A stretch of 64,000 nt of DNA from Actinoplanes derwentensis. GTDB lineage: Bacteria > Actinomycetota > Actinomycetes > Mycobacteriales > Micromonosporaceae. This document shows, piece by piece, positions 1-64,000 of the stretch. Below the pieces are notes generated by a model. That model searched no databases. It was given only the letters and a program-made list of their open reading frames with translations, and had not been told where the DNA came from. The position numbers were made by a program, and so were the translations under genes. The DNA is taken from positions 2,418,001 to 2,482,000 of the forward strand of contig NZ_LT629758.1 of assembly GCF_900104725.1 (NCBI RefSeq), written 5' to 3'. Position 1 is the first letter of the stretch, and every line of letters begins with the position of its first letter.

Positions 1-116
1 CGGCATGGCGAACCCGGCTCCTAGATACTCTGTTTACCTTCCGCCAGGAAAAGTAATCGCCGGCAGGCGCGCGCCACCAGCTGACCCCGTCGGTACCGGA
101 TGGTTTCGGGATCCGG

Positions 117-122
117 TCTAAT
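117..122 (+). promoter_or_regulatory. Putative -10 box of a leaderless promoter
   Basis: TCTAAT lies 6 nt before the ATG of the phospholipase D-like gene, and no Shine-Dalgarno sequence is visible. Transcription would begin at or next to the start codon. No convincing -35 box is seen. This is inference from spacing alone. Confidence 0.4.
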
Positions 123-128
123 CACGGC

Positions 129-1739
129 ATGCCGCCTGCACCGTCGTTGACTGATCTGATCGGGCGGTATCTGCCGCCGGCCACTGAGGCGTGCCCGGTC
201 TTCGCGGAGAACTCGCGGTTCGAGCCGATCATCGACGGTGTCACCTACTTCACCGAACTGGCCGGGCACATGGCGGCTCTCGGGCCCGGCGACGCCGTCT
301 ACATCGCCGGTTATCAGGCCGATCCGCAGCTGGACCTGACCGGGCGCGTCGCCGGGGAGGCAGGCTACCGGCCGTTCACCGACATACTCGCCGAGAAGGC
401 CGCGGACGGCGCCGACGTGCGGATCGTGTTGAGTGCGGCCGAGTACTCCGGGGGCGTACCGTGGCTTCCGTTCGGTCCTTTCCTGGCCAACACCCTGGCC
501 GCGCGGGTGATCCGGGCGTGGCAGCCGTCGACCCGCGACACCGGGCCGACGTTGCAGAACCGGGTGCTGCTGGACTGGTCCGGGCCGTTACTGGGGTCCA
601 ACCATCAGAAGCTGGTGGTGTTCAGCCACAGTGGCGTGCTCACCGCGTACGTCGGCGGTCTCGATCTTTCGCCCAGCCGTTTCGACCATTCGCCGCATCG
701 CCGTCTGAAGCTCGGCGCGCACCGGTGGGGCTGGCATGACGCGGCCGCCCGCCTGCACGGTCCGGCGGCCGTCCGGGTGCGGGAGACGTTCCGGTTCCGC
801 TGGCAGAACACCGCCGCGCTGCCGCCGCGGTTCATCGCGAAGACTCTGCCGCCGGAGTTCTTCCACCGGGCCGGTGGCCCCCGAACGGTGATCAACCCGG
901 CGGGTGCGCCGGGCGACCTGCCGCCGGTGCCGGACCAGCCGCACCAGCCGGCGTCGGGGACCGCGGTGCAGGTGGTGCGGTCCTACCGCCCGTGGAGTCT
1001 GTACCGGCATCGTGGCTGGCGCCGGATGCGCCGGGCGAACGTGGTCCGGGCCGGTATCCAGGAGATCTACCACGCGATGGCCACCGCGATCGGCGCGGCC
1101 GAGCGGTACATCTACCTGGAGGACCAGTATTTCCACGAGGCGCCCGGCGGCGACCCCCGTTTCCAGCTCTACGACGGACTGCGGTCGGCGGCCCGCCGGG
1201 GTGTCAAGGTCATCCTGGTCGGTTCCGGGCGTAAGGACCCGGCCGACGGCGGTGACAGCACGGTACGCCCGGTGATCACCCATGACCTGCGCCGCCGGGT
1301 GCTGGATCGGCTGCCGGCCGGGGCTCGCCGCAACGTGGTGATGTACCGGATCGACAACCTGACCGTGCACACCAAACTCATGCTGGTCGACGACGTGTTC
1401 GCCAGCATCGGGTCGGCGAACTTCTTCAGCCGCTCGATGGTCGGCACCGACAGCGAGATCACGTCCACGTTCGTCACCACCGGTGACCGCGTCCGCGATC
1501 TGCGCGTCACGCTGTGGGCCGAACACCTGCGCACTCCCGTGGACGACCGGCTCAGTCCGGCCCTGGCCGATCTAGACACCGCCCTGGGCATCTGGCGCCG
1601 CGAGTGGCTGCCGGCCGGGCATCCGCCGCAGACGTGGCGCCGGTACGGCCTGCCGGCCGGTTTCGCCCCGGCGGAGTGGGCGATGACTCCGGCCCGTTAC
1701 TCCCCCACCGTGTTGCGGCGGGAACGGTGGGGTCAGTAG
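129..1739 (+). CDS. Phospholipase D-like phosphodiesterase, two HKD motifs
   Basis: A 536-aa protein of the PLD superfamily, whose members hydrolyse or transfer phosphodiester bonds through two HxK(x)4D half-sites. The first half-site is NHQKLVVF, with His159. The second is HTKLMLVDD followed by GSANFFSRS, with His414. The spacing and an overall length near 500 residues match bacterial cardiolipin synthase/PLD-like enzymes. No signal peptide or membrane anchor is obvious, so it is probably cytoplasmic or peripheral. The substrate cannot be told from sequence. It has no SD sequence and may be leaderless. It converges on the next gene, with only 6 nt between stop codons. Confidence 0.85.
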   Translation: MPPAPSLTDLIGRYLPPATEACPVFAENSRFEPIIDGVTYFTELAGHMAALGPGDAVYIAGYQADPQLDLTGRVAGEAGYRPFTDILAEKAADGADVRIVLSAAEYSGGVPWLPFGPFLANTLAARVIRAWQPSTRDTGPTLQNRVLLDWSGPLLGSNHQKLVVFSHSGVLTAYVGGLDLSPSRFDHSPHRRLKLGAHRWGWHDAAARLHGPAAVRVRETFRFRWQNTAALPPRFIAKTLPPEFFHRAGGPRTVINPAGAPGDLPPVPDQPHQPASGTAVQVVRSYRPWSLYRHRGWRRMRRANVVRAGIQEIYHAMATAIGAAERYIYLEDQYFHEAPGGDPRFQLYDGLRSAARRGVKVILVGSGRKDPADGGDSTVRPVITHDLRRRVLDRLPAGARRNVVMYRIDNLTVHTKLMLVDDVFASIGSANFFSRSMVGTDSEITSTFVTTGDRVRDLRVTLWAEHLRTPVDDRLSPALADLDTALGIWRREWLPAGHPPQTWRRYGLPAGFAPAEWAMTPARYSPTVLRRERWGQ

Positions 1740-1745
1740 GCGGGC

Positions 1746-3944
1746 TCAGGTCAGCAACCGGGTGGCCTCGTGGCCCCAGGCCGGCAGCCCTTTGGCCCGG
1801 ACCAGGGCCAGCGCCGTCATGGCCTCGGCCCGGCCCTCGGCGCGGGCGCCACGGGTGAGCAGTAGTTCCGCGAGCGCCGTCCGCGCGGGGATCAACGGCC
1901 AGGCCGCTCCGACCCGGTCGGCTTCCGTGATCACCTCGCGCAGGCCCTGTTCGGCGGCGTCGAGGTCGCCCTGCCGGTGCCGCAGCCGGGCGAGGTACAG
2001 CCGCGCGTCCGGCATGGCCAGCGGGAGCCGGTGCGGCTGGGCGAGGAACCGCAGCAGCCGCTGTTCCAGGCCGGCCCGCCGGTCGGTGGCCAGGTCGAGC
2101 GCGTACGTCGTCAGTTCGACCAGGGGGCGCAGCCGCTCGTAGTCGGCGTCGTCGACCAGTCGCCGGCCGGTCGCCAGCATCGTCGCGGCGAGGGTGGCGT
2201 CGCCGACGTGGAGTGCGCCCTGGGCCCAGTTCAGGCAGGCGCGGGCGTGTTCGCGGGGGTGCCCGGCCAGTCCGGCCGCGGCGGCGGTGACGGCGGGCCC
2301 GGCGGTGGGGTCGCCGCTCTCCAGCAGCAGCGACAGGCGGGCGATCTCGACCGCGAGGACGGCGGACGGCTCGCCGGATTCGGCGGCGGCGAGGGCGGCC
2401 TGTTCGCAGCGGGCCTGGTGTTCGGACAGATGCCGGTCGACCACGGTGTCCGGGGCGGACAGCACGGCCAGCGCCCGTGCCCGGCGCCCGTGCTGTCGCA
2501 GGTAGGGCACGGCTCGTTCGATCTGTTCGTATCCGGCGCGGGCCTCGCCCTGCTGGCGCAGCATCCGGCCGAGGGCCAGGCCCAGTTCGCCGCGGGCGCC
2601 GGGTGGCAGGCGACGGTCGGCGACCAGGTCACGCAGCACCGGGATGGCGGAGGTCTGCGCCACGCTCTCGATGGCGGAGCGGCCCAGTTTGCCGGCGAGG
2701 CGGACCCGGATCGGCCGGGGCAGGCCGGGATGCCCGACGGCGCCGAGCAGGAACCGGGCGGCGGTACCGTCGTCGCCGCGGGCGGTGGCCAGGTCGGCGG
2801 CGGCTTCGGCGTTGCGGACGTGGTCGGCCGGGCTGCCGGCTTCGCGGTAGTGGTGGGCGAGCCGGGCGTACGGGCGGGGCTGCTGTTGTTCGAACAGGCG
2901 GGCCGTGCGCAGGTGCAGCAGGCGGCGGGTGACCGGGGGCAGCAGCTCGTGGACGACCTGGCGGGCCAGGGTGTGCCGGAACCACAGGCGCCCGTCGCGC
3001 TGGTGCAGGAGCCCGGCGGCTTTGGCCTGCTGCAGCGCCGCGGTGATCGTACCCTCGCTGGTCTGCATGATCGTGGCGAGCGGATGCGGGTCGGCGGCCT
3101 GGCCCAGGACGGCGGCCGCCCCGAGGATCTCCCGGGTGGCCTCGTCGAGGTGGTGCAGGCGGGCGACCAGGACGTCGCGCAGCAAGGCCGGGACCGCGAG
3201 GTCGGCGAGGGCGTCCGGATGCCGGCGGATCGCCTCCACGTCGCCGTCGGTCCGCAGCGACCGCACCACCTCCTCGACGAGGAACGGGATGCCGGCGGTG
3301 CGCTCGTAGAGGTGGGTGGCGAACCCGACGGCGCCGGAGTCGGCCAGCAGGGCGGCGGCGAGCCGGCCGACTTCGGCGCGGGTCAGGGGCGGAACCCGGA
3401 GCCGTCGTACGGCCGGTCCCGGTTGCCATCCGGCGGGCAGTTCGTTGCCGCGCACGGTGATCACCACCGTCAGGCCGGGTACCGGGTGCGCGGCCAGGTG
3501 GTCGAGCAGTTGCAGGGTCGCCGGGTCGGCCATCTGCAGGTCCTCGACGGCCAGGGCCACCGGCGCCAAGGTGGACAGTAGGGCGGCGGCGGCCCGCAGC
3601 AGCCGGGCGCGTTCGGCGTCGGGGTCGGGGAGCGGTGCCGTCGGCGGCGGCCACTGGGGCAGGGCCGGGAGTGTGCCGGTGGCCTGCGCGACCCGGAGGC
3701 CGTCGATCAGTGGTCCGAGCGGCTGTGGCTCGCGCAGATCGTCGCAGTGGGCGACCACCACCGGCAGCCCGGTGTCCTGCAGCGATTCGACGACCAGGCG
3801 GCTCTTGCCGACGCCTGCCTCACCGCTGAGCAGCACCAGCGCGGAGGGACGGCCGAGTTCGGCACGCAGTATGCCGAGCAGCCGGTGCCGCCCGACGAAG
3901 GGCCCGGGCGTGGGCAGGGCGAAGAACGCGGTCAGCTGAGACAC
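1746..3944 (-). CDS. LuxR-family-like ATPase/TPR protein lacking a C-terminal HTH
   Basis: A 732-aa STAND-type ATPase. Residues 14-48 give FVGR followed by Walker A GEAGVGKS (41-48), and a Walker B-like hydrophobic-ED stretch follows near residue 132. The C-terminal half is alpha-helical and TPR-like. Large LuxR (LAL/MalT-like) regulators normally end in a LuxR helix-turn-helix, but this one ends at GHEATRLLT without one. It is therefore either truncated or a non-DNA-binding signalling ATPase. The start is GTG with no SD and a TATCGT box 8 nt upstream. It is divergent from the subtilase gene, which it might regulate; that link is inference from position. Confidence 0.75.
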   Translation of the reverse strand: MSQLTAFFALPTPGPFVGRHRLLGILRAELGRPSALVLLSGEAGVGKSRLVVESLQDTGLPVVVAHCDDLREPQPLGPLIDGLRVAQATGTLPALPQWPPPTAPLPDPDAERARLLRAAAALLSTLAPVALAVEDLQMADPATLQLLDHLAAHPVPGLTVVITVRGNELPAGWQPGPAVRRLRVPPLTRAEVGRLAAALLADSGAVGFATHLYERTAGIPFLVEEVVRSLRTDGDVEAIRRHPDALADLAVPALLRDVLVARLHHLDEATREILGAAAVLGQAADPHPLATIMQTSEGTITAALQQAKAAGLLHQRDGRLWFRHTLARQVVHELLPPVTRRLLHLRTARLFEQQQPRPYARLAHHYREAGSPADHVRNAEAAADLATARGDDGTAARFLLGAVGHPGLPRPIRVRLAGKLGRSAIESVAQTSAIPVLRDLVADRRLPPGARGELGLALGRMLRQQGEARAGYEQIERAVPYLRQHGRRARALAVLSAPDTVVDRHLSEHQARCEQAALAAAESGEPSAVLAVEIARLSLLLESGDPTAGPAVTAAAAGLAGHPREHARACLNWAQGALHVGDATLAATMLATGRRLVDDADYERLRPLVELTTYALDLATDRRAGLEQRLLRFLAQPHRLPLAMPDARLYLARLRHRQGDLDAAEQGLREVITEADRVGAAWPLIPARTALAELLLTRGARAEGRAEAMTALALVRAKGLPAWGHEATRLLT

Positions 3945-3952
3945 CAGAAAGG

Positions 3953-3958
3953 ACGATA
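3953..3958 (-). promoter_or_regulatory. Putative -10 box (TATCGT) of a leaderless promoter
   Basis: On the minus strand TATCGT sits 8 nt before the GTG start of the ATPase/TPR gene, which has no SD sequence. The 147-bp divergent interval to the subtilase gene must hold promoters for both genes. Confidence 0.35.
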
Positions 3959-4091
3959 TCGCGCCTTGTTTCGGGCAGCCGCGCGTTCGGTTTCCAAGTC
4001 GTCAACGACCACCATCGACGATCTCCACATCGATCGACGTGCTTGTAGCGTCACGGGCACTTCAGACCTCTGATCGAGTCGAGGTATTACG

Positions 4092-7000
4092 TTGAGGCTC
4101 TTCCCCATCGGCGGCGTCGTGGCGGTGTTGACCGCGTTCGCGGTGGTCCCGTCGGCGCCCGCTCAAGCACGCACGACCAGCACGCCACCCGGCCCCACGA
4201 CGATCACCCTGATCACCGGTGACACGGTGACCGTCCGGCCCGGGGGCACCGCGGTGCAGGCCCCGGAGGGCGCGCACGTCACCACCGTCGGCCCGGACAC
4301 GTACGTCTATCCGGACGGTGTCCTGCCGTACATCAGCACCGGTCTGCTGGACAAGCGGCTGTTCAACATCACCTACCTGCTGCGCGAGGGGTACGCCGAC
4401 GACAAGGCCGCCGCGCTTCCGGTCATCCTCGGCTACTCGGGCGACGCCGCCGCGAAGAAGCGGGTCCTGCCGGAGGCCAGCACCGACGTAAGGGCGCTGC
4501 CCAGCATCAACGGGCGTGCGGTGACCACCGACCGGTCCCGGGCCGGGGACTTCTGGTCCGACCTGACCGCGGTGCCGGCCACGGGTTTCGCCAACGGCAT
4601 CAGCAAGGTGTGGCTGGACGGCCGGGTGCACGCATCCCTGGCCGACAGTGTGGCGCAGATCGGCGCCCCGGCGGTGTGGGCGGGCGGGAACACCGGCGGC
4701 GGTGTCGACGTCGCCGTCCTGGACACCGGTGTCGACACCGGGCATCCGGATCTGGCCGGCCGGATCGAGTCGACCGCCAGTTTCGTGCCCGGTGAGGACG
4801 TCACCGACGGGCACGGGCACGGCACCCACGTGGCCTCGACCATCGCCGGGACCGGGGCCGCTTCCGGCGGCACCGAGCGTGGTGTCGCTCCCGGCGCCGA
4901 TCTGGAGATCGGCAAGGTGCTGAACAACGGCGGCGAAGGCTACGACTCCTGGATCATCAGCGGCATGGAGTGGGCGGCCCGGGACCGCAAGGCCAAGGTC
5001 ATCAGCATGAGCCTCGGCGGCGGCCCCACCGACGGCACCGACCCGATGAGTGTCGCCGTCAACGAACTCAGCGCCGAGACCGGCGCCCTGTTCGTGATCG
5101 CGGCCGGCAACAGCGGCCCGGCCGAGACGACGGTGGGCTCGCCCGGAGCGGCCGACGCCGCCCTGACCGTGGGCGCGGTGGACGCGAACGATCAGCTGGC
5201 CGAGTTCTCCAGCCGGGGCCCGCGCCTGGTCGACGGTGCGCTCAAGCCGGAGATCACCGCGCCCGGTGTGGACATTCTCGCCGCCCGGTCGCAGTACTCG
5301 ACGGAGGGTGAGGGCTTCTACCGGACGATGAGCGGCACCTCGATGGCCACTCCGCACGTGGCCGGGGCGGCGGCGCTACTGGCCGCGCAGCATCCCGGCT
5401 GGACCGGGCCGCAACTCAAGGACGCACTGGTCAGCACGGCCAAGCAGACACCGGACCTCAGCGCGTACGAGGCGGGCAGCGGCCGTCTCGACATCGCCGC
5501 GACCACCACGGCGACGGTCTTCGCCACCGCGACCGCCTACCTGGGCATCCACCCGCTCTCCGACGAGCCCACCGGCACGGCCGAGCAGCCGATCACCTAC
5601 ACCAACACCGGCACCGCCGCGGTCGACCTCGATCTGCGGCTGGACGGACCGGAACTGATCAGGCTGTCCGCCGCTCACGTGAGTGTCCCCGCGGGCGGGA
5701 CCGCCACGGTTACGGTCTCGGCCGAACTCGGTGACGTACCGGCGAAAGGTCGTTTCACCGGCAGTGTCGTCGCCTCCACCGGCGGTGTGCGGGTGGCCGA
5801 CACGGTCGTCGGGCTCAGCACCGAGGACAAACCCCGGCACCTGACCATCACGCCCACCGGCCGCGGTGGCGAGCCGATGCCCGGTTCGATCATGCTGCTG
5901 CGTGACGGCGACCCGGCCGGTTCCTACTACAACTTCGTCACCTTCGACGGTGGCCCGGTCGACGTGCTCGTGCCGCAGGGCCGTTACGCGGTCTGGATGT
6001 GGGGCGAGGTCGAAGGCAGTCACGGGCCGAACTCCCGCGGGATGGCCCTGGTCAGCGAGCCCACCGTGGTCGTCGAGCAGGACACCACCGTGGAGCTGAA
6101 GGCCGCCGCCACCCGTGAGGTCCAGGCGATCACCCCCAAGCCCACGGCCACCGCCGAACTGCGCCTGGACTACCACCGCGAGCTGGGTGACACGGCTTCG
6201 GCCACCGACTCGTTCATGATCCCCCGCTACTACGACAGTGTCTGGGCCACGCCCGGCCAGAAGGCCCGCGACGGCAAGATGTCGGTGACCGCCCGCTGGC
6301 GCAAGACCCAGCCGATCCTGACGATCGGCGACACCTTCGACGACCTGATCCTGCTGCCCGGATCCACCCCGCCCGCCGAGGGCACCCAGCAGATCCCCGC
6401 TGTCTTCGCCGGCAAGGGCACCGCGTCCGACTTCGCCAAGGTCGACGTCAAGGACAAGATCGCTGTCGTACGGCGGGGCGAACTCGACGATCAGGTCGAG
6501 CTGGCCGGGAAGGCCGGTGCGGTGGTGCTCGCCGTGGTCAACGACGAGCCGGGACGCTACTTCGACGCCACCTACCGGACGAAGCTCGCCGTGGTGTCGC
6601 TGTCCAAGGACGGCGGTGAACGCCTGATCACGCAGCTCGGCAAGGGCGCCGTCAGCCTGCGCGTGGAATCCCAGCCGACCACCGACTACCTGTACGACCT
6701 GGTCCGCTACTGGCCGGACGGGCTGCCGAAGTCGGTCACCTACCGACCGGCCGAACGTGACCTGGCCCGCGTCGACGTCGACTTCCAGAGCACCTCGGAC
6801 CGGGAGATCTCCGAACGGCGGTACGACTACAACCCGGACATGCCGGTGAAGGTCGGGTCCACCGGGCTGATGCGGTCCGACCGTTTCCGCACCGACTGGG
6901 TGACCGCACAACCCGGCGTCCAGTGGTCGAGCGACATGGACGACCTGTACTCGTTCCAGCTCGGCGGCAGCACCACGTACCCGGCCGGCAGCCGGACCAG

Positions 7001-7667
7001 CGAGACGTGGCTGGGCGCGATCCAGCGCCCGCGGATCAACGACGCGGTCACACTCCCCCGCCGGGACGGCGACCGGATCGTGGCCGAGATCCCCGGCTGG
7101 GGCGACTCGGGCGCGAACCACGCGGGCGTGGCGTTCCCGGACGGGGGCGAGATGACCGCGACGCTCACCCAGGGCCGGACCGTCGTCGAGCAGAACGCGT
7201 ACAACTGGATCGACAGCAACTCCGGGCTGAGCCCGAAGCGCCTGCCGTACCGTCTGGTCGCCACGACGCAACGCGATTCCACCAACTACCCGTACTCGAC
7301 GCGTACCCGGACGATCTGGGATTTCGTCTCGGACGCGAAGACCAGCCGGCTGCCGCTGATCCAGCTCGACTACCGGGTGGACACCGACCTGGCGCACCGG
7401 GCCGCCCGCTCGGCCGCGATCACCGTCAGCCCGTCCCACCTGCCCGGCGCACCGAGCACGAAGTCCATCACGTCAGCCGCCCTGGACGTGTCCTACGACG
7501 ACGGGGCCACCTGGCAGAGCCAGCGCCTCCGGAGGACGGCCGCCGGCTGGACGGCGAACCTCCGGGCACCCCGGACTGCCCAGCACGTCACGCTCCGGAC
7601 GTCTGCCAAGGACAAGGACGGCAACCGTGTCGAACAGACGATCACCCGGGCCTTCGGCCTGAAGTGA
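4092..7667 (+). CDS. Secreted subtilisin-family (S8) serine protease, large form with PA-like insert
   Basis: A 1191-aa protease with a TTG start preceded by GAGG at 4081-4084. A signal peptide covers about residues 1-27. A propeptide opening with TITLITGDTVTV follows, as in large actinomycete subtilases. The catalytic triad is Asp211 (VAVLDTGVD), His243 (GHGTHVAS) and Ser417 (GTSMATPH), with oxyanion Asn340 (AAGNSGP). Beyond about residue 480 come beta-rich domains. One around residues 720-860 reads like a protease-associated (PA) domain. It is probably exported for extracellular proteolysis. It is a paralogue of the gene at 40747-44025, and a strong hairpin follows it. Confidence 0.95.
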   Translation: MRLFPIGGVVAVLTAFAVVPSAPAQARTTSTPPGPTTITLITGDTVTVRPGGTAVQAPEGAHVTTVGPDTYVYPDGVLPYISTGLLDKRLFNITYLLREGYADDKAAALPVILGYSGDAAAKKRVLPEASTDVRALPSINGRAVTTDRSRAGDFWSDLTAVPATGFANGISKVWLDGRVHASLADSVAQIGAPAVWAGGNTGGGVDVAVLDTGVDTGHPDLAGRIESTASFVPGEDVTDGHGHGTHVASTIAGTGAASGGTERGVAPGADLEIGKVLNNGGEGYDSWIISGMEWAARDRKAKVISMSLGGGPTDGTDPMSVAVNELSAETGALFVIAAGNSGPAETTVGSPGAADAALTVGAVDANDQLAEFSSRGPRLVDGALKPEITAPGVDILAARSQYSTEGEGFYRTMSGTSMATPHVAGAAALLAAQHPGWTGPQLKDALVSTAKQTPDLSAYEAGSGRLDIAATTTATVFATATAYLGIHPLSDEPTGTAEQPITYTNTGTAAVDLDLRLDGPELIRLSAAHVSVPAGGTATVTVSAELGDVPAKGRFTGSVVASTGGVRVADTVVGLSTEDKPRHLTITPTGRGGEPMPGSIMLLRDGDPAGSYYNFVTFDGGPVDVLVPQGRYAVWMWGEVEGSHGPNSRGMALVSEPTVVVEQDTTVELKAAATREVQAITPKPTATAELRLDYHRELGDTASATDSFMIPRYYDSVWATPGQKARDGKMSVTARWRKTQPILTIGDTFDDLILLPGSTPPAEGTQQIPAVFAGKGTASDFAKVDVKDKIAVVRRGELDDQVELAGKAGAVVLAVVNDEPGRYFDATYRTKLAVVSLSKDGGERLITQLGKGAVSLRVESQPTTDYLYDLVRYWPDGLPKSVTYRPAERDLARVDVDFQSTSDREISERRYDYNPDMPVKVGSTGLMRSDRFRTDWVTAQPGVQWSSDMDDLYSFQLGGSTTYPAGSRTSETWLGAIQRPRINDAVTLPRRDGDRIVAEIPGWGDSGANHAGVAFPDGGEMTATLTQGRTVVEQNAYNWIDSNSGLSPKRLPYRLVATTQRDSTNYPYSTRTRTIWDFVSDAKTSRLPLIQLDYRVDTDLAHRAARSAAITVSPSHLPGAPSTKSITSAALDVSYDDGATWQSQRLRRTAAGWTANLRAPRTAQHVTLRTSAKDKDGNRVEQTITRAFGLK

Positions 7668-7672
7668 TCCCC

Positions 7673-7706
7673 GGTGCCGGGCCGCTGCACACCGCGGCCC
7701 GGCACC
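7673..7706 (+). terminator. Strong hairpin terminator after the subtilase
   Basis: A perfect 13-bp stem (7673-7685 with 7694-7706) and 8-nt loop lie 5 nt after the stop codon. There is no U tract, as is usual in actinomycetes. Confidence 0.8.
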
Positions 7707-7736
7707 GTACTTCCCGCGGTCGCGTGACGATCAACT

Positions 7737-7890
7737 AAATCTCCACTCGCCTTCTCTACCCTGATCGGAGTCCCGCAGAGGTCGCACACTCTGCGGCGAC
7801 CGAGGCCGGACCGCAGTGATCCTGTGCGTCCGGCCGGCCGGCTCACCATTGCCGGTCGACGCGCCCGGCCTGGGCGGTGTCTTCCCGTGG
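7737..7890 (+). pseudogene. Remnant of a secreted-cupin gene (promoter and last codons only)
   Basis: The sequence from 7737 to 7773 resembles the region just upstream of the intact cupin gene (12526-12563), sharing AAATC, TCGCCTTC and TGATCGG in the same order. About 50 bp further on, positions 7819-7881 encode VRPAGSPLPVDAPGLGG. That matches VLPAGSPLSVDAPNPGC at the C-terminus of the intact cupin. The middle of the gene is gone and no complete frame remains. This looks like a duplicate that lost its core by internal deletion. It was recognised by eye; an alignment would settle it. Confidence 0.6.
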
Positions 7891-7964
7891 TGGTGCGATC
7901 GCGGCGCCCGGCAGGAGTGGGGTCCGGGCGTCGCGATCACTGCTGCGCCGGGCGGCCGGTGGGA

Positions 7965-8693
7965 TCAGGCGCCCACGTGGGCGGCCGCCGCGAGGATCGC
8001 CTCGACGGACGCTGCCGGCTGGGACACCAGCGACACGTGCGACGCCGCCACGTCGGAGATCTTCGAACCGGCTCGTTCGGCGAGTGACCGCTGGGTGGCG
8101 GCCGGGATCACCAGGTCGTCGGTGCCGACGACGGCCCAGCTCGGCAGGGTGCGCCAGGCCGCCGTGGTGGTCGGGGCGGCGTTGGCGCTGAGCGTGATCG
8201 GCCGCTGGCCGGTGACGACGTTCCAGACGTCCGCCTCCGGCAGGTCCTGGGCGAAATAGCGGAACACGGTGTCCGGCTTCAGGAAGGCCTCCGCGTCGCC
8301 CTCCGGCGCACCCGGGTAGCCGACGACGTCGAGCACCGTCGTCGGGTCCGGGACGTCGAGAGCCGATCCCGATCCACCCAGAATGCCGAAGATGCTCTCG
8401 CCCTCGGCCGGGATGAACGCGTTCACATAGACCAGTGCCCGCACGTCACCGCCGGTGCCGGCCGCGTTGCTGATCACCACGCCGCCGTACGAGTGGCCGG
8501 CGAGCACCACCGGGCCGGTCGTGCGCTGGGCGAGGAACGAGGACAGGTATCCGGCGTCGGACTCCACTCCGCGCAGCGCGTTCGGCGGGGCCAGCACGGT
8601 GAACCCCTGGCCGCGCAGCTGAGCCGCGACGGCGTTCCAGCTGGACGCGTCGGCCCAGGCGCCGTGCACGAGAACGATGGTCGGCTTGGTCAT
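7965..8693 (-). CDS. Alpha/beta-fold hydrolase (esterase-like)
   Basis: A 242-aa single-domain alpha/beta hydrolase. It has an HGAWADASSW oxyanion-region motif near residues 10-19 and the nucleophile elbow GHSYGG with Ser68. The acid comes from the VVGTDDLVIP strand, and the histidine from SHVSLVSQP near the end. This pattern matches the actinobacterial alpha/beta hydrolase group related to plant salicylate/hydroxynitrile esterases. No signal peptide is visible, so it is likely cytoplasmic. The start has a good RBS (GGGAGA). It is divergent from a second hydrolase gene. The substrate is unknown. Confidence 0.85.
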   Translation of the reverse strand: MTKPTIVLVHGAWADASSWNAVAAQLRGQGFTVLAPPNALRGVESDAGYLSSFLAQRTTGPVVLAGHSYGGVVISNAAGTGGDVRALVYVNAFIPAEGESIFGILGGSGSALDVPDPTTVLDVVGYPGAPEGDAEAFLKPDTVFRYFAQDLPEADVWNVVTGQRPITLSANAAPTTTAAWRTLPSWAVVGTDDLVIPAATQRSLAERAGSKISDVAASHVSLVSQPAASVEAILAAAAHVGA

Positions 8694-8910
8694 GGCAGTC
8701 TCCCTAGAGTCGTCAGGCGGCCGCGCGCACCGGCGCCCGCGGCACAGACACTGGCACGGTCCAGTGGAGAGTTAGTGAATGATGAGCGGAGGCCGGTCGT
8801 AGCCGGCCGGCCCGTACGGCAATGAAGTGGCCTGCTCCTCGTGGTAACACCGAATAAAGTGGCGCCCGGCATCATTGCAGGCAGTAGCCGTTCGGTGCCG
8901 AGGAGCGAGT

Positions 8911-9534
8911 ATGAGACGTCCGGGAAGAACGCACGAGGTGCGCGTCGGTGAGCTGACGCTGATCTGTCACGTCCACGGGCGTGGGCCGCTGTGCGTCGTG
9001 CATCCGGGCGGCCCGGGGCCGCACGGTGAGTACCTGCGCATCCCGCTGGCCGAGCGCGAGCTGACGATGGCCTATCTCGAACCGGCGGGCAGCGGCTGGT
9101 CCGGCACTCTCGGCACGGACGTCGAACACCTGCACACCGTGATCGAGCGGTTGGGTGGCGACCCGGTCTTCGTTCTCGGTCACGGCCACGGCGGCCTCGT
9201 CGCGCAGAGTTACGCGATGACCCATCCGGGCCGACCAGCGGGCCTGATCCTGTACGGGACGACACCGGTCGCCGTCCGGGCCGTCAACGGCCGTCCGGTA
9301 GGTACTGCCCGGAACCGGCCGATCAGAACCCCCACCCTGATCCTCGCCGGCGCGCACGACGACGTCGCACCGCCCGATGCCGCTGGCGAGTTGCACGCCG
9401 GCATAACGGGGTCCCGGCTGGCCGTGTTCGAACGCAGCGGCCACCTCGCCCACGTGGAGGAAGCCGAACGCTTCGCCCATCTGCTGATCGAGTTCACCCG
9501 CCGGATCTCCGGCCCCTACCGGGCCGCCGGCTGA
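8911..9534 (+). CDS. Alpha/beta hydrolase homologue lacking the nucleophile serine
   Basis: A 207-aa protein. The ATG at 8911 is chosen because AGGAG lies 5 nt upstream. The fold is that of proline-iminopeptidase-like hydrolases: VVHPGGPGPHGEY near the N-terminus, GAHDDVAPPD for the acid strand, and SGHLAHVEEAERF for the histidine. The nucleophile elbow, normally GHSHGG, reads GHGHGG, with Gly92 (codon GGC) where serine is expected. Serine AGC to GGC is a single-base change. The enzyme is therefore probably inactive as a serine hydrolase or repurposed. The rest of the frame is intact, which argues that it is still expressed. It converges on a LuxR gene with a shared hairpin. Confidence 0.8.
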   Translation: MRRPGRTHEVRVGELTLICHVHGRGPLCVVHPGGPGPHGEYLRIPLAERELTMAYLEPAGSGWSGTLGTDVEHLHTVIERLGGDPVFVLGHGHGGLVAQSYAMTHPGRPAGLILYGTTPVAVRAVNGRPVGTARNRPIRTPTLILAGAHDDVAPPDAAGELHAGITGSRLAVFERSGHLAHVEEAERFAHLLIEFTRRISGPYRAAG

Positions 9535-9562
9535 CTGAGCCGGCCCCGGCTCGGTCAGCCGG
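9527..9562. terminator. Bidirectional hairpin overlapping two convergent 3' ends
   Basis: Arms 9527-9543 and 9546-9562 are 17 nt long with one mismatch and a 2-nt gap. The left arm contains the stop codon of the hydrolase gene. The right arm contains the stop and last codons of the LuxR gene. The hairpin can terminate both transcripts. Confidence 0.75.
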
Positions 9563-10208
9563 TCAGATAGCCCAGTTCGATCGCGCGGGCCACCAGCTGG
9601 GTTCGGGTCCCGACGTTCAGTTTCGTCCGGATGTTCCGGGCGTAGGTGTCGGCCGTCGCCACCGCCACTCCCATGCGCTGGCCGATCGCCGGGTTGGTCA
9701 GGCCTTCGGCCAGCATCCTCAGTGCCTCCACCTCGCGGGGGCACAGCCGTGCCGCCTCGTCGCCGGAACCGCCGAGCACCCCGCCGACCAGTCCGGCGCT
9801 GATGTAGACGCTGTCGCGCACCGCGGTGTCCACGGCGACCCACAGATCGTGAGCGGAACCGTCCGGCAGGATCATCGCGCGTACCCCGGCCCGGATCGCC
9901 TCCGGGATCGACGGCGGCTCGTCCGGGCGGCAGACCAGCACAGTGCGAGTACGGGCCGGAACCAGCGACCGCAGACGCCTGTTCAGTACGGCGGTACGCA
10001 ACGTGGTGACGTCCACGATCGCCAGCGACGGGCCGGCCGGTGGTGGTGGGAGCCGGGCCGGTGCCGCGAGTTGATGGGTCACCTGGAGGGCGGGCGTCTG
10101 AGCGGCGAGACGGACCAGCCCGGCACGCATGGTCGCCGACGCCGACACCACGGCGACCGGTACGGGCGTCTTGATCATGCCGGGACCGTATCCGCGGGGA
10201 CTTGACAT
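9555..10208 (-). CDS. Orphan LuxR/NarL-type regulator with degenerate receiver domain
   Basis: A 217-aa protein. The ATG start has a GGAG motif 7 nt upstream. Residues about 15-130 have the alternating strand/helix pattern of a response-regulator receiver (VAVVSASATMRAGL; VLVCRPDEPPS), but the acidic pair after strand 1 is missing. Aspartate phosphorylation is therefore doubtful. Residues about 152-217 form a LuxR/GerE helix-turn-helix (LCPREVEALRMLAEGLTN, then IRTKLNVGTRTQLVARAI). No sensor kinase is adjacent. It likely acts as a DNA-binding regulator controlled by a ligand or by its own level. Its target is unknown. Confidence 0.8.
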   Translation of the reverse strand: MSSPRGYGPGMIKTPVPVAVVSASATMRAGLVRLAAQTPALQVTHQLAAPARLPPPPAGPSLAIVDVTTLRTAVLNRRLRSLVPARTRTVLVCRPDEPPSIPEAIRAGVRAMILPDGSAHDLWVAVDTAVRDSVYISAGLVGGVLGGSGDEAARLCPREVEALRMLAEGLTNPAIGQRMGVAVATADTYARNIRTKLNVGTRTQLVARAIELGYLTG

Positions 10209-10305
10209 CCGGTTGCTCCGCTCTTGACGCCACTCTCGACGGGAGTGGGCCGGATCCGGACCGCGGAATGACCGGACCGCAGCACTACCGGGTCTTCGGG
10301 GCCGC

Positions 10306-11829
10306 TCAGCGCAGCGCGCGCTTCAGCGGCTTCCCGGTCGCGGTGAGCGGGATCTCGGCGACGAACTCGACCGACCGCGGATATTTGTAGCCGGCCATCC
10401 GCTGCCGGGCCCACGCCACCAGTTCGTCCTCGGTGACAAGGTGGCCCGGCCCGCGGACGATCACCGCCTTGACCTCTTCGCCGAGTGCCGGGTCGGGCAC
10501 CCCGATGACCGCGGCGAGCGAGACGGCCTCGTGCTCCATCAGCATCTCCTCGACCTCGCGCGGGTAGACGTTCGCACCGCCGCGAATGATCATGTCGGTG
10601 AGCCGGTCGACCACGTAGTACCAGCCGTCGGCGTCCCGTCGGCCCAGGTCACCGGTGTGCATCCAGCCACCGCGCAGGGCCTGCGCGGTCTCCTCCGGCC
10701 GTTCGTGATAGCCGAGCATGACGTTGTGCCCGCGGATCAGGATCTCGCCGACCCGGTCCGGGCCCTCGACGGTCGCCCCGTCCTCGTCGACCAGCTTGAG
10801 GTCCACGCCCCAGATCGGCACGCCGATCGAGCCGGGCCGTGGCGGATTCCCCGGACGCGTGATGGTGGCCGCCGGTGAGGTCTCGGACAACCCGTACGAC
10901 TCGAGGATCGTCACCCCGAACCGCTTCGTGAACTCCTCGATGATCGTCACGGGCAGCGCCGACCCGGCCGACACCGCGACCCGCAGGCGCCCCACGGCTG
11001 CGGCGTCCAGGCGCTCGGCGGGCACGTTGAGCAGCGCCCAGTACATGGTCGGCACGCCCGCGAAGAAGGTGATCCCACGGGTCATCAGGATGTCGGCGAC
11101 CGCCGCCGGATCGAACCGGGGCAGCAGCACCAGCGTCGAGGCGCTGGCGAAGCCGGTGTTGAGGTGGATCGTGGTGGCGAACGAATGGAACAACGGCAAC
11201 GTCACCAGATGCGTGTCACGGCGCGGCGCGTTGCCCAGCAGCATGTCGGCGGCGACCACGTTGAACAGCAGGTTCGTGTGCGAGAGCAGAGCGCCCTTGG
11301 GCCGGCCCGACGTACCGCTGGTGTAGAGGATCATCACCGGGTCGGTCTCCCGGCGCAGCACCGTCTCGAAGACCGGCGACCGCCCGGCCAGCGCGGTCAC
11401 CAGCGTCCCGGCGCCCGGAGCGGCGCTGATCACGAAGAAGTCCCGGCAGGAGTCGACCTGGTCGAACGCGGTCCGGCCCTCGGCCCCGACCGGCAGTGCC
11501 GCGCTACCTTCGAAGCAGAAGAACGCTTTCGCTCCCGAGTCCGCCAGATGGTAGGCGATCTCCTGGCTGCGCAACGTCACGTTCAGCGGCACGACCACGG
11601 CACCGGCTTTGAGGGCGCCGTAGTAGACGATCGGGTACTCCATCAGGTTCGGGCAGGCCAGCGCGATCCGGTCACCCGGCTCGACACCGCGTTCGACAAG
11701 CAGCCCGGCCACCCGATTGGCTTCGGCGTCGACCGCGGCATAGGTCATCTCCCGCTCCCCCGAGACCAGAGCGACATGATCCGGGTACGAACGGGCGCTG
11801 TCTTCCAGAACCATCGATAGGTTGAGCAC
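10306..11829 (-). CDS. AMP-forming long-chain acyl-CoA ligase
   Basis: A 507-aa ANL-superfamily adenylating enzyme that activates a carboxylic acid to acyl-AMP and then acyl-CoA. Motifs run in order: YTSGTSGRPKGALLSHTNL (A3, near residue 168), YGLSETSPAAT (A5), GDLGRRDADGWYYVVDR (A7) with IIRGGANVYPREVEE (A8), and the catalytic lysine in LTATGKPLKRAL (A10). The GTG at 11829 is chosen because family members begin LNLS...LEDSARxYPD. Upstream in-frame codons do not look like coding sequence. It has no obvious operon partner. Length and motifs point to a fatty-acid substrate, but its identity is not fixed. Confidence 0.9.
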   Translation of the reverse strand: MLNLSMVLEDSARSYPDHVALVSGEREMTYAAVDAEANRVAGLLVERGVEPGDRIALACPNLMEYPIVYYGALKAGAVVVPLNVTLRSQEIAYHLADSGAKAFFCFEGSAALPVGAEGRTAFDQVDSCRDFFVISAAPGAGTLVTALAGRSPVFETVLRRETDPVMILYTSGTSGRPKGALLSHTNLLFNVVAADMLLGNAPRRDTHLVTLPLFHSFATTIHLNTGFASASTLVLLPRFDPAAVADILMTRGITFFAGVPTMYWALLNVPAERLDAAAVGRLRVAVSAGSALPVTIIEEFTKRFGVTILESYGLSETSPAATITRPGNPPRPGSIGVPIWGVDLKLVDEDGATVEGPDRVGEILIRGHNVMLGYHERPEETAQALRGGWMHTGDLGRRDADGWYYVVDRLTDMIIRGGANVYPREVEEMLMEHEAVSLAAVIGVPDPALGEEVKAVIVRGPGHLVTEDELVAWARQRMAGYKYPRSVEFVAEIPLTATGKPLKRALR

Positions 11830-11876
11830 CCCGGAAACGCTATGGCGCTCCACTGGAGAACAAGTTGACGGCGACC

Positions 11877-12020
11877 TCAGCCCTGAACCGCGAGTGCGTC
11901 GGTGATGGCGCGCAGTGCTTGCCGCTGGTCGTCGCCGACCAGCGGCTCGTGGGTAGCGGTGGCGAGGGCGTTCTGTCGCAGCGTGCCACCTGCTTCGTCG
12001 AGGTGGGCAAGCACGGTACG
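11877..12020 (-). pseudogene. C-terminal fragment of an unidentified gene
   Basis: The minus strand encodes a clean coding-like tail ending in QALRAITDALAVQG and a stop. It contains TVLAHLDEAGGTLRQNALA and has no start codon or N-terminal part. At about 12020 the coding character switches to the plus strand. Family not recognised. It appears to be debris abutting an unrelated SDR fragment. Confidence 0.4.
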
Positions 12021-12022
12021 TC

Positions 12023-12340
12023 CATTTCACGTACGGCCTGGCACAGCACCTGCCGGACGGTGTCACCGCGAACGCTTTCGATCCGGGTCTGATGCCCGGC
12101 ACCAGCCTGACACGCAGTGCCGCCGCCCCGCTGCGCTTCGCGGCCAAGCACGTCATGCCCCGCGTCATTCCGCTGCTGCGTCTGAGCATGGGCGCCAACG
12201 TGCACACCCCAAGGAATCGGGTGAGGCACTCGCGCGACTCGTGACAGACCCGCGGTTCGCCGGAGTCACCGGCAAACACTTCGAGCAGAACGAACAAATC
12301 CGTTCCTCGGCCGAATCGTACGACGACGCCCGACCGATAC
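12023..12340 (+). pseudogene. C-terminal fragment of a short-chain dehydrogenase, frameshifted
   Basis: The plus strand encodes the distal part of an SDR of the light-dependent-protochlorophyllide-reductase-like group: TYGLAQHLPDGVTANAFDPG, then LMPGTSLTRS, then RVIPLLRLSMGANVHTP. A single missing C near 12206-12210 shifts the frame. The sequence then resumes as KESGEALARLVTDPRFAGVTGKHFE... followed by IRSSAESYDDAR. The N-terminal Rossmann half and the YxxxK active site are absent. Both truncation and frameshift mark it as dead. Confidence 0.75.
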
Positions 12341-12341
12341 C

Positions 12342-12503
12342 GATGAGACCCGGCTGGTCCACGCTGCCCGGTTGGCGACCATCCTGTCCGGCGTGCAAGA
12401 CCGGCGCCTGGTCGACGTCACCGGCGGGGAGACCGTGTCCGCCACGTGGCTGTTCGGCGAGATGAACAGCCACGTGTACGAGGTACGCACCGTGCACCAC
12501 TGA
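12342..12503 (+). pseudogene. Unassigned 3' coding remnant
   Basis: A 54-codon open stretch follows directly on the SDR fragment. It contains RLATILSGVQDRRLVDVTGG and ends FGEMNSHVYEVRTVHH with a stop. It has no start codon or RBS of its own. The codon pattern looks genuine. I do not recognise the family. It is probably another truncated gene end in this debris zone. Confidence 0.35.
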
Positions 12504-12525
12504 ACCGCGACCAGCCGCGATCCAC

Positions 12526-12563
12526 AAATCGTTCAGTCGCCTTCCCTAGCGTGATCGGCGTCC
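12526..12563 (+). promoter_or_regulatory. Probable promoter region of the secreted cupin gene
   Basis: This segment contains a TAGCGT -10-like box (12547-12552). It is conserved, with about one nt of spacing difference, upstream of the decayed cupin copy (7737-7773, where the box is TACCCT). Retention in both copies suggests it is functional. No standard -35 box is visible. Confidence 0.5.
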
Positions 12564-12583
12564 ATGGAACGAAGGAGACTTTC

Positions 12584-13024
12584 GTGAAACAGAGATTGAT
12601 GCTCGCCGGTGCTCTGGCGGCCACCGTCACCGCCGCGACGCTCACCGTCGGCGTCCCGGCGAGCGCGACGCCGGCCGGTCCGGGGGTGAGCGGCACGATC
12701 ATCTCGCAGAGGACGATCGGTGACACCGACTACATCCTGCGGGAGATCACCATTCCGGCCGGTCAGGCCACCGGGTGGCACTGGCACACGGGCGAGCTGT
12801 ACGGCCGGGTCAAGCAGGGCACACTGAGTCACTTCGACGCGACCTGCGAGTCCGACGGGGTGTACCGGCGCGGCAGCTTCATCCAGGAGCCGAGCGGCGA
12901 CGGCAACGTGCACATCGGCGTCAACCGCGGCAGCGTCGCGGTGGTCCTCGAGGTTCTGTACGTCCTGCCGGCCGGCTCGCCGCTGTCGGTGGACGCTCCC
13001 AACCCGGGCTGCGACTTCCAGTAG
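12584..13024 (+). CDS. Secreted cupin-domain protein
   Basis: A 146-aa protein starting at GTG 12584, with GAAGGAG at 12571-12577. Residues 1-29 form a Sec signal peptide ending in ASA. The mature part is a single small cupin. ATGWHWHTGELYGRVKQG carries the two histidines and the glutamate of cupin motif 1, and GDGNVHIGVNRG resembles motif 2. Cupins of this sort bind a metal and either catalyse simple reactions or bind small molecules. The C-terminus PAGSPLSVDAPNPGC is shared with the remnant near 7.8 kb. No function can be assigned. Confidence 0.8.
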   Translation: MKQRLMLAGALAATVTAATLTVGVPASATPAGPGVSGTIISQRTIGDTDYILREITIPAGQATGWHWHTGELYGRVKQGTLSHFDATCESDGVYRRGSFIQEPSGDGNVHIGVNRGSVAVVLEVLYVLPAGSPLSVDAPNPGCDFQ

Positions 13025-13327
13025 CGGCCCCCGGAGGCTCGGTCCGGGCCCCGGTCATCACTTGACGGAATCGCTCGCCGGGGAAGTCGACGGACAGTGG
13101 TTGTCAACTCGCCCCTGGTTGACTTCGTCCCGGCGGTGACGGCCCGGAGACAACGTGGTCGCTCCGGGCCGGCCGGCCGCCTGTCCAGACCCCCAGTCGC
13201 CGGACGGGTGGCCCGCCCGACGACGTCCGGTGGCCCGGTGTCTCCCCCGGCCCTGAGCCACCGGACGTTCGTGGCGCGGGCGGTCTCCCTCGCCCCCGGC
13301 GTGCCGATGAACCAGGAGAGATGAAAC
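13025..13327 (+). other. 303-bp upstream region of ketol-acid reductoisomerase
   Basis: No gene is supported here. It contains an inverted pair GTCAAC / GTTGAC (13103-13108 and 13118-13123) and two TTGAC motifs that are not followed at promoter spacing by a clear -10 box. I found no leader peptide rich in Leu/Val/Ile codons and no T-box-like structure. The promoter of the next gene must lie here. Confidence 0.4.
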
Positions 13328-14809
13328 GTGACGACGAACGATCTGGACTTCCGGACCACCGTCTTCGACAAGGAGTACATCACCCTCGCCGGCACCCGCG
13401 AGGGCATCGTGCGGGGTGGGCGGCACCTGTTCGACCGGCTGCCGCAGGCGTTCGAGGGGGTCGATCAGATCGCGGTGATCGGCTGGGGGCCGCAGGGGTC
13501 GGCGCAGGCGCAGAACCTCCGTGACTCGCTCGGCGGGCGGCTCAAGGTGGTGGTCGGCCTGCGGGCGGGCTCGTCATCGTTCGCGGCGGCCCGCGCGGCC
13601 GGATTCTCCGAGGACGACGGGACACTCGGTGAGATGTTCGCGGTGATCGCCGCCTCCGACATGGTTCTGCTACTGATCTCCGACGCCGCGCAGGCCGAGT
13701 TGCACGAGGAGATCTTCGGTGCGCTGCGGCCGGACGCCACCCTCGGGCTGTCGCACGGCTTTCTGCTCGGTTACCTCACGCAGCAGGGCAGCCACTTCCC
13801 CACCGGCCTCGACGTGATCGCGGTCTGTCCCAAGGGGATGGGAGCCTCGGTCCGGGCGCTGTACGTGCAGGGCGCCGAGACCAACGGCGCCGGCATCAAC
13901 GCCAGTTTCGCGGTCGAGCAGAACGTCAGCGGCCGTGCGGTGGAACGCGCGCTGGGCTGGTCGGTCGCCCTCGGCGCTCCCTACACGTTCCGGACGACAC
14001 TGCGTTCGGAGTACCTGTCCGATCTGACCGGTGAGCGGGCCATCCTGCTCGGCGGCGTGCACGGCATCGTGGAGAGTCTGTACCGCCGGTTCGAGGACCA
14101 GGGGATGAGCGCGACCGAGGCGTACCGGCACTCGGTCGACGCCGTCACCGGGCCGATCTCGCGGACCGTCTCCACTGACGGTCTGCTCGGCCTCTACCAG
14201 CGGCTCGACGACGCGGACCGGGAGGTGTTCGCACGGGCGTACGTGGCGGCGTACCCGGTCGGCTTGGAACTGACCCACGAGATCTACGACGAGGTCGACG
14301 CGGGCAACGAGATCCGCAGTGTCATCCTGGCCGGTAAGCGGCTCGCCAGGTTCCCGATGGGCCGGATCGACCGGGCCGAGATGTGGCGGGCCGGCGAGAT
14401 CGCCCGCGAGAGCCGCGACGACAAAGCGCTGCCACTCGACCCGTTCACCGCCGGTGTCTTCTGCGGGGTGATGATGGGGCAGATCGACACGTTCATCGAG
14501 AAGGGTCACCCGTACTCGGAGATCGCCAACGAGTCGGTCATCGAGGCCACCGACTCGCTCAACCCGTACATGCACGCCCGGGGTGTCGCCTACATGGTGG
14601 ACAACTGCTCGACCACGGCACGGCTGGGCTCGCGCAAGTGGGCGCCGCGCTTCGACTACCTGCTGACCCAGACCGCCTATCCGGCCGTCGACCACTCGAC
14701 CAGTGAGCTCGGCGCCGACCTGGTCAAGGCGTTCGAGGAGCATCCGATCCACGAAGTGCTGCGCATCTGCGCGCAGATGCGGCCGCCGGTCGACATCTTC
14801 GTACAGTGA
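13328..14809 (+). CDS. ilvC: Class II (plant-type) ketol-acid reductoisomerase
   Basis: A 493-aa protein with a GTG start and AGGAG about 8 nt upstream. KARI converts 2-acetolactate to 2,3-dihydroxyisovalerate with NADPH and Mg2+ in valine/isoleucine/leucine biosynthesis. The Rossmann loop is VIGWGPQGSAQAQNLRDSL. GLSHGFLLGYL and VIAVCPKGMGASVRALYVQG follow. Metal-site acidic residues come in the duplicated knotted domain (EIRSVILAGKRL; SEIANESVIEATDSLNPYMH). At about 490 residues it is the long class II form. It reads much more like chloroplast enzymes than the roughly 340-aa class I form usual in actinomycetes. No ilvB, ilvN or ilvD neighbours are present, so it may be a second, specialised copy. 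Confidence 0.93.
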   Translation: MTTNDLDFRTTVFDKEYITLAGTREGIVRGGRHLFDRLPQAFEGVDQIAVIGWGPQGSAQAQNLRDSLGGRLKVVVGLRAGSSSFAAARAAGFSEDDGTLGEMFAVIAASDMVLLLISDAAQAELHEEIFGALRPDATLGLSHGFLLGYLTQQGSHFPTGLDVIAVCPKGMGASVRALYVQGAETNGAGINASFAVEQNVSGRAVERALGWSVALGAPYTFRTTLRSEYLSDLTGERAILLGGVHGIVESLYRRFEDQGMSATEAYRHSVDAVTGPISRTVSTDGLLGLYQRLDDADREVFARAYVAAYPVGLELTHEIYDEVDAGNEIRSVILAGKRLARFPMGRIDRAEMWRAGEIARESRDDKALPLDPFTAGVFCGVMMGQIDTFIEKGHPYSEIANESVIEATDSLNPYMHARGVAYMVDNCSTTARLGSRKWAPRFDYLLTQTAYPAVDHSTSELGADLVKAFEEHPIHEVLRICAQMRPPVDIFVQ

Positions 14810-14833
14810 ACGGCTTCCTACGGTGAACGGCGC

Positions 14834-14862
14834 GGCCTCCGGAACCATCGGCTCCGGAGGCC
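14834..14862 (+). terminator. Hairpin terminator after ilvC
   Basis: A perfect 10-bp stem (14834-14843 with 14853-14862) and 9-nt loop, 25 nt beyond the ilvC stop. Confidence 0.7.
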
Positions 14863-15443
14863 CGGAGCGTCTTCGTCAGGCTGCCGCGCATTTCGCGCGG
14901 ACCGCTCCCCCGGCGATGCGCCGGGCGCGGGTGGCGCTGTCACCGATTGCGCAGGTGGGACCGGTGCCGCGGGACGGGTGGCGGGTGGTGCGACGACCGT
15001 GAGTACGCGTACCGGCGCAGGGTCCTCACCGGTGTCGTCGAGCCGGTCCACCAGGTCGCCGGCGACACTGCGCAGACGGGGCAGCAGCACCGGTTCGGAG
15101 TCGTCGACCAGCACGTCCGGTCCCCGGCTGCCGGGTACCCGGCGCGGACCGCCGCGCCGGTCAGGCCCCTCTGCGGCTGATAGTGCAGCTCACGGGCGTG
15201 GGTCCGGCGGCCGAATCCGCAGTCCGGGGTGACCGCCCGCATGTCGGTGTCGCCGGGGCGCCCGGCCGGCAGGCCGGTGAGGCAGGCGACCGGTGTTCCC
15301 AGCGAGCCGGCGAGGGCCTGCCCGAGTGTCGTCGAGTCCGGCAGGCCCACCGGGCCGTATCCGACGAACCGGGCCGTAGAGCCTGCAGCACGAGGGCGTG
15401 GCCGATCGTCGGCGCACTGAGCGCCACCGGGTCGCCCATCGGC
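14863..15443 (-). pseudogene. Degenerate gene in two or three minus-strand frames, family unknown
   Basis: Coding-like sequence hops between frames on the minus strand. It begins MGDPVALSAPTIGHALVLQA near 15439. It continues in another frame with VGLPDSTTLGQALAGSLG and GRRTHARELHYQPQ, then shifts near 15110 to LVDDSEPVLLPRLRSVAGDL, ending about 14820-14900 in low-quality sequence. No single frame spans it. It looks like one gene with at least two frameshifts, or fused debris. The stretch otherwise holds nothing. I could not identify the family. Confidence 0.4.
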
Positions 15444-16061
15444 TCAGATCATGCCGAGACGCATGGCGTACGCCACCGCGTGCGAACGGTTCCGCAGGCG
15501 CAGGCGGCTGGTCATGTTGTAGATGACGTTCTTGACCGTGCGCTCGGAATAGCACAACGTGTCGGCGATCTCGTTGGTGTCGAGGCCGTCGGCCATCAGC
15601 CGCAGCACGTCCACCTCCCGCGGGGTGAGACCGGACGCGTCCAGGCCCTGCGGCGTCAGGACCTCACGCTGCAGCCGCTCCAGATGTTTGAGCAGCTCGC
15701 CGACGAGGTTGGGCGGCAGCACCCCGCCACCGGTGGCCGCCGCGGACACGGCCTGGACCAGCCGCTCCGCGGTGACCGCGGCCCGGGGCAGGACCGCGAC
15801 CACGCGGCACTCGAGGGCGACGAGCAGATCGGTCTCGGTCAACTCGGCGACCACCAGCACCACCGGCACGCCGGTCTCGGCGGCCGACAGGCGCAACATG
15901 ACGATCACCTCGGAACTGAGCCGGTCGCAGCAGACGACGAGCACCTGCGCCTGCGCCGCTTCGGTCTCGGGGAGGACGGCCAGGTCCGGGCTTGCTTTCA
16001 GCAAGCTGGTGAGGCCTTCCCGGCTCAGTGCATCCGACGAACGTACGACCACCCGAGACAC
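15444..16061 (-). CDS. Orphan LuxR/NarL-type regulator with degenerate receiver
   Basis: A 205-aa protein. The GTG at 16061 is chosen because the receiver-like fold starts there (VSRVVVRSSDALSREGLTSL). GGAAGG lies upstream, though at a long spacing. The receiver domain lacks the paired acidic residues that follow strand 1 in true response regulators. The C-terminal HTH is typical: LTPREVDVLRLMADGLDTNE, then SERTVKNVIYNMTSRLRLRN. Its last 60 residues are nearly the same as those of the regulator at 26625-27278, so the two are paralogues. No sensor kinase is nearby. Targets are unknown. Confidence 0.82.
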   Translation of the reverse strand: MSRVVVRSSDALSREGLTSLLKASPDLAVLPETEAAQAQVLVVCCDRLSSEVIVMLRLSAAETGVPVVLVVAELTETDLLVALECRVVAVLPRAAVTAERLVQAVSAAATGGGVLPPNLVGELLKHLERLQREVLTPQGLDASGLTPREVDVLRLMADGLDTNEIADTLCYSERTVKNVIYNMTSRLRLRNRSHAVAYAMRLGMI

Positions 16062-16152
16062 TTTTCGCTGCCACCTTCCGGTTCCGAAACGACCGGAGCC
16101 CAGTCTGGCGGGCGTTTGTTGACGGCGACTTGAACGCTTGTGGACAACCGGT

Positions 16153-16569
16153 TCAGCCGGTTTTGCGGGCGGCGGCGGGACGCCGGGCGAGCCGGAGCGC
16201 GGCGATGTACCGGGGCAGTTCGTCAGCGGCCTGGTCGAGCCATCCGGGCGCGATCTGCTCGATGAAGACGCCGTCCACAACGTAGTCGTGGAGAGGCGGG
16301 TCACGGTCATGGCCGCAGCCGTTCCATCGCCGGGCGGCCTCCAGGCGGGCGAGCACCGTGCCAAGTGAACGCTCCAACCGCGCGAGCAACTCGTCGGCGG
16401 CGTCGGCGTCGAGGACCAGCCGTCCTTCCCTGGCGAGGTTCAGGAACAGCTGACCGGCGAAGGGCGTCTCGTCGGGCACATGGTCGAGTCCACCAGCGTG
16501 CCCGCCACCGGTACAGACCGTCACGTCCGAACTGCCCGTGGCTACTTCGTGTTCTGCCCAGTCGGCCAC
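16153..16569 (-). CDS. Hypothetical protein downstream of a YbaB-like gene
   Basis: A 138-aa protein with a GTG start, 4 nt beyond the YbaB-like gene's stop, so it belongs to the same transcript. It has an acidic N-terminal half and an amphipathic helix rich in Ala/Leu/Arg (DADAADELLARLERSLGTVL). The C-terminal part reads DYVVDGVFIEQIAPGWLDQA. No catalytic motif, signal peptide or membrane segment is seen. In actinomycetes small proteins beside YbaB genes are often tied to type VII secretion or polymorphic-toxin loci. I cannot assign this one. Confidence 0.55.
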   Translation of the reverse strand: MADWAEHEVATGSSDVTVCTGGGHAGGLDHVPDETPFAGQLFLNLAREGRLVLDADAADELLARLERSLGTVLARLEAARRWNGCGHDRDPPLHDYVVDGVFIEQIAPGWLDQAADELPRYIAALRLARRPAAARKTG

Positions 16570-16573
16570 CCGA

Positions 16574-16859
16574 TCAGCTCAGACTGATCTCGATCGGGCC
16601 CGTCTTGCTGGCGGCGCGCCGTTCGGCGTTCTTCTCGGCGGCCCGGATGGCCTGCAGGATCGCGTTCTCCAGCGCCGCCGCGTCACGCCCGGCCAGGACC
16701 TGGCTCGACCCGGACCGCGAGCGTCCGGCCGAGGCCACTGGCCACCACCGTGACCGTGCCGTCGGTCACGACGGACTGCTCCAGCTCGGTCTGCGCCGTG
16801 ACCGTCCGTTGCTGCATCTGCCGCGCCTGTTCGGCGAAGGCGGTGAGATCGGGTTGCAT
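16574..16859 (-). pseudogene. YbaB/EbfC-family gene with a frameshift
   Basis: It starts at ATG 16859 with a good RBS (GGAAGGGAA). The first frame runs MQPDLTAFAEQARQMQQRTV through SGLGRTLAVRV and stops at 16683 after 58 codons. The homologous sequence continues in a second frame as VLAGRDAAALENAILQAIRA, ending GPIEISLS at 16574. Total length is 286 nt, one more than a multiple of three, so a single-base indel around 16700-16725 breaks the gene. Intact YbaB proteins are about 95-140 aa dimeric nucleoid-associated proteins. It lies between an ATPase fragment and a hypothetical gene in one transcript. Confidence 0.7.
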
Positions 16860-16876
16860 GGTGTTCCCTTCCGTTG

Positions 16877-17311
16877 TCAGCCGACCGCGGCGAGGCCACC
16901 GGTCGTCGCGGCCGGGCCGGCGATCCCGCCCAGTTCGGCGACGGTCAAAGTTCTAGATACTGCGGTACGGGTGATCGCGCCGGACAGTTGGTGCGCGGCT
17001 CGGACCGTGCGGGCCGGCAGGGTCACCGTGAGCCCGGCGATCGCGTCACGCACGTCCTCGGGCACCTCGTACCCACGTCGCACCAGGTACCGGACGGCCA
17101 CCTCGGCGAGTTCCTCATCGGAGTAGCCGGGCATCGTCCACTGCTGCCCGCAGACCTCGGCGACCGCCGGCACCGCGGCCCGCAGCGCGCCGATCGCCGC
17201 CTTCTCCCCCAGCAGCACCACGACCGGGCTGCCCAGCACCGGCCGCATCAGATCGGCGACCCTCAGCCCGGACTCCACGCTGCTGGGCCACATCCGCGAG
17301 CTCCGCCACAC
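16877..17311 (-). pseudogene. C-terminal (lid-domain) fragment of an AAA+ ATPase
   Basis: The region encodes GLRVADLMRPVLGSPVVVLL, then WTMPGYSDEELAEVAVRYLV and GYEVPEDVRDAIAGL. This resembles the small helical lid at the end of CbxX/EccA-type AAA+ ATPases found with type VII secretion genes. No Walker A or B motif is present. Coding-like sequence further upstream (GNPGQLRRRVAELADVAQQ near 17330) is in a different frame. The gene appears to have lost its ATPase core. It stops 17 nt before the YbaB-like start, so it was once in the same operon. Confidence 0.5.
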
Positions 17312-17387
17312 GCCTCCGGAGCTGACCCGGGTTGCCGCGCACCGGGCGCTCGCCGCGCTGATGCCCCCTCCACAGTGAGAGGGTCCG

Positions 17388-17423
17388 GCCCGTCACGTCG
17401 CTCGTCGCAGCACCGTGACGGGC
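17388..17423 (-). terminator. Hairpin after the secreted S33 peptidase gene
   Basis: A perfect 10-bp stem (17388-17397 with 17414-17423) and 16-nt loop, 10 nt beyond the minus-strand stop at 17433. Confidence 0.55.
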
Positions 17424-17432
17424 AGGCAAGGA

Positions 17433-18980
17433 TTACGCAGCGGGCGCCGGTGTCGCCGGCTCGTCGTCGCAGACGACCCCGTCCGAGGGCAGGGCCGTCC
17501 CGATGAGGTAGTCGACCATCACCGCGCTCGCGCAACGGCTGCTGAGGAACGCGACGTGCCGGTTCGCTCGGTAGGTGAGCAGGTGGCCGGAGTCGAGCGT
17601 GGCGGCCAGGGCCACCGCGTCCTGGTACGGCACGTCCGGGTCGCCGGTGTTGCCCGCGACCAGGATCGGCGGGGCGCCCGCCGCGGTGAAGGAGCCGGTG
17701 AACCGGCTCAGCCGCGGGGCCGTCCACTGGGTGCAGACCGCGCCGTGCGACTGGTCGTAGCCGGGCGGTCCGTAGGCCAGCGCCGGACCGAACCGGCCGG
17801 ACGCCGCGGCGACGGTGCGCAGGCCCCGCCGCAGGTCGTCGAGGGAGCGCGGGAACCATCGGTCGTTGCACTCCACGGCGACGTTGGCGCTGTACGGTCC
17901 GACCCGGCTCTCCAGGTAGGGCCCGCCGCCCTGGTCCGCCTGGGCGAGCGAGCCGGCGATCGTGCGGTACGCGGCACGGCCACCGTTGAGCTTCAACATG
18001 AGCTGATAGAGCAGGAGGTAACCGTCGGTCACGTAGGTGGTGACCGACCCGGTCTGCGGGTTGGTGACCGTCCGGGTGACAGGTTCCCGGTCGAGCCGGG
18101 CGACCAGCCGATCGAACGCCGCGGCCGGGTCGCCGGCACCGAACGGGCACTGTGCGGCCGGGTCGGCGCACCAGGCGAAGAACCGGTCGGCGGCCCGGTC
18201 GACAGCGGTGTTCTGGGGTGCGTCCTGGGCGTACGCCCCGGTCGTGTACCGCACCGGGTCGTAGGCGCCGTCCAGGACGAGCGCCCGGCTGCGCTGCGGG
18301 AACAGGTTGGCGTAGACGGTGCCGATGTAGGTGCCGTAGGACGCCCCGAAGTACGTCAGCTTGCTGTCCCCGACGGCGACCCGGAGCCGGTCCAGGTCAC
18401 GGGCGACGTACTCCGTACCGATGAAGGGCAGTAGTTCGTCGTTCTTCGCCGCGCAGGCCGCGGCGAAGTCGCGGCCGTCCCGCACCGCTCGCGCGAACGC
18501 GGCCGTCTCCGGGCCGGGAGTGGCGTCGGCGGCCACGAACCGCCGGTCGGTCTCGGCCGCGTCCCAGCACTCGATCGGCGCGCTCTCGCCGACGCCACGC
18601 GGGTCGAACCCGATGATGTCGAAGCTCTCCGCCAGCCGCGCGACCAGCGGATCGGACGCGGCCCGGCCAGCGATGCTGACGGCCATGTTGAGGCCGGACC
18701 CACCCGGGCCACCGGGGTTGAGGAACAGCGACCCGATCCGCTTGACCGGGTCGGTGGCGGGATGACGCACCATCGCGATGCCGATCGAGCGGCCTTCGGG
18801 CCGCCGGTAGTCGATGGGGACGGGCACGGTCGCGCATTCGAATCCCGCCGGTCGGGCCGGCGGGCACGAACCCCACGTGACCGCGGCGGGAGGGGCGGCC
18901 CGGACCGGTACGGCGGAACCCGTGACGGCGACGAGCACCGCCATGATTGCACCGATGTACTTCGATGGTTTCGAGATCAT
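17433..18980 (-). CDS. Secreted S33-family aminopeptidase (tripeptidyl aminopeptidase-like)
   Basis: A 515-aa protein. The ATG at 18980 has AGAGGAA 6 nt upstream. A signal peptide ends near residue 28 (VPVRAAPPA). The fold is that of Streptomyces SlpD/SlpE and tripeptidyl aminopeptidases: FLNPGGPGGSGLNMA for the oxyanion region, FDPRGVGESAPIECW, nucleophile GASYGT at about residue 217, then VAGNTGDPDVPYQDA for the acid and ANRHVAF for the histidine. A late cysteine pair fits an exported protein. It would trim peptides released by extracellular proteases such as the two subtilases in this window. That link is inference. Confidence 0.9.
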   Translation of the reverse strand: MISKPSKYIGAIMAVLVAVTGSAVPVRAAPPAAVTWGSCPPARPAGFECATVPVPIDYRRPEGRSIGIAMVRHPATDPVKRIGSLFLNPGGPGGSGLNMAVSIAGRAASDPLVARLAESFDIIGFDPRGVGESAPIECWDAAETDRRFVAADATPGPETAAFARAVRDGRDFAAACAAKNDELLPFIGTEYVARDLDRLRVAVGDSKLTYFGASYGTYIGTVYANLFPQRSRALVLDGAYDPVRYTTGAYAQDAPQNTAVDRAADRFFAWCADPAAQCPFGAGDPAAAFDRLVARLDREPVTRTVTNPQTGSVTTYVTDGYLLLYQLMLKLNGGRAAYRTIAGSLAQADQGGGPYLESRVGPYSANVAVECNDRWFPRSLDDLRRGLRTVAAASGRFGPALAYGPPGYDQSHGAVCTQWTAPRLSRFTGSFTAAGAPPILVAGNTGDPDVPYQDAVALAATLDSGHLLTYRANRHVAFLSSRCASAVMVDYLIGTALPSDGVVCDDEPATPAPAA

Positions 18981-19003
18981 GATTCCTCTGCAGAACGGAA
19001 CGG

Positions 19004-19651
19004 TCAGACGGCGGCGCCGCCCCGCAGCTCGGCGAGCTCTCGGCGCAGCCGTCGGTTGGTGTCGCGCAGGTCCGCCAGCTCGCCGTGCAGTTTCGCCAGC
19101 ACGGGAGTGAGTTCGGCCTGCGTCCATCGGGGGGTGATGTGCTGTGGGCAGTTCCAGTCGTAGCCGTGCACCTCGACCGTGATGACCCGTTCGACGTGCG
19201 CGCGGTAGCCCGGCATGCCGACGTCCGCCACCAGAGCCGCCGCGTCCGGGCGCCGGGCGTCGACCACCCGGGCCTCGCCGAGGATCTTGAGTCGCCGCTG
19301 CTGCGCGTAATCCATCAGGAACAGCGACACCTTCGCGGACGACCGGAGGTTGCCGACCGACACGTACTGCCGGTTTCCCCGGTAGTCGGCCCAGCCGAGC
19401 AGACCGGCGCTCAGCACTTTCAGGAACCCGGGTGGGCCGCCCCGGTGCTGGACGTAGGGCCAGCCGCTCTCGCCGGTGGTGCCGAGGTAGAAGCTGTCGC
19501 GTTCGGCGAGGAACGCGACCTCGTCCTCGCCGAGCTCGGCGTCGGTGTCCCACCCGGCGATCAGGCGGCGCATCGCGGTGTGGCTGCCGTACTCCTGTTG
19601 CGCGGCCTCCACCGACGGCGTCTCGAGCGCGGTCAGATAACGGTGCGGCAC
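19004..19651 (-). CDS. Pyridoxamine 5'-phosphate oxidase-family FMN-binding protein
   Basis: A 215-aa protein with a GTG start and GGAGG 5 nt upstream. Residues about 35-135 form the split-barrel flavin fold (FLAERDSFYLGTTGESGWPY; FADYRGNRQYVSVGNL-like strand; SLFLMDYAQQRRLKILGEAR). The C-terminal 35 residues are a charged heptad-like helix (LAKLHGELADLRDTNRRLRR) that suggests a coiled coil. Relatives reduce or oxidise small molecules with FMN, but the substrate is unknown. It lies 23 nt upstream of the S33 peptidase start and may be cotranscribed with it. It is divergent from another split-barrel gene. Confidence 0.8.
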   Translation of the reverse strand: MPHRYLTALETPSVEAAQQEYGSHTAMRRLIAGWDTDAELGEDEVAFLAERDSFYLGTTGESGWPYVQHRGGPPGFLKVLSAGLLGWADYRGNRQYVSVGNLRSSAKVSLFLMDYAQQRRLKILGEARVVDARRPDAAALVADVGMPGYRAHVERVITVEVHGYDWNCPQHITPRWTQAELTPVLAKLHGELADLRDTNRRLRRELAELRGGAAV

Positions 19652-19797
19652 GGCATCCTCCAAGGCTGGTCTCGTCGTGACGCTAGCCAGTCCCACTTGA
19701 CGATTCGTGGATCGGCTCACACGGTAGGGCGAGGCAGTGGAAGGTCTCTGGATTCCGTATTGACCGGCGGATGCACAAGCTGTCAAGTGCGCCTGGA

Positions 19798-19803
19798 TAC
19801 GGT
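19798..19803 (+). promoter_or_regulatory. Putative -10 box (TACGGT) of a leaderless promoter
   Basis: TACGGT lies 6 nt before the ATG at 19810, with no SD sequence between. Transcription would start at the initiation codon. No clear -35 box is seen. Confidence 0.4.
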
Positions 19804-19809
19804 CGCGTC

Positions 19810-20202
19810 ATGACTGTCCTCGACGAACTCGGCGCCGCCAGATACGTCCTGCTGACGACGTTCCGCCGCGACGGCCGCGCGGTGCCGACAGCAGTCTGGA
19901 TCCTGCCCGCTCCCGGCGGCGAGCTGGCGATCTGGACCGGCGAGGACACCGGCAAACTCAAACGGATCCGCCGCGATCACCGGGTCACGCTGGCGCCGTG
20001 CACCGTCCGGGGCCGCGTTCTGGGCGAGACTGTGCCGGCGACCGCCCGGATCGGCGACCGCGAACAGACACGCTGGGCGGCCGGGCGGATCCCGCGTAAG
20101 TACGGCTTGATCGGCTTGTCGGTCTTCCTCGGGAGCCTGTTGAGGAACCGCCGGATCGGGGGCGTCGCGGTCTTCCTGACCCTCGCCGACGGCCGGCGAT
20201 GA
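19810..20202 (+). CDS. PPOX-class F420-dependent oxidoreductase
   Basis: A 130-aa split-barrel protein. The ATG at 19810 fits the family N-terminus (LDELGAARYVLLTTFRRDGR). The family signature follows in AVPTAVWILPAPGGELAIWT and GEDTGKLKRIRRDHRVTLAP, with later GIGDREQ-like and GLSVFLGSL segments. Members of this actinobacterial group use deazaflavin F420 or FMN to reduce small molecules. The substrate is unknown. The gene seems leaderless. It converges on the large BTAD-NB-ARC regulator, with 14 nt between stops. Confidence 0.85.
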   Translation: MTVLDELGAARYVLLTTFRRDGRAVPTAVWILPAPGGELAIWTGEDTGKLKRIRRDHRVTLAPCTVRGRVLGETVPATARIGDREQTRWAAGRIPRKYGLIGLSVFLGSLLRNRRIGGVAVFLTLADGRR

Positions 20203-20216
20203 CCGCATCCCGGCTG

Positions 20217-23084
20217 CTATCCGCTCCCGGTGAGCCTCTTCGCCAGGCCGTCGAGCTGATCGCGCATGTGCGGAGGCCCACCGCCCTGGAAGGAACCGAG
20301 TACCTCGCTGGCCCGGTCGAAAGCCTCTCGGGCCCCGGCCTCGTCACCGAGGGTGATCAGCAGCTCGGACAGGCTGCGGAACGCCTGGAAGTGGTAGGGA
20401 CCCTGGCCCACCGAGCGGGCCGCGTCGGCGGCCCGGCGCAGCTCGGCCACCGCGTCGTCGGTGCGGCCGAGGCCGACGAGGTTGTGCGCGATGGAGACCC
20501 GGATCATGGCTTCCTCGTGCCGGCGGCCGACCCGCAGGTTGATCCCCAGGGCCTGCTGCAGCACCCGGGCCGCCTCCTCGTGCTGGCCGAGCCGGTCCAG
20601 CGAGCGGCCCTTGCAGTCCAGGCTGCGCATCAGCGACGTCTCGTTGCCGGCCGCCCGGCACAGCGTCACCGCCGTCTCGGCGCTCTCCAGGGCCCGTTTG
20701 TGCTCACCGAGCGAGTGGTTCACGGCGTGCACGTTGATGTGGGTGAGCGCCTGTTCGAGGAGCATCCCGTTCTCGACGAACACTTCCAGGGCCGCGGCGA
20801 GCAGTGCGAGCGACTCCTCGTTGGCGCCGAAGAACCAGCGGGCCCCGGCCAGGCTGCGCAGCACGTGCGCCTCGCCGATCACGTCACCGCTGCCGCGGGT
20901 GGCCCGCAGCGCGAACCACATGACGTCGTCCCAGTCCTGGAAGTAGCCGTACCACTCGAAGTACTGCTGCATGGTGATCGCCAGCTGCCACGGGACGATG
21001 CCGTACCCGAGATCGGCGGCGATCCCGACGGTCTCCTTGAGGACCGCCCGGTGCCGGGCGAACCAGGCGATGGCCTCCTGGTAGGTCCGCGGCTGCTCGG
21101 GCAGCACGCCGGGCAGTGCGGGATCGGGCCGGATCGGCGTGCGGTTCGGGGCGAACACCACCTGCGCGTTGAAGCTGCTGTGCAGGTAGTACTGCAGCAG
21201 CCGGGTGACCGCGGCACGCTGATCAGCCTCGGTGTCGACAGTGCGGAAGAGCTCTTCCGCGTACGCCCGGACCAGCACGTGCGCGGTGAAGCAGCCGCTG
21301 TCCTGTTCGTTCACCAGCGCGGCCTCGGCCAGTTCCTCCAGGGCGGCCCGGGTCCCGGCGGGGTCGGCGCCGGTCAGGCTGACGCAGGCCTCGGCGGTGA
21401 TGCCGGCGGTCGGCGCCTGCGACAGCAGCCGGAACAGCCGGGCCGCGGCCGGGCCGAGCTGGCGATAGGACCAGGAGAAAGCGGTCCGCGGACCGGTCAC
21501 GCCACGGCCCTCCGGAAACGCCGCCAGCCGTCGCGCGCCGTCGCGCAGCTCGGCGGCGACGGTGGCCATCGACAGTTGCGGGCGCACCCCGAGCCGCGCC
21601 GCCAGGACGGCCAGGGCCAGCGGCAGACGGCCGCACAGTTCGATGATCTCGTCGAGAACCGCGTCGCCGCCGCCGAGGTCGCGCAGCCCGGCGAGCCGGG
21701 TGGTGAGCAGTCGGCGGGCGTCCTGCAGGTCCGGCAGGTGGGCCCGGTGCAGGCTGGCCCCGTCGGAGACGGCCAGGCCGACCAGCGGCCGGCGGCTGGT
21801 GATCAGCACCAGGCTGTCCGCCGAGTTCGGCAGCAGCGGCCGGACCTGTGCGGCGTCGCGGGCGTCGTCGAGAAGCACCAGGAAACGTTTGCCGGCGGTG
21901 CGGCTGCGGTACGCCCCGACCAGGGCGTCGAAGGTGTCCGGCACGTCGGCACCGTGCAGGCCCAGGGCGTAGAGCAGGGTGCGCAGCGCGTCGGCGGCCG
22001 GGACGCTGCCGTCCTCGTCCTCGTAACCGCGCAGGTCGAGGTAGAGCTGGCCGTCGGTGAAACCGGCGGCGACCTGGTGGGCGAAGTGGGCCACTATCGT
22101 CGACTTACCGACACCGCCCATGCCGTCCACGGCGACCACCATGGGGCTGGTCCGGCGGCCGTCGCGCATGGCGTTCAAGTGGTCGTGCAGCACGGTCATC
22201 TCGTGCGAGCGGCCGACGAACAGCGGCTGGTCCGGCGGCAGCTGCGCCGGGCGCACCACCGGGACGGACCGGCCTTGCGCTGTGGGCGGGCCGGGGTCGG
22301 CGGGCGGCGGCGCGCCACCTTGGGTGAGCACCCGCTGCTGGGCGTCCTGCAGTTCGCGGCCGGGGTCGATGCCGAGTTCGTCGGCGAGCCGTTCCCGCAC
22401 GATGCGGTAAGCGTCCAGGGCCTCGACCTGGTGCCCGGCCGCGGCCAGCGTGTCCACCAGCGCGGCATGCACCGGCTCGTGCAACCGGCCGATCCTGGCG
22501 GCCAGTCGCAACGGCGCGAGCACCCGGGACGGATGGCCGGTGCGCCCGGCGATGCCGGCGGCCGCGACCACGGCGTCGTAGAACTCGCCGTCGATGCCGG
22601 CGAAGGTCGCCGAGGCGGCGGCGCTCTCGGCCAGGTTCGCCCCCGCGGCGCCCTGGCACAGGCGCAGGGCCCGGGTGTAATCGTCGAGCGCGGCGTCGAG
22701 CCGGCCCCGGGCCTGCTCGTCCTTCGCGCGCACGACCAGCCGGCGGAACGCGACCAGGTCCAGGGTCTCCGGCCCGGCGCTGAAGCGGTACCCGTTGTCG
22801 TGGCGCGTCAGGTAGGCGCCGGGTGCGCGCGGCGTCAGCCCGGGTTCCAACAGCCGGCGTAGGACGCCGATGTATTTGTGGATGACGTTCACCGCACTGG
22901 CCGGCGGGTCGGCTCCCCACATCAGGTCGATCAGGGCGGCCATACCGATCGGCCGGCCTTCTTGGGCGATCAGCAGCGCCAGCAGGCATCGCTGCTGGTG
23001 AGGGCCGGCATCAAGCTCGATGTCGCCTCGCCAGAGGCGTAACGGGCCCATGATCTGCAGGCGGATCGCATCAGCGGCTGTCAA
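20217..23084 (-). CDS. AfsR/SARP-type regulator: BTAD, NB-ARC ATPase, TPR
   Basis: A 955-aa protein with a TTG start and AGAAGGA upstream. Residues about 8-95 are an OmpR-like winged helix (LQIMGPLRLWRGDIELDAGP). Residues 100-245 are the bacterial transcriptional activation domain. An NB-ARC ATPase follows, with Walker A GMGGVGKST (about 320), a Walker B strand FLVLLDDARD (about 400) and a GLPLAL-like CGRLPLAL. The last third is a TPR array. This is the AfsR architecture that activates secondary metabolism or development genes after ATP-dependent oligomerisation. No biosynthetic cluster is adjacent. Two related BTAD-ATPases follow. Confidence 0.92.
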   Translation of the reverse strand: MTAADAIRLQIMGPLRLWRGDIELDAGPHQQRCLLALLIAQEGRPIGMAALIDLMWGADPPASAVNVIHKYIGVLRRLLEPGLTPRAPGAYLTRHDNGYRFSAGPETLDLVAFRRLVVRAKDEQARGRLDAALDDYTRALRLCQGAAGANLAESAAASATFAGIDGEFYDAVVAAAGIAGRTGHPSRVLAPLRLAARIGRLHEPVHAALVDTLAAAGHQVEALDAYRIVRERLADELGIDPGRELQDAQQRVLTQGGAPPPADPGPPTAQGRSVPVVRPAQLPPDQPLFVGRSHEMTVLHDHLNAMRDGRRTSPMVVAVDGMGGVGKSTIVAHFAHQVAAGFTDGQLYLDLRGYEDEDGSVPAADALRTLLYALGLHGADVPDTFDALVGAYRSRTAGKRFLVLLDDARDAAQVRPLLPNSADSLVLITSRRPLVGLAVSDGASLHRAHLPDLQDARRLLTTRLAGLRDLGGGDAVLDEIIELCGRLPLALAVLAARLGVRPQLSMATVAAELRDGARRLAAFPEGRGVTGPRTAFSWSYRQLGPAAARLFRLLSQAPTAGITAEACVSLTGADPAGTRAALEELAEAALVNEQDSGCFTAHVLVRAYAEELFRTVDTEADQRAAVTRLLQYYLHSSFNAQVVFAPNRTPIRPDPALPGVLPEQPRTYQEAIAWFARHRAVLKETVGIAADLGYGIVPWQLAITMQQYFEWYGYFQDWDDVMWFALRATRGSGDVIGEAHVLRSLAGARWFFGANEESLALLAAALEVFVENGMLLEQALTHINVHAVNHSLGEHKRALESAETAVTLCRAAGNETSLMRSLDCKGRSLDRLGQHEEAARVLQQALGINLRVGRRHEEAMIRVSIAHNLVGLGRTDDAVAELRRAADAARSVGQGPYHFQAFRSLSELLITLGDEAGAREAFDRASEVLGSFQGGGPPHMRDQLDGLAKRLTGSG

Positions 23085-23220
23085 TCGATTTTCCTTCTGG
23101 TTCGGGACGGGTCATGACCGTAGTGACAACCAGTGGAAGAGTTCTTGACGCTGACTGAACGCCGTGCACACCCCATTGCCAGAGACAGATCATTTCCGGT
23201 ACGACCGGAGTGAGCGCCCG

Positions 23221-26200
23221 TCAGCCGCGGGAGTCGCGCAGGTCGTCCAGCATCCGCTCGGCCTGCCCGGCGAACAGGTGTGCCGCACGCCCGGCCGACA
23301 GTGCCCGGGCTCGCTCGGCCGCGGCCCGGACCACGTCGGCGGGTTCGCCGCGAGCCTGCAGCAGCCGGGCGCGCATCAGCAGGAGCAGCCCCTCGGAGTG
23401 GCGTTCACCGTGGGTGCGCATCTCGCGATCGGCGTGGTCGAGCGCGACGGCGGCCGACCGGGTGTCGCCGGCCTTCAGGTACAGGCCGGCCAGCACGGCC
23501 AGCCAGGTGGTGTACGAAGAGCGCGGCGGGTCGAGCAGGTTGGCGGACACCAGCCGGTCCAGTTCGGCCGCGGCCGCCGCCGGGGCCCGGCCGATCATGC
23601 CCAGTCCCCAGCAGCGGGCCAGCCGGGCGTAGGTGCCGAGGAAGACGAACGACAGGCCGGGGTCGACGGCGATGCTGCGGTCCGCGATCCGCAGCGCCCA
23701 CTGCGGGTCTTCGGCCAGTGCTGCCGCGATGACCGCGAACGACGCCCAGAACGTCACCGCGTACCGGTTGTCGCCCGCTTCGGCCTCCATCGTGTCGAAC
23801 AGGTCCCGCGCCCGCGCGACGTCGCCGTGCAGGGTGGTCATCAGCGCGAGCATGCCGGCGGCGAGCAGTCGCAGGTCGCGTAGCAGCGGAAGGTCCTGCT
23901 TCAGCACCCGGTCCTCGGCCGCCGCCTCGGTGCACCGGGTCAGATGGCGGAACGCCTCGCCGATGTCGCCGGACTCCCACCGGTGAATGCCCCAGGCGAG
24001 CAGGCCGTAGACCCGTACCACCGGATCGCCGGACGTCTCGCCCTGCTGGCGCAGCCGCTGCGCCAGCGGGCCACTCCGGTCGACCTCGGCACCCTCGGAC
24101 AGCCCGGTGAACCGGGTGAACAGGAAACTCGTGGCCTCCCGCTCGCGGCCCAGCTCACGGGCCAGGGTCTCGGCTCGTTCGAGGATCTCCGGCGGCGACC
24201 CGACGTATCCCTCCAGCATGCCCAGGACCAGGACGAGCTGCGACAGCGCGGCCAGTTCGGACTCCGCGATCCGGGCTTCCCGGGCCAGCCGCGCGGCCAT
24301 CCGCAGCTGCTGCTCCGCGGTCTCGAAGGCCGACTTGCCGGTGGCCCGGTGGGCCGCGCGGACCAGCGCCGTGACGGTACGACCCGGGTCGGCGAGCGGG
24401 CCGGCCGCCCACAGATGGTGGGCGAGCCGCTCGGCCGCCGCCTCACCAGCCGGGACGGTGGACTCCAGCGCGTCGGCGATGTGCAGATGCAACTGGGGCA
24501 CCAGACGCTGCGGGGTGCTCGCGGCGATCGACTCGCGGACCAGGTCGTGGGCGAAACGGACGGCGAACGGGTTGTCCGGAGCGGCCCCGAGCAGGCCCAG
24601 GGACTCCACCGGTTCGAGGTGGTCGAGGGCCGCCTGCACGTCCGTACCCGCGGCGCGCGCCAGCAGGTCGACGTCGGTCTCACGGCCGAACAACGCCGCG
24701 ACCTGCAGTAACCGGCGCGCCTGGTCGCTCAGCCCGGCGATGCGGTCCTGCACGACGTCGCGGACCGTGGACGGCACGCCGGGCCGGGCGGTGGCCTCGT
24801 CGGTGAGCGTGGCACCGCCGACGGTCAGCAGCCGGGACAGTTCCCGGACGAAGAACGGATTCCCGGCGGTACGGGCGTGGATACCACGGGCCACTGCGGG
24901 CGACGGTCTACGGCCGGTCTCCCGGCGTACCAGCTCGCTCACGTCGCCCTGACCGAGAGGGCCGAGCCTGATCCGGCGGTGCCCGGCCGCCCGGCTGGCG
25001 GCGGCGAGCACCCGGGTCAGCTCGGGGCTGGGCACCGGCGCGTGGGTGCGCACCGCGCCGACCAGTGCCACGCCCGCCGGAAGCCGTGCCGCGAGGTGCC
25101 CGAACAGGTGCAACGAGGTCACGTCGGCCCAGTGCAGGTCGTCCAGGATCAGCAGCAGCGGGCGCTGGGCGGCGGCCCGGGCGGCGAGGTCGGCGACCTG
25201 CTCGAACAGGCGGAACTGTGCGCCGCCGACAGCTGGTGGCGGCGTCTCTCGGGCGGTCCCGCCGAGCGCCAGCAGCCGGTCGAGCTCACCGGCCGGCTGG
25301 TCCCCGCGGTGGGCCTCGGGCCGGGCCGCGAGGATCGCGCCGATCACCTGGATCCACGGCCACATCGACGGGGTGCCGTCACCCTCCATGCACTGGCCCC
25401 ACACCACCAGCACGCCGCGCTGGCCGGCTTCGGCGGCGCCCTCCTCCACCAGGCGGGTCTTACCGGCACCGGGTTCACCCTCCACGATGACCATCCCGCT
25501 GCCGTGACTGATCGCCGGTTCGATCCCGGCCCGCAGCACGGCGAGTTCGGTGGCCCGCCCGACCAGGCCGCCGGGATCGGCGGGCGGGTCGCCTGCGGGA
25601 TCCGCCGGGGCCGCGCCGAGCACTTTCTGGTACGCGGCCCGCAGGGCCGGTCCCGGGTCGATGCCGAGTTCGTCGGCGAGCCGGGCGCGGACCCGGCCGG
25701 CGAGCGCGAGCGCCTCGTCCGGGCGGCCGGACGCGCCGAGGGCGACGACGAGGGCGGCCTGCAGCGGCTCGTTGAGCGGTGCGAGGGAGGCGGCCAGCCG
25801 CAGCGGCCGCAGTATCTGCTGGGGACGGCCGAGCGTCACGGCGAGGTCGGCGGCGGCGATGCAGGCGACGAAGAACTCCTCGTCGAGAGCCGCGAAGATC
25901 GGTTGCGCGGCCGAGTCGTCGCCGGTCCCGCCGCCGGCCGGGCCGCGCCAGAGCCGCAGGGCAGCCGCGTACGCGTCGAGGGCCGTCTCGCGGGAGGCCG
26001 CCTCCGCCGCCGCGATACGCCGGCGGAACACGACCAGGTCGAGGACGCCGTGGTCGTCGACGAAGACGTAGCCGTTGCCGTGGCGGCGCAGGTAGGAGCT
26101 GGCGCCACGGGTGGCCGCCGCCGGTTCGAACAGCCGCCGCAGGGCACCGATGTGTTTCTGGATCACGTTGACGGCGCTGGGTGGGGCGTCGTCGGCCCAC

Positions 26201-26382
26201 ATCAGGTCGATCAGCTCGCTGACGCTGACCGGCCGTCCGGCCCGGGCCAGAAGTACGGACAGCAGGAACGCCTGCTGTGGCGGACCCGGATCGACGGTGA
26301 CGTCGCCGCGCCGGACGCGCAGCGAGCCCAGGATGTGCAACCGGAGCTCGCCGCCGGATGCGACCTGATCCGGCGCTGTCAC
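23221..26382 (-). CDS. SARP-like regulator: BTAD fused to a LuxR-type AAA ATPase and TPR
   Basis: A 1053-aa protein. GTG at 26382 is chosen for AGGAG 8 nt upstream and because the winged helix begins there (LRLHILGSLRVRRGDVTVDP). The BTAD ends near residue 250. An AAA/guanylate-cyclase-type ATPase follows, with Walker A GEPGAGKTR near residue 304 and Walker B LLLILDDLHWAD near 411, and then a TPR-rich tail. It differs from its neighbour by carrying the LAL-type rather than the NB-ARC ATPase. It is divergent from a LuxR gene and is the full-length relative of the truncated gene at 27392-29386. Confidence 0.9.
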   Translation of the reverse strand: MTAPDQVASGGELRLHILGSLRVRRGDVTVDPGPPQQAFLLSVLLARAGRPVSVSELIDLMWADDAPPSAVNVIQKHIGALRRLFEPAAATRGASSYLRRHGNGYVFVDDHGVLDLVVFRRRIAAAEAASRETALDAYAAALRLWRGPAGGGTGDDSAAQPIFAALDEEFFVACIAAADLAVTLGRPQQILRPLRLAASLAPLNEPLQAALVVALGASGRPDEALALAGRVRARLADELGIDPGPALRAAYQKVLGAAPADPAGDPPADPGGLVGRATELAVLRAGIEPAISHGSGMVIVEGEPGAGKTRLVEEGAAEAGQRGVLVVWGQCMEGDGTPSMWPWIQVIGAILAARPEAHRGDQPAGELDRLLALGGTARETPPPAVGGAQFRLFEQVADLAARAAAQRPLLLILDDLHWADVTSLHLFGHLAARLPAGVALVGAVRTHAPVPSPELTRVLAAASRAAGHRRIRLGPLGQGDVSELVRRETGRRPSPAVARGIHARTAGNPFFVRELSRLLTVGGATLTDEATARPGVPSTVRDVVQDRIAGLSDQARRLLQVAALFGRETDVDLLARAAGTDVQAALDHLEPVESLGLLGAAPDNPFAVRFAHDLVRESIAASTPQRLVPQLHLHIADALESTVPAGEAAAERLAHHLWAAGPLADPGRTVTALVRAAHRATGKSAFETAEQQLRMAARLAREARIAESELAALSQLVLVLGMLEGYVGSPPEILERAETLARELGREREATSFLFTRFTGLSEGAEVDRSGPLAQRLRQQGETSGDPVVRVYGLLAWGIHRWESGDIGEAFRHLTRCTEAAAEDRVLKQDLPLLRDLRLLAAGMLALMTTLHGDVARARDLFDTMEAEAGDNRYAVTFWASFAVIAAALAEDPQWALRIADRSIAVDPGLSFVFLGTYARLARCWGLGMIGRAPAAAAAELDRLVSANLLDPPRSSYTTWLAVLAGLYLKAGDTRSAAVALDHADREMRTHGERHSEGLLLLMRARLLQARGEPADVVRAAAERARALSAGRAAHLFAGQAERMLDDLRDSRG

Positions 26383-26624
26383 TCTGATCACTCCTGACGA
26401 GCCGCTGATGTTGCTCGATCGGGCATCGTTCCCGATCGGCCGGATACTACAGGGAACCCCGCACACCGCGTTCCTGTGCGGGTTCCTCGACATGCCCTTT
26501 CGGGCAGATCGGAGTGGCCGCCTCGTGCCCCTTCCCCGGCCTGTCCAGCCGGGCGGAAGTCGAAAGTCAGTCACGCGCCCGATCCTTGGTGGCGCGGGCG
26601 GGTCGGGAAGTCAGGAGTCGAACG

Positions 26625-27278
26625 ATGTCGGTAACCGGAACGCCCGAGCGGATCCCGGTCACCGTGCACGGCGACGACCCGCTGGTGCTCGCGGGGTTGA
26701 CCCACCATCTCCGGGCGAGCCCGCTGATCGAGGTGCGCAATCCCATGGGCGCCGGCCAGGGCCCGACGGGCGTCGCCGTCACCGCCGTCACCGCCGTCGC
26801 TGTCCTCGCTACCGAGCGCATCGAGGAGCCGGTGCTGGGTGCGCTGAGCCGTACCGGCCCGGTGGTCCTGGTGGTGCCCCGGCTCAGCGAGTCCGAGCTG
26901 CTGACCGTGCTGGACAGCGGTGTCGCGGCCGTCCTCTACCGGCACGAGGTGACGGCCGGGAGCCTGCGCGACGCGGTCCGCACGGCGGCGCGGCACGGCC
27001 GGGAACTGCCGAACGCCGCCGTCGGTCAGCTCATCGACACCGTGCTGCGGCTGCGGCGCGAGTCAGCCACCCCGGCCGAGGACATCCGGCCGCCGCGCGG
27101 ACGCGAACTCGACGTGCTGCGCCTGCTAGCCGACGGCCTGGAGACCCGGGAGATCGCCCAGCTACTCGACTGCTCCGAACGCACCGTCAAGAACGTGCTG
27201 CACGGTGTCACGGCCCGCTTCCGGCTGCGGAACCGTACCCACGCGGTCGCGTACGCGCTACGCGCCGGATATCTGTAG
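26625..27278 (+). CDS. Orphan LuxR/NarL-type regulator with degenerate receiver
   Basis: A 217-aa protein with ATG 26625 and AGGAG 7 nt upstream. The receiver domain has a partial acidic motif (VTVHGDDPLVLAGLTHHL). A valine/alanine/threonine-rich strand (VAVTAVTAVAVLA) stands where the phospho-acceptor aspartate should be. The LuxR HTH spans about 150-215 (GRELDVLRLLADGLETREIA; SERTVKNVLHGVTARFRLRN). It is a paralogue of 15444-16061. It sits between two BTAD-ATPase genes and is divergent from the full-length one over 242 bp, so the pair may cross-regulate. No kinase partner is present. Confidence 0.82.
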   Translation: MSVTGTPERIPVTVHGDDPLVLAGLTHHLRASPLIEVRNPMGAGQGPTGVAVTAVTAVAVLATERIEEPVLGALSRTGPVVLVVPRLSESELLTVLDSGVAAVLYRHEVTAGSLRDAVRTAARHGRELPNAAVGQLIDTVLRLRRESATPAEDIRPPRGRELDVLRLLADGLETREIAQLLDCSERTVKNVLHGVTARFRLRNRTHAVAYALRAGYL

Positions 27279-27391
27279 CCGGTCAGCCGACTCCACCAGG
27301 CCGCACGTATTCTCGGCCCGCTGCGGCTGCGACGTGACGGATCTGGACACGACCCACCCGCGAACCGCTACAGCACCAGTCGCCGGCGAAC

Positions 27392-29386
27392 TCAGCCGGA
27401 CAGCCCGGCCACCGCCTCGCGGATCAGGTCTTGGGTGAACCGCACCACGAACGGGTTGCCGGGCACCGGCGCGAGCAGACCGAGCGCCGCCACCGGCTCC
27501 AGACAGTCCAGGCACGACTGCACGCCGATGCCGGCCTCCCCGGCGAGCAGCCGCAGGTCGATGTCGCGGCCGGCAAGAGCAGCGATCTGCAGCAGACCGC
27601 GAACGTTGTCGTCAAGCCCGGCCATCCGGTCGCGGACGACATCGCGCACGGTGGCCGGCACCCCGGCCCGGGCCGCGGCTTCCCGGGTGAGCACGCCGGT
27701 CTCGGCCAAATGCCGGGACAGTTCCAAGACGAGAAAGGCATTACCGGCGGTACGGGCGTAGATGTCGCGAACCACGTCACGAGTCCCGTCACGGGCCACC
27801 TCATGAGTAGGGTCGTGGCCGGTCTCGCGGCGCACCAGCTCGGCGACATCCTCCGGGGTGAGCGGCCCGAGCCGGATCCGGCGGTGCCCGGGCGCACGGC
27901 CCGCCACCGCGAGCACCCGGGTCAAGGCCGGGCTGGGCAGCGGCGCGACCGTGCGCAGCGCGCCGATCAGGACGGTACCGCGCGGCGGCCGGGTGACCAG
28001 GTGTGCCAGCAGTTCGAGGGACGTGACGTCGGCCCAGTGCAGATCGTCGAGGACCAGCACGCACGGCCGCTGCGCCGACAACTCGGCAACCAGCCCGGTG
28101 ACACCCTCGAAGAGCCGGAACCTGGTGTCGTTCTCCAGCACCGTCCCGGCCGGAACGCCGTCGCCCGCCTCCATCAGGCTGCCGATCTCCCCGCCGAGCC
28201 ACTTCTCGCGTGCGTCCACCGGCAGGCCGGTCAGCATCGTCCCGACGGCCTGCACCCACGGCATGCCGTCGCCTTCCCGGCATCGACCCCAGACCACCCG
28301 CACGCCGCGTCGCCGAGCCCCGGCGACGGCCTCCTCGATGAGGCGGGTCTTGCCAGCGCCCGGCTCGCCCTCGATGAACACCAGCCCGGAGCCACCACCC
28401 ACCGCAGCGCCGATCGCCCGCCGCAGCTCCGCATTCTCCTGAACCCGCCCGACCAGCCCGACCCGCCCGGCGGCAGCGGCCGATGGGACGGTCGCAGACG
28501 GCGGGTCAGCCGCGGACGGAGGGTCAGCCGGGGGTCGCGAAACTGCCTTCAGAGGCGGGCCGAGCGCAGCTGGCGCACTGACTGGCTCTCGCCGCCACAG
28601 GGTCTGCCGCAGCACCCGCTGATGCGCGGCCCGCAGTTTCGGGCCAGGACCGATACCCAGCTCAGCGGCAAGCCGGGACTGGACCGCGTCGAATGTCGCG
28701 AGGGCTTCGGCCTGGCGGCCGACGGCCGCGAGTGCGGTGACGAGGCCGGCGTGCACCGGCTCGTGCAGCGGGTCCATCGCCGTGGCCAGCCGCAGTGCGG
28801 CCAGAACTTCCTGCGGCCGGTCGAGGGCCACCGCGAGGTCGGCTGCCTCGACGGCGGCGCCAAGGAACTCTCCGTCGAGCGCGGCGAAGGCCGGGATCCC
28901 GGCGGCGCTGTGCCGCATGCCCTTCGCGGCCGGCCCGGACCACAGGCTCAAAGCCTTGGCGTAGGCGTCGAGCGCCGCACCACCACAGGCCTTGGCGTAG
29001 GCGTCGAGCGCCACACCACCGTGGGTTGAGCGGGCCGTGGTGACGAGTTGGCGGAACGCGACGACGTCGGCTACCTCGCCGTCACCGGCGAACAGGTAGC
29101 CGGTGCCGCGCCGTTGCACGTAGGACCCGGTTCCACGTGGGGGCACCGACGGCTCCAGGAGTCGGCGCAGACCGCCGACGTGCTTCTGGATCAGGTTCAC
29201 CGCGCTGGGCGGGACGTCGGTCTCCCAGATCAGGTCGACGAGTTCGCTCGTGGTGACCACCTGGCCGGCGTGTGCCAGCAGCAGAGCGAGCAGGTAGGCC
29301 TGCTGACGCGGACCGGCGTCCACCTCGACGTGGTCGTGCCAGACACGCAGCGGGCCGAGGACCTGCACGTAGACCATGCTTCCCAT
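27392..29386 (-). CDS. SARP-like BTAD-AAA regulator truncated after the ATPase domain
   Basis: A 664-aa protein closely related in architecture to the neighbouring 1053-aa regulator. It has a winged helix (VYVQVLGPLRVWHDHVEVDA), BTAD, Walker A GEPGAGKTR near residue 342 and Walker B CVLVLDDLHWAD near 447. It stops at FTQDLIREAVAGLSG, where the paralogue continues for about 390 more residues of TPR. The missing sensor region would either make it constitutive or inactivate it. Inside the BTAD an in-frame 36-bp tandem duplication repeats ALDAYAKA. The start is taken at ATG 29386; 29377 is an alternative. Confidence 0.8.
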   Translation of the reverse strand: MGSMVYVQVLGPLRVWHDHVEVDAGPRQQAYLLALLLAHAGQVVTTSELVDLIWETDVPPSAVNLIQKHVGGLRRLLEPSVPPRGTGSYVQRRGTGYLFAGDGEVADVVAFRQLVTTARSTHGGVALDAYAKACGGAALDAYAKALSLWSGPAAKGMRHSAAGIPAFAALDGEFLGAAVEAADLAVALDRPQEVLAALRLATAMDPLHEPVHAGLVTALAAVGRQAEALATFDAVQSRLAAELGIGPGPKLRAAHQRVLRQTLWRREPVSAPAALGPPLKAVSRPPADPPSAADPPSATVPSAAAAGRVGLVGRVQENAELRRAIGAAVGGGSGLVFIEGEPGAGKTRLIEEAVAGARRRGVRVVWGRCREGDGMPWVQAVGTMLTGLPVDAREKWLGGEIGSLMEAGDGVPAGTVLENDTRFRLFEGVTGLVAELSAQRPCVLVLDDLHWADVTSLELLAHLVTRPPRGTVLIGALRTVAPLPSPALTRVLAVAGRAPGHRRIRLGPLTPEDVAELVRRETGHDPTHEVARDGTRDVVRDIYARTAGNAFLVLELSRHLAETGVLTREAAARAGVPATVRDVVRDRMAGLDDNVRGLLQIAALAGRDIDLRLLAGEAGIGVQSCLDCLEPVAALGLLAPVPGNPFVVRFTQDLIREAVAGLSG
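28953..29020 (-). repeat. In-frame 36-bp tandem duplication inside the truncated BTAD regulator
   Basis: Two copies, offset by 36 bp, begin at 28953 and 28989. The first 24 bases after GCCTTGGCGTAGG are essentially identical. They encode ALDAYAKACGGA and then ALDAYAKALSLW. The paralogue at 23221-26382 has a single ALDAYAAALRLW at this position, so the insertion is recent. Confidence 0.85.
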
Positions 29387-29503
29387 CCCCGAGACGCCCT
29401 GAGTTGCGGGACGCCATAGTGGCACGGGCCGGCACCCGGCCGGGAATCCGTGTGGCCCCACCGCGTCGTCAGCGAAACGGCCTTGCCGATCAGTCGAGGG
29501 CGA

Positions 29504-30247
29504 TCAGTCGAGGGCCGGCAGCGAAGCCTTGCCCTTGTCGGCGATCACGAACGGCGTGTCGATGTCGGCGGTGCCCTCGCCGATGGTCACCGCGGCGACG
29601 CCGACGCCGGTGCCGGCGATCTCGCCGGTCGGATCCTGGATGATGAATGTGTCCGCGCCGGTCCGGATCGTGTAGGTGGGCTTGCCGTTCGACTCGCCGG
29701 TCTGCCGGAACCGGAAGATCTGGTCGCCGGCCGTGGCGTCGCAGCCGGCCGTCACCACAGTGCCGGGCCTGCCGCCGGCGCCGAGTTTCGCCGACACGCA
29801 CAGCGCCTCGCCGCCGGCGCGCAGCTTGCCGGTGCGGATCTGGAACGTGTCGCCGCCGCGTGTGACCGGTGTGAGCACGAACAGCTCGTTGTCGCCGAAC
29901 GCCCCGGACAGGCCGATCTTGCCGTCGTTGACGACACCGAGGGTGGCCTCACTGTTCTTCGGCAACAGGTAGACCTGGCGGGTGCCGCTGAACACGTCGC
30001 TGCCGGCACCACCACCGGCCGCAGTGGTGGTCGCTGTGGAGGCAGGGCGCGACGCGGGACTGGTGGTAACGGCGGCGGTCGTCGGCTCGGCGGCCGGAGC
30101 CGGCCACGCCGACGACGATGCCGGAATCTCCGCGAGCGACGGCGCCGCCGCCGGAGCGGGATCGCCCGTGCCGCTGTTGCAGGCGGAGGTCAGCAACAGA
30201 CCGGCGAGGACCGCGGTGGCTGCGGGAACGCGAGCGGAGGAAAGCAC
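29504..30247 (-). CDS. Putative secreted lipoprotein, unknown function
   Basis: A 247-aa protein with a GTG start and AGGAG upstream. The N-terminal signal carries a lipobox, LTSAC, with Cys23 as the likely lipidation site. A Pro/Ala/Thr/Ser-rich linker (about 28-80) precedes a beta-rich domain of about 165 residues with two cysteines and motifs such as GDQIFRFRQTGESNG and TFQIRTGKLRAGGEALCVSA. The second half faintly resembles a ricin-type trefoil, but the QxW signatures are absent. It is probably a surface-anchored binding protein. Confidence 0.6.
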   Translation of the reverse strand: MLSSARVPAATAVLAGLLLTSACNSGTGDPAPAAAPSLAEIPASSSAWPAPAAEPTTAAVTTSPASRPASTATTTAAGGGAGSDVFSGTRQVYLLPKNSEATLGVVNDGKIGLSGAFGDNELFVLTPVTRGGDTFQIRTGKLRAGGEALCVSAKLGAGGRPGTVVTAGCDATAGDQIFRFRQTGESNGKPTYTIRTGADTFIIQDPTGEIAGTGVGVAAVTIGEGTADIDTPFVIADKGKASLPALD

Positions 30248-30393
30248 AACGGACTCCTAAGGCAAAGGTATGTGCCGAAGTGTTTCCGCGGGGTCCGGGC
30301 CGCGACCAGCGGTGGAGGCGAACCGGTGACAAAGAGGCAGTCGCCGTGGGCCATTCCGCGCAACGGCGTGATGACTGCGGGCGAGCCGGTGGT

Positions 30394-31092
30394 TCACTCC
30401 TTGTTCGCAGCGGACACGTCGACGCAGACGATCCCCTGGTTGCCGTCCTGGTCGGCGATCACGGTGAGCGAGGGCGCGTTGCTGTCGTCGACGACGGTCC
30501 CGCCCGCGGCGACGGCTGCGGCGATCCGCTGCCCGGCCACTTCGGGCGCCACATAGACCTCGATGTGGAACCGCTGAACCGGCTCCTCGGCGTCCCCGAA
30601 CCACAGGTTCGGCACCCGCCCGGTGGTGTCCCGGATCTCGTCGCCGGGTGACCCGTGTCCCTGGGCCTCGAGGTTCCCAGTCAGCAGGGCGGCCCACACC
30701 GGGGCGATGGTCGCGGAGTGGGCCGTGTCGAGACCGAGTTCGATCATGCTGACCGAGGCCGGGTCGGCGGCGGCCCCCTGGCCGGCGGCGATCTCGGTGA
30801 TCCGCCGCGCGAGGTCGACGTCCTGCTGGGTCACCCACTGGAGAATGTGCTCGGTGCCTTCGTCGTCGCGATGGACGGCGTCGTCGGTGACCAGCTTGAG
30901 ATCGACGAACCCTTTACCGATCGACACGTGCGGGTGATGGCCGAGCACATCACCCGCCTCGCCCACTGCGGCGACGAACCGTGCACCGGCGCCGAAGTCG
31001 TCGACCAGATAACGGGCATGCAGTCCCTGGGCCAGCTTGCGCCAGTCGGTCAGGTCGGCCCCGGCGATCTTCTCACCCGTCAGCATGTCCAT
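30394..31092 (-). CDS. Pterin-4a-carbinolamine dehydratase-like domain fused to a VOC domain
   Basis: A 232-aa protein. Residues about 1-100 match pterin-4a-carbinolamine dehydratase. They include GADLTDWRKLAQGLHARYLV, VLGHHPHVSIG with the histidine pair used for dehydration, and a final VTQQDVDLARRITEIA helix. Residues about 115-230 form a glyoxalase/VOC beta-alpha-beta module (PNLWFGDAEEPVQRFHIEVY). Such fusions occur in actinobacteria, but their role is not established. A carbinolamine-dehydrating or small-molecule-binding function is inference. It stands alone between a lipoprotein and a cupin gene on the same strand. Confidence 0.8.
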   Translation of the reverse strand: MDMLTGEKIAGADLTDWRKLAQGLHARYLVDDFGAGARFVAAVGEAGDVLGHHPHVSIGKGFVDLKLVTDDAVHRDDEGTEHILQWVTQQDVDLARRITEIAAGQGAAADPASVSMIELGLDTAHSATIAPVWAALLTGNLEAQGHGSPGDEIRDTTGRVPNLWFGDAEEPVQRFHIEVYVAPEVAGQRIAAAVAAGGTVVDDSNAPSLTVIADQDGNQGIVCVDVSAANKE

Positions 31093-31164
31093 GCACGAGG
31101 ACCCTAGCCCGGATTCAGCCGCAGCGCGCGCTTCCCGCCCCTGGTCACCCGGCCCGCCCGAGGG

Positions 31165-31653
31165 CTACGGCTGGGATCGGTTACGCCAGGTGGGGCTGTC
31201 GAAGTAGTGGTTGTCGAACTGTTCGGAGGACGCGCCGATCTCGCTCGGTTCGGCCTCACCGCGGTAGACCCGTTCCAGCAGCCGGTAGTAGTCGAATCGG
31301 GCGATGCCGGGAGTGAACGTGACGAGGATGTCGGCATGTGCGCCGGGGACCGGCGCGAAGGCGTGCGGCAGTCTCGGGGGAATCACCAGGAGATCACCCT
31401 GCTCCAGGGTGCGGATCTCCTCGCCGGCCAGGACCAGCAACGTGCCGTCGAGAACGAAGAACGTCTCGGTCGTCTTCGTGTGGAAGTGTGGCGGCGCACC
31501 GGGCGAGCCCGGCTTGAGCAGGGACCGGTTCACGGTCAGCGCGCCGCCGGTGGCGTCCGCGTCGGCGAGTAGCGTGATGAGACTGGTGGCCCCGTCGGCG
31601 AGGGTCTCCGCGTCGGCCGCCGTGATGTGCAGGGGGGACTGATCGACGGACAT
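31165..31653 (-). CDS. Cupin-domain protein (quercetinase-like single cupin)
   Basis: A 162-aa protein with a good RBS (GAAAGGAAAG). Cupin motif 1 is GAPPHFHTKTTETFFVLDG, with the His-X-His and Glu metal ligands. Motif 2 is GDLLVIPPRLPHAFAPVPG, with its histidine. The C-terminal YYRLLERVYRGEAEPSEIG extension is typical of proteins annotated as quercetin 2,3-dioxygenase-like. No signal peptide is seen. The substrate is unknown. It lies 64 nt beyond the GH3 stop on the same strand and could be cotranscribed with it. Confidence 0.85.
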   Translation of the reverse strand: MSVDQSPLHITAADAETLADGATSLITLLADADATGGALTVNRSLLKPGSPGAPPHFHTKTTETFFVLDGTLLVLAGEEIRTLEQGDLLVIPPRLPHAFAPVPGAHADILVTFTPGIARFDYYRLLERVYRGEAEPSEIGASSEQFDNHYFDSPTWRNRSQP

Positions 31654-31717
31654 CAGGTTCTTTCCTTTCTCGTACGCATCAAGGAACGGTCGCGAAATGC
31701 CGGACGGGGCCGACCGG

Positions 31718-33886
31718 TCAGCCGGTGACCTCGAAGGTGCCGGCCAGGTCCGCGGTGCTGCTGCCGCCGATCCAGAGGTCGAAGGTGGAGGCGTCCAGGA
31801 CCGGACCGCGACTGACCGGGTGCCAGTATCGGCGATGCTCGGGACCGATGGTGAACCGTACCCGCCGGGTGTCGTTCGCCGGAATTATCACCCGCTGGAA
31901 CGCTTTGAGCTCACGGGCCGGCCGGGAAGCGCCGCCGTGGCGCTGGTGCAGGTAGAGCTGGACCACCTCGGGCACCTCGCGGCCGGCGTCGTTGGTGACC
32001 TGGACGGTGACGGTCACGGTGCCGTCCAGGCCGATGGTGGTCTGGTCGACGGTGAGGTCGTGGTAGCTGATCCGGCCGTATCCGAGGCCGTGACCGAAAG
32101 CGAACAGCGGGGTGCTCGGCTCGTTGAAGTAGCGGCGGCCCTGGTTGTCCGGGTCGTGCGAGCGGGTGTGCGAGTGGATCATCGGGATCTGCCCGATGGT
32201 GCGGGGCCAGGTGAACGGCAGTCGCCCGCTGGGTGAGACGGCACCGAAGAGCAGATCGGCGACGGCGTTGCCGCCCTGGGTGCCGGGGTACCAGATGTCC
32301 AGGATGGCCGGGACGTTCTCGGCGGCCCAGCGCAGGTCGAGGGGCCGCCCGTTCATGATCAGCGCGACGGTCGGGGTGCCGGTGGCGACGACCGCCTGCA
32401 ACAGGTCGAGTTGGCGGCCGGGCAGGTCCAGCGACGAGCGCGAGGCGGTCTCCCCGATCATGTTCTGCCACTCCCCCACCACGACGACGGCGACGTCCGC
32501 GGCGGTGGCGATGCGGATCGCGCGGGCGAACTCGGCGTCCGTGTCGAAGCCCGCCGGGTCGGCCTGGACCTTCGCACCGTCGCCGTCGAACATCGAGGGC
32601 ACCAGGCGCTGGACCACCGGTACGCCGGCGGCGTGGTCGACACCGATCCGGTCACCGGCTGCCTGCCGGATGCCGTCCAGCACGGTGACCGTCTCGTCCA
32701 GGTCGGCGTCGAACACCCACGGGCCGAGCGTGTCGCGTTTCGAGTCGGCGAGCGGGCCGAGCACCGCGATCGATCCGAGGGTCTCCGGGGCGAGGGGCAG
32801 CAGGTCGCCCTCGTTGCGCAGCAGGACCGCCGAGCGCCGGGCGGCTTCCCGCGCGACCTGCCGGTGTTCCGGGTCGGCGAGGATCTCGCGGGCGCGGTCC
32901 TCGTCGGCGTACGGGTCGTCGAAGAGCCCGAGCCGGGCCTTCGCTTCCAGGATGCGGCGCACGCTGACGTCCAGGGCTGCACTGTCCACGGCGTGCGGGA
33001 GGTGGTCGTTGGCCGGGTCCTCGCTGGCCATCTCCATGTCGACACCGGCGGCGAGCGCGCGGGTCGCGGCGTCCGGCAGGTCGCGGGCGAACCCGTGGGT
33101 GACCAGGCTGCGCACCGCGTTGGCGTCGGTGACCACGAACCCGTCGAAGCCCCAGGTCTCGCGCAGCACCTCGGTGAACAGCCAGTGGCTGGCGGTCGCC
33201 GGCACGCCGTTGAGGTCCATGTAGGCGGTCATCACGTTGCCGGCACCGGCAACGACTGCGGCCCGGAACGGCGGGAAGTAGACGTTCCACAGTTCGTAGT
33301 CGGACAGGTTGACCTCGTCGTAGTCCCGCCCGCCGAGGGCCGCGCCGTAGCCGCCGAAGTGTTTCGGCCCGGCGATGATCCCGCCGCTCTGGAATCCGCG
33401 GACCTGCGCCGCGGCGACGGCGGCGCCCAGCACCGGGTCCTCTCCGGCGCCCTCGATGATGCGGCCCCACCGCGGGTCACGGGCGATGTCGACCATCGGA
33501 GCGAACGTCCAGTGGATGCCGACCGCCCGCGCCTCCCGGGCGGCGACGGACTGGCCGCGCTCGATGATCTCCGGATCCCAGGAGGCGGCCATCGCGATCG
33601 GCACCGGGAGGATGGTGCGCAGGCCGTGGATGACGTCATAACCGAACAGCGCGGGTACGCCGTGCCGGTTGCCGTCGATCGCCAGGCGCTGCAGCCGGTT
33701 GATCTCGGCGGGGTCGTGGACGAACAGCAGCGAACCGGCCCCGCCGCGTTCCAGCGCCGCTTCCACCGCCTTGGGCTGCTGATCCTTGCCGGGCGGTGCC
33801 GCGAAGTAGAAGTACTGGATCATCTGGCCCGCCTTCTCGGCAGCCGTCATCGTCTCCAGCAGCTCGTCGACCCGTTTGTCGGTCAT
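31718..33886 (-). CDS. Glycoside hydrolase family 3 beta-glycosidase
   Basis: A 722-aa GH3 enzyme with ATG 33886 and GGGGAG upstream. The TIM-barrel domain contains GVPALFGYDVIHGLRTILPV, the substrate-binding GPKHFGGYGAA and the nucleophile region FDGFVVTDANAV, whose Asp is the catalytic nucleophile. The alpha/beta sandwich (VLGPLADSKRDTLGPWVFD to GRLPFTWP) and the C-terminal fibronectin-III-like domain (VTVTVQVTNDAGREVPEVVQ) follow. There is no signal peptide, so it acts in the cytoplasm on imported oligosaccharides, most often beta-glucosides or xylosides. A LacI-type palindrome sits just upstream. Confidence 0.93.
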   Translation of the reverse strand: MTDKRVDELLETMTAAEKAGQMIQYFYFAAPPGKDQQPKAVEAALERGGAGSLLFVHDPAEINRLQRLAIDGNRHGVPALFGYDVIHGLRTILPVPIAMAASWDPEIIERGQSVAAREARAVGIHWTFAPMVDIARDPRWGRIIEGAGEDPVLGAAVAAAQVRGFQSGGIIAGPKHFGGYGAALGGRDYDEVNLSDYELWNVYFPPFRAAVVAGAGNVMTAYMDLNGVPATASHWLFTEVLRETWGFDGFVVTDANAVRSLVTHGFARDLPDAATRALAAGVDMEMASEDPANDHLPHAVDSAALDVSVRRILEAKARLGLFDDPYADEDRAREILADPEHRQVAREAARRSAVLLRNEGDLLPLAPETLGSIAVLGPLADSKRDTLGPWVFDADLDETVTVLDGIRQAAGDRIGVDHAAGVPVVQRLVPSMFDGDGAKVQADPAGFDTDAEFARAIRIATAADVAVVVVGEWQNMIGETASRSSLDLPGRQLDLLQAVVATGTPTVALIMNGRPLDLRWAAENVPAILDIWYPGTQGGNAVADLLFGAVSPSGRLPFTWPRTIGQIPMIHSHTRSHDPDNQGRRYFNEPSTPLFAFGHGLGYGRISYHDLTVDQTTIGLDGTVTVTVQVTNDAGREVPEVVQLYLHQRHGGASRPARELKAFQRVIIPANDTRRVRFTIGPEHRRYWHPVSRGPVLDASTFDLWIGGSSTADLAGTFEVTG

Positions 33887-33938
33887 CGGCTCTCCCCACG
33901 TCCACTCGGCGTTGCGTGTCCGAGGCGCACGCTACCGA

Positions 33939-33952
33939 TGGGAGCGCTCTCA
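33939..33952. promoter_or_regulatory. LacI/CebR-type operator upstream of GH3
   Basis: TGGGAGCGCTCTCA, 53 nt before the GH3 start, is a near-perfect palindrome centred on GAGCGCTC. It differs by one base from the known CebR consensus TGGGAGCGCTCCCA, the actinomycete cellobiose repressor site. Repression relieved by an oligosaccharide is likely. Confidence 0.75.
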
Positions 33953-33962
33953 AATCCAGGGT

Positions 33963-34856
33963 TCAGGTCGCGGCGGGGGCGGGGATGTTCACGTTTGCGC
34001 CGTTAGGCACCGGCAGGAAGGTCGGGCAGCCCGCCCGGGTCTCACCGGTCAGGCACTGCTGCATGACCTCGTAGATCACGTAGCCGTCCGGGCCGAGCAC
34101 GTCGACGAGCTTCTTGATCTGCTTGAGCTTCTCGTCGACGGTGGCGTTCTGCTCGATCACCGCCTGCCGCTGGGTGATCGCCACCTGCGCGGCGGCCAGC
34201 CCGTCCACCAGTTCCTTGCGCGGCTGCGGTTTCTGCAGGGTCAGGTTGAAGTCCACGAAATACCCTTTGCCGCCGGTCGTGGCGGACACCGCGGCACTGA
34301 GGTTGGCGTTGATGTCGGTCTCGAACCGGGTCCGGGTCTCCGGATCGTTGTAGAGCGCCATCCAGTCGTACTTCTGCGCCTCGGCGGCCAGCGCCCGGCT
34401 CAGCGGGTGGCCGATGTAGAAGCGCAGCATCTCCAGCCACGTCCCGGTGGTCTTGCCGTCCTCGTCGATCACCGGCTGGAACTTCAGCCCGATGTCCTCG
34501 TGGAACCGGCGCAGCATCCCGCCGTCCGGCTCGCAGCCGGTGTCCAGGTGGAAGGTGAGGCCACCGGCGACCGTCATCTCCTGGTTGTCCTTGGACACCA
34601 CGGTGTACGGGGCGCTCTCGGAGTCGTCACTGCCGGTGAAGTCGAAGTTCCGCTGCCCGGCCGGGTAGGTGTAGTACTTCTCCCCGAGCCCGTCCCAGGC
34701 GCGGTTGTTCTGCGTCACACATTCCTGGTAAGTCGTACTGGAGAAGGAACCGGCGTCGTAGTGCAACGCCACCTGGTCGGATTCCGTGCTCACCGTGGTG
34801 CAGCCCGCCAGAAGCAGAGCCGCCACCACGACCACCGTCGAGTTCCACCGGCGCAT
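33963..34856 (-). CDS. Lipoprotein with SPFH/band-7-like domain
   Basis: A 297-aa protein. ATG 34856 has GGGGAGG upstream and begins the signal MRRWNSTVVVVAALLLAGC, with lipobox cysteine Cys19. The mature part resembles SPFH/prohibitin folds. It has SYTVVSKDNQEMTV-like strands, a RRFHEDIGLKF segment, SRALAAEAQKYDWMALYNDP, then a long charged helix (QPRKELVDGLAAAQVAITQR; VIEQNATVDEKLKQIKKL). SPFH proteins scaffold membrane microdomains, usually on the cytoplasmic face, so a lipidated exported version is unusual. It is divergent from the XRE regulator. Confidence 0.7.
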   Translation of the reverse strand: MRRWNSTVVVVAALLLAGCTTVSTESDQVALHYDAGSFSSTTYQECVTQNNRAWDGLGEKYYTYPAGQRNFDFTGSDDSESAPYTVVSKDNQEMTVAGGLTFHLDTGCEPDGGMLRRFHEDIGLKFQPVIDEDGKTTGTWLEMLRFYIGHPLSRALAAEAQKYDWMALYNDPETRTRFETDINANLSAAVSATTGGKGYFVDFNLTLQKPQPRKELVDGLAAAQVAITQRQAVIEQNATVDEKLKQIKKLVDVLGPDGYVIYEVMQQCLTGETRAGCPTFLPVPNGANVNIPAPAAT

Positions 34857-34981
34857 ATGGCCTCCCCGAGACGTTCCGGCCCTCAGCATAGAAATGAACG
34901 TCAATACGGCCGTCGGTGCAGAGGACGACGGTTCCGAATGTGCTTTCCTGATCTCTCGTTCAGAGTCACGGAGGTTGTACG

Positions 34982-37231
34982 GTGTCCGCCTTCAGTTCCC
35001 ACCTGCGCGCGCTGCGGCAGGACGCCGGGATGACGATGGAACGGCTCGCGGAGACGTCGGGTGTCAGTGCCCGCGCGATCAGCGACATGGAGCGCGGGCA
35101 CAGCCGGGCCGCGCAGGCGCGTACGCTCGCCGCTCTCGCCGACGGGCTCGGCCTGGACCCGCGGCAGCGCGATGAGCTGGTGGAGATCGCGCGGCAGAGC
35201 CGGTCCCGGACCGGTGCCGGGCGGCCACGCCTCTGCGAACTGCCCCGTGCGGTGGGCGACTTCGTCGGCCGGACCGCCGAGTTGGAGCAGGCCGCCGCGC
35301 TGGCCGGACCTCGGCCGCCGGACGTACCGGCGCCGGTCGTGGTGGTGCACGGGCAGGCGGGGCTCGGTAAGACGGCGTTCGCGGTGCGGCTGGCCGACGA
35401 GGTGGCCCCGGAGTTCCCGGACGGCTGCTTCTACCTGGATCTGCGAGGCACCGACGAGACCCCGATGCCGGTCGGTGAGGCCCTGATCCGGCTGTTGCGG
35501 GCCGCCGAGGTCAGCCCGCGGCGGATCGCCGAGACCGACGAGGAACGCTCCAGCCAGCTGCGGGCCGTGCTGCGTGAGCGGCGCTGCCTGTTGGTGCTGG
35601 ACAACGCCGCGAACGAGGCACAGGTCCGGCCGCTGTTGCCGGGCGACGGCCCGGGGCTGGCCGTGGTGACCAGCCGACGCCTGCTCGGCGGGCTGGACGA
35701 CGTGCTGCGGATCGGGTTGGAGCCGCTGGCACCGGCCGAGTCGGCACGGTTGCTGGGCGGGATCGCGGCACAGGCCGTCGACCCGGGTGCCGCCGGTGAG
35801 GTGGCGTCGGTCGCCGACTTCTGCGGGCATCTGCCGCTGGCGCTGCGGATCGCCGGGACCCGGCTGGCCACCCGCCCGGCCTGGACGGTCGCTCACCTGG
35901 TGTCCCGGCTCGCCGACGCGGACCGGCGGCTGGCGGTGCTGACCACCGGTGACACCGGGGTGGCCACCGCGTTCGCCCTGTCGCACGCGCAACTGCCGGA
36001 GGCGGCGGCCACGCTGTTCCGCAGGCTCGCGCACGTGCCGGGTGTCGACTTCGCCGCGCCGATCGCGGCCGTACTCACCGGGACCAGCCTGCCCGAGGCG
36101 GAGGACGGCCTGGACCTGCTGGTCGACCTGGGCCTGTTGCAACCCGACGGCGCCGACCGGTACCGGTTCCACGACCTGATCCGGTTGTACGCCGCGGAAC
36201 GGTTGCGGATCGAGGAGCCGCCGGGCGGCCGGGCGGCGACCGCGCTACGGATGCGGGAGTGGCTGCTGGAGACCGCGATCGTGGCCGGGCGGTGGTTCGA
36301 ACCGGAGTACGGATGCCTGCCCGCGGGCTGGACCGGGCTGGTGCCGCTGGCCACCGAGGAGGAGGCCGACGCCTGGTTGCAGGCCGAGTCGGACAACTGG
36401 CTGGGCGCGCTGCGCGCGGCGGCCGCCGCCGGGGACGACCGCCGGGTGGTGGACGTGGCCGAGGCGATGCACTGGTTCTCCGACCGGATGGTGTTCTGGG
36501 CCGGCTGGTACGAGGTCTACGGTTTCTCCCGGGCCGCCGCGGCCCGGCTGCCCGACCGCCTTCAGGAGCTGACCCACCTCAACTACTTCGCCTGGGCCGC
36601 CACGCACGGAGCCCGGCGGCCGCAGGAGGGCGCCGAGATCGCGATGGCGGCGTACGAGCTGGCGGTGCAGATCGGGGACCGGCGGCAACAGGGCTGGGCG
36701 TTGCAGTACGCGGGCACCGCCTGGCGATTCAGCCGGATCGACCGGGACCGGGCCCTCGCGGCGTACCGGCAGGCGCTGCAGTTGTTCGACGAGATCGGCG
36801 ATCACGACGCGTACGTGCAGCAGTTCCAGGGCATCGGCCTGCTGCTGATGGAACAGGGCCGCTCGGACGAGGCGATCGAACAGTTCCAGACCGCGATCCG
36901 GGAGGTCGGTGCCCGTCCGGTGGCGACGGCACCGGCTCGGGGCGCGCTGGCCGGGGCGCACACGTTCATGGCCGAGGCCCTGGTCCGAGCGGGCCGGTGG
37001 GCTGCGGCGCTGGAAACCGCGCAGGTGGCGTTGCCGCTGGTCCGGGACTACGCGAGCACCACGATGACCGGTCAGGTGCACCTGACGCTGGCCCGGGCCC
37101 GGATCGGCCTGGGCATGCCCGCCGAGGCTCGTGACGATCTGGTGCTGGCGTTGCGGATGCTCGACGACAACCTGCCGGAACACCTCGACCTGGCCCGGGC
37201 GGAACTGGCCGCACTCGACGGTTCTGCCTAA
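34982..37231 (+). CDS. XRE-family regulator with NB-ARC ATPase and TPR domains
   Basis: A 749-aa protein with a GTG start and GGAGG 7 nt upstream. Residues about 5-60 form an XRE helix-turn-helix (LRALRQDAGMTMERLAETSG). The NB-ARC module has Walker A GQAGLGKTA near residue 125, Walker B CLLVLDNAANEAQ near 203 and the CGHLPLALRIAG motif near 281. TPR repeats fill about 480-740. It parallels AfsR but swaps the SARP DNA-binding unit for XRE. It is probably an ATP-gated transcription factor. The divergent SPFH lipoprotein and the downstream chloroperoxidase-like gene are candidate targets by position only. Confidence 0.9.
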   Translation: MSAFSSHLRALRQDAGMTMERLAETSGVSARAISDMERGHSRAAQARTLAALADGLGLDPRQRDELVEIARQSRSRTGAGRPRLCELPRAVGDFVGRTAELEQAAALAGPRPPDVPAPVVVVHGQAGLGKTAFAVRLADEVAPEFPDGCFYLDLRGTDETPMPVGEALIRLLRAAEVSPRRIAETDEERSSQLRAVLRERRCLLVLDNAANEAQVRPLLPGDGPGLAVVTSRRLLGGLDDVLRIGLEPLAPAESARLLGGIAAQAVDPGAAGEVASVADFCGHLPLALRIAGTRLATRPAWTVAHLVSRLADADRRLAVLTTGDTGVATAFALSHAQLPEAAATLFRRLAHVPGVDFAAPIAAVLTGTSLPEAEDGLDLLVDLGLLQPDGADRYRFHDLIRLYAAERLRIEEPPGGRAATALRMREWLLETAIVAGRWFEPEYGCLPAGWTGLVPLATEEEADAWLQAESDNWLGALRAAAAAGDDRRVVDVAEAMHWFSDRMVFWAGWYEVYGFSRAAAARLPDRLQELTHLNYFAWAATHGARRPQEGAEIAMAAYELAVQIGDRRQQGWALQYAGTAWRFSRIDRDRALAAYRQALQLFDEIGDHDAYVQQFQGIGLLLMEQGRSDEAIEQFQTAIREVGARPVATAPARGALAGAHTFMAEALVRAGRWAAALETAQVALPLVRDYASTTMTGQVHLTLARARIGLGMPAEARDDLVLALRMLDDNLPEHLDLARAELAALDGSA

Positions 37232-37315
37232 TTTCCTGCGTGGTCCCGGCCGCCGGGTATTGGTTGCATAGTGAGGAGGCGGTGCCGCTCCGGTACCCCG
37301 TACGAAAGGACCCTC

Positions 37316-38149
37316 ATGGGTTTTGTCACCACGGCCGACGGCACGCAGATCTACTTCAAGGACTGGGGCGCCGGCCGGCCGGTCGTGCTCAGCCACGGCT
37401 GGCCGCTGAACTCCGACAGCTGGGAGGCGCAGCAGTTGTTCCTGGCGAGCAACGGCTACCGGGTGATCGCCCACGACCGTCGTGGTCACGGCCGGTCCGA
37501 GCAGACCTGGCACGGCAACGAGATGGACACGTACGCCGCGGACCTGGCCGCCGTGATCGAGCACCTCGACCTGCGGGACCTCACCCTGATCGGGTTCTCC
37601 ACCGGCGGCGGCGAGATCTCCCGCTACATCGGCAACCACGGCACCGCCCGCGTCGCCCAGGCGGTGCTGGTGTCGTCCGTACCGCCGCTGATGTTGCAGA
37701 CCGACGACAACCCGGGCGGTCTGCCGCTGTCGGTGTTCGACGGCATCCGGGCCGGTTCGCTCGCCGACCGCTCGCAGCTCTACCAGGACTTCGCGAACGG
37801 CCCGTTCTTCGGCGCCAACCGCCCCGGCGCGCAGGTGTCGCAGGGCATGAAGGACGCGTTCTGGCTGCAGGGCATGACCGCCGGGCACCGCAACACCTAC
37901 GAGTCGATCGCCGCGTTCTCGGCCACCGACTTCCGCGGCGACCTGGCCAAGTTCGACGTTCCCACCCTGGTCATCCACGGTGACGACGACCAGGTCGTGC
38001 CGTTCGAGGCGGCCGGCAAGGCGTCGGCGGCGCTGATCAAGGGCGCCGAGCTGAAGGTGTACGCGGGTGCGCCGCACGGCATCACCGACACCCACAAGGA
38101 CCAGCTCAACAGCGACCTGCTGGAGTTCCTGAACTCGTACGCCGCCTGA
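37316..38149 (+). CDS. Non-heme chloroperoxidase-like alpha/beta hydrolase
   Basis: A 277-aa protein. ATG 37316 has GAAAGGA upstream. It is a typical cofactor-free haloperoxidase/esterase. [15 protein letters not shown] forms the oxyanion region and [14 protein letters not shown] follows. The nucleophile elbow GFSTGG carries Ser95. The acid is in [13 protein letters not shown] and the histidine in GAPHGI. These enzymes hydrolyse esters and, in the presence of peracid, halogenate. The physiological substrate is unknown. It may be cotranscribed with the XRE regulator, 84 nt upstream. It ends in a shared hairpin with the convergent AbiEii-like gene. Confidence 0.9.
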
Positions 38150-38158
38150 TCCCGGCCT

Positions 38159-38185
38159 CCGGTGCCGCCCTCGCGGCGGCGCCGG
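38159..38185. terminator. Bidirectional hairpin between convergent genes
   Basis: An 11-bp stem (38159-38169 with 38175-38185) with one G-T pair and a 5-nt loop. It lies between the stops at 38149 and 38192 and can serve both genes. Confidence 0.7.
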
Positions 38186-38191
38186 GCACGG

Positions 38192-38857
38192 TCAGCGCGG
38201 CCACCCGGCGAACCGGGCCCGGATCGCCACCGCTCCGGCCGCGTCGACACCGTAGGCGACGAAGGCCCGGTCCGGGGTCCGGTCCAGACGCCGGCCGGCC
38301 GCGGTGACGTCCTCGTCCTCCAGCGCCGGATCGACTCGGCGCGCGGCGTCCAGCAGTTGCCCGGCGTCGCGGTCCGCCAGGAACACGGCCACGTCGATGA
38401 AGTCGCGGACCTCGGCCCGGCCGACCAGCGCCGCCACCTTCCACGCCAGCAGGTCCTCGACCGCCATGACCGGGCCGATGTCGAGCACCACCGGCGGGTA
38501 CGACCGGTCCAGAAACCCCAGACTCACCCGTAACCCGTCCCGATCGTCCGGGTCGCGGAACACCGTCAGCTCCGCCATCTGGTAGGCCATCCCGGCGATC
38601 AGTTCCGCCAGGTCACTGTCATGATCGACCGCTTCGACCCGCAGACCGGCGCGCACCAGCGCATCCGTCACCGCCGCGGTCGCCGCGGCCACCGAGCCCT
38701 CCCCGGACGCGAACAGGTCGACGTCCTCGGTCGGGCGGACGACCAGGCCGTGTTCGATCAGGGCGAGACCGCCGCCGAGGACGAATCCGTACCGGTACGC
38801 GGCCGTCAGCGCCGTTCGTGCCACCAGCTCGTGAAACGGGTCGGGACGGTCGGTCAA
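38192..38857 (-). CDS. AbiEii/AbiGii-type nucleotidyltransferase (putative toxin)
   Basis: A 221-aa protein. It starts at TTG 38857, overlapping the preceding stop as TTGA. The nucleotidyltransferase signature is YGFVLGGGLALIEHGLVVRP followed by TEDVDLFA, the GG...DxD metal-binding motif. A helical C-terminal half follows (DLLAWKVAALVGRAEVRDFI, ALEDEDVTAAG). AbiEii proteins are NTases of type IV toxin-antitoxin/abortive-infection pairs. The upstream overlapping gene takes the place of an antitoxin but does not look like AbiEi. A toxin role is inference; it could be a housekeeping-type NTase. Confidence 0.75.
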   Translation of the reverse strand: MTDRPDPFHELVARTALTAAYRYGFVLGGGLALIEHGLVVRPTEDVDLFASGEGSVAAATAAVTDALVRAGLRVEAVDHDSDLAELIAGMAYQMAELTVFRDPDDRDGLRVSLGFLDRSYPPVVLDIGPVMAVEDLLAWKVAALVGRAEVRDFIDVAVFLADRDAGQLLDAARRVDPALEDEDVTAAGRRLDRTPDRAFVAYGVDAAGAVAIRARFAGWPR

Positions 38858-39210
38858 CCCGCGACCCGCACCGCGGCCAGCACCGGATGCCGCTGCTCCC
38901 ACGCCGCGCGGACGCCCCGGGGCAGGAACAGCTCGGCCCACACCCGCGAGAGCACTCCGGCGTTCAGCATGGTCCGCAGCTCGTCCCATCGGACGGCTTC
39001 CCGGAGCACGATCTCGCACATCCGGGGGCGGTCGTAGTCGTCGGCGAGGTCGAACCGGCGGTCCCGCGGCGGCAGCCACAGCATCCGGTGCGGCAGTTCC
39101 ACCACTCCGGTGTCCGGGCCGCGCAGCTCAGCGAGGTCGGCGACGACCAGCACCGCCCGGCCGGGCCGGGCCGCCGGCCGGCTCGGGGAACTGTGCAGCA
39201 CCGATGTCAT
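38854..39210 (-). CDS. Small protein translationally coupled to the AbiEii-like gene
   Basis: A 118-aa protein. ATG 39210 follows a TACGCT box by 6 nt, so the transcript may be leaderless. It starts with a Ser/Pro/Arg-rich tail. VLVVADLAELRGPDTGVVEL, WLPPRDRRFDLADDYDRPRM and LREAVRWDELRTMLNAGVLS follow. I see no HTH or catalytic motif. Its TGA overlaps the TTG start of the nucleotidyltransferase by 4 nt, which implies fixed stoichiometry, as in antitoxin-toxin pairs. It is a candidate antitoxin of unrecognised family. Confidence 0.65.
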   Translation of the reverse strand: MTSVLHSSPSRPAARPGRAVLVVADLAELRGPDTGVVELPHRMLWLPPRDRRFDLADDYDRPRMCEIVLREAVRWDELRTMLNAGVLSRVWAELFLPRGVRAAWEQRHPVLAAVRVAG

Positions 39211-39216
39211 GCCCCC

Positions 39217-39222
39217 AGCGTA
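39217..39222 (-). promoter_or_regulatory. Putative -10 box (TACGCT) of a leaderless promoter
   Basis: On the minus strand TACGCT is 6 nt from the ATG at 39210, which lacks an SD sequence at normal spacing. It would drive the putative antitoxin/NTase operon. Confidence 0.45.
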
Positions 39223-39501
39223 AGCGACCCGCCACTTCATCCACCAGGACGGCGCCCGGACCGGCTGGTTCACCGGACCCGGCGGCCGTTCCGGCGGACC
39301 CCGAATGGGCCTGTCCGGAAACCCGCCGGGCAGATCTCGGACGGGGGTTCGTTCCTGTGCTGCCGTGCCGGAGCCATGACGAGGGTGCGATACCTGCTGG
39401 TGTCCGGCCCGGACAGCAGCAACCGAGCCGCAACCGGAGACGCAACCGGTTCGAACCCACGGCCGGCAAGCATGGAGGCTCCCGAGCTGAGGAGCTTCTC
39501 C

Positions 39502-40056
39502 ATGCGGATGCGCCGTACCGCTGTCGCCCTTGCCATGGCCACCGCCGTCGCTGTCCCCGCCGTCACCACCGGCATGGTCGCGTACGCCCAGACGAGTTCG
39601 CCGTCCGCCACAGGCCACATGTCGGCGGCTGAGAAGCCGACCGCGAAGCCGACCCGGAGCCCGTCCAAGAAGGTGAAGGTGAAGTTCTCGGCGACCGGCA
39701 CGGTGACCACGGTCGACGCCGCGGCGAGCACGATCGCCCTCGTGGTGAAGGGCGGCACGAAGGACGTCAAGGGCAAGACCGTCACCGTCAGCGTCCCGAC
39801 GAGCGTGCGGATCCTGCTGAACGGCAGGAAGGTACAGCTGAGCGCCCTCATGGCCGGGCAAAAGATCACCGTGACCGGCACCCGGATCGACACCGCTTAC
39901 ACCGCCGCGAAGATCCAGGCGACGGGCAAGGACAAGAACAAGCCGGCACCGACGCCGAGCGCCACCGCCACACCCACCACGCCGGCGTCGCCGACCGCTA
40001 CACCGTCAGCGTCGCCGACCGAGTCCGGCGACCCGGAGACAGCCGAGGCGCCGTAG
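39502..40056 (+). CDS. Secreted protein with DUF5666-like domain
   Basis: A 184-aa protein. ATG 39502 has GAGGAG about 7 nt upstream. A signal peptide (MRMRRTAVALAMATAVAVPA) ends near residue 32. A short Lys/Pro-rich linker precedes one small beta-barrel of the DUF5666/OB-like type (VTTVDAAASTIALVVKGG; VTVSVPTSVRILLNGRKVQL; LMAGQKITVTGTRID). The C-terminal 45 residues are Pro/Thr/Ser/Ala-rich and probably extend through the cell wall. The function of the domain is unknown. The gene faces a broken hydrolase gene. Confidence 0.7.
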   Translation: MRMRRTAVALAMATAVAVPAVTTGMVAYAQTSSPSATGHMSAAEKPTAKPTRSPSKKVKVKFSATGTVTTVDAAASTIALVVKGGTKDVKGKTVTVSVPTSVRILLNGRKVQLSALMAGQKITVTGTRIDTAYTAAKIQATGKDKNKPAPTPSATATPTTPASPTATPSASPTESGDPETAEAP

Positions 40057-40078
40057 GTGCGAGACCCCACGGCCGCTG

Positions 40079-40618
40079 TCAGTTCCGGAGTCCGGTGAGA
40101 GAGGAAGCCTGGGGCGTGGCGATGTCAACGTCATCGAGCGGCACGCCGGCGACGGCGTTCGTGGTGACGTGCCGGAAGTGGCTGAACAGGAACGGCGGCG
40201 GGCCCGCCAGCCGAGCCGATGCGGAAGTCACCGCGTCGGCATCCGCGATGTACGGGGCACGCTCGGCGTCCCGCGACGGTGTCGCCGGGTACCAGACCTG
40301 TGCCATCAGCTCTCGATGGGCGGCCGGGTCGGCGGTGAAGAGCTCGGGCCTGGCCTGATCCACCCAGTGGTAGGTCACGGTGCCGATGCCGTAGCGCCCG
40401 GTCGGTACCGGGAAGTGAAACACCGGCAATGCCACTGACACGACCAGCATGATCACGCCCCCCGCCAGACCGGCGACCGTCGCGGTGCGCACGATCCACA
40501 CCCGGGCGTCGAACCGCCCCACCATCGGCCGACGCAGTAGCCGGACAAACGGCAACACCAGTGCCAGCACGTACGCGGGTACCACCTGGCACCGGAAGTC
40601 TTCGGGTGGTGAGCCCAC
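40079..40618 (-). pseudogene. N-terminal fragment of a platelet-activating-factor-acetylhydrolase-like enzyme
   Basis: The 179-aa reading frame has a membrane segment (VATVAGLAGGVIMLVVSVAL region). It then has the conserved N-terminal part of actinobacterial PAF-AH-like alpha/beta hydrolases: PTGRYGIGTVTYHWVDQARP, LMAQVWYPA and FLFSHFRHVTTNAVAGVPLD. It ends at TPQASSLTGLRN, just where family members enter the core fold (LIFLxGLxxFR). The nucleophile, acid and histidine are therefore absent. A 3' deletion has left a non-functional stub, although it may still be translated. Confidence 0.65.
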
Positions 40619-40746
40619 TGACGCACGACGGGGTCAGGTTGTTGTCAGGTCTCTCGACGGAACTTCGTGTTCCTCGACACAGGCTTTCGTCCACCGATGG
40701 GCATCTATATTGACGGGCAATGATTCCCGTTCCCATGGGAGGACAC

Positions 40747-43700
40747 ATGCGCCGACCGAGTGTGCCCGCGGTACTGCTGGGCATAACCACCGTCGTCTTA
40801 GGGTCCACGGTGGCCGGCAATCCGGCCGCTGCCATTCCACCAGAGAAACCGGAAAACACCACCGCGACGACCGCGACCGAGCGGGCCGCCACCGCCAAAC
40901 CCGTCACCGTCACCCTGATCACCGGCGACGAGGTCACCGTTCGCGCCGGCGGCCGGCCGTCGGTGCGGCCCGCGCCCGGCCGGGAGAAGGTCGGCTTCGT
41001 GTCGAGCCGGGCCGGTGGCCGCAACCTCGTCGTGCCACGTGACGCGCTACCGCTGCTCACCGCCGGTCGCCTCGACGAACGGCTGTTCGACATCGACACC
41101 CTGGTCGGATTCGGGTACACCGACGATCGCACCACCGAACTGCCGCTGCTCATCGCGTACCCGGACAAGGGTGCCGATCAGGCCCGGACCACGACCGTGA
41201 CCGCCGGGACCAGAGTGACCCGCGACCTGCCCGCGGCCGGGGTCCTCGCCGTGAGCGCGACCGCGACCGGCCGCAGCGGGCTCTGGCAGCAGCTCACGCA
41301 GGGAACCCAGCAGGCCCGCGCGCTCAAACCGGCCGTCGCCAACATCTGGCTGGACGGCAAGCGTGACCTGGTCCTGGACCACAGCGTGCCGCAGATCGGC
41401 GCCCCGACCGCGTGGGCGGCCGGTTACGACGGCACCGGCGTCAAGGTCGCCGTCCTGGACACCGGCATCGACGCCGACCACCCCGACCTGGCCGGGAAGG
41501 TCGCCGAGGCGGCCGACTTCACCGGCTCGGCGAGCGGCACCGACGACGTCGAGGGGCACGGCACGCACGTGGCCTCCACGATCGCGGGCACCGGCGCCGC
41601 GTCCGGCGGTAAGTACAAGGGTGTCGCTCCGGGCGCCGGCCTGGTCATCGGCAAGGTGTGCGGCGACCTGGGCTGCACCGACTCCGCCATTCTGGCCGGT
41701 ATGGAGTGGGCGGCGAGCCGCGCCGAGGTCGTCAACATGAGCCTCGGTGGCGGCGACACCGCCGCGATCGACCCCCTGGAAGCCGCGATCAACAACCTGA
41801 CTGAGCAGTACGGCACGCTGTTCGTGGTCGCGTCCGGCAACGCCGGCACGTTCGCACCGGTCAGTTCACCCTCCACCGCCGACGCGGCTCTGTCGGTCGG
41901 CGCCGTGGACCGCGAGGACCAGTTGGCCGAGTTCTCCAGCCGGGGCCCGCGCACCGGGGACGGCGCCGTCAAGCCGGAGATCACCGCGCCCGGCGTCGAG
42001 ATCGTCGCGGCCAGGGCCGGGGGCACGACCGGGGAGGACGCGTACGTCGCGTACTCCGGCACCTCGATGGCCACGCCGCATGTCGTCGGGGCCGCCGCGA
42101 TCCTGGCCCAGCAGCACCCGGACTGGACGGCGCAGCAGCGCAAGACCGTGCTGATGGGCTCGGCCGCGCCGATCGACGGCACCACCGCGTACCAGCAGGG
42201 CGCGGGCCGTGTCGACGTCGCCCGGGAGATCACCCAGACGGTCGCCGTCAACGAGGGCGCGATCAACTTCGGCATCCAGCGCTGGCCGCACGACGACGAC
42301 CAGCCGGTGACGAAGACCGTCACCTACCGCAACGAGGGCACCGCCGCCGTCACGCTTACTCTGGCCCTGACCGGTCAGGCGGGCGTGTTCACCGTCGCCG
42401 ACACCACGCTGACCGTGCCCGCGGGCGGCACCGCCACCACCACGGTCACCGCCGACACCCGCGGTGACCTGCCCGATCAGCCGCTCAGCGGGCATCTGAT
42501 CGGCACCGGTCCCGGCGGCGTGCGTGTCTCGGCGCCGCTCGGTGTGGTCCGTGAGGTGGAGAGCTACGACGTCGAGGTCGACGTCGTCGAGCCGGTCGAC
42601 TTCACCTATGTGGTCCTGGTCGAGTTGAACTCGGGCGAGTTCGCCGAGTGGCTGCCGGGCGGCGGCACGCTGCGGTTGCCCAAGGGCGAGTACGCCGTGG
42701 CCGCGAACGTCGAGACCGACGCGACGAGCGCCTGGCTCTACCACACCCGGTTCGCGGTGACCGGGGACCGGACCCTCACGCTCGACGCGCGCGACGCGAA
42801 ACCGATCGCCGTCACCGTGCCGGATCCGGCCGCCGCCATCAGCTTCATCGGCATCGCCGGTGAGTGGGACGCACCGGCCGGCTGGGTCGACCTGTCGTTC
42901 GCCGGGTTCGACCCCGGCAACGCCTCGATCGGGCAGATCTGGGGCGCTCCAGCCGACAATCGGTTCCTGGGTTCGGTCACCGAGAACTGGGCCCGGCCCG
43001 GTGCGGACGGGCTGTTCACCGACAGTCCCGTGACGTACGACCAGACGTACTTCAAGAAGGGTTCGCAGTTCACCGGCTTGAAGAAGCGGACCCGAACTGG
43101 TGACTACGCCGCCCTGCGCACCACCTACCACGTCGACGCAGTCGGCGCCGGAGGGATCAAGGCCAACGGCTCCCAGCTGGGCGAGAGCCTGTTCTGGACA
43201 CCGGTCACGCCGATCAGTGCGCTGCCCTTCCAGCGCACCGAGTACGTCAACGCCGACACCGGTTCCGGTACGTGGCTCGGCTTCTTCAACGAGACCGGCC
43301 CCGAACTCACGCTGAGTTCCCTGCAGAGCGAGCCGAAGAAGTACCAGCCCGGCCGGACGTACCAGGACCCCTGGAACAAGGCCGTCATCGCCCACACCGT
43401 CACCGGGTCCGACCTGGTCGGTGGACACATCGTCCGCTCCGGTGACACCGTGCTCGCCGCGCCGCCGAACCACGGCGACGGCGTGGGCCACTACGGGTTC
43501 ACCGGCTGGGACAGCGCCCGCACGGCGCTCTACCGCAACGGTGAACTGGTCGCCGAGGAGCCGTCCGACTTCGGCTTCTGGGAGGTGCCCGCGGAGAGCG
43601 CCACCTACCGGCTGGAGACCTCCGTCGACCGGGGCACGCAGTACACGTACTCCACGAAGTTCAGCACCGCGTGGACGTTCGTGTCCGGGCACACCTCGGA

Positions 43701-44025
43701 CGAGGAGTGGACGCCGCTGCCGATCACCACGGTCCGCTTCGACCCGCCGGTCGACGCCACCGGCAAGGCCCGCGCCGGTAAGACCGTCAAGATCCCGGTC
43801 CACCTCGACCAGCAGATCACGTCCCGGGCCCGGGCCGTCACGACCGAGGTCTCCTACGACGACGGCCGCACCTGGCGCCGGGTGCCGGTCACCGGCTCCG
43901 GCATCCACCGCACCGTCACCATCACCCATCCCGCCACGGCCGGTTTCGTCAGCCTCCGCGCCACGGCGACCACCGCGAACGGCACGGCCGAACAGACCGT
44001 GATCCGCGCGTACGCCATCGGCTGA
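40747..44025 (+). CDS. Secreted subtilisin-family (S8) serine protease, second copy
   Basis: A 1092-aa protein. ATG 40747 is chosen for GGGAGG at 40738-40743. The signal peptide ends near residue 29 and the propeptide again opens VTVTLITGDEVTV. Triad residues are Asp238 (VAVLDTGID), His271 (GHGTHVAS) and Ser440 (GTSMATPH). Beta-sandwich domains follow to the end. Compared with the first subtilase the PA-like insert is not evident, so the protein is about 100 residues shorter. The two share FSSRGPR, KPEITAPGV and the C-terminal SYDDGxTW motif, which shows common descent. It is exported. A strong hairpin follows. Confidence 0.95.
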   Translation: MRRPSVPAVLLGITTVVLGSTVAGNPAAAIPPEKPENTTATTATERAATAKPVTVTLITGDEVTVRAGGRPSVRPAPGREKVGFVSSRAGGRNLVVPRDALPLLTAGRLDERLFDIDTLVGFGYTDDRTTELPLLIAYPDKGADQARTTTVTAGTRVTRDLPAAGVLAVSATATGRSGLWQQLTQGTQQARALKPAVANIWLDGKRDLVLDHSVPQIGAPTAWAAGYDGTGVKVAVLDTGIDADHPDLAGKVAEAADFTGSASGTDDVEGHGTHVASTIAGTGAASGGKYKGVAPGAGLVIGKVCGDLGCTDSAILAGMEWAASRAEVVNMSLGGGDTAAIDPLEAAINNLTEQYGTLFVVASGNAGTFAPVSSPSTADAALSVGAVDREDQLAEFSSRGPRTGDGAVKPEITAPGVEIVAARAGGTTGEDAYVAYSGTSMATPHVVGAAAILAQQHPDWTAQQRKTVLMGSAAPIDGTTAYQQGAGRVDVAREITQTVAVNEGAINFGIQRWPHDDDQPVTKTVTYRNEGTAAVTLTLALTGQAGVFTVADTTLTVPAGGTATTTVTADTRGDLPDQPLSGHLIGTGPGGVRVSAPLGVVREVESYDVEVDVVEPVDFTYVVLVELNSGEFAEWLPGGGTLRLPKGEYAVAANVETDATSAWLYHTRFAVTGDRTLTLDARDAKPIAVTVPDPAAAISFIGIAGEWDAPAGWVDLSFAGFDPGNASIGQIWGAPADNRFLGSVTENWARPGADGLFTDSPVTYDQTYFKKGSQFTGLKKRTRTGDYAALRTTYHVDAVGAGGIKANGSQLGESLFWTPVTPISALPFQRTEYVNADTGSGTWLGFFNETGPELTLSSLQSEPKKYQPGRTYQDPWNKAVIAHTVTGSDLVGGHIVRSGDTVLAAPPNHGDGVGHYGFTGWDSARTALYRNGELVAEEPSDFGFWEVPAESATYRLETSVDRGTQYTYSTKFSTAWTFVSGHTSDEEWTPLPITTVRFDPPVDATGKARAGKTVKIPVHLDQQITSRARAVTTEVSYDDGRTWRRVPVTGSGIHRTVTITHPATAGFVSLRATATTANGTAEQTVIRAYAIG

Positions 44026-44032
44026 GCACCGG

Positions 44033-44064
44033 CACGGGGGCACACCACCGGGTGTGTCCCCGTG
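44033..44064. terminator. Bidirectional hairpin between subtilase and nucleotidyltransferase genes
   Basis: A 14-bp stem with one G-T type mismatch (44033-44046 with 44051-44064) lies between the stop at 44025 and the convergent stop at 44065. Confidence 0.75.
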
Positions 44065-44715
44065 TCAGCTCTGCAGGTCGGCGAGCCAGCGATGCCCCGG
44101 ATGCACACGCACGAGCAGTCCGGCCAGCCTCGCGCGCCGGTCCGCGGTCAGGTGCGGGACGGTCCGCTCGAAGTCCACCTGATCCTTGGGGCGGGTGTGC
44201 TTGGCTTTGAACAACAGGACCAGCTCGGGTACGAGATAGGGAATGCCCTGCTCGGTGTGGTCGATGATGTCGCGGTACGGAAAGCGGATCGTCTCGTCAC
44301 GGCGGCAGATCCAGGTGTCGCCCTGATGCGGCTCCCGGAAGACGTCGAGCAGATAGTCGCCGGTGGCCGGGTCCCGCACCCAGGTCTGATGGGTGGCCGC
44401 CAACTCGTCCGGTGTGGCGTTCGCCCAGATCCGGCCACTGCCGGCCGCATCGAACTCATACCCCCGGAAACAGTCCCGGATCTCCGGGAAGCTCGCGGCC
44501 GGAACGGCGATCTCGATGTCCCCGTGCGCACGTGTCCGAGCCCCGCGGAACAGATCCAGCGCCCAGCCGGCGGCCACGAACCAGGTCACCGCCGTACCGG
44601 ACAGCCGGTGCGCGACCTGCTCCGGCGTCCAGCAGGACGCCCATCTGGCGTCCAGGGCCTCGATCTCCGCCGCCGACAACACGATGCCCCCGGCGGGCGT
44701 CTGCTCACTCATCAC
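44065..44715 (-). CDS. Aminoglycoside-adenylyltransferase-like nucleotidyltransferase
   Basis: A 216-aa protein. The N-terminal NTase core is TWFVAAGWALDLFRGARTRA followed by HGDIEIAV. This matches the GGWALDL...HxDIDIxV signature of LinB/ANT(2'')-like enzymes, which transfer AMP to hydroxyls of antibiotics or related small molecules. A helical C-terminal domain follows (PELVLLFKAKHTRPKDQVDF). It overlaps the upstream phosphotransferase gene by 11 nt, so the two are cotranscribed and coupled. Known members modify lincosamides or aminoglycosides, but many homologues act on unknown substrates. Resistance is plausible, not shown. Confidence 0.8.
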   Translation of the reverse strand: MMSEQTPAGGIVLSAAEIEALDARWASCWTPEQVAHRLSGTAVTWFVAAGWALDLFRGARTRAHGDIEIAVPAASFPEIRDCFRGYEFDAAGSGRIWANATPDELAATHQTWVRDPATGDYLLDVFREPHQGDTWICRRDETIRFPYRDIIDHTEQGIPYLVPELVLLFKAKHTRPKDQVDFERTVPHLTADRRARLAGLLVRVHPGHRWLADLQS

Positions 44716-45583
44716 TGAAATCTAACGAACCTTCCCGCGTGAGGCGGTTCTGACTCCATGCCGTGTGCCGAGCGCGCAGTTCGGTGGCCGTCAGATCGCC
44801 ACGGCCGAGATCGGCGTAGTTCGGGTGCCAGCCTTCGATGGTGTCGCGAGCGTTCGCCAGGGCGAAGAGGTCCCATGACACGATGTCGGGCACCGTTGTC
44901 CGGGCCGCCCTTTCGTAGGCGGCCAGGAAGGTGTCGGCGGCGGACTCTCCGTGCAGCAGGACCAGATCGAGCCGGCACCAGCTGACGTCGAAACCACGTG
45001 GCGCCCGAGAGGCTCCGGACCAGTCGACGATGCCCGTGATCACCTGGTCGTCCCACAACACGTTGCCGGACCAGAAGTCATAGTGCGTCAGAACCTGCTC
45101 GCCGGCCGACAACAGATCACCAGCGGCGGCCGAGACCGCGGCCATCCCGTCGCGCAATCGGCTGAAGCGGCCCACCGGGACGGCGTGAACGCGCGCCAGA
45201 GCTCGCCCCAACTGTTCGGCCGCCTCCGCCGGGGACATCGAGGTGAGATCGGCGCGGCCGGGCAGGCGGGTGATCAGGGTGGAGGGTGCACCGGTCCGTT
45301 TCCCGTCCGGGTCGACGTCGATCAGTTCGGGTGCCGAGCCCGCCAAACCGTCGAGCGCCGTCAAGACGGCGGCTTCCCGTGCGGCCGCGGTGTCGCCGGG
45401 CGGATACCGGCGCAACACCATCTGCCGCCGCGGTCGTGTCGTCTCCACCAGATGGGTGACGGCATGTGTGCCACCGACGAGATGCCGGACGACCCGCGCC
45501 GGCGTCTCCGATCCGACCGTCTCGGCAGCCCAGCGCAGCATGCCGGATGATGGCTCAGCCTCGGTCACCCGCCCATTGTCCAC
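44705..45583 (-). CDS. Aminoglycoside phosphotransferase-family kinase
   Basis: A 292-aa APH/choline-kinase fold. The Brenner-type motif is VLTHYDFWSGNVLWDDQVIT, in which the catalytic Asp follows HY. It is followed by GIVDWSGASRAPRGFDVSW, where the DW takes the metal-binding role. The N-lobe has MVLRRYPPGDTAAAREAAVL with a probable glutamate partner. The first codon is GTG 45583; GTG 45568 is possible. It is coupled to an adenylyltransferase-like gene, an arrangement that suggests two modifications of one small molecule. Its 5' end overlaps the tail of a truncated SDR. Confidence 0.85.
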   Translation of the reverse strand: MDNGRVTEAEPSSGMLRWAAETVGSETPARVVRHLVGGTHAVTHLVETTRPRRQMVLRRYPPGDTAAAREAAVLTALDGLAGSAPELIDVDPDGKRTGAPSTLITRLPGRADLTSMSPAEAAEQLGRALARVHAVPVGRFSRLRDGMAAVSAAAGDLLSAGEQVLTHYDFWSGNVLWDDQVITGIVDWSGASRAPRGFDVSWCRLDLVLLHGESAADTFLAAYERAARTTVPDIVSWDLFALANARDTIEGWHPNYADLGRGDLTATELRARHTAWSQNRLTREGSLDFSDE

Positions 45584-46200
45584 GCCGCGAACTCTTGTCG
45601 GCCGGGTGCGGGAAGGCGGTGTGGGTCAGTTCCTCGGAGAGCTTCCACATGCGTACGGCGTCGTCCTCGCTCGTCAGACGGGAGTAGACGGGGCGTTCCG
45701 CGGGCGCGCCGGCGAGTCCACCGGGACCGGCCGGGCCGTAGAACCGTCCGCCGCGGGCCTGCGATGCGGCGGCCGCGTGCAAAGCCGGCAGCGCCGCCGA
45801 CTCGACCGTGCCGGTGAGACCGATCCGGGACAGGATCCGGATCAGCCGGACACCGGCGGTGTCGTTCGGCCGGCCGACCTCGGGACGTGCGGCCAGCAGG
45901 CTGGTCGGCGCGACCCCCGGGTGCGCGATGTTGCTGGTGATCCCCCATCCCCCGGCCCGGCTGCGACGATCCAGTTCAAGACCGAAAAGACCGAAAGCGA
46001 TCTTCGATTGGCTGTACGCGCGACGACCGTCGTACGACCGTTCCCAGTTCGGGTCGGTCCAGTTGATCGGCCCCTGGTTCGCCGCCACGCTCAGTTGCGA
46101 GGTGATCCGGGCGTTCCCGGCGCGCAGCAGGGGCAGCAGGTGCGCGACGAGCGCGAAGTGGCCGAGGTGGTTGCTGCCGAAGCGGATGTCACGCGTGTTC
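45555..46200 (-). pseudogene. Short-chain dehydrogenase lacking its N-terminal half
   Basis: From about 46200 down to the stop at 45555 the minus strand encodes a clean SDR tail: FGSNHLGHFALVAHLLPLLR, the active-site AYSQSKIAFGLFGLELDRR (YxxxK), ITSNIAHPGVAPTSLL and VESAALPALHAAAA. The first about 80 residues with the TGxxxGIG cofactor loop are missing. Upstream sequence belongs to an unrelated gene on the other strand. It is therefore a 5'-truncated, dead gene. Confidence 0.8.
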
Positions 46201-46521
46201 GCGGCGGGCCTGCGCGAGACGGCCGCCCGCCGGGGACCCGGCTCGTGGGCGGCCCACCTGCAGAGCCTCCTGCTCGAACAGTCCGCACGTTTTCGCGAGG
46301 TGTGGGAGCGGCACGAGGTCGGGGTCCGGTTCGACGACCACAAACGGTTCGTCAATCCCGAGGCGGGCCTGATGGAGTTGGAGTGCCAGTCGCTGCTCGA
46401 CCCGGTGCAGTCACACATGCTGCTCGTCTACGCCGCCGTGCCCGGCAGCGAGACCCAGGAGAAGCTGCGGCTGCTCTCCGTGCGGTGTCACACCGACCGG
46501 CCTTCCGGACGGCCGGTGTGA
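46201..46521 (+). pseudogene. C-terminal fragment of an MmyB-type XRE regulator
   Basis: The plus strand from about 46200 encodes FAAGLRETAARRGPGSWAAH, SARFREVWERHEVGVRFDDH and KRFVNPEAGLMELECQSLLD. It ends with VYAAVPGSETQEKLRLLSV. This is the ligand-binding MmyB-like domain that follows the XRE HTH in a large actinobacterial family. The HTH and the gene start are missing. It abuts the truncated SDR head to head, so one deletion probably took both 5' ends. Confidence 0.75.
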
Positions 46522-46542
46522 CGACGTACCAGGACGGGGGTG

Positions 46543-48768
46543 TCAGGGGTAGGAGACGACCTGGCGGGGGGTGGTGTTGCCGGCCGGGTTGGGGACGGCG
46601 CCGCCGGTGTCGTTGACGACGTTGGCGATGGTGCCGACGTCACCGAGCGACACGGTCAGGACGCTGTGCAGGCGGACGCCGGAGCGGTTGGGCACCTCGA
46701 AGCCCCGGTCCACCCGGACGCTGGTGTTGGCGTTGAAGAAGCAGTAGACGCCGCCGCCCCAGAGTTCGTGGTCGGTGACGCTGTCGGCGACCTTGTAGGC
46801 GGCGTAACCGTTGCCACGGGGGCCGATCCAGGACGCTTGGTTCGGTACGTCGTACGGCTTCTCGTTCTGGAAGAAGATCGTCCGTCCGCGGTTGCCGTTC
46901 CAGATCACCTCGTACTTCTGGTAGTGCTCGACGAACAGTCCGGTGGCGAGGACGTCGTCGCCGTTGACGATCACGCCGGTGTCGCCGGTGTTGACCGCCC
47001 AGCCGGTGGGTGCGCCGCCGTGGTCGGCCCGCCAGGCCCAGATGTGGTCGATGATCGTGTCGTCGCTGTGCACGGCGAGGGTCGTGGTGGCCTTGCCCTG
47101 GACGCTGCTGCCGATCCGGAAGAAGACGTCCTGCAGGCTGATCGGGTTCGCGGCGTGGTCGGTGTGCACGCCGGCCTGTCCGACGCTCAGCAACGTGGGG
47201 CTGTTGGTCGTACCGGCGTCGAAGGTCAGGCCGCTGACCTTGACTCCGTCGACGTCGGCGATGTTCAGGGCCTCGACCCCGTTGTTCGGGATCAGGGTCG
47301 GGAAGCCGATGCCGGTCACCACCGTGTTGGCGCGGGTGACCCGGATGGTCTCGTTCAGGGAGTAGGTGCCGGGGGTGAAGAACAGGTTCAGTCCCTGGGC
47401 CAGGGCGGAGTTGATCCGGGCTGCGCTGTCACCGGGTTTGGCGACGTAGAACTCCCGCATCGGGATCGAGGTACCGGCCGTGTTCGGCCAGGTGGCACCG
47501 GCCGAGTTGCGCCGGATGGCGGGCACGAAGACCCGGTAGAGACCGGCGCTGTCGACGTAGAGGTACGGCTTCTCCCGGGTGACCGGCGTGGTGGCCAGGG
47601 TGGTGTGCGGCGGGTTCGGGAACGCGTTGGCCGGGGCGCCCTGCACACCGGAGTAGACCATGTTCCAGACGCCGCCGTCCCAGCGCGTGATCCGGCTGTC
47701 GCGGGTGTACCACTGCTGCTGGGAGCCGGAGGAGACGACCCCGTCGACCACCGAGTCGGCCAGGTAGCCGCCGCTGGAGTAGCCCTGCCCGTTGTCCTGG
47801 TTCGACGGCGCCAGGGTCAGGTTGCCTTTGATGTGCACCCGGCGCATCGGAGCGGCCTGGGAGACGGCCCACCGGTTGGTGCCGCCTTCGGGCACGATCG
47901 ACAGGTTCTCCATGCTGCGCCAGAAGTTCTGGGTCGCGTTGGACTCGTCGCCGTAGTTCCAGCCGGAGTCGACGTTGACCGCGCCGTTGATCGTCACGTC
48001 GTCGGGGTTGAGGCCGAGACCGGCCAGGGTGGTGTAGAAGCCGACGTTGGCCCAGACCCGGCCGTACGTGCCGGGCTTGAACAGGAACACGTGGCGCTGG
48101 GTGCCGAACTGCGCGGTCGGGCTGCGCAACTGGGCGTTGAAGGCCGTGTCCACCGCCGTCTGGATGGTCGCCGCCGATGTGGACGGGTCGAAGATCCGCA
48201 CGTTCGCGCCGAAGTCGGGGGTGTCCGAGGTCGGCAGGGTCGGCGTGGTACCGGTGCCGAAGACCTGGAATTCCCAGAGCGAGTAGCCGTACGGGGTGGC
48301 GCGGGTGGTGCCGTTCATCCGCACGTACCGGCCGCTGCCGGTGACGTTCAGCGTCTGCACGCCGGTGGTGCCCGCGGTGACCGCGGTGATGTTCGTCCAG
48401 GTGGTGCCGTTCGGCGAGGTCTGGATGGTGAAGGCCGAGGCGTACGCGGCCTCCCAGTTCAGCACGACCTGGCTGATCGTCTGGGTGCTGCCCAGGTCGA
48501 CCTGCAGCCATTGCGGGTCGGCGAACGTGCTGGACCAGCGGGTGCCGGCGTCACCGTCGACGGCGGCGGACGCGGCGAAGGCGGCACTTTCGACGGACGA
48601 GGCGGTGGCCGGCTTGCCCTGCGACAGCGGGATGTCCGCGGCGCGGGCCGCGGTGGCGACCGAGGCGCCGGTGACGCCCAGGACGGCGGCGAACAGGGCG
48701 CTCAGGACGATCTTGCCGCGGCGCCGGTGTGTCCGCGGCGGAGGGGGAGTCAGTGTCGGGGGTGTCAT
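46543..48768 (-). CDS. Secreted beta-helix carbohydrate enzyme with F5/8 (CBM32-like) domain
   Basis: A 741-aa protein starting at ATG 48768. The signal peptide ends near residue 43. Residues about 45-185 form a discoidin/F5-8 type C domain (GTRWSSTFADPQWLQVDLGS; VVLNWEAAYASAFTIQTS), normally sugar-binding. The rest is a right-handed beta-helix in two halves, with VRIFDPSTSAATIQTAVDTA, FLFKPGTYG, FFTPGTYSLNETIRVTRANT and VHSDDTIIDHIWAWRADHG. This resembles GH55/pectate-lyase-3-like proteins, sometimes annotated as adenylyl cyclase without basis. The exact polysaccharide is unknown. A perfect GAGCGCTC palindrome precedes it. Confidence 0.8.
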   Translation of the reverse strand: MTPPTLTPPPPRTHRRRGKIVLSALFAAVLGVTGASVATAARAADIPLSQGKPATASSVESAAFAASAAVDGDAGTRWSSTFADPQWLQVDLGSTQTISQVVLNWEAAYASAFTIQTSPNGTTWTNITAVTAGTTGVQTLNVTGSGRYVRMNGTTRATPYGYSLWEFQVFGTGTTPTLPTSDTPDFGANVRIFDPSTSAATIQTAVDTAFNAQLRSPTAQFGTQRHVFLFKPGTYGRVWANVGFYTTLAGLGLNPDDVTINGAVNVDSGWNYGDESNATQNFWRSMENLSIVPEGGTNRWAVSQAAPMRRVHIKGNLTLAPSNQDNGQGYSSGGYLADSVVDGVVSSGSQQQWYTRDSRITRWDGGVWNMVYSGVQGAPANAFPNPPHTTLATTPVTREKPYLYVDSAGLYRVFVPAIRRNSAGATWPNTAGTSIPMREFYVAKPGDSAARINSALAQGLNLFFTPGTYSLNETIRVTRANTVVTGIGFPTLIPNNGVEALNIADVDGVKVSGLTFDAGTTNSPTLLSVGQAGVHTDHAANPISLQDVFFRIGSSVQGKATTTLAVHSDDTIIDHIWAWRADHGGAPTGWAVNTGDTGVIVNGDDVLATGLFVEHYQKYEVIWNGNRGRTIFFQNEKPYDVPNQASWIGPRGNGYAAYKVADSVTDHELWGGGVYCFFNANTSVRVDRGFEVPNRSGVRLHSVLTVSLGDVGTIANVVNDTGGAVPNPAGNTTPRQVVSYP

Positions 48769-48848
48769 GTACCTGCCTGTCGGACGGGGTGCCGCGCGTC
48801 CGTCGGGACAGACGTGCGGACGGGCGGGGGCAACATGTGCCACGGATC

Positions 48849-48862
48849 AGAGAGCGCTCTCT
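48849..48862. promoter_or_regulatory. LacI-type operator upstream of the beta-helix enzyme
   Basis: AGAGAGCGCTCTCT is a perfect 14-bp palindrome 81 nt before the start codon. It shares the GAGCGCTC core with the site before the GH3 gene (33939-33952). A LacI-family repressor responsive to an oligosaccharide is expected; none is encoded in this window. Confidence 0.75.
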
Positions 48863-49015
48863 AGGCAATTGTTACCCCCTTGTTTCCACTCGTCAATATG
48901 TCGACAACCGCCGATCAGCGCACGAAATTCAATTCAGTTCCGCGAATAGAAAACTGTTATCCCGTGCATTGAATCCCGTCTCCCCGGCGGCGCGTTCGCC
49001 GCCGGGGGAACCGGA

Positions 49016-49664
49016 TCACTCGGTGAGCAGCGGCGCCAGGCGTCCGGACAGGACTTTCGTCATGCTCGCGCGCACCCCGGCGTCGGTCTTCACCTGGTCA
49101 CGCCAGGCGGTCCAGGTGAACGAGCGGGTCCGGCTGAACACCGCGACCCGGCCGGCGTTCACATCGGCGTGCCGACGGCCGGCGTCGAGGGTGTCGAGGG
49201 CGGTCCGCAGCCGCTGCCAGGCGACCTTGCGGTTCTCGTGCTGGCTGCGGGAGTCGGCGGCGGTGACCACGATCCCGGTCGGCAGGTGGGTCAGCCGGAT
49301 CGCGGTCTCCACCTTGTTGCGGTGCTGACCGCCCGGCCCGGAGTCCCGGTACACGTCCACGCGGACATCCGTCTTCCGCATCTCGCCGGCCGTGGCGTGG
49401 TCACCCGGCTCGGCGGGCAACGCGACGACCACCACTTCGCTGGTGTGGCGCCGGCCGTTCTTCTCCGACGCGGGAACCCGCTGGACACAATGCCGGCCGG
49501 CCAGGGCGGCGTAGGCGGGGTCAAAGCCGGTGAAGCACTACCAGACGGCCCTCACGGGCGGTGGTGACACCGGCGTGGCGGCTCACCGCTGCGGCGAGCT
49601 CATCGGCGAACGCTTCCGCGTCCGCGCCGCCCGCGGTGGCGTGAATCTCGAGTCGGACGAACAT
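49016..49664 (-). CDS. Release-factor-like (GGQ) protein read through a +1 frameshift at CTTTGAC
   Basis: ATG 49664 has GGAGG 8 nt upstream. Frame 0 encodes 47 residues of RF domain 2 (VRLEIHATAGGADAEAFADE, as in VFLEVRAGTGG of RF1) and hits UGA at 49521-49523. A +1 shift at CTT-T-GAC continues as DPAYAALAGRHCVQRVPASE, then GRRHTSEVVVVALP. The GGQ peptidyl-hydrolysis motif SGPGGQHRNKVETAIRLTHL follows, then SQHENRKVAWQRL. The combined product is about 215 aa, the size of PrfH-like factors without domain 1. The codon-recognition tripeptide position reads PAS, closer to RF1's PxT than RF2's SPF. Whether the shift is programmed or a mutation is open; see findings. Confidence 0.7.
49520..49526 (-). 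other. CTTTGAC heptamer: candidate programmed +1 frameshift site
   Basis: On the minus strand the frame-0 codons read CGG CTT TGA C, the same slippery CUU-UGA-C heptamer used in RF2 (prfB) autoregulation. The +1 frame resumes at GAC exactly where RF homology continues. The RF2-style SD-like stimulator 3 nt upstream is not present; the nearest purine run, GAGGGC, ends 21 nt before CTT. Confidence 0.5.
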
Positions 49665-49774
49665 TCCCGGCACCTCCTTCAGTGCTTCACTCCGGGCCCT
49701 TTCCCGGGTGATCCGGAACCCCCGGCCGGTTCACCCGGGCCGGGCGGTCGCCACTCTACGGTCGCCGATGGCCG

Positions 49775-52700
49775 CTAGGCACCCGAATTTCCGGGAGCGA
49801 TGCCGGCCACCCGGTTGCGGCCGGCGCGTTTCGCCTCGTACAGGGCATCGTCGGCGATCTTGATGAGCTGATCCGGCAGGGCGCCCGGCCGGGGGACGGC
49901 CGAGGCCACTCCGGCACTGATCGTGACGAACCCTAGGCCGGCTTCGGGGTGTGGCTCCCCCAAGGCGGCGACGGCCTGCCGGACCCGCTCGGCGACAGCG
50001 AGGGCGTTCTCCTCGTCGGCTCCCGGCATGACGATGCAGAACTCCTCACCGCCGTAGCGGGCGACCATGTCGGTCTCCCGGACGTTGTCGCGCAGGGTGC
50101 GGGCGACCAGGATCAGGCACCGGTCACCGCCCTGGTGGCCGTAGTGGTCGTTGTACTTCTTGAAACTGTCGATGTCGATCATGGCGAGTCCCACGGGTGT
50201 CCGGGGCCGGACCGCGCGCAGCCACTCGTGGCCCAGGACGTCGCCGAGGTGGCGGCGGTTGGGCAGTTCGGTCAGCGGGTCGGTGATGGTGAGCAGTTCG
50301 AGCCGGTGGTTGGCCTGGGCCAGTTCCTCGGTGCGTTCGGCGACCTTGCGTTCCAGCGAGGCGTACAACTGGGCGTTGTCGAGGGAGACGGTGAGCTGAC
50401 CGGCGAGCATCATCACCGCGTTGAGGCGGGCCGTGGTGAAGGCGCGGCGGGCGAGCCGGTTCTCCAGGATCACGATGCCCCGCGGTACGCCTTGGTGCAG
50501 CACCGGCACCACCAGCAGGGAGCAGTGCGAGGCTCCGGCCAGGTAGGGGTCACGGGCCACCCGGTCGTCGCGGGCGACGTCGTCGACGAGCATCGGTTCG
50601 CAGGTGCGTTCGGCGTAGCGGACGGCGGTGACCGGCAGCAGGTGCGCCGACTCCGCAAGTGGCGGTGTCCATTCGCCGCTGCCCGCGTCACGCAGCAGCA
50701 GCCGTACCGCGGTGGCTCCGGTCATCGCACCGAGGACGTCCACGACGGTGGCACGAAGCCGGTCCAGGTCGGTCTCGGAGCTGAGCGCCCGGGCGGCTTC
50801 GAGGACGCCGAACAGATCGATGGCGTCGGTGGACAGGTTGACACTCGTGGTCGCGCCCGGACGGTCCTCGGGTTGGCCGGCCAGGAACGGGTGTTCGCGG
50901 GCGAGTTCCTGGACCTTGCGGTGCGCACCCCAGTCCCGGTAGGCGTGCCAAGCGTCGGTGAGCAGGCGGTGCCCGGCGTGTTCCATGCCGTGGCCGAGGT
51001 GGAACCGGCCCGCGTACTCGGCGATCAGCGCCGGTTGCCAGGACCGTTCGACAGCGGCGGCATCGGCCAGCGCCGCGTCGAAGGACCGCGCGGCCGTGGC
51101 GAAGTCGCCGTCGGCCCCGGCGCAGACGGCGGCCGCGAACCGGTGCAGGTGCCGGTAGTTGCCGGCCTGGTCGTCGGCCCGCGCGGCCAGGTGGTCCCGG
51201 CTGAGCCGTGCCTGCTCCAGCGCCGCCGCGCGGGCGTCCTCGGTGGTGGCCGCACGGGCCCGGACGGCCGCGCCCAGCACGGCCAGCAGGTGGGCCTGGG
51301 CCTCGGCGTAACTCCCGCGCAGTGCCGGCAGTGCCTCCAGCGCGGCGGCACTCGATCGGGCCAGCGCCTCGTCGTCGTGGTCCACGGCCGCAGTGAGCGC
51401 CCGCATGATCTCGAAATTGGCCGCCACCGGCCCGGTACCGGTACTCGCGACGAGCATCCGGGCGTCGTCGGCGGGATCGGGTTCCTCGCCGCGCATCGAC
51501 TGCGCGAACCGCCGGTGCACCACGAAGTTAGGCGCGCCGAACGTGAATCCGGTCCGTTCGCAGAGCGCGATCGCGTCCTCGGCCTCGGCGGCGTACGTCT
51601 CCAGGTCACCGATGTCGAGCAGCACCGGCACCGAGGCGTAATACGTGTTCGCGGCGTGGAACGGGTCGCCACCACGGAGCAGGCCGTCGCGGGCGTCGTG
51701 GGCGGCCCGGACCGCGTTGGCGAGCGGCTCGAACCAGGCGACGCAGGCGTACGCGTACTGGAACCGGGCCTGTGAGGTATCGGGTTCCCAGCCGTGCGCC
51801 GCACCGACCACGAGGATCCGGCGGGTCGCCTCGTACCCGGCGCGGTAGTCGCCCCGGTTCGCCATGATGACGCCGACCGAACCGCCGACACCGACCAGCT
51901 CGGCCGCCGGACCGTGCCGCATCCAGATGTCGAACGCCAGCATGACCAGCCAGGCCATCACCAGGCGATCGACGAAGAACGCCGCCGGGAACAGCTGGCT
52001 GACGACGTGCGCGACCGCGAGCAGCCGTGGGTCGGTCAGTGGTGCCCGGTCCGGATCGTCGGGTCCCTGGTCGAGCCAACGGTGCAGGCTCACCGTTCCG
52101 GCGCCGATACTGCGGGCCAGGTCCTCGGCGGCGGGAACCTCGACGCCCATCTCGGCGAGTTGCTTGAGGCCCATCTCGTGGGCGGCGGGCAGCATCCCGC
52201 GCCGGACCAGGCTGATCATCTGCGCGGCGACGACGCCGGCTGACGCGACCGGATCAGCGCCGGACGCCCGCAGTTCGGCGAAGACGGTGTCCGCGTCGGT
52301 GAACCGGCCGACCCCGCAGAGCGCGCTGTGCCACTCGGCCCTCGTCGCGAGGAACCCGGGATCACCGGGGCCGAGCAGTCGCCGGGCCCCGTCGAGCAGC
52401 GCTTCGGCAGCGGTCTGGTTGACGTAACTGCGCGCGGCGGCCGCGGCCTCGCGCAGCAGGGCGGCGACGGCCAGCTTCTCGCCGTGGTCAGTGATCAGCC
52501 CTACCGCGGTCCGGTACTGCTGGGCGGCGGCCAGCCGATGGACGTCCTCGGCGACGAGCCGCCGGGCCATCCGCAGCGCGAGTTCGGCCCGCCCGTCCGG
52601 GCCCAGCCTGCCGTACGCGGCCTGCTGCACCCGGTCGTGCCGGAAACTCGACGCCGGGGTGCCGTCCCGGCTGACCCCGACCAGGCCGTCCTCGGCGGCG

Positions 52701-54571
52701 GGCAGCAGACCGGCCGCCACGGTCGCGGCGTCCCGGCCGGTGGCGGCCCGGAGCAGGTCGAGCGACACCTCACCGCCGAGACACGCCATCGCTTCGACGA
52801 GTTCGCGGGTGGCCGGGGGCAGCGCCTCGATCCGGGCGCCGAGCAGGTCGACCACGTCGCCGCGGCCCACGAAGCGGCGCAGCGTGTCCGGGTCCCAGGC
52901 CCATCTCTCCCCCTCGGGCACGAGGGCACCGTCGCGGCGCAGCGCGTTGAGCAGTTCGACGGTGTCGAACGGATTGCCCGCGGTCCGGGTGGCCAGCACC
53001 GTGGCCAGCGGAGCGGCGTCCGCCGGGGAGATCCGCAGCATCCCGGCGAGCAGCTCGGTCAGCTCGTGCGGCGGCAGGTTCGCCAGGTGCAGTTCGGCGG
53101 TGTTGCCACCGGCGCGCCGCAGCCTGGTCCGGAGGGCGTTGAGGGGATGTGTCTCGTCGACCTCCGCCTCCCGGTAGGCGCCGATCACGAACACACCCGA
53201 CAGGTCGGCGTTGTCGATCACGTCGTCGAGGAACGCGAACGCGGTCGGCCCCGCCCACTGCAGATCGTCGATGAAGATGATCAGCGGCTGGTCGGCGCTC
53301 GCCACGGTTCGCAGCAGGTCACGGCCCATCCGCTGGATCCGGTTGACCACACGCCAAGGATCGTCGGCTTCCTCCGGGGTGACGCCGAGCAACGCGGCGA
53401 ACGGTGGGAGCACGGCCGCGGCGAGCCCGGCGTTGGTCCCGAGCGCGTCGAGCAGTTCGGGCCGCAGCCGCGCGAGGTGTTCCTCGGGTTCGGCCAGCAA
53501 CTGTGCCCCAATGCCGCAGAACGCCTGCCGGACGGCGTCGGCGTCCAGGTCACGCCGGTACTGGTCGAACTTACCGGCCGCGAACCGGCACCCCGTCTCG
53601 GCACGCAACCGGCTGATCAGCGCGGTCTTTCCGACTCCCGGCGGCCCGGTCACCAGGACCATGCCGCGGCCGCGGTTCCCGGCCATAGCGGTCAGCACGG
53701 CCATCGGCTCGTCCCGGCCCACCAGTCCGGCGGGTGGTGCCAGGCGCATCGGGAAGTCCCGCTCACCGAGCCCGGTGAGGACACCGGCACGGAGCCGGTC
53801 CAGGTCGTACGCCAGGCCCTCGCCACTCTGGTAGCGGGCTTCCGGGTCCTTGCTGAGCAGTTTCAGGATGATCGGCGCCAGCGGGGTCGGCGGCGGTGCG
53901 GGTTCCCTGGCCAGGTGGTCGTGGACCAGGTGCAGCGGATCACGGTCCCGGCCGAACGGGGGCGCCCCGGTGGCCAGTTCGTAGAGGGTGGCGCCGAGGG
54001 CGTAGAGGTCGGCGCGATGGTCGACCGGACGGCCGGTGCGGCCGGTCTGCTCCGGCGCCAGGTACGGCAGAGTGCCGGCGAGCGTGTCGTGCTGCCCGCC
54101 CGGCGCCCCGGACATCTCGAAGTCGATGAGCGTCGGCGGCCCGCCGTCCGCCACGATCAGCACGTTGCCGGGGCTCACGTCACGGTGCACGATCCCGTGC
54201 CGGTGGATGGCGGCGAGCACGTGCGCCAGAGCACTCGCGAGGTCGAGCAGCGGCCCGGTCTGCCAGGGCTGGGGCAGATCACTGAGCACCGTCCCGTGCA
54301 CGTCCCGCAGGATCAGCAGGCCCGGCTGCTGATCCGGCGCGAGCTGTGGCACCCCCGGGACACCGTCGAGGCGGCGCAACATCTCCCGCTCGTTACGCAG
54401 GCGGCCGGCCGCGTCCGCGCCCAGGGGCCGCTTCTCGATCAGATGCCCGGTACGCGTCACCCGCGTACGCGCGCTGTCGTACAGCAGGTCGCCCACATCT
54501 CTCTGATCGGCCACGACCGGGATGTCGCTGAGGCCGACCCAAGCCCGGGGATGCTCCTTGTTCCACCTCAC
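49775..54571 (-). CDS. Hybrid Ser/Thr kinase - ATPase - GAF - GGDEF signalling protein
   Basis: A 1598-aa protein. GTG 54571 overlaps the response-regulator stop as GTGA. Residues about 30-290 are a Hanks-type kinase (GIVHRDVSPGNVLI, IDFE in place of DFG, YLAPEQTGRTG). An AAA/LAL ATPase follows (VTGPPGVGKTALISR; LIIFIDDLQWAG). A long helical region precedes a GAF domain (LLVVPVLHQGVPRGIVILEN), a coiled linker and a C-terminal diguanylate cyclase with RYGGEEFCIVMP. An RETD inhibitory-site motif lies five residues before GGEEF, so c-di-GMP synthesis with feedback is expected. This is the PknK/adventurous-kinase architecture ending in GGDEF. It is coupled to the upstream two-component genes. Confidence 0.9.
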   Translation of the reverse strand: MRWNKEHPRAWVGLSDIPVVADQRDVGDLLYDSARTRVTRTGHLIEKRPLGADAAGRLRNEREMLRRLDGVPGVPQLAPDQQPGLLILRDVHGTVLSDLPQPWQTGPLLDLASALAHVLAAIHRHGIVHRDVSPGNVLIVADGGPPTLIDFEMSGAPGGQHDTLAGTLPYLAPEQTGRTGRPVDHRADLYALGATLYELATGAPPFGRDRDPLHLVHDHLAREPAPPPTPLAPIILKLLSKDPEARYQSGEGLAYDLDRLRAGVLTGLGERDFPMRLAPPAGLVGRDEPMAVLTAMAGNRGRGMVLVTGPPGVGKTALISRLRAETGCRFAAGKFDQYRRDLDADAVRQAFCGIGAQLLAEPEEHLARLRPELLDALGTNAGLAAAVLPPFAALLGVTPEEADDPWRVVNRIQRMGRDLLRTVASADQPLIIFIDDLQWAGPTAFAFLDDVIDNADLSGVFVIGAYREAEVDETHPLNALRTRLRRAGGNTAELHLANLPPHELTELLAGMLRISPADAAPLATVLATRTAGNPFDTVELLNALRRDGALVPEGERWAWDPDTLRRFVGRGDVVDLLGARIEALPPATRELVEAMACLGGEVSLDLLRAATGRDAATVAAGLLPAAEDGLVGVSRDGTPASSFRHDRVQQAAYGRLGPDGRAELALRMARRLVAEDVHRLAAAQQYRTAVGLITDHGEKLAVAALLREAAAAARSYVNQTAAEALLDGARRLLGPGDPGFLATRAEWHSALCGVGRFTDADTVFAELRASGADPVASAGVVAAQMISLVRRGMLPAAHEMGLKQLAEMGVEVPAAEDLARSIGAGTVSLHRWLDQGPDDPDRAPLTDPRLLAVAHVVSQLFPAAFFVDRLVMAWLVMLAFDIWMRHGPAAELVGVGGSVGVIMANRGDYRAGYEATRRILVVGAAHGWEPDTSQARFQYAYACVAWFEPLANAVRAAHDARDGLLRGGDPFHAANTYYASVPVLLDIGDLETYAAEAEDAIALCERTGFTFGAPNFVVHRRFAQSMRGEEPDPADDARMLVASTGTGPVAANFEIMRALTAAVDHDDEALARSSAAALEALPALRGSYAEAQAHLLAVLGAAVRARAATTEDARAAALEQARLSRDHLAARADDQAGNYRHLHRFAAAVCAGADGDFATAARSFDAALADAAAVERSWQPALIAEYAGRFHLGHGMEHAGHRLLTDAWHAYRDWGAHRKVQELAREHPFLAGQPEDRPGATTSVNLSTDAIDLFGVLEAARALSSETDLDRLRATVVDVLGAMTGATAVRLLLRDAGSGEWTPPLAESAHLLPVTAVRYAERTCEPMLVDDVARDDRVARDPYLAGASHCSLLVVPVLHQGVPRGIVILENRLARRAFTTARLNAVMMLAGQLTVSLDNAQLYASLERKVAERTEELAQANHRLELLTITDPLTELPNRRHLGDVLGHEWLRAVRPRTPVGLAMIDIDSFKKYNDHYGHQGGDRCLILVARTLRDNVRETDMVARYGGEEFCIVMPGADEENALAVAERVRQAVAALGEPHPEAGLGFVTISAGVASAVPRPGALPDQLIKIADDALYEAKRAGRNRVAGIAPGNSGA

Positions 54572-55170
54572 AACCAGTCGTGTTCGCGGGCGTAGCGGGC
54601 CGCCTCGTGGCGGGTCTGTGTCTGGGTCTTCTGCATGGCGCTGGACAGGTAGTTGCGGACGGTTCCCGCTGCCAGGTGCAGCCGGGTGGCGATGTCGGCC
54701 ACCGAGTAGCCGTCACCGGTCACCCGCAGCACGTCGAGTTCACGGTCGGTGAGGGGGCAGTCGTCGATGACGGCGAGGGCGGACACGTCCGGGTCGATCC
54801 AGCGACGGCCGGCGTGCAGGGTGGCGATGACGGTCGCGATGTGTGCCGGTTCCGCTGATTTGCTGACGAAACCCTGCACCCCCAACTTCAAGGCCTTGCG
54901 CAGTACGCCGGGACGAGCGTGCCGGGTCACCATCAGGATCACCTGTTGTGGCCGGGTCCGGCGGATCTCGGCGACCGCCGCGAGCCCGTCCACGTTCGGC
55001 ATCTCCAGGTCGATGACGAGTACGTCCGGCCGGTGCCGTGCGGTGGCGGCGACGGCTTCGGCGCCGTCGGCGGCTTCGGCCAGCACGGTGATGTCGCCTT
55101 CCAGCGGCAGCAGTGCGGCGAGCGCCTTACGCAGCAGGGCCTCGTCGTCGGCCAGCACCACACTGGTCAT
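54568..55170 (-). CDS. DesR/NarL-family response regulator
   Basis: A 200-aa protein. The receiver has the acidic pair (LADDEALLRKAL), phospho-acceptor Asp54 in DVLVIDLEMPNVDG, and Lys in GFVSKSAE. The LuxR HTH is LTDRELDVLRVTGDGYSVAD followed by AAGTVRNYLSSAMQKTQTQT. All key residues are intact, unlike the three orphan LuxR proteins in this window. Its start overlaps the kinase stop by 4 nt (ATGA), and its stop overlaps the start of the hybrid kinase/cyclase by 4 nt. It probably activates the divergent ABC-2 exporter. Confidence 0.93.
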   Translation of the reverse strand: MTSVVLADDEALLRKALAALLPLEGDITVLAEAADGAEAVAATARHRPDVLVIDLEMPNVDGLAAVAEIRRTRPQQVILMVTRHARPGVLRKALKLGVQGFVSKSAEPAHIATVIATLHAGRRWIDPDVSALAVIDDCPLTDRELDVLRVTGDGYSVADIATRLHLAAGTVRNYLSSAMQKTQTQTRHEAARYAREHDWL

Positions 55171-56282
55171 CGGGTACCGACCCCGGCGAATGAGGCCGCG
55201 GTGGTGAACTCGCCGTCGGACACCGTCACGGTGAGTTCTCCGCCGTCGGTGACGATGCGTTGCCGCAGGGCGGACAGGCCCCGTAGTTCGGGGGTGCCAC
55301 CGGGCGCGGCGCCGTCGTTGACGATGCCGATGCCGGAGGCCGCGAGGGTGACGTGGACCCGGGTGGCCTGGGCGTGGCGCAGGATGTTGGTGGTCGTCTC
55401 CCGGAGCACCTGGCCGAACATCTCGCTGACACGTTCGTCCGGCTCCGACTCACGGGTGACGCGTACCCGGATCCCGGCGGCCTCGAACAGGTTCTTCGCG
55501 TTCTCCAGCTCGGCCGACAGATTGAGCCTTCGCTGGGCGTACGCCAATTCCTTGGTCTGTTTGATCGTGTCACTGACCAGCCCGTGGATCTCCGCCAGTT
55601 CCTGTTCGGCACGGGCCGGGTCGGTGTGCACGAGTTTGCGGGCGAGCGCGGTCTTCAGTTTCACCACGTGCAGGGTGTGGCCCTGGATGTCGTGCAGGTC
55701 GCCGGCGAAGCGGACGCGTTCGCGGATGACGGCCAGTTCGGCCTCACGTTCCCGGGACATCTCCAGTTCCTGCACGATGTCGTAGAACCGCTCGCCGACG
55801 AAGGAAAGCACCATGATCACCGTGGTCAGGCCCACCGGGACGAGTACGTACGTCGCGAGCACGCCGAGGCCGGGCTGTACCAGCAGCCGGGTCGCACCGA
55901 TCGCGGCCACGAATCCGAGCAGGGCCGCCACCGCGGTGTACCGGTGCCGTGGCAGACGCGGAACGGCCAGCGAGGCGACGCTGATGACACCCCAGTAGGC
56001 GTTGGGGCTACCGACCACCAGGACACCGACCGGCCAGCCCACGGCCGCGACGATCAGGCACGGCCACGCCACCCGGCCGATGTCGTTGGCCGTCCACCGT
56101 TCGAAGGCCACCAGCGCGGCGATCACCGCCGGGGCCAGCACCGGCACGTGCCACCAGGCGCGCACGTCGACCGCCACCATCGCCACCGCGGCCAGCATGA
56201 TCGGCGGCATCGCGGTGTACAGGTTGAGCCGGCGCAGACGCCCCTGGGTCGCCTCCGTGAGGTGCAGCGATCTGGCCTTCAC
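55167..56282 (-). CDS. DesK-family sensor histidine kinase
   Basis: A 371-aa protein with a GTG start just after a GGGGGA run. The N-terminal about 150 residues hold five or six membrane helices (MPPIMLAAVAMVAVDV; VLAPAVIAALVAF; VGLTTVIMVLSFVG). A short coiled linker leads to the HisKA_3 motif RFAGDLHDIQGHTLHVVKLK, with the phospho-accepting His near residue 197. A degenerate HATPase with TTTNILRHAQATRV follows. DesK relatives sense membrane state or membrane-active compounds. It is cotranscribed with its regulator and divergent from an ABC exporter, the standard arrangement for drug or lipid-stress efflux control. Confidence 0.92.
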   Translation of the reverse strand: MKARSLHLTEATQGRLRRLNLYTAMPPIMLAAVAMVAVDVRAWWHVPVLAPAVIAALVAFERWTANDIGRVAWPCLIVAAVGWPVGVLVVGSPNAYWGVISVASLAVPRLPRHRYTAVAALLGFVAAIGATRLLVQPGLGVLATYVLVPVGLTTVIMVLSFVGERFYDIVQELEMSREREAELAVIRERVRFAGDLHDIQGHTLHVVKLKTALARKLVHTDPARAEQELAEIHGLVSDTIKQTKELAYAQRRLNLSAELENAKNLFEAAGIRVRVTRESEPDERVSEMFGQVLRETTTNILRHAQATRVHVTLAASGIGIVNDGAAPGGTPELRGLSALRQRIVTDGGELTVTVSDGEFTTAASFAGVGTR

Positions 56283-56380
56283 TCCCCCAGTATCGAGGGG
56301 AATCCAGACGGCCAACAGTGACACCACGTCATGTCCCGGTGGTGACACGGCGACACTGACCGTACGGGTGTGGTCGCTGG

Positions 56381-56386
56381 TCTGAT
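56381..56386 (+). promoter_or_regulatory. Possible -10 box (TCTGAT) before the ABC transporter genes
   Basis: TCTGAT lies 6 nt before ATG 56393, and CTGACC stands about 19 nt further upstream. No SD sequence is visible, so a leaderless start is possible. The match to consensus is weak. The 110-bp divergent interval also serves the kinase operon. Confidence 0.3.
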
Positions 56387-56392
56387 CGAGTC

Positions 56393-57274
56393 ATGTCCAC
56401 CACGCCAGTGATCGAAGTCGAGAACCTCAACGTCACCTACCGGGACTTCCACGCCGTACGGGATCTGTCGTTCCAGGTCCGTTCCGGGGAGTTGTACGCG
56501 CTGCTGGGCACCAACGGCGCCGGGAAGACCTCGACATTGGAGACCATCGAGGGGCACCGGACGCCGACCTCGGGCACCGTGCGGGTGTTCGGCCGCAGTC
56601 CGCGGGACCGGGCGGCGGTCCGGCCCCGGATGGGCATCATGTTGCAGGAGAGCGGGTTCTCCCCGGACCTGACCGTGCGGGAGTCGGTCGCTCTGATCGG
56701 CCGGCTCACCCGCCGTGACGACGACGTGGACCGGGTCGTCGACCTGGTCGGGCTGACCCACAAGGCCAAGACCCTGGTCGGGCAGTTGTCCGGCGGTGAG
56801 AAACGGCGTCTGGACTTCGCGACCGCCGTCTACGGCACCCCGGAGCTGATCTTTCTGGACGAGCCGACCACCGGCCTGGACATCCAGTCCCGCGACGACC
56901 TGTGGACGGCGGTGGACCGGCTGCGGGAGAACGGTTCGACGGTGGTGCTGACCACGCACTACCTGGAGGAGGCGCAGCAGCGCGCCGACCGGATCGGGCT
57001 GATGCACCGCGGGGTCCTCCACCGTGAGGGCACGGTCGCCGAACTGACCCGCACGCTGCCCGCGGTCATCACGTTCACGCTGGCCTCCCCCGCGCCGGCG
57101 CTGCCGGTGCAGGCCGTGATCGGGGCCGGCGGGTCGGTACGGGTGGATACCTTCCAGCTGCAGAAGGACCTGCATCTGCTGCTGTCCTGGGCGCAGGACC
57201 ACGCCCTGGAACTGGGTGACCTGTCGGCCGGTGCGACCCGGCTCGACGACGTCTTCCGCGCCATCGAAGCCTGA
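56393..57274 (+). CDS. ABC-2 type transporter ATP-binding protein
   Basis: A 293-aa nucleotide-binding subunit. Walker A is LLGTNGAGKTSTLE, the Q-loop is MLQESGFSPDLTV, the signature is QLSGGEKRRLDFATAVYG, Walker B is LIFLDEPTTGLD, and the H-loop is VVLTTHYLEEA. The C-terminal 70 residues form the accessory domain seen in CcmA-like drug-export ATPases. It pairs with the permease 11 nt downstream. ATP hydrolysis would drive export of a drug, lipid or peptide. The DesK/DesR pair transcribed in the opposite direction probably controls it. Confidence 0.95.
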   Translation: MSTTPVIEVENLNVTYRDFHAVRDLSFQVRSGELYALLGTNGAGKTSTLETIEGHRTPTSGTVRVFGRSPRDRAAVRPRMGIMLQESGFSPDLTVRESVALIGRLTRRDDDVDRVVDLVGLTHKAKTLVGQLSGGEKRRLDFATAVYGTPELIFLDEPTTGLDIQSRDDLWTAVDRLRENGSTVVLTTHYLEEAQQRADRIGLMHRGVLHREGTVAELTRTLPAVITFTLASPAPALPVQAVIGAGGSVRVDTFQLQKDLHLLLSWAQDHALELGDLSAGATRLDDVFRAIEA

Positions 57275-57285
57275 GAGGTAGTCAC

Positions 57286-58005
57286 ATGCTCGCCATCGCC
57301 CGCACCGAACTAGCCCAGATCTTCCGCAACCGTCTGGTGCTGGTCACCGGCTTCGTCATGCCGGTCGCGGTCAGCGCGTTCTTCGTCTACCGGCACCAGA
57401 TCTTCGCGCAGATCGCCAGCCTCGGCTACATCGCCGCGGTCGTGATGTTCACGGTCGCCGCGTTCGGGCTCTACACCTCGACGGTAACCACACTCGCCTC
57501 ACGCCGGCAGAACCTGTTCCTCAAACGACTGCGGTCCACGGCCGAGAGCGACACCGGCATTCTGGCCGGGCTGGTCGCGCCGACGACCGTGCTGGCCCTC
57601 GTACAGCTGACCGGGATCTTGATCGTCTTCGGTGTGGTCGCCGGTACGCCGGACAACATCGCGCTGCTGGTGGTGGCCGTGCTGGCCACGGTGGCGATGA
57701 TGATCGGGCTGGCGCTGGCCACCGCCGGGGTGACCGACTCGCCCGAGCACGCCCAGGTCACCACGCTGCCGGTCAGCCTCGGCATGATAGCCGTCGCGAG
57801 CTGGATCGGCCTCACCGGAACCGAGGACCTGCAGCTGCTCAAGCGGCTGCTGCCGGGCGGCGCGGCCACCGAGCTGATGCTCAACGCGTGGAACGGCGGG
57901 GTCGCGGTGACCGAGTCGCTGCTGCTGCTGGCGCCCACGTTCGCCTGGGTCGCCGTGGCGGTCACGTTCGCGGTCCGGATGTTCCGCTGGGAACCGCGCC
58001 GCTGA
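57286..58005 (+). CDS. ABC-2 type transporter permease
   Basis: A 239-aa membrane protein with six predicted helices (VLVTGFVMPVAVSAFFV; YIAAVVMFTVAAFGLY; VLALVQLTGILIVFGVV; IALLVVAVLATVAMMIGLAL; MIAVASWIGLTG; LLLLAPTFAWVAVAVTFAV). A charged cytoplasmic loop (TLASRRQNLFLKRLRSTAES) lies between helices 2 and 3, as in the YvfS/DrrB group. It overlaps no other gene and follows the ATPase by 11 nt. It forms the membrane pore of the exporter. The substrate is unknown. Confidence 0.93.
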   Translation: MLAIARTELAQIFRNRLVLVTGFVMPVAVSAFFVYRHQIFAQIASLGYIAAVVMFTVAAFGLYTSTVTTLASRRQNLFLKRLRSTAESDTGILAGLVAPTTVLALVQLTGILIVFGVVAGTPDNIALLVVAVLATVAMMIGLALATAGVTDSPEHAQVTTLPVSLGMIAVASWIGLTGTEDLQLLKRLLPGGAATELMLNAWNGGVAVTESLLLLAPTFAWVAVAVTFAVRMFRWEPRR

Positions 58006-58055
58006 GGCGATCCACAACAGTCCGGTACCCGGCGAAAGCGGCTCATCTTGATCTA

Positions 58056-58061
58056 TATGCT
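58056..58061 (+). promoter_or_regulatory. Putative -10 box (TATGCT) of a leaderless promoter
   Basis: TATGCT ends 8 nt before GTG 58070 and 14 nt before ATG 58076. No SD sequence is visible for either start. This suggests a separate promoter for the DM9 gene rather than read-through from the transporter. Confidence 0.4.
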
Positions 58062-58069
58062 CTGCGATC

Positions 58070-58552
58070 GTGAAGATGGCATTCGAACCGAACCGATCCG
58101 TCCCGCACGCGGACGGCTATCGCTGGGTACCGGCGAGCAACGGGCAGATCCCGGCCGGCGCGATCCCGCACGGCTACGAGGAGGACGGGACGCCGCTGTG
58201 GCTGTGCCGCGCCCACATGCACGGCGGCCTGCACCCCGGTAAGGTCCGCCCCGGACTGGGCATGGCCGGGATCGCCTGGGGCGGCGAAGAGCTGGGTGTG
58301 CGCGACTACGAGGTGCTGATGGACCGGGGGGTGTGGGGCATCGCCGACGGCGGCGACGTGCCCGACGAGGCGTACCAGGTCGGCTGGGAGAGCAGCGGCG
58401 AGCCGTTGTACGCGGCACGGGCGGCCGTCGAGGGCAGCAACCTGCAACTGGGCAAGCTGCGCCCGGCGTTCCAGGGGGCCAACATCGGCTACGGCGACGA
58501 CGAGCATGTGATCCACGCGTACGAGGTGCTGCTCTCTCCGTCGTACAAGTAG
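58070..58552 (+). CDS. DM9-repeat (DUF3421) protein
   Basis: A 160-aa protein made almost entirely of two DM9 repeats. The first is GYRWVPASNGQIPAGAIPHG with PLWLCRAHMHGGLHPGKVRP. The second is AYQVGWESSGEPLYAARAAV with LQLGKLRPAFQGANIGYGDD. Each ends with a YEVL strand. DM9 proteins are best known from insects and molluscs, where some bind mannose, and are much less common in bacteria. No signal peptide is present. A cytoplasmic lectin-like or effector-binding role is inference. The start may be GTG 58070 or ATG 58076. Confidence 0.8.
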   Translation: MKMAFEPNRSVPHADGYRWVPASNGQIPAGAIPHGYEEDGTPLWLCRAHMHGGLHPGKVRPGLGMAGIAWGGEELGVRDYEVLMDRGVWGIADGGDVPDEAYQVGWESSGEPLYAARAAVEGSNLQLGKLRPAFQGANIGYGDDEHVIHAYEVLLSPSYK

Positions 58553-58560
58553 GTCGGCGT

Positions 58561-58590
58561 TCCGGCGTCCGCTGTCTGGCGGACGCCGGA
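58561..58590. terminator. Bidirectional hairpin between convergent genes
   Basis: A perfect 12-bp stem (58561-58572 with 58579-58590) and 6-nt loop, between the stops at 58552 and 58603. Confidence 0.8.
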
Positions 58591-58602
58591 AACGAGCGAG
58601 GA

Positions 58603-60618
58603 TCAGCGGCGGTAGGTCCGCTTGGCGAGGGTCTTCACGTTGCCCGCCTTGTCATAGGCGCGCACCTGCACGGTGAACTTCTTGCCGTACTTCCTGGGGT
58701 TGAGCGTGAAGGTGTAGCCCGCCTTGGTGTCGGTGGCGACCACTTTGCCGTTGACCAGCAGCTGAACCCGGGCGACACCGTTCTTGTCACTGGCTACCGC
58801 GGTCAGGTTCGTCGTCTTGGTCAGTTTGGCGTTGTTCTTCGGCGCCTTGGTGAACTTCAGCGCCGGAGCGACGGTGTCGTTGACGACGACCCGCCGGGCG
58901 GTGGTGGTGTTGCCGAGTCTGTCGGTCGCCACCCAAGTGATCATGTAGGCGCCCTGGGCTTTCGGCGTGAGGGTCCACACGCCCGAGCCGGCGGCCCGTC
59001 CACCGGTGACACCACTCGACCGGATGCCGCTCGGGTCGGACACCTTGGCGGTGGTGCGGATACTGCCGCGGACCAGGGCCCGCTCCCCCGGGGTGATCCC
59101 GGTGATCGACGGCCCGCTGTTGTCCAGCTGGTAGCGACCCAGGTCGACGGCGGCGTTACCGGCCTGGTCGAAGACCCGGATCGTCACCAGGTCGTCGTTG
59201 GTCCGGCCGCGGGTGTCCCAGGTCATCGTCCACGGTGCCGCGGTGCTGGCGGCGACGACCCGGCCGTCCCAGTCGACGATCTCGATGCGGGTGGTGTCGG
59301 CGGCGACGCCGGTGGCGTGGAAGGTGACCACGCCACTGAGCCGGGCCCCGAACGCCGGGGTGATCGACGCCGACGGTTCGATCAGGTCGGCCCGCACGCG
59401 GGTGCTGCGTTCGCTGCTGTTGCCGGCGGCGTCGAAGGCCCGGACGGTGACCTTCGGCGCCTGACCGTGGGTGGCCGACGGCATGACGAACGAGAGCTCC
59501 GGCGGCAGGTCGCCGTCGAAGACCACGGCGCCGTCGACGAGCACCTGAACCCGGGTGACACCGACGTCGTCGGACAGCGCCGGGGTGAACCGGGGGTACC
59601 GGCCGACCCACTGGCCCTCGGTCAGGCCGGTCGCGGCGATGACGGGCGGGTTGGTGTCGGTGCCGCCCGGTGCGGTCGGCGACGGGTTGAGCACCAGTTC
59701 GGCGATGTCGTTGGACCGGTCGAGGTCGGCGTCGAAACGCGCGCAGGTGCAGGCAGGGTTCACCTCGACCCGGCCGGACGCGTCCCGGATGACCCGGTCG
59801 ATGCGCAGACCGAACGTGAAGCCGTACGCGGTACCGACCTTGAACCGGCGGGGCGCCTCACACGCGTACCGGCCATCGGTCTCGGCCTTGCAGTTGCTGG
59901 GCACGGTCACCACCGTGGAGCCGGGCGGAATCGTCACGACCACCAGCCCCGGGGTGGGACCGTCGTAGGGCCAGTCGAGAGTGGCCGGGCCGTTGTTGCG
60001 GACACTCGCCTTGACCTGGACCACGTCACCGACGGCACCGGACGCCTTGGCACCGGTGACGGCCAGGTCGGCACCCTGCTGCCCGGTGACGCCGACCTGG
60101 ATCGTCTGCCACGAGGTGACCTCCGGCGTACCCGGCGCGGTGTCCTCCACCAAGCGCAGCGGCTCCCCCGTCCCGGCGGGCCGGTCCTTGCCCACCACGA
60201 TGTCGTAGTCGCGGCCGGTCATCCAGTCGAACCGGATGGTCAGCGCGCCCGGCGCGTACCGGTCCGCGGGCACGATCAGCGGCAGGTCGACACGGTAGGT
60301 CTTGCCCGGTTCCAGGACCTGGTCGAACCGGCACGAGTTCAGCTCGCCGAAGATGCTGTAGAGGCAGTTGGAGTAGCGGTCCGGGGTGGCGTATCCGGAG
60401 GGCAGGCCGTACCAGAGGCCGGTGCCGTCGACCGCGGTGTCACCGATGTTCTTCACCGAGATCGGGGCGTGGACGACGCCACCCGGAGCGGCCGAGACCT
60501 GGGCCGGCTGACCGGCGACCAGCGGCCGGGTGGCGGCCTGTGCGGGTGCGGTCAGGGCCAGGGCGGGCGTGATCGCGGCCAGCCCGGCGAGAGCGCGCCA
60601 GGTGGTCGGGTTCTTCAT
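58603..60618 (-). CDS. Secreted multi-domain Ig-like repeat protein
   Basis: A 671-aa protein. ATG 60618 has GGAGG 6 nt upstream. The signal peptide ends at about residue 29 (TAPAQAATRP). A CARDB-like beta domain (AAPGGVVHAPISVKNIGDTA) and a second one (VGDVVQVKASVRNNGPATLD) are followed by four or so Ig-like modules of the Big/Bacterial-Ig type. Their recurring signature is DxxGVxRVQVLVDGxVV...VRAFDAAGN (DDVGVTRVQVLVDGAVVFDG; DKNGVARVQLLVNGKVVATD). It ends in a basic TLAKRTYRR. No enzymatic domain is seen, so a cell-surface or adhesive role is likely. Confidence 0.75.
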   Translation of the reverse strand: MKNPTTWRALAGLAAITPALALTAPAQAATRPLVAGQPAQVSAAPGGVVHAPISVKNIGDTAVDGTGLWYGLPSGYATPDRYSNCLYSIFGELNSCRFDQVLEPGKTYRVDLPLIVPADRYAPGALTIRFDWMTGRDYDIVVGKDRPAGTGEPLRLVEDTAPGTPEVTSWQTIQVGVTGQQGADLAVTGAKASGAVGDVVQVKASVRNNGPATLDWPYDGPTPGLVVVTIPPGSTVVTVPSNCKAETDGRYACEAPRRFKVGTAYGFTFGLRIDRVIRDASGRVEVNPACTCARFDADLDRSNDIAELVLNPSPTAPGGTDTNPPVIAATGLTEGQWVGRYPRFTPALSDDVGVTRVQVLVDGAVVFDGDLPPELSFVMPSATHGQAPKVTVRAFDAAGNSSERSTRVRADLIEPSASITPAFGARLSGVVTFHATGVAADTTRIEIVDWDGRVVAASTAAPWTMTWDTRGRTNDDLVTIRVFDQAGNAAVDLGRYQLDNSGPSITGITPGERALVRGSIRTTAKVSDPSGIRSSGVTGGRAAGSGVWTLTPKAQGAYMITWVATDRLGNTTTARRVVVNDTVAPALKFTKAPKNNAKLTKTTNLTAVASDKNGVARVQLLVNGKVVATDTKAGYTFTLNPRKYGKKFTVQVRAYDKAGNVKTLAKRTYRR

Positions 60619-60798
60619 GTGGTTCCTCCCGTGTTCCTCGACATCGATACATCGAGGCGTACGCATCATAGAGAAACCGGGACTTTTGGTCTGCTCGGGG
60701 AAAAGTTCCGACCCGGATCATCGAAAGATATAGACCTCTCGATGGAAGTTGGATAAGGATGTTCACAGTCATGAATCACCTCCGTAACGGGAGCGCAG

Positions 60799-63759
60799 AT
60801 GAGACGTGCGTCCAGGTTCGCTTCGCTGACAGCCGCCACCGTCCTCACCGTGACACCGATGCCGGCGTTCGCCGCCGAACCGATCGAGCAGGAGCCGGGG
60901 GTGACCCTCCGGACGTACGACATCGGGGTGCCGCTCAGCCGGATCTGTGAACTCAAGCCCGGCCAGACCCCCAACGTGGACAAGCTGATGCCCACCGTCG
61001 ACTGGTCCACCGACGAACAGTTCGGTCTGCAGTCCAACTTCGTCACACACGCCCTGGCCAACCTCACCGCGCCGGCGGCCGGCTCCTACCGGTTCCGGTT
61101 GACCAGCGACGACGGCTCGAAGCTGTGGATCGGCGACAAGCTGGTCATCGACCACGACGGGCTGCACGGTTCGGCGGCGAAGGAGGGCGTGATCGACCTG
61201 ACGGCGGGCCTGCACCCGCTGCGTGTCGAGCACTTCGAGGCCGGCGGCGGTCAGGAGCTGCGGCTGGCCTGGCGGGCGCCGGGCGCCGACGACTTCACGA
61301 TCGTGCCAGCCGGTGCGCTGACCACCGACGCGGGTGTGGTGCGGGTGACCGCGCCGGGGCGCAAGGAGTGTGTCTCCGGCACCGACACGCCCGGTGACGG
61401 GCTGCCGCTGACCGCGGTCAACCCCGGTTACACGCTCACCGATCTGCGCCCGCCGGGCTTCGAACCGCAGGTCACCGGTATCGCGTGGCGGCCGGACAAG
61501 AAGATGGTGATCACCACGTGGGGTGGCTCGGACGAGGTAGCCGGCAAGGTCTATCTGGTCTCGAACGTGACCGGGCGGACCGGGCCGGCCAGTGTGACGT
61601 ACCAGGAGATCGCCTCCGGCCTCAAAGAGCCGATGGGTGTGGCAGTCGTCGACGGTTCGGTCTACGTGACGCAGAAACACGAGCTGACCGAACTGCGGGA
61701 CACCGACGGTGACCAGGTCCTCGACACCCGCCGCACGGTGGCGGTCTGGCCGTTCGGCGGCAACTTCCACGAGTTCGCGTTCGGTCTGCTCTACCGCGAC
61801 GGCGACTTCCACCTCAACCTGTCGGTGTCGATCAACCTGGGCGGCGCCACCACCGACCCGCAGCCGGTCGGCGGGCGCGGCACGCACATCGTGGTCAACC
61901 GCAGGAGCGGCAAGGTCACCACCCTCGCCGGTGGTCTGCGGACCCCGAACGGCATCGGCTGGGGGCCGGACCACTCGATCTACGTGACCGACAACCAGGG
62001 CGGATGGCTGCCGTCGTCGAAACTGATCAAGATCAAAGACAAGGCTTTCTACAATCACTACACCAACCCCGACGGGCCGTACGATGCCCGACCGGTGACC
62101 CGGCCGGTGCTGTGGATGCCGCAGAACCAGATCGGCAACTCCCCCAGCACTCCGGTCTTCCTGGACTCCGGCCCGTACAAGAACCAGGTCTTGATCGGTG
62201 ATGTCACCTATGGAGGCTTGCAGCGCGCCGCGCTGGAGACCGTCAACGGTGTCGAACAAGGCGCGATCTTCCGGCACACCCAGGGTCTGGAAGCCGGCAT
62301 CAACCGGGTGTCACTCGGCCCCGACGGCGCGATCTACGTCGGCGGGCTCGGTGCCGACGGCAACTGGGGCCAGGAGGGCAAACTGCGGTTCGGACTGCAG
62401 AAACTCACCCCGAACGGCACCAGCGTGTTCGACATGAGGACGATGAAGGTCACCGGGGACGGCTTCAAGATCGAGTACACCGAGCCGCTGTCCGACACCA
62501 CCGTGGCGAAGCTGGCCACCGCGTACCAGATCGAACAGTGGCGGTATGTCGCGACCGAACAGTACGGCGGTCCCGAAGTCGACACCGAGAACCTGGCGGT
62601 GACCGCCGCGAAGGTCTCCGCCGACCGCAGAACGGTCACGCTGACCGTTCCCGGGCTGCGCCGCGACCGGGTCGTGCACCTGCGGTCGCCGCGCCCGTTC
62701 GCGTCCCGTGACGGCGAGACGCTGTGGAGCACCGAAGCCTGGTACACCGTGAACGAACTGCCCGGCAAGCCGGTCCAGCAGGTGTTCTACGAGGCCGAGG
62801 AGGGTTACCGGGAAGGCGGCGCGACCCTGGCGAAGGATCACCGCGGTTACTCGGGCATCGGTTTCACCGCCGGTTTCGGCAAACTCAACGCGTCCACCAC
62901 CATGCACGTGAGCGTGGACAAGGCCGGCGAGTACGCGGTCGGGCTGCGCTACTCCAACGGCCCCGACCCGTTCAGCGGCACCAAGACGGTCAGCCTGCAC
63001 GTCAACAACCGCAAAGTGAAGCAGGTGCCGTTGCCGACCACTGTCACCTGGGAGGAGTGGGCGACCGCCACCTCGACAGTGCACCTGCGCAAGGGCCTCA
63101 ACACCGTCACGTACCGCATCGACGCCCTCGACACCGGCCACGTCAACCTGGACCTGATCAGTGTCCGGAAACCCGGCGAGCGGGTCGTCCTGTTCGACGG
63201 CGGCGACCTGGACGACTGGCAGCACACCGACGGCCGGCGTCCCGAGTGGCCGCTGACCGGCGGCAACGCCACCGAGGTGTGTTGCGGGGACCTCCGGACC
63301 AAGGAGGCGTACGGGGACTACAAGCTGCACGTGGAGTTCAAGGTTCCGCTGCTGCCGCCCGACGTGACCGGGCAGAACCGTGGCAACAGTGGCGTCTACC
63401 AGCAGGAACGCTACGAACTGCAGATCCTGGACTCGTACGGTGACACCACTCCGGCCGACAACGAAGCCGGTGCCGTCTACACGGTGAAGGCACCGGACTT
63501 CAACGCCGCCACCGCACCGGAGACCTGGCAGACGTACGACATCACGTTCCGGGCCGCCCGCTACGACACGGCCGGAGCCAAGACGTCGAACGCCCGCATC
63601 ACCGTCGTCTGGAACGGCCGCAAGGTCCACGACAACCTCGAGATCCCGCGCGGGACCGGCGGCAACATCCCGGAAGGCCCGTCCACCGGCGCCATCCGCT
63701 TGCAGGACCACGGCAACAAGGTCCAGTACCGCAACGTCTGGATCGAACCGGCCGCCTGA
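60799..63759 (+). CDS. Secreted PA14 / beta-propeller / CBM35-like / DUF1080 protein
   Basis: A 986-aa protein. ATG 60799 has GGGAG 5 nt upstream. The signal peptide ends near residue 25. A PA14 domain spans about 40-180 (FRLTSDDGSKLWIGDKLVID). A sorbosone-dehydrogenase/NHL-like propeller spans about 215-590 (MGVAVVDGSVYVTQKHELTE; GGLRTPNGIGWGPDHSIYVT). A CBM35/6-like jelly roll follows from about 660 (VFYEAEEGYREGGATLAKDH). A C-terminal DUF1080 (3-keto-disaccharide hydrolase/lyase-like) domain begins near 795 (VVLFDGGDLDDWQHTDGR; GNSGVYQQERYELQILDSYG). The parts suggest extracellular oxidation or cleavage of a glycan. The exact reaction is inference. Confidence 0.88.
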   Translation: MRRASRFASLTAATVLTVTPMPAFAAEPIEQEPGVTLRTYDIGVPLSRICELKPGQTPNVDKLMPTVDWSTDEQFGLQSNFVTHALANLTAPAAGSYRFRLTSDDGSKLWIGDKLVIDHDGLHGSAAKEGVIDLTAGLHPLRVEHFEAGGGQELRLAWRAPGADDFTIVPAGALTTDAGVVRVTAPGRKECVSGTDTPGDGLPLTAVNPGYTLTDLRPPGFEPQVTGIAWRPDKKMVITTWGGSDEVAGKVYLVSNVTGRTGPASVTYQEIASGLKEPMGVAVVDGSVYVTQKHELTELRDTDGDQVLDTRRTVAVWPFGGNFHEFAFGLLYRDGDFHLNLSVSINLGGATTDPQPVGGRGTHIVVNRRSGKVTTLAGGLRTPNGIGWGPDHSIYVTDNQGGWLPSSKLIKIKDKAFYNHYTNPDGPYDARPVTRPVLWMPQNQIGNSPSTPVFLDSGPYKNQVLIGDVTYGGLQRAALETVNGVEQGAIFRHTQGLEAGINRVSLGPDGAIYVGGLGADGNWGQEGKLRFGLQKLTPNGTSVFDMRTMKVTGDGFKIEYTEPLSDTTVAKLATAYQIEQWRYVATEQYGGPEVDTENLAVTAAKVSADRRTVTLTVPGLRRDRVVHLRSPRPFASRDGETLWSTEAWYTVNELPGKPVQQVFYEAEEGYREGGATLAKDHRGYSGIGFTAGFGKLNASTTMHVSVDKAGEYAVGLRYSNGPDPFSGTKTVSLHVNNRKVKQVPLPTTVTWEEWATATSTVHLRKGLNTVTYRIDALDTGHVNLDLISVRKPGERVVLFDGGDLDDWQHTDGRRPEWPLTGGNATEVCCGDLRTKEAYGDYKLHVEFKVPLLPPDVTGQNRGNSGVYQQERYELQILDSYGDTTPADNEAGAVYTVKAPDFNAATAPETWQTYDITFRAARYDTAGAKTSNARITVVWNGRKVHDNLEIPRGTGGNIPEGPSTGAIRLQDHGNKVQYRNVWIEPAA

Positions 63760-63764
63760 CAGTT

Positions 63765-63793
63765 GTGCCCCGGCGGTCCTGCTGCCGGGGCAC
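63765..63793 (+). terminator. Hairpin terminator after the PA14/DUF1080 gene
   Basis: A perfect 10-bp stem (63765-63774 with 63784-63793) and 9-nt loop, 6 nt after the stop codon. The remaining 207 bases of the window hold no supported gene. Confidence 0.8.
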
Positions 63794-64000
63794 ACGTCCA
63801 GGTTCGGACGACGACGGAAAACAACGGATCCTCACCTTCGCCGACCCTGAGATCGCGGCGCGGACGCCAGGCTCGCAGTGCAACACCGGTGTATCCGGTC
63901 GAGTGCTGCTAGATGGCGTCAGCGGATCCGGAATGCGAAGGCATCATTGTCAACAGCACGACCCGCCAGATCAGTGTCGTCATCAGCAAGACGTCAGCAC

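Follow-up and report, generated by a model that had tools for sequence, protein, structure and literature searches.

A conserved CTTTGAC frame break in an RF1-like release-factor paralogue of Actinobacteria and a phage: a candidate spare factor behind a proposed RF2-sensing frameshift

A back-up rescue protein that is made only on failure of the primary system is known in ArfA, which is controlled by tmRNA and recruits RF2. A further system of comparison is the +1 frameshift cassette of prfB, for which the autoregulatory loop of RF2 and its Shine-Dalgarno stimulator are described in the accessible part of an earlier work (PMC5009743). As far as the accessible text of the respective sources goes, all +1 cases with a CUU-stop motif in RECODE are prfB genes (PMC10885494), and a description of the prfB cluster mentions no other release-factor cluster (PMC3711429). 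Likewise, the accessible part of a 2025 survey reports the prfB frameshift as absent in all 2,658 Actinomycetota genomes and found no programmed frameshift in prfA, while shifting at the prfB site amounted to 6.6% in M. smegmatis vs 52.7% in B. subtilis (PMC12421855). Within this partial coverage of the literature, RF2 genes are the only ones with a described CUU-stop +1 cassette, which is read there as RF2 autoregulation.

Here, a split release-factor paralogue of Actinoplanes derwentensis is described, which lies in a window of 64,000 nucleotides (the whole stretch of DNA analysed). It is considered likely that this gene encodes an accessory RF1-like factor whose 215-aa product needs a programmed +1 frameshift at CUU-UGA-C, with the gate sensing RF2. 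The prfB genes of the hosts themselves consist of one open frame in all four genomes compared (G000, A. couchii, A. xinjiangensis and Nostocoides jenkinsii), and in Ornithinimicrobium murale the RF2-like match lies inside a 408-aa open frame.

Layout and conservation of the frame break

The paralogue is encoded on the minus strand, with a full-length read-through product of 215 amino acids and the following features in the window, each given with its basis:

49671..49679, minus strand: Shine-Dalgarno sequence AAGGAGGTG upstream of the start codon (sequence)
49524..49664, minus strand: frame-0 open reading frame, ATG at 49664, encoding the beginning of domain 2 in 47 codons, C-terminus ..LVVLHRL (open reading frame and homologous short open reading frames)
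49538..49540, minus strand: TAG that bounds the +1 frame ahead of the junction (sequence)
49520..49526, minus strand: frameshift heptamer CTT TGA C, with slip codon CTT at 49526-49524 and frame-0 stop TGA at 49523-49521, followed by C (sequence; invariant in six of six family DNA copies)
49019..49522, minus strand: +1-frame part from GAC at 49522, with 168 codons for the remainder of domain 2, the GGQ domain and the C-terminal portion (Pfam RF-1 and Ka/Ks)
49466..49474, minus strand: codon-recognition tripeptide P-A-S at the RF1 PxT position (aligned with PAT of E. coli RF1)
49325..49333, minus strand: GGQ catalytic motif (sequence and alignment with RF1)
49016..49018, minus strand: TGA, terminal stop of the full-length product (sequence)

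This layout confirms what an earlier note on the same DNA had read from it without naming a strand, namely a good ribosome-binding site and an ATG that open a 47-codon frame up to CGG CTT TGA C, and a +1 frame from GAC that carries the rest of the factor. In Pfam, the C-terminal piece matched RF-1 at 1.8e-24 together with the end of PCRF, and the N-terminal piece weakly matched the earlier part of PCRF at 0.0016, which is under the cut-off. Since the +1 frame does not extend upstream beyond the TAG at 49540-49538, the switch of frame is confined to 17 nt. A strong Shine-Dalgarno sequence likewise precedes the copies of A. couchii and A. xinjiangensis, and judged by eye it is weaker in the other three DNA copies.

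By itself, the heptamer is no indication of programming: CTTTGAC was found twice in the window vs 2.42 expected, which is chance level, and the case therefore rests on conservation. The other occurrence lies at 16944-16950 (minus strand), as chance predicts. The earlier note had argued that a rare CTT at the junction is unlikely to be chance; CTT is uncommon, not very rare (71 vs 327 CTC vs 546 CTG in 14 hand-picked long open reading frames), and it is conservation that exceeds chance.

Relatives were collected by scanning public genomes with the +1 piece, with the best 80 of 527 kept. The closest three among them, in A. couchii, A. xinjiangensis and N. jenkinsii, carry CTTTGAC at the matching position, preceded by a frame-0 open reading frame of 47-49 codons and followed by the factor in the +1 frame. 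The corresponding scan of viral contigs (best 80 of 364 kept) yielded one clear member, L132, with the same break on a 53-kb IMG/VR contig; the pattern of the N-terminal piece gave 11 stretches in viral contigs, of which L350, on the contig of L132, is the only member. Within the N. jenkinsii family (186 genomes searched), members occur in N. jenkinsii and in one further genome, taken to be O. murale from the identity of its copy with P0041, which has the same break. When these loci were scanned for CTT directly before any stop codon, with a release-factor signature behind it in the +1 frame, three of the 80 public-genome and one of the 80 viral loci fitted, all of them members already named. 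In the phage and plasmid record collections, the 98 and 128 matching records were all below 60% identity (best 20 of each listed). A scan of viral contigs for the heptamer combined with a distant motif was unspecific and is not counted as evidence.

CTTTGAC and the identical frame break are present in all six DNA copies (window, A. couchii, A. xinjiangensis, N. jenkinsii, O. murale and phage contig), and UGA is followed by C in each of them. In a gapless alignment of the six copies with 201 columns, CTTTGACC forms the longest invariant run with 8 columns, the next longest having 5. Column shuffling, which ignores relatedness, produced a run of at least 8 in 483 of 20000 shuffles and invariance of all seven heptamer columns in 9 of 20000. 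Leu at the junction is encoded by CTT in 6/6 copies vs 5/83 Leu elsewhere in those genes, and Phe by TTT in 6/6 vs 1/19 Phe elsewhere. Both halves are under purifying selection, the Ka/Ks values of seven pairs ranging from 0.10 to 0.60 for the N-terminal and from 0.19 to 0.48 for the C-terminal parts.

Predicted proteins extend the family beyond these copies. A profile built from six frame-0 pieces matched 80 proteins at E up to 10, including proteins from A. xinjiangensis, O. murale, N. jenkinsii, Nocardioides sp. Leaf285 and an Aeromicrobium sp., the last two being known from frame-0 proteins alone. Seventy-seven of the 80 end in Leu (64 RL, 9 CL, 2 WL, 1 GL, 1 SL), the exceptions being P0195, P0198 and P0201. 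Of these, P0195 and P0198 are 58-aa PCRF pieces which possibly belong to another kind of split release factor. On the side of the +1 frame, 30 matches fit the junction pattern among the best 120 of 2558 listed. Twenty-eight +1 pieces read across the junction, leaving out the continuous P0049 and the RF1-like P0079, and show F-D in 25 cases, F-E in two and L-D in one; a frame-0 Leu followed by Phe-Asp in the +1 frame can be coded solely as CTT TGA Y. The deviating junctions of P0030, P0034 and P0063 (L-D or F-E) suggest variant slip sites at the level of the proteins, e.g., UGA followed by a purine. Altogether, dozens of further predicted proteins have a stop at the same position.

A pseudogene, a mutation or a sequencing error is the usual cause of a frame break within a gene. 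Given purifying selection and a break that recurs in five further copies and dozens of predicted proteins, this explanation is refuted for the family and its probability is close to nil. The split is a conserved feature of the family and not an error, and the +1 frameshift is very likely programmed. Regarding homologues, which the earlier note had named as the test, all five other family members seen as DNA share the break and the heptamer, and none of them has a continuous frame, which supports the reading of the earlier note; such a frame does occur in P0049 and L214, which are treated below.

In the databases searched, the halves are entered as separate proteins, mostly named hypothetical or release-factor-like where a name is shown. 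For the coding argument above, two halves could be placed on one contig only by the equal size of their contigs, which gave 10 pairs, with the C-terminal piece crossing the junction in two of them (P0018 and P0026). The separate gene calls would fit two separate proteins, i.e., a split factor whose +1 part starts by internal initiation or reinitiation, and in four of the six copies a possible start codon of the +1 frame does lie ahead of the junction, in a different frame from the N-terminal part. Nevertheless, in the window copy and in N. jenkinsii the first possible +1 start after the closing stop comes only 90 and 234 nt, respectively, behind the junction, past the conserved decoding loop, and independent initiation leaves the invariant heptamer unexplained, which makes two proteins very improbable compared with one product joined by a +1 shift.

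Identity of the joined product

In a single-sequence search against solved structures, the joined protein matched RF1 best (2e-26), followed by RF2 (7.2e-21) and PrfH (9.5e-13). A profile search also ranked RF1 first (2.7e-54; RF2 4.8e-41; PrfH 1.9e-23), with an alignment (A5) that included several RF1 rows, and for this reason the single-sequence search is relied upon. The order in NCBIfam was again RF1, RF2 and PrfH, all below their cut-offs, with the RF1 equivalog at 123.3 bits vs a cut-off of 400. The alignment with E. coli RF1 starts only at residue 113 of the latter, thus domain 1 is missing.

Other release-factor types were considered and rejected. PrfH is ruled out by a score below the cut-off (TIGR03072, 76.3 bits for the joined protein and 75.6 in a six-frame search vs 166.65) and by the separate true PrfH in A. 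couchii and A. xinjiangensis. The window copy is flanked by genes for an F5/8-type C domain protein and a kinase-AAA-GAF-GGDEF protein, so that neither flanking open reading frame of this copy is RtcB. ArfB is ruled out by the presence of the domain 2 parts and by 42.4 bits vs 100 for its model, and RF2 by the tripeptide PAS and a sequence closer to RF1. The RF1-like character of this tripeptide had been pointed out in the earlier note and holds, its PxT position being given by alignment with E. coli RF1.

In the 40 of 61 family rows which cover the site, the third letter of the tripeptide is T in 24, S in 10, N in 4 and G in 2, and the SPF tripeptide of RF2 is absent from all 61, including these 40. 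Most family rows shown continue with GRRH, where RF2 of the hosts has GRRQ and RF1 of the hosts GRIH. Both the relaxed tripeptide and a following motif nearer to that of the hosts' RF2 would be compatible with a factor that reads UGA despite its PxT-type motif, which would create an autoregulatory loop as in prfB. Still, the lack of SPF in all rows and a sequence nearer to RF1 than to RF2 speak against such a loop, and it is regarded as unlikely; judged by its sequence, a factor of this PxT type probably does not itself read UGA.

The fold was predicted for the frame-continuous relative P0049 using alignment A5, with a mean pLDDT of 91.7, and the model matches RF1 and RF2 on ribosomes with a query TM-score of up to 0.83. 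In a tree of 55 rows, with weak support at many of the inner forks and a very long branch leading to PrfH, the family forms one side of a branch with 99/92 support, and P0049 is nested inside. Its continuous frame looks like a secondary loss of the frame break, whereas the equally continuous L214 falls outside the family. As two relatives exist with a continuous frame, the gate is not indispensable. Taken together, the product resembles an accessory class-1 release factor of RF1-like type without domain 1, and it is neither RF2 nor PrfH.

Distribution and genomic surroundings

The gene is rare. It is present in three of 67 genomes of the genus and in three of 354 genomes of the window's family, with the frame-continuous L214 in a fourth genome of the latter. 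Even samples of 394, 396 and 397 genomes contained no member besides the window's own copy, and three other matches in one of these samples were ordinary RF1 with domain 1. These genome searches used a threshold of E <= 1e-44 with few candidates scored per genome, and divergent members may therefore be missed.

The surroundings differ from copy to copy, as the neighbours in A. couchii and A. xinjiangensis are not those of the window copy. In N. jenkinsii, the gene adjoins a DNA methylase, a phage-type exonuclease and a terminase-like open reading frame, and in O. murale it lies near an integrase that adjoins three tRNA genes. The phage contig encodes a clamp loader, a sliding clamp, a methyltransferase and SbcCD-like proteins. 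With one copy on a phage contig and two in prophage-like or integrated-looking regions, the gene looks mobile.

Further observations concern the phage contig (L342) itself. Directly downstream of the release factor, an open reading frame for a polynucleotide-kinase-like phosphatase (9403-9870, minus strand) hints at RNA repair. A phrog_850 protein, annotated as an RNA-binding protein, is encoded at 12934-14595 (minus strand) and is presumably TROVE/Ro-like; beside it, an odd tRNA-like element (14770-14844, minus strand) was left unnamed by ARAGORN. Protein and element may represent a Ro/Y-RNA pair.

The proposed gate and its comparison with known systems

According to the proposed mechanism, ribosomes would initiate well and arrive at the UGA while the tRNA that decodes CUU occupies the P site; termination by RF2 would then yield a 47-aa fragment. 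Slow termination at UGA or a low level of RF2 would instead allow slippage to UUU and reading on as ..LHRL-DPAYAAL... The spare factor would in this way appear when the main one fails, and stalled or slowly terminating ribosomes would be released. As a factor of the PxT type is probably blind to UGA, the gate would act as a sensor of RF2 and not as an autoregulatory loop. By analogy with prfB, slippage of the tRNA at a slow UGA-C is very likely programmed, and the gate would probably report on RF2 and yield a spare factor when UGA termination fails.

The earlier statement that the window copy lacks a Shine-Dalgarno-like stimulator holds: at the prfB spacing, CTTCAC precedes CGG-CTT, and a Shine-Dalgarno-like purine run 3 bases upstream of CTT is absent in five of the six DNA copies. 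The copy of O. murale (L212, 2000-2003, minus strand) does have GGAG three bases upstream of CTT, which is the prfB spacing, and the frame-0 pieces ending in ERL (14 of the 77 that end in Leu) may share this element. Twelve folds of the RNA beside the site gave nothing notable, with z from -1.0 to +2.0. Without such a stimulator in five of six copies and without an outstanding RNA structure, frameshifting may be of modest efficiency, and this would be in keeping with a back-up factor that is scarce and has a strong start site.

The same lack of a stimulator, the strong Shine-Dalgarno sequence of the Actinoplanes copies and the poor shifting of this kind of site in an actinomycete would also agree with a programmed +1 shift that is a mere dose throttle, i.e., a constant low leak that keeps a spare factor of potential toxicity scarce and does not respond to RF2. 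This is rated as rather unlikely, since a weak start codon or Shine-Dalgarno sequence would be a simpler throttle and UGA-C, a context that is specific to RF2 and terminates poorly, is conserved in 6/6 copies. For the RF2-sensing gate, the wider proposition of a mobile RF1-type rescue factor of Actinobacteria and at least one phage, switched on by failing UGA termination via a prfB-style frameshift, is judged to be evenly balanced. If true, it would be a cross-regulated RF2 sensor in a phylum thought to have abandoned the cassette, mostly without the usual Shine-Dalgarno stimulator. That the cassette is conserved in another release factor, both in actinobacteria and in a phage, points to a use that is not limited to RF2 autoregulation. 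A candidate back-up factor is thereby named, with slow UGA termination as a directly testable trigger, and frameshifting by actinobacterial ribosomes can be studied at a natural site.

Compared with prfB, the slip codon CUU, the UGA stop, the following C, the +1 direction and a class-1 release factor as target are shared. In prfB, however, the cassette belongs to an RF2 with SPF, lies at codon 26 in E. coli and is accompanied by an AGGGGG stimulator, whereas the present gene is of PxT type, has its site at codons 47-48 in domain 2, lacks AGGGGG and occurs in Actinomycetota, from which the prfB cassette is reported to be absent in the accessible part of the survey (PMC12421855). RF1 (prfA) provides the closest solved relatives by sequence and fold and shares the PxT-like tripeptide and GGQ; the present protein differs from it in having no domain 1 and a shortened domain 2. 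With PrfH (RFH), it has in common, as far as the accessible literature goes, the character of a class-1 factor without domain 1 and a sporadic distribution. The fail-safe logic of back-up rescue is that of ArfA, with the difference that the gate would here be a frameshift at UGA and not tmRNA.
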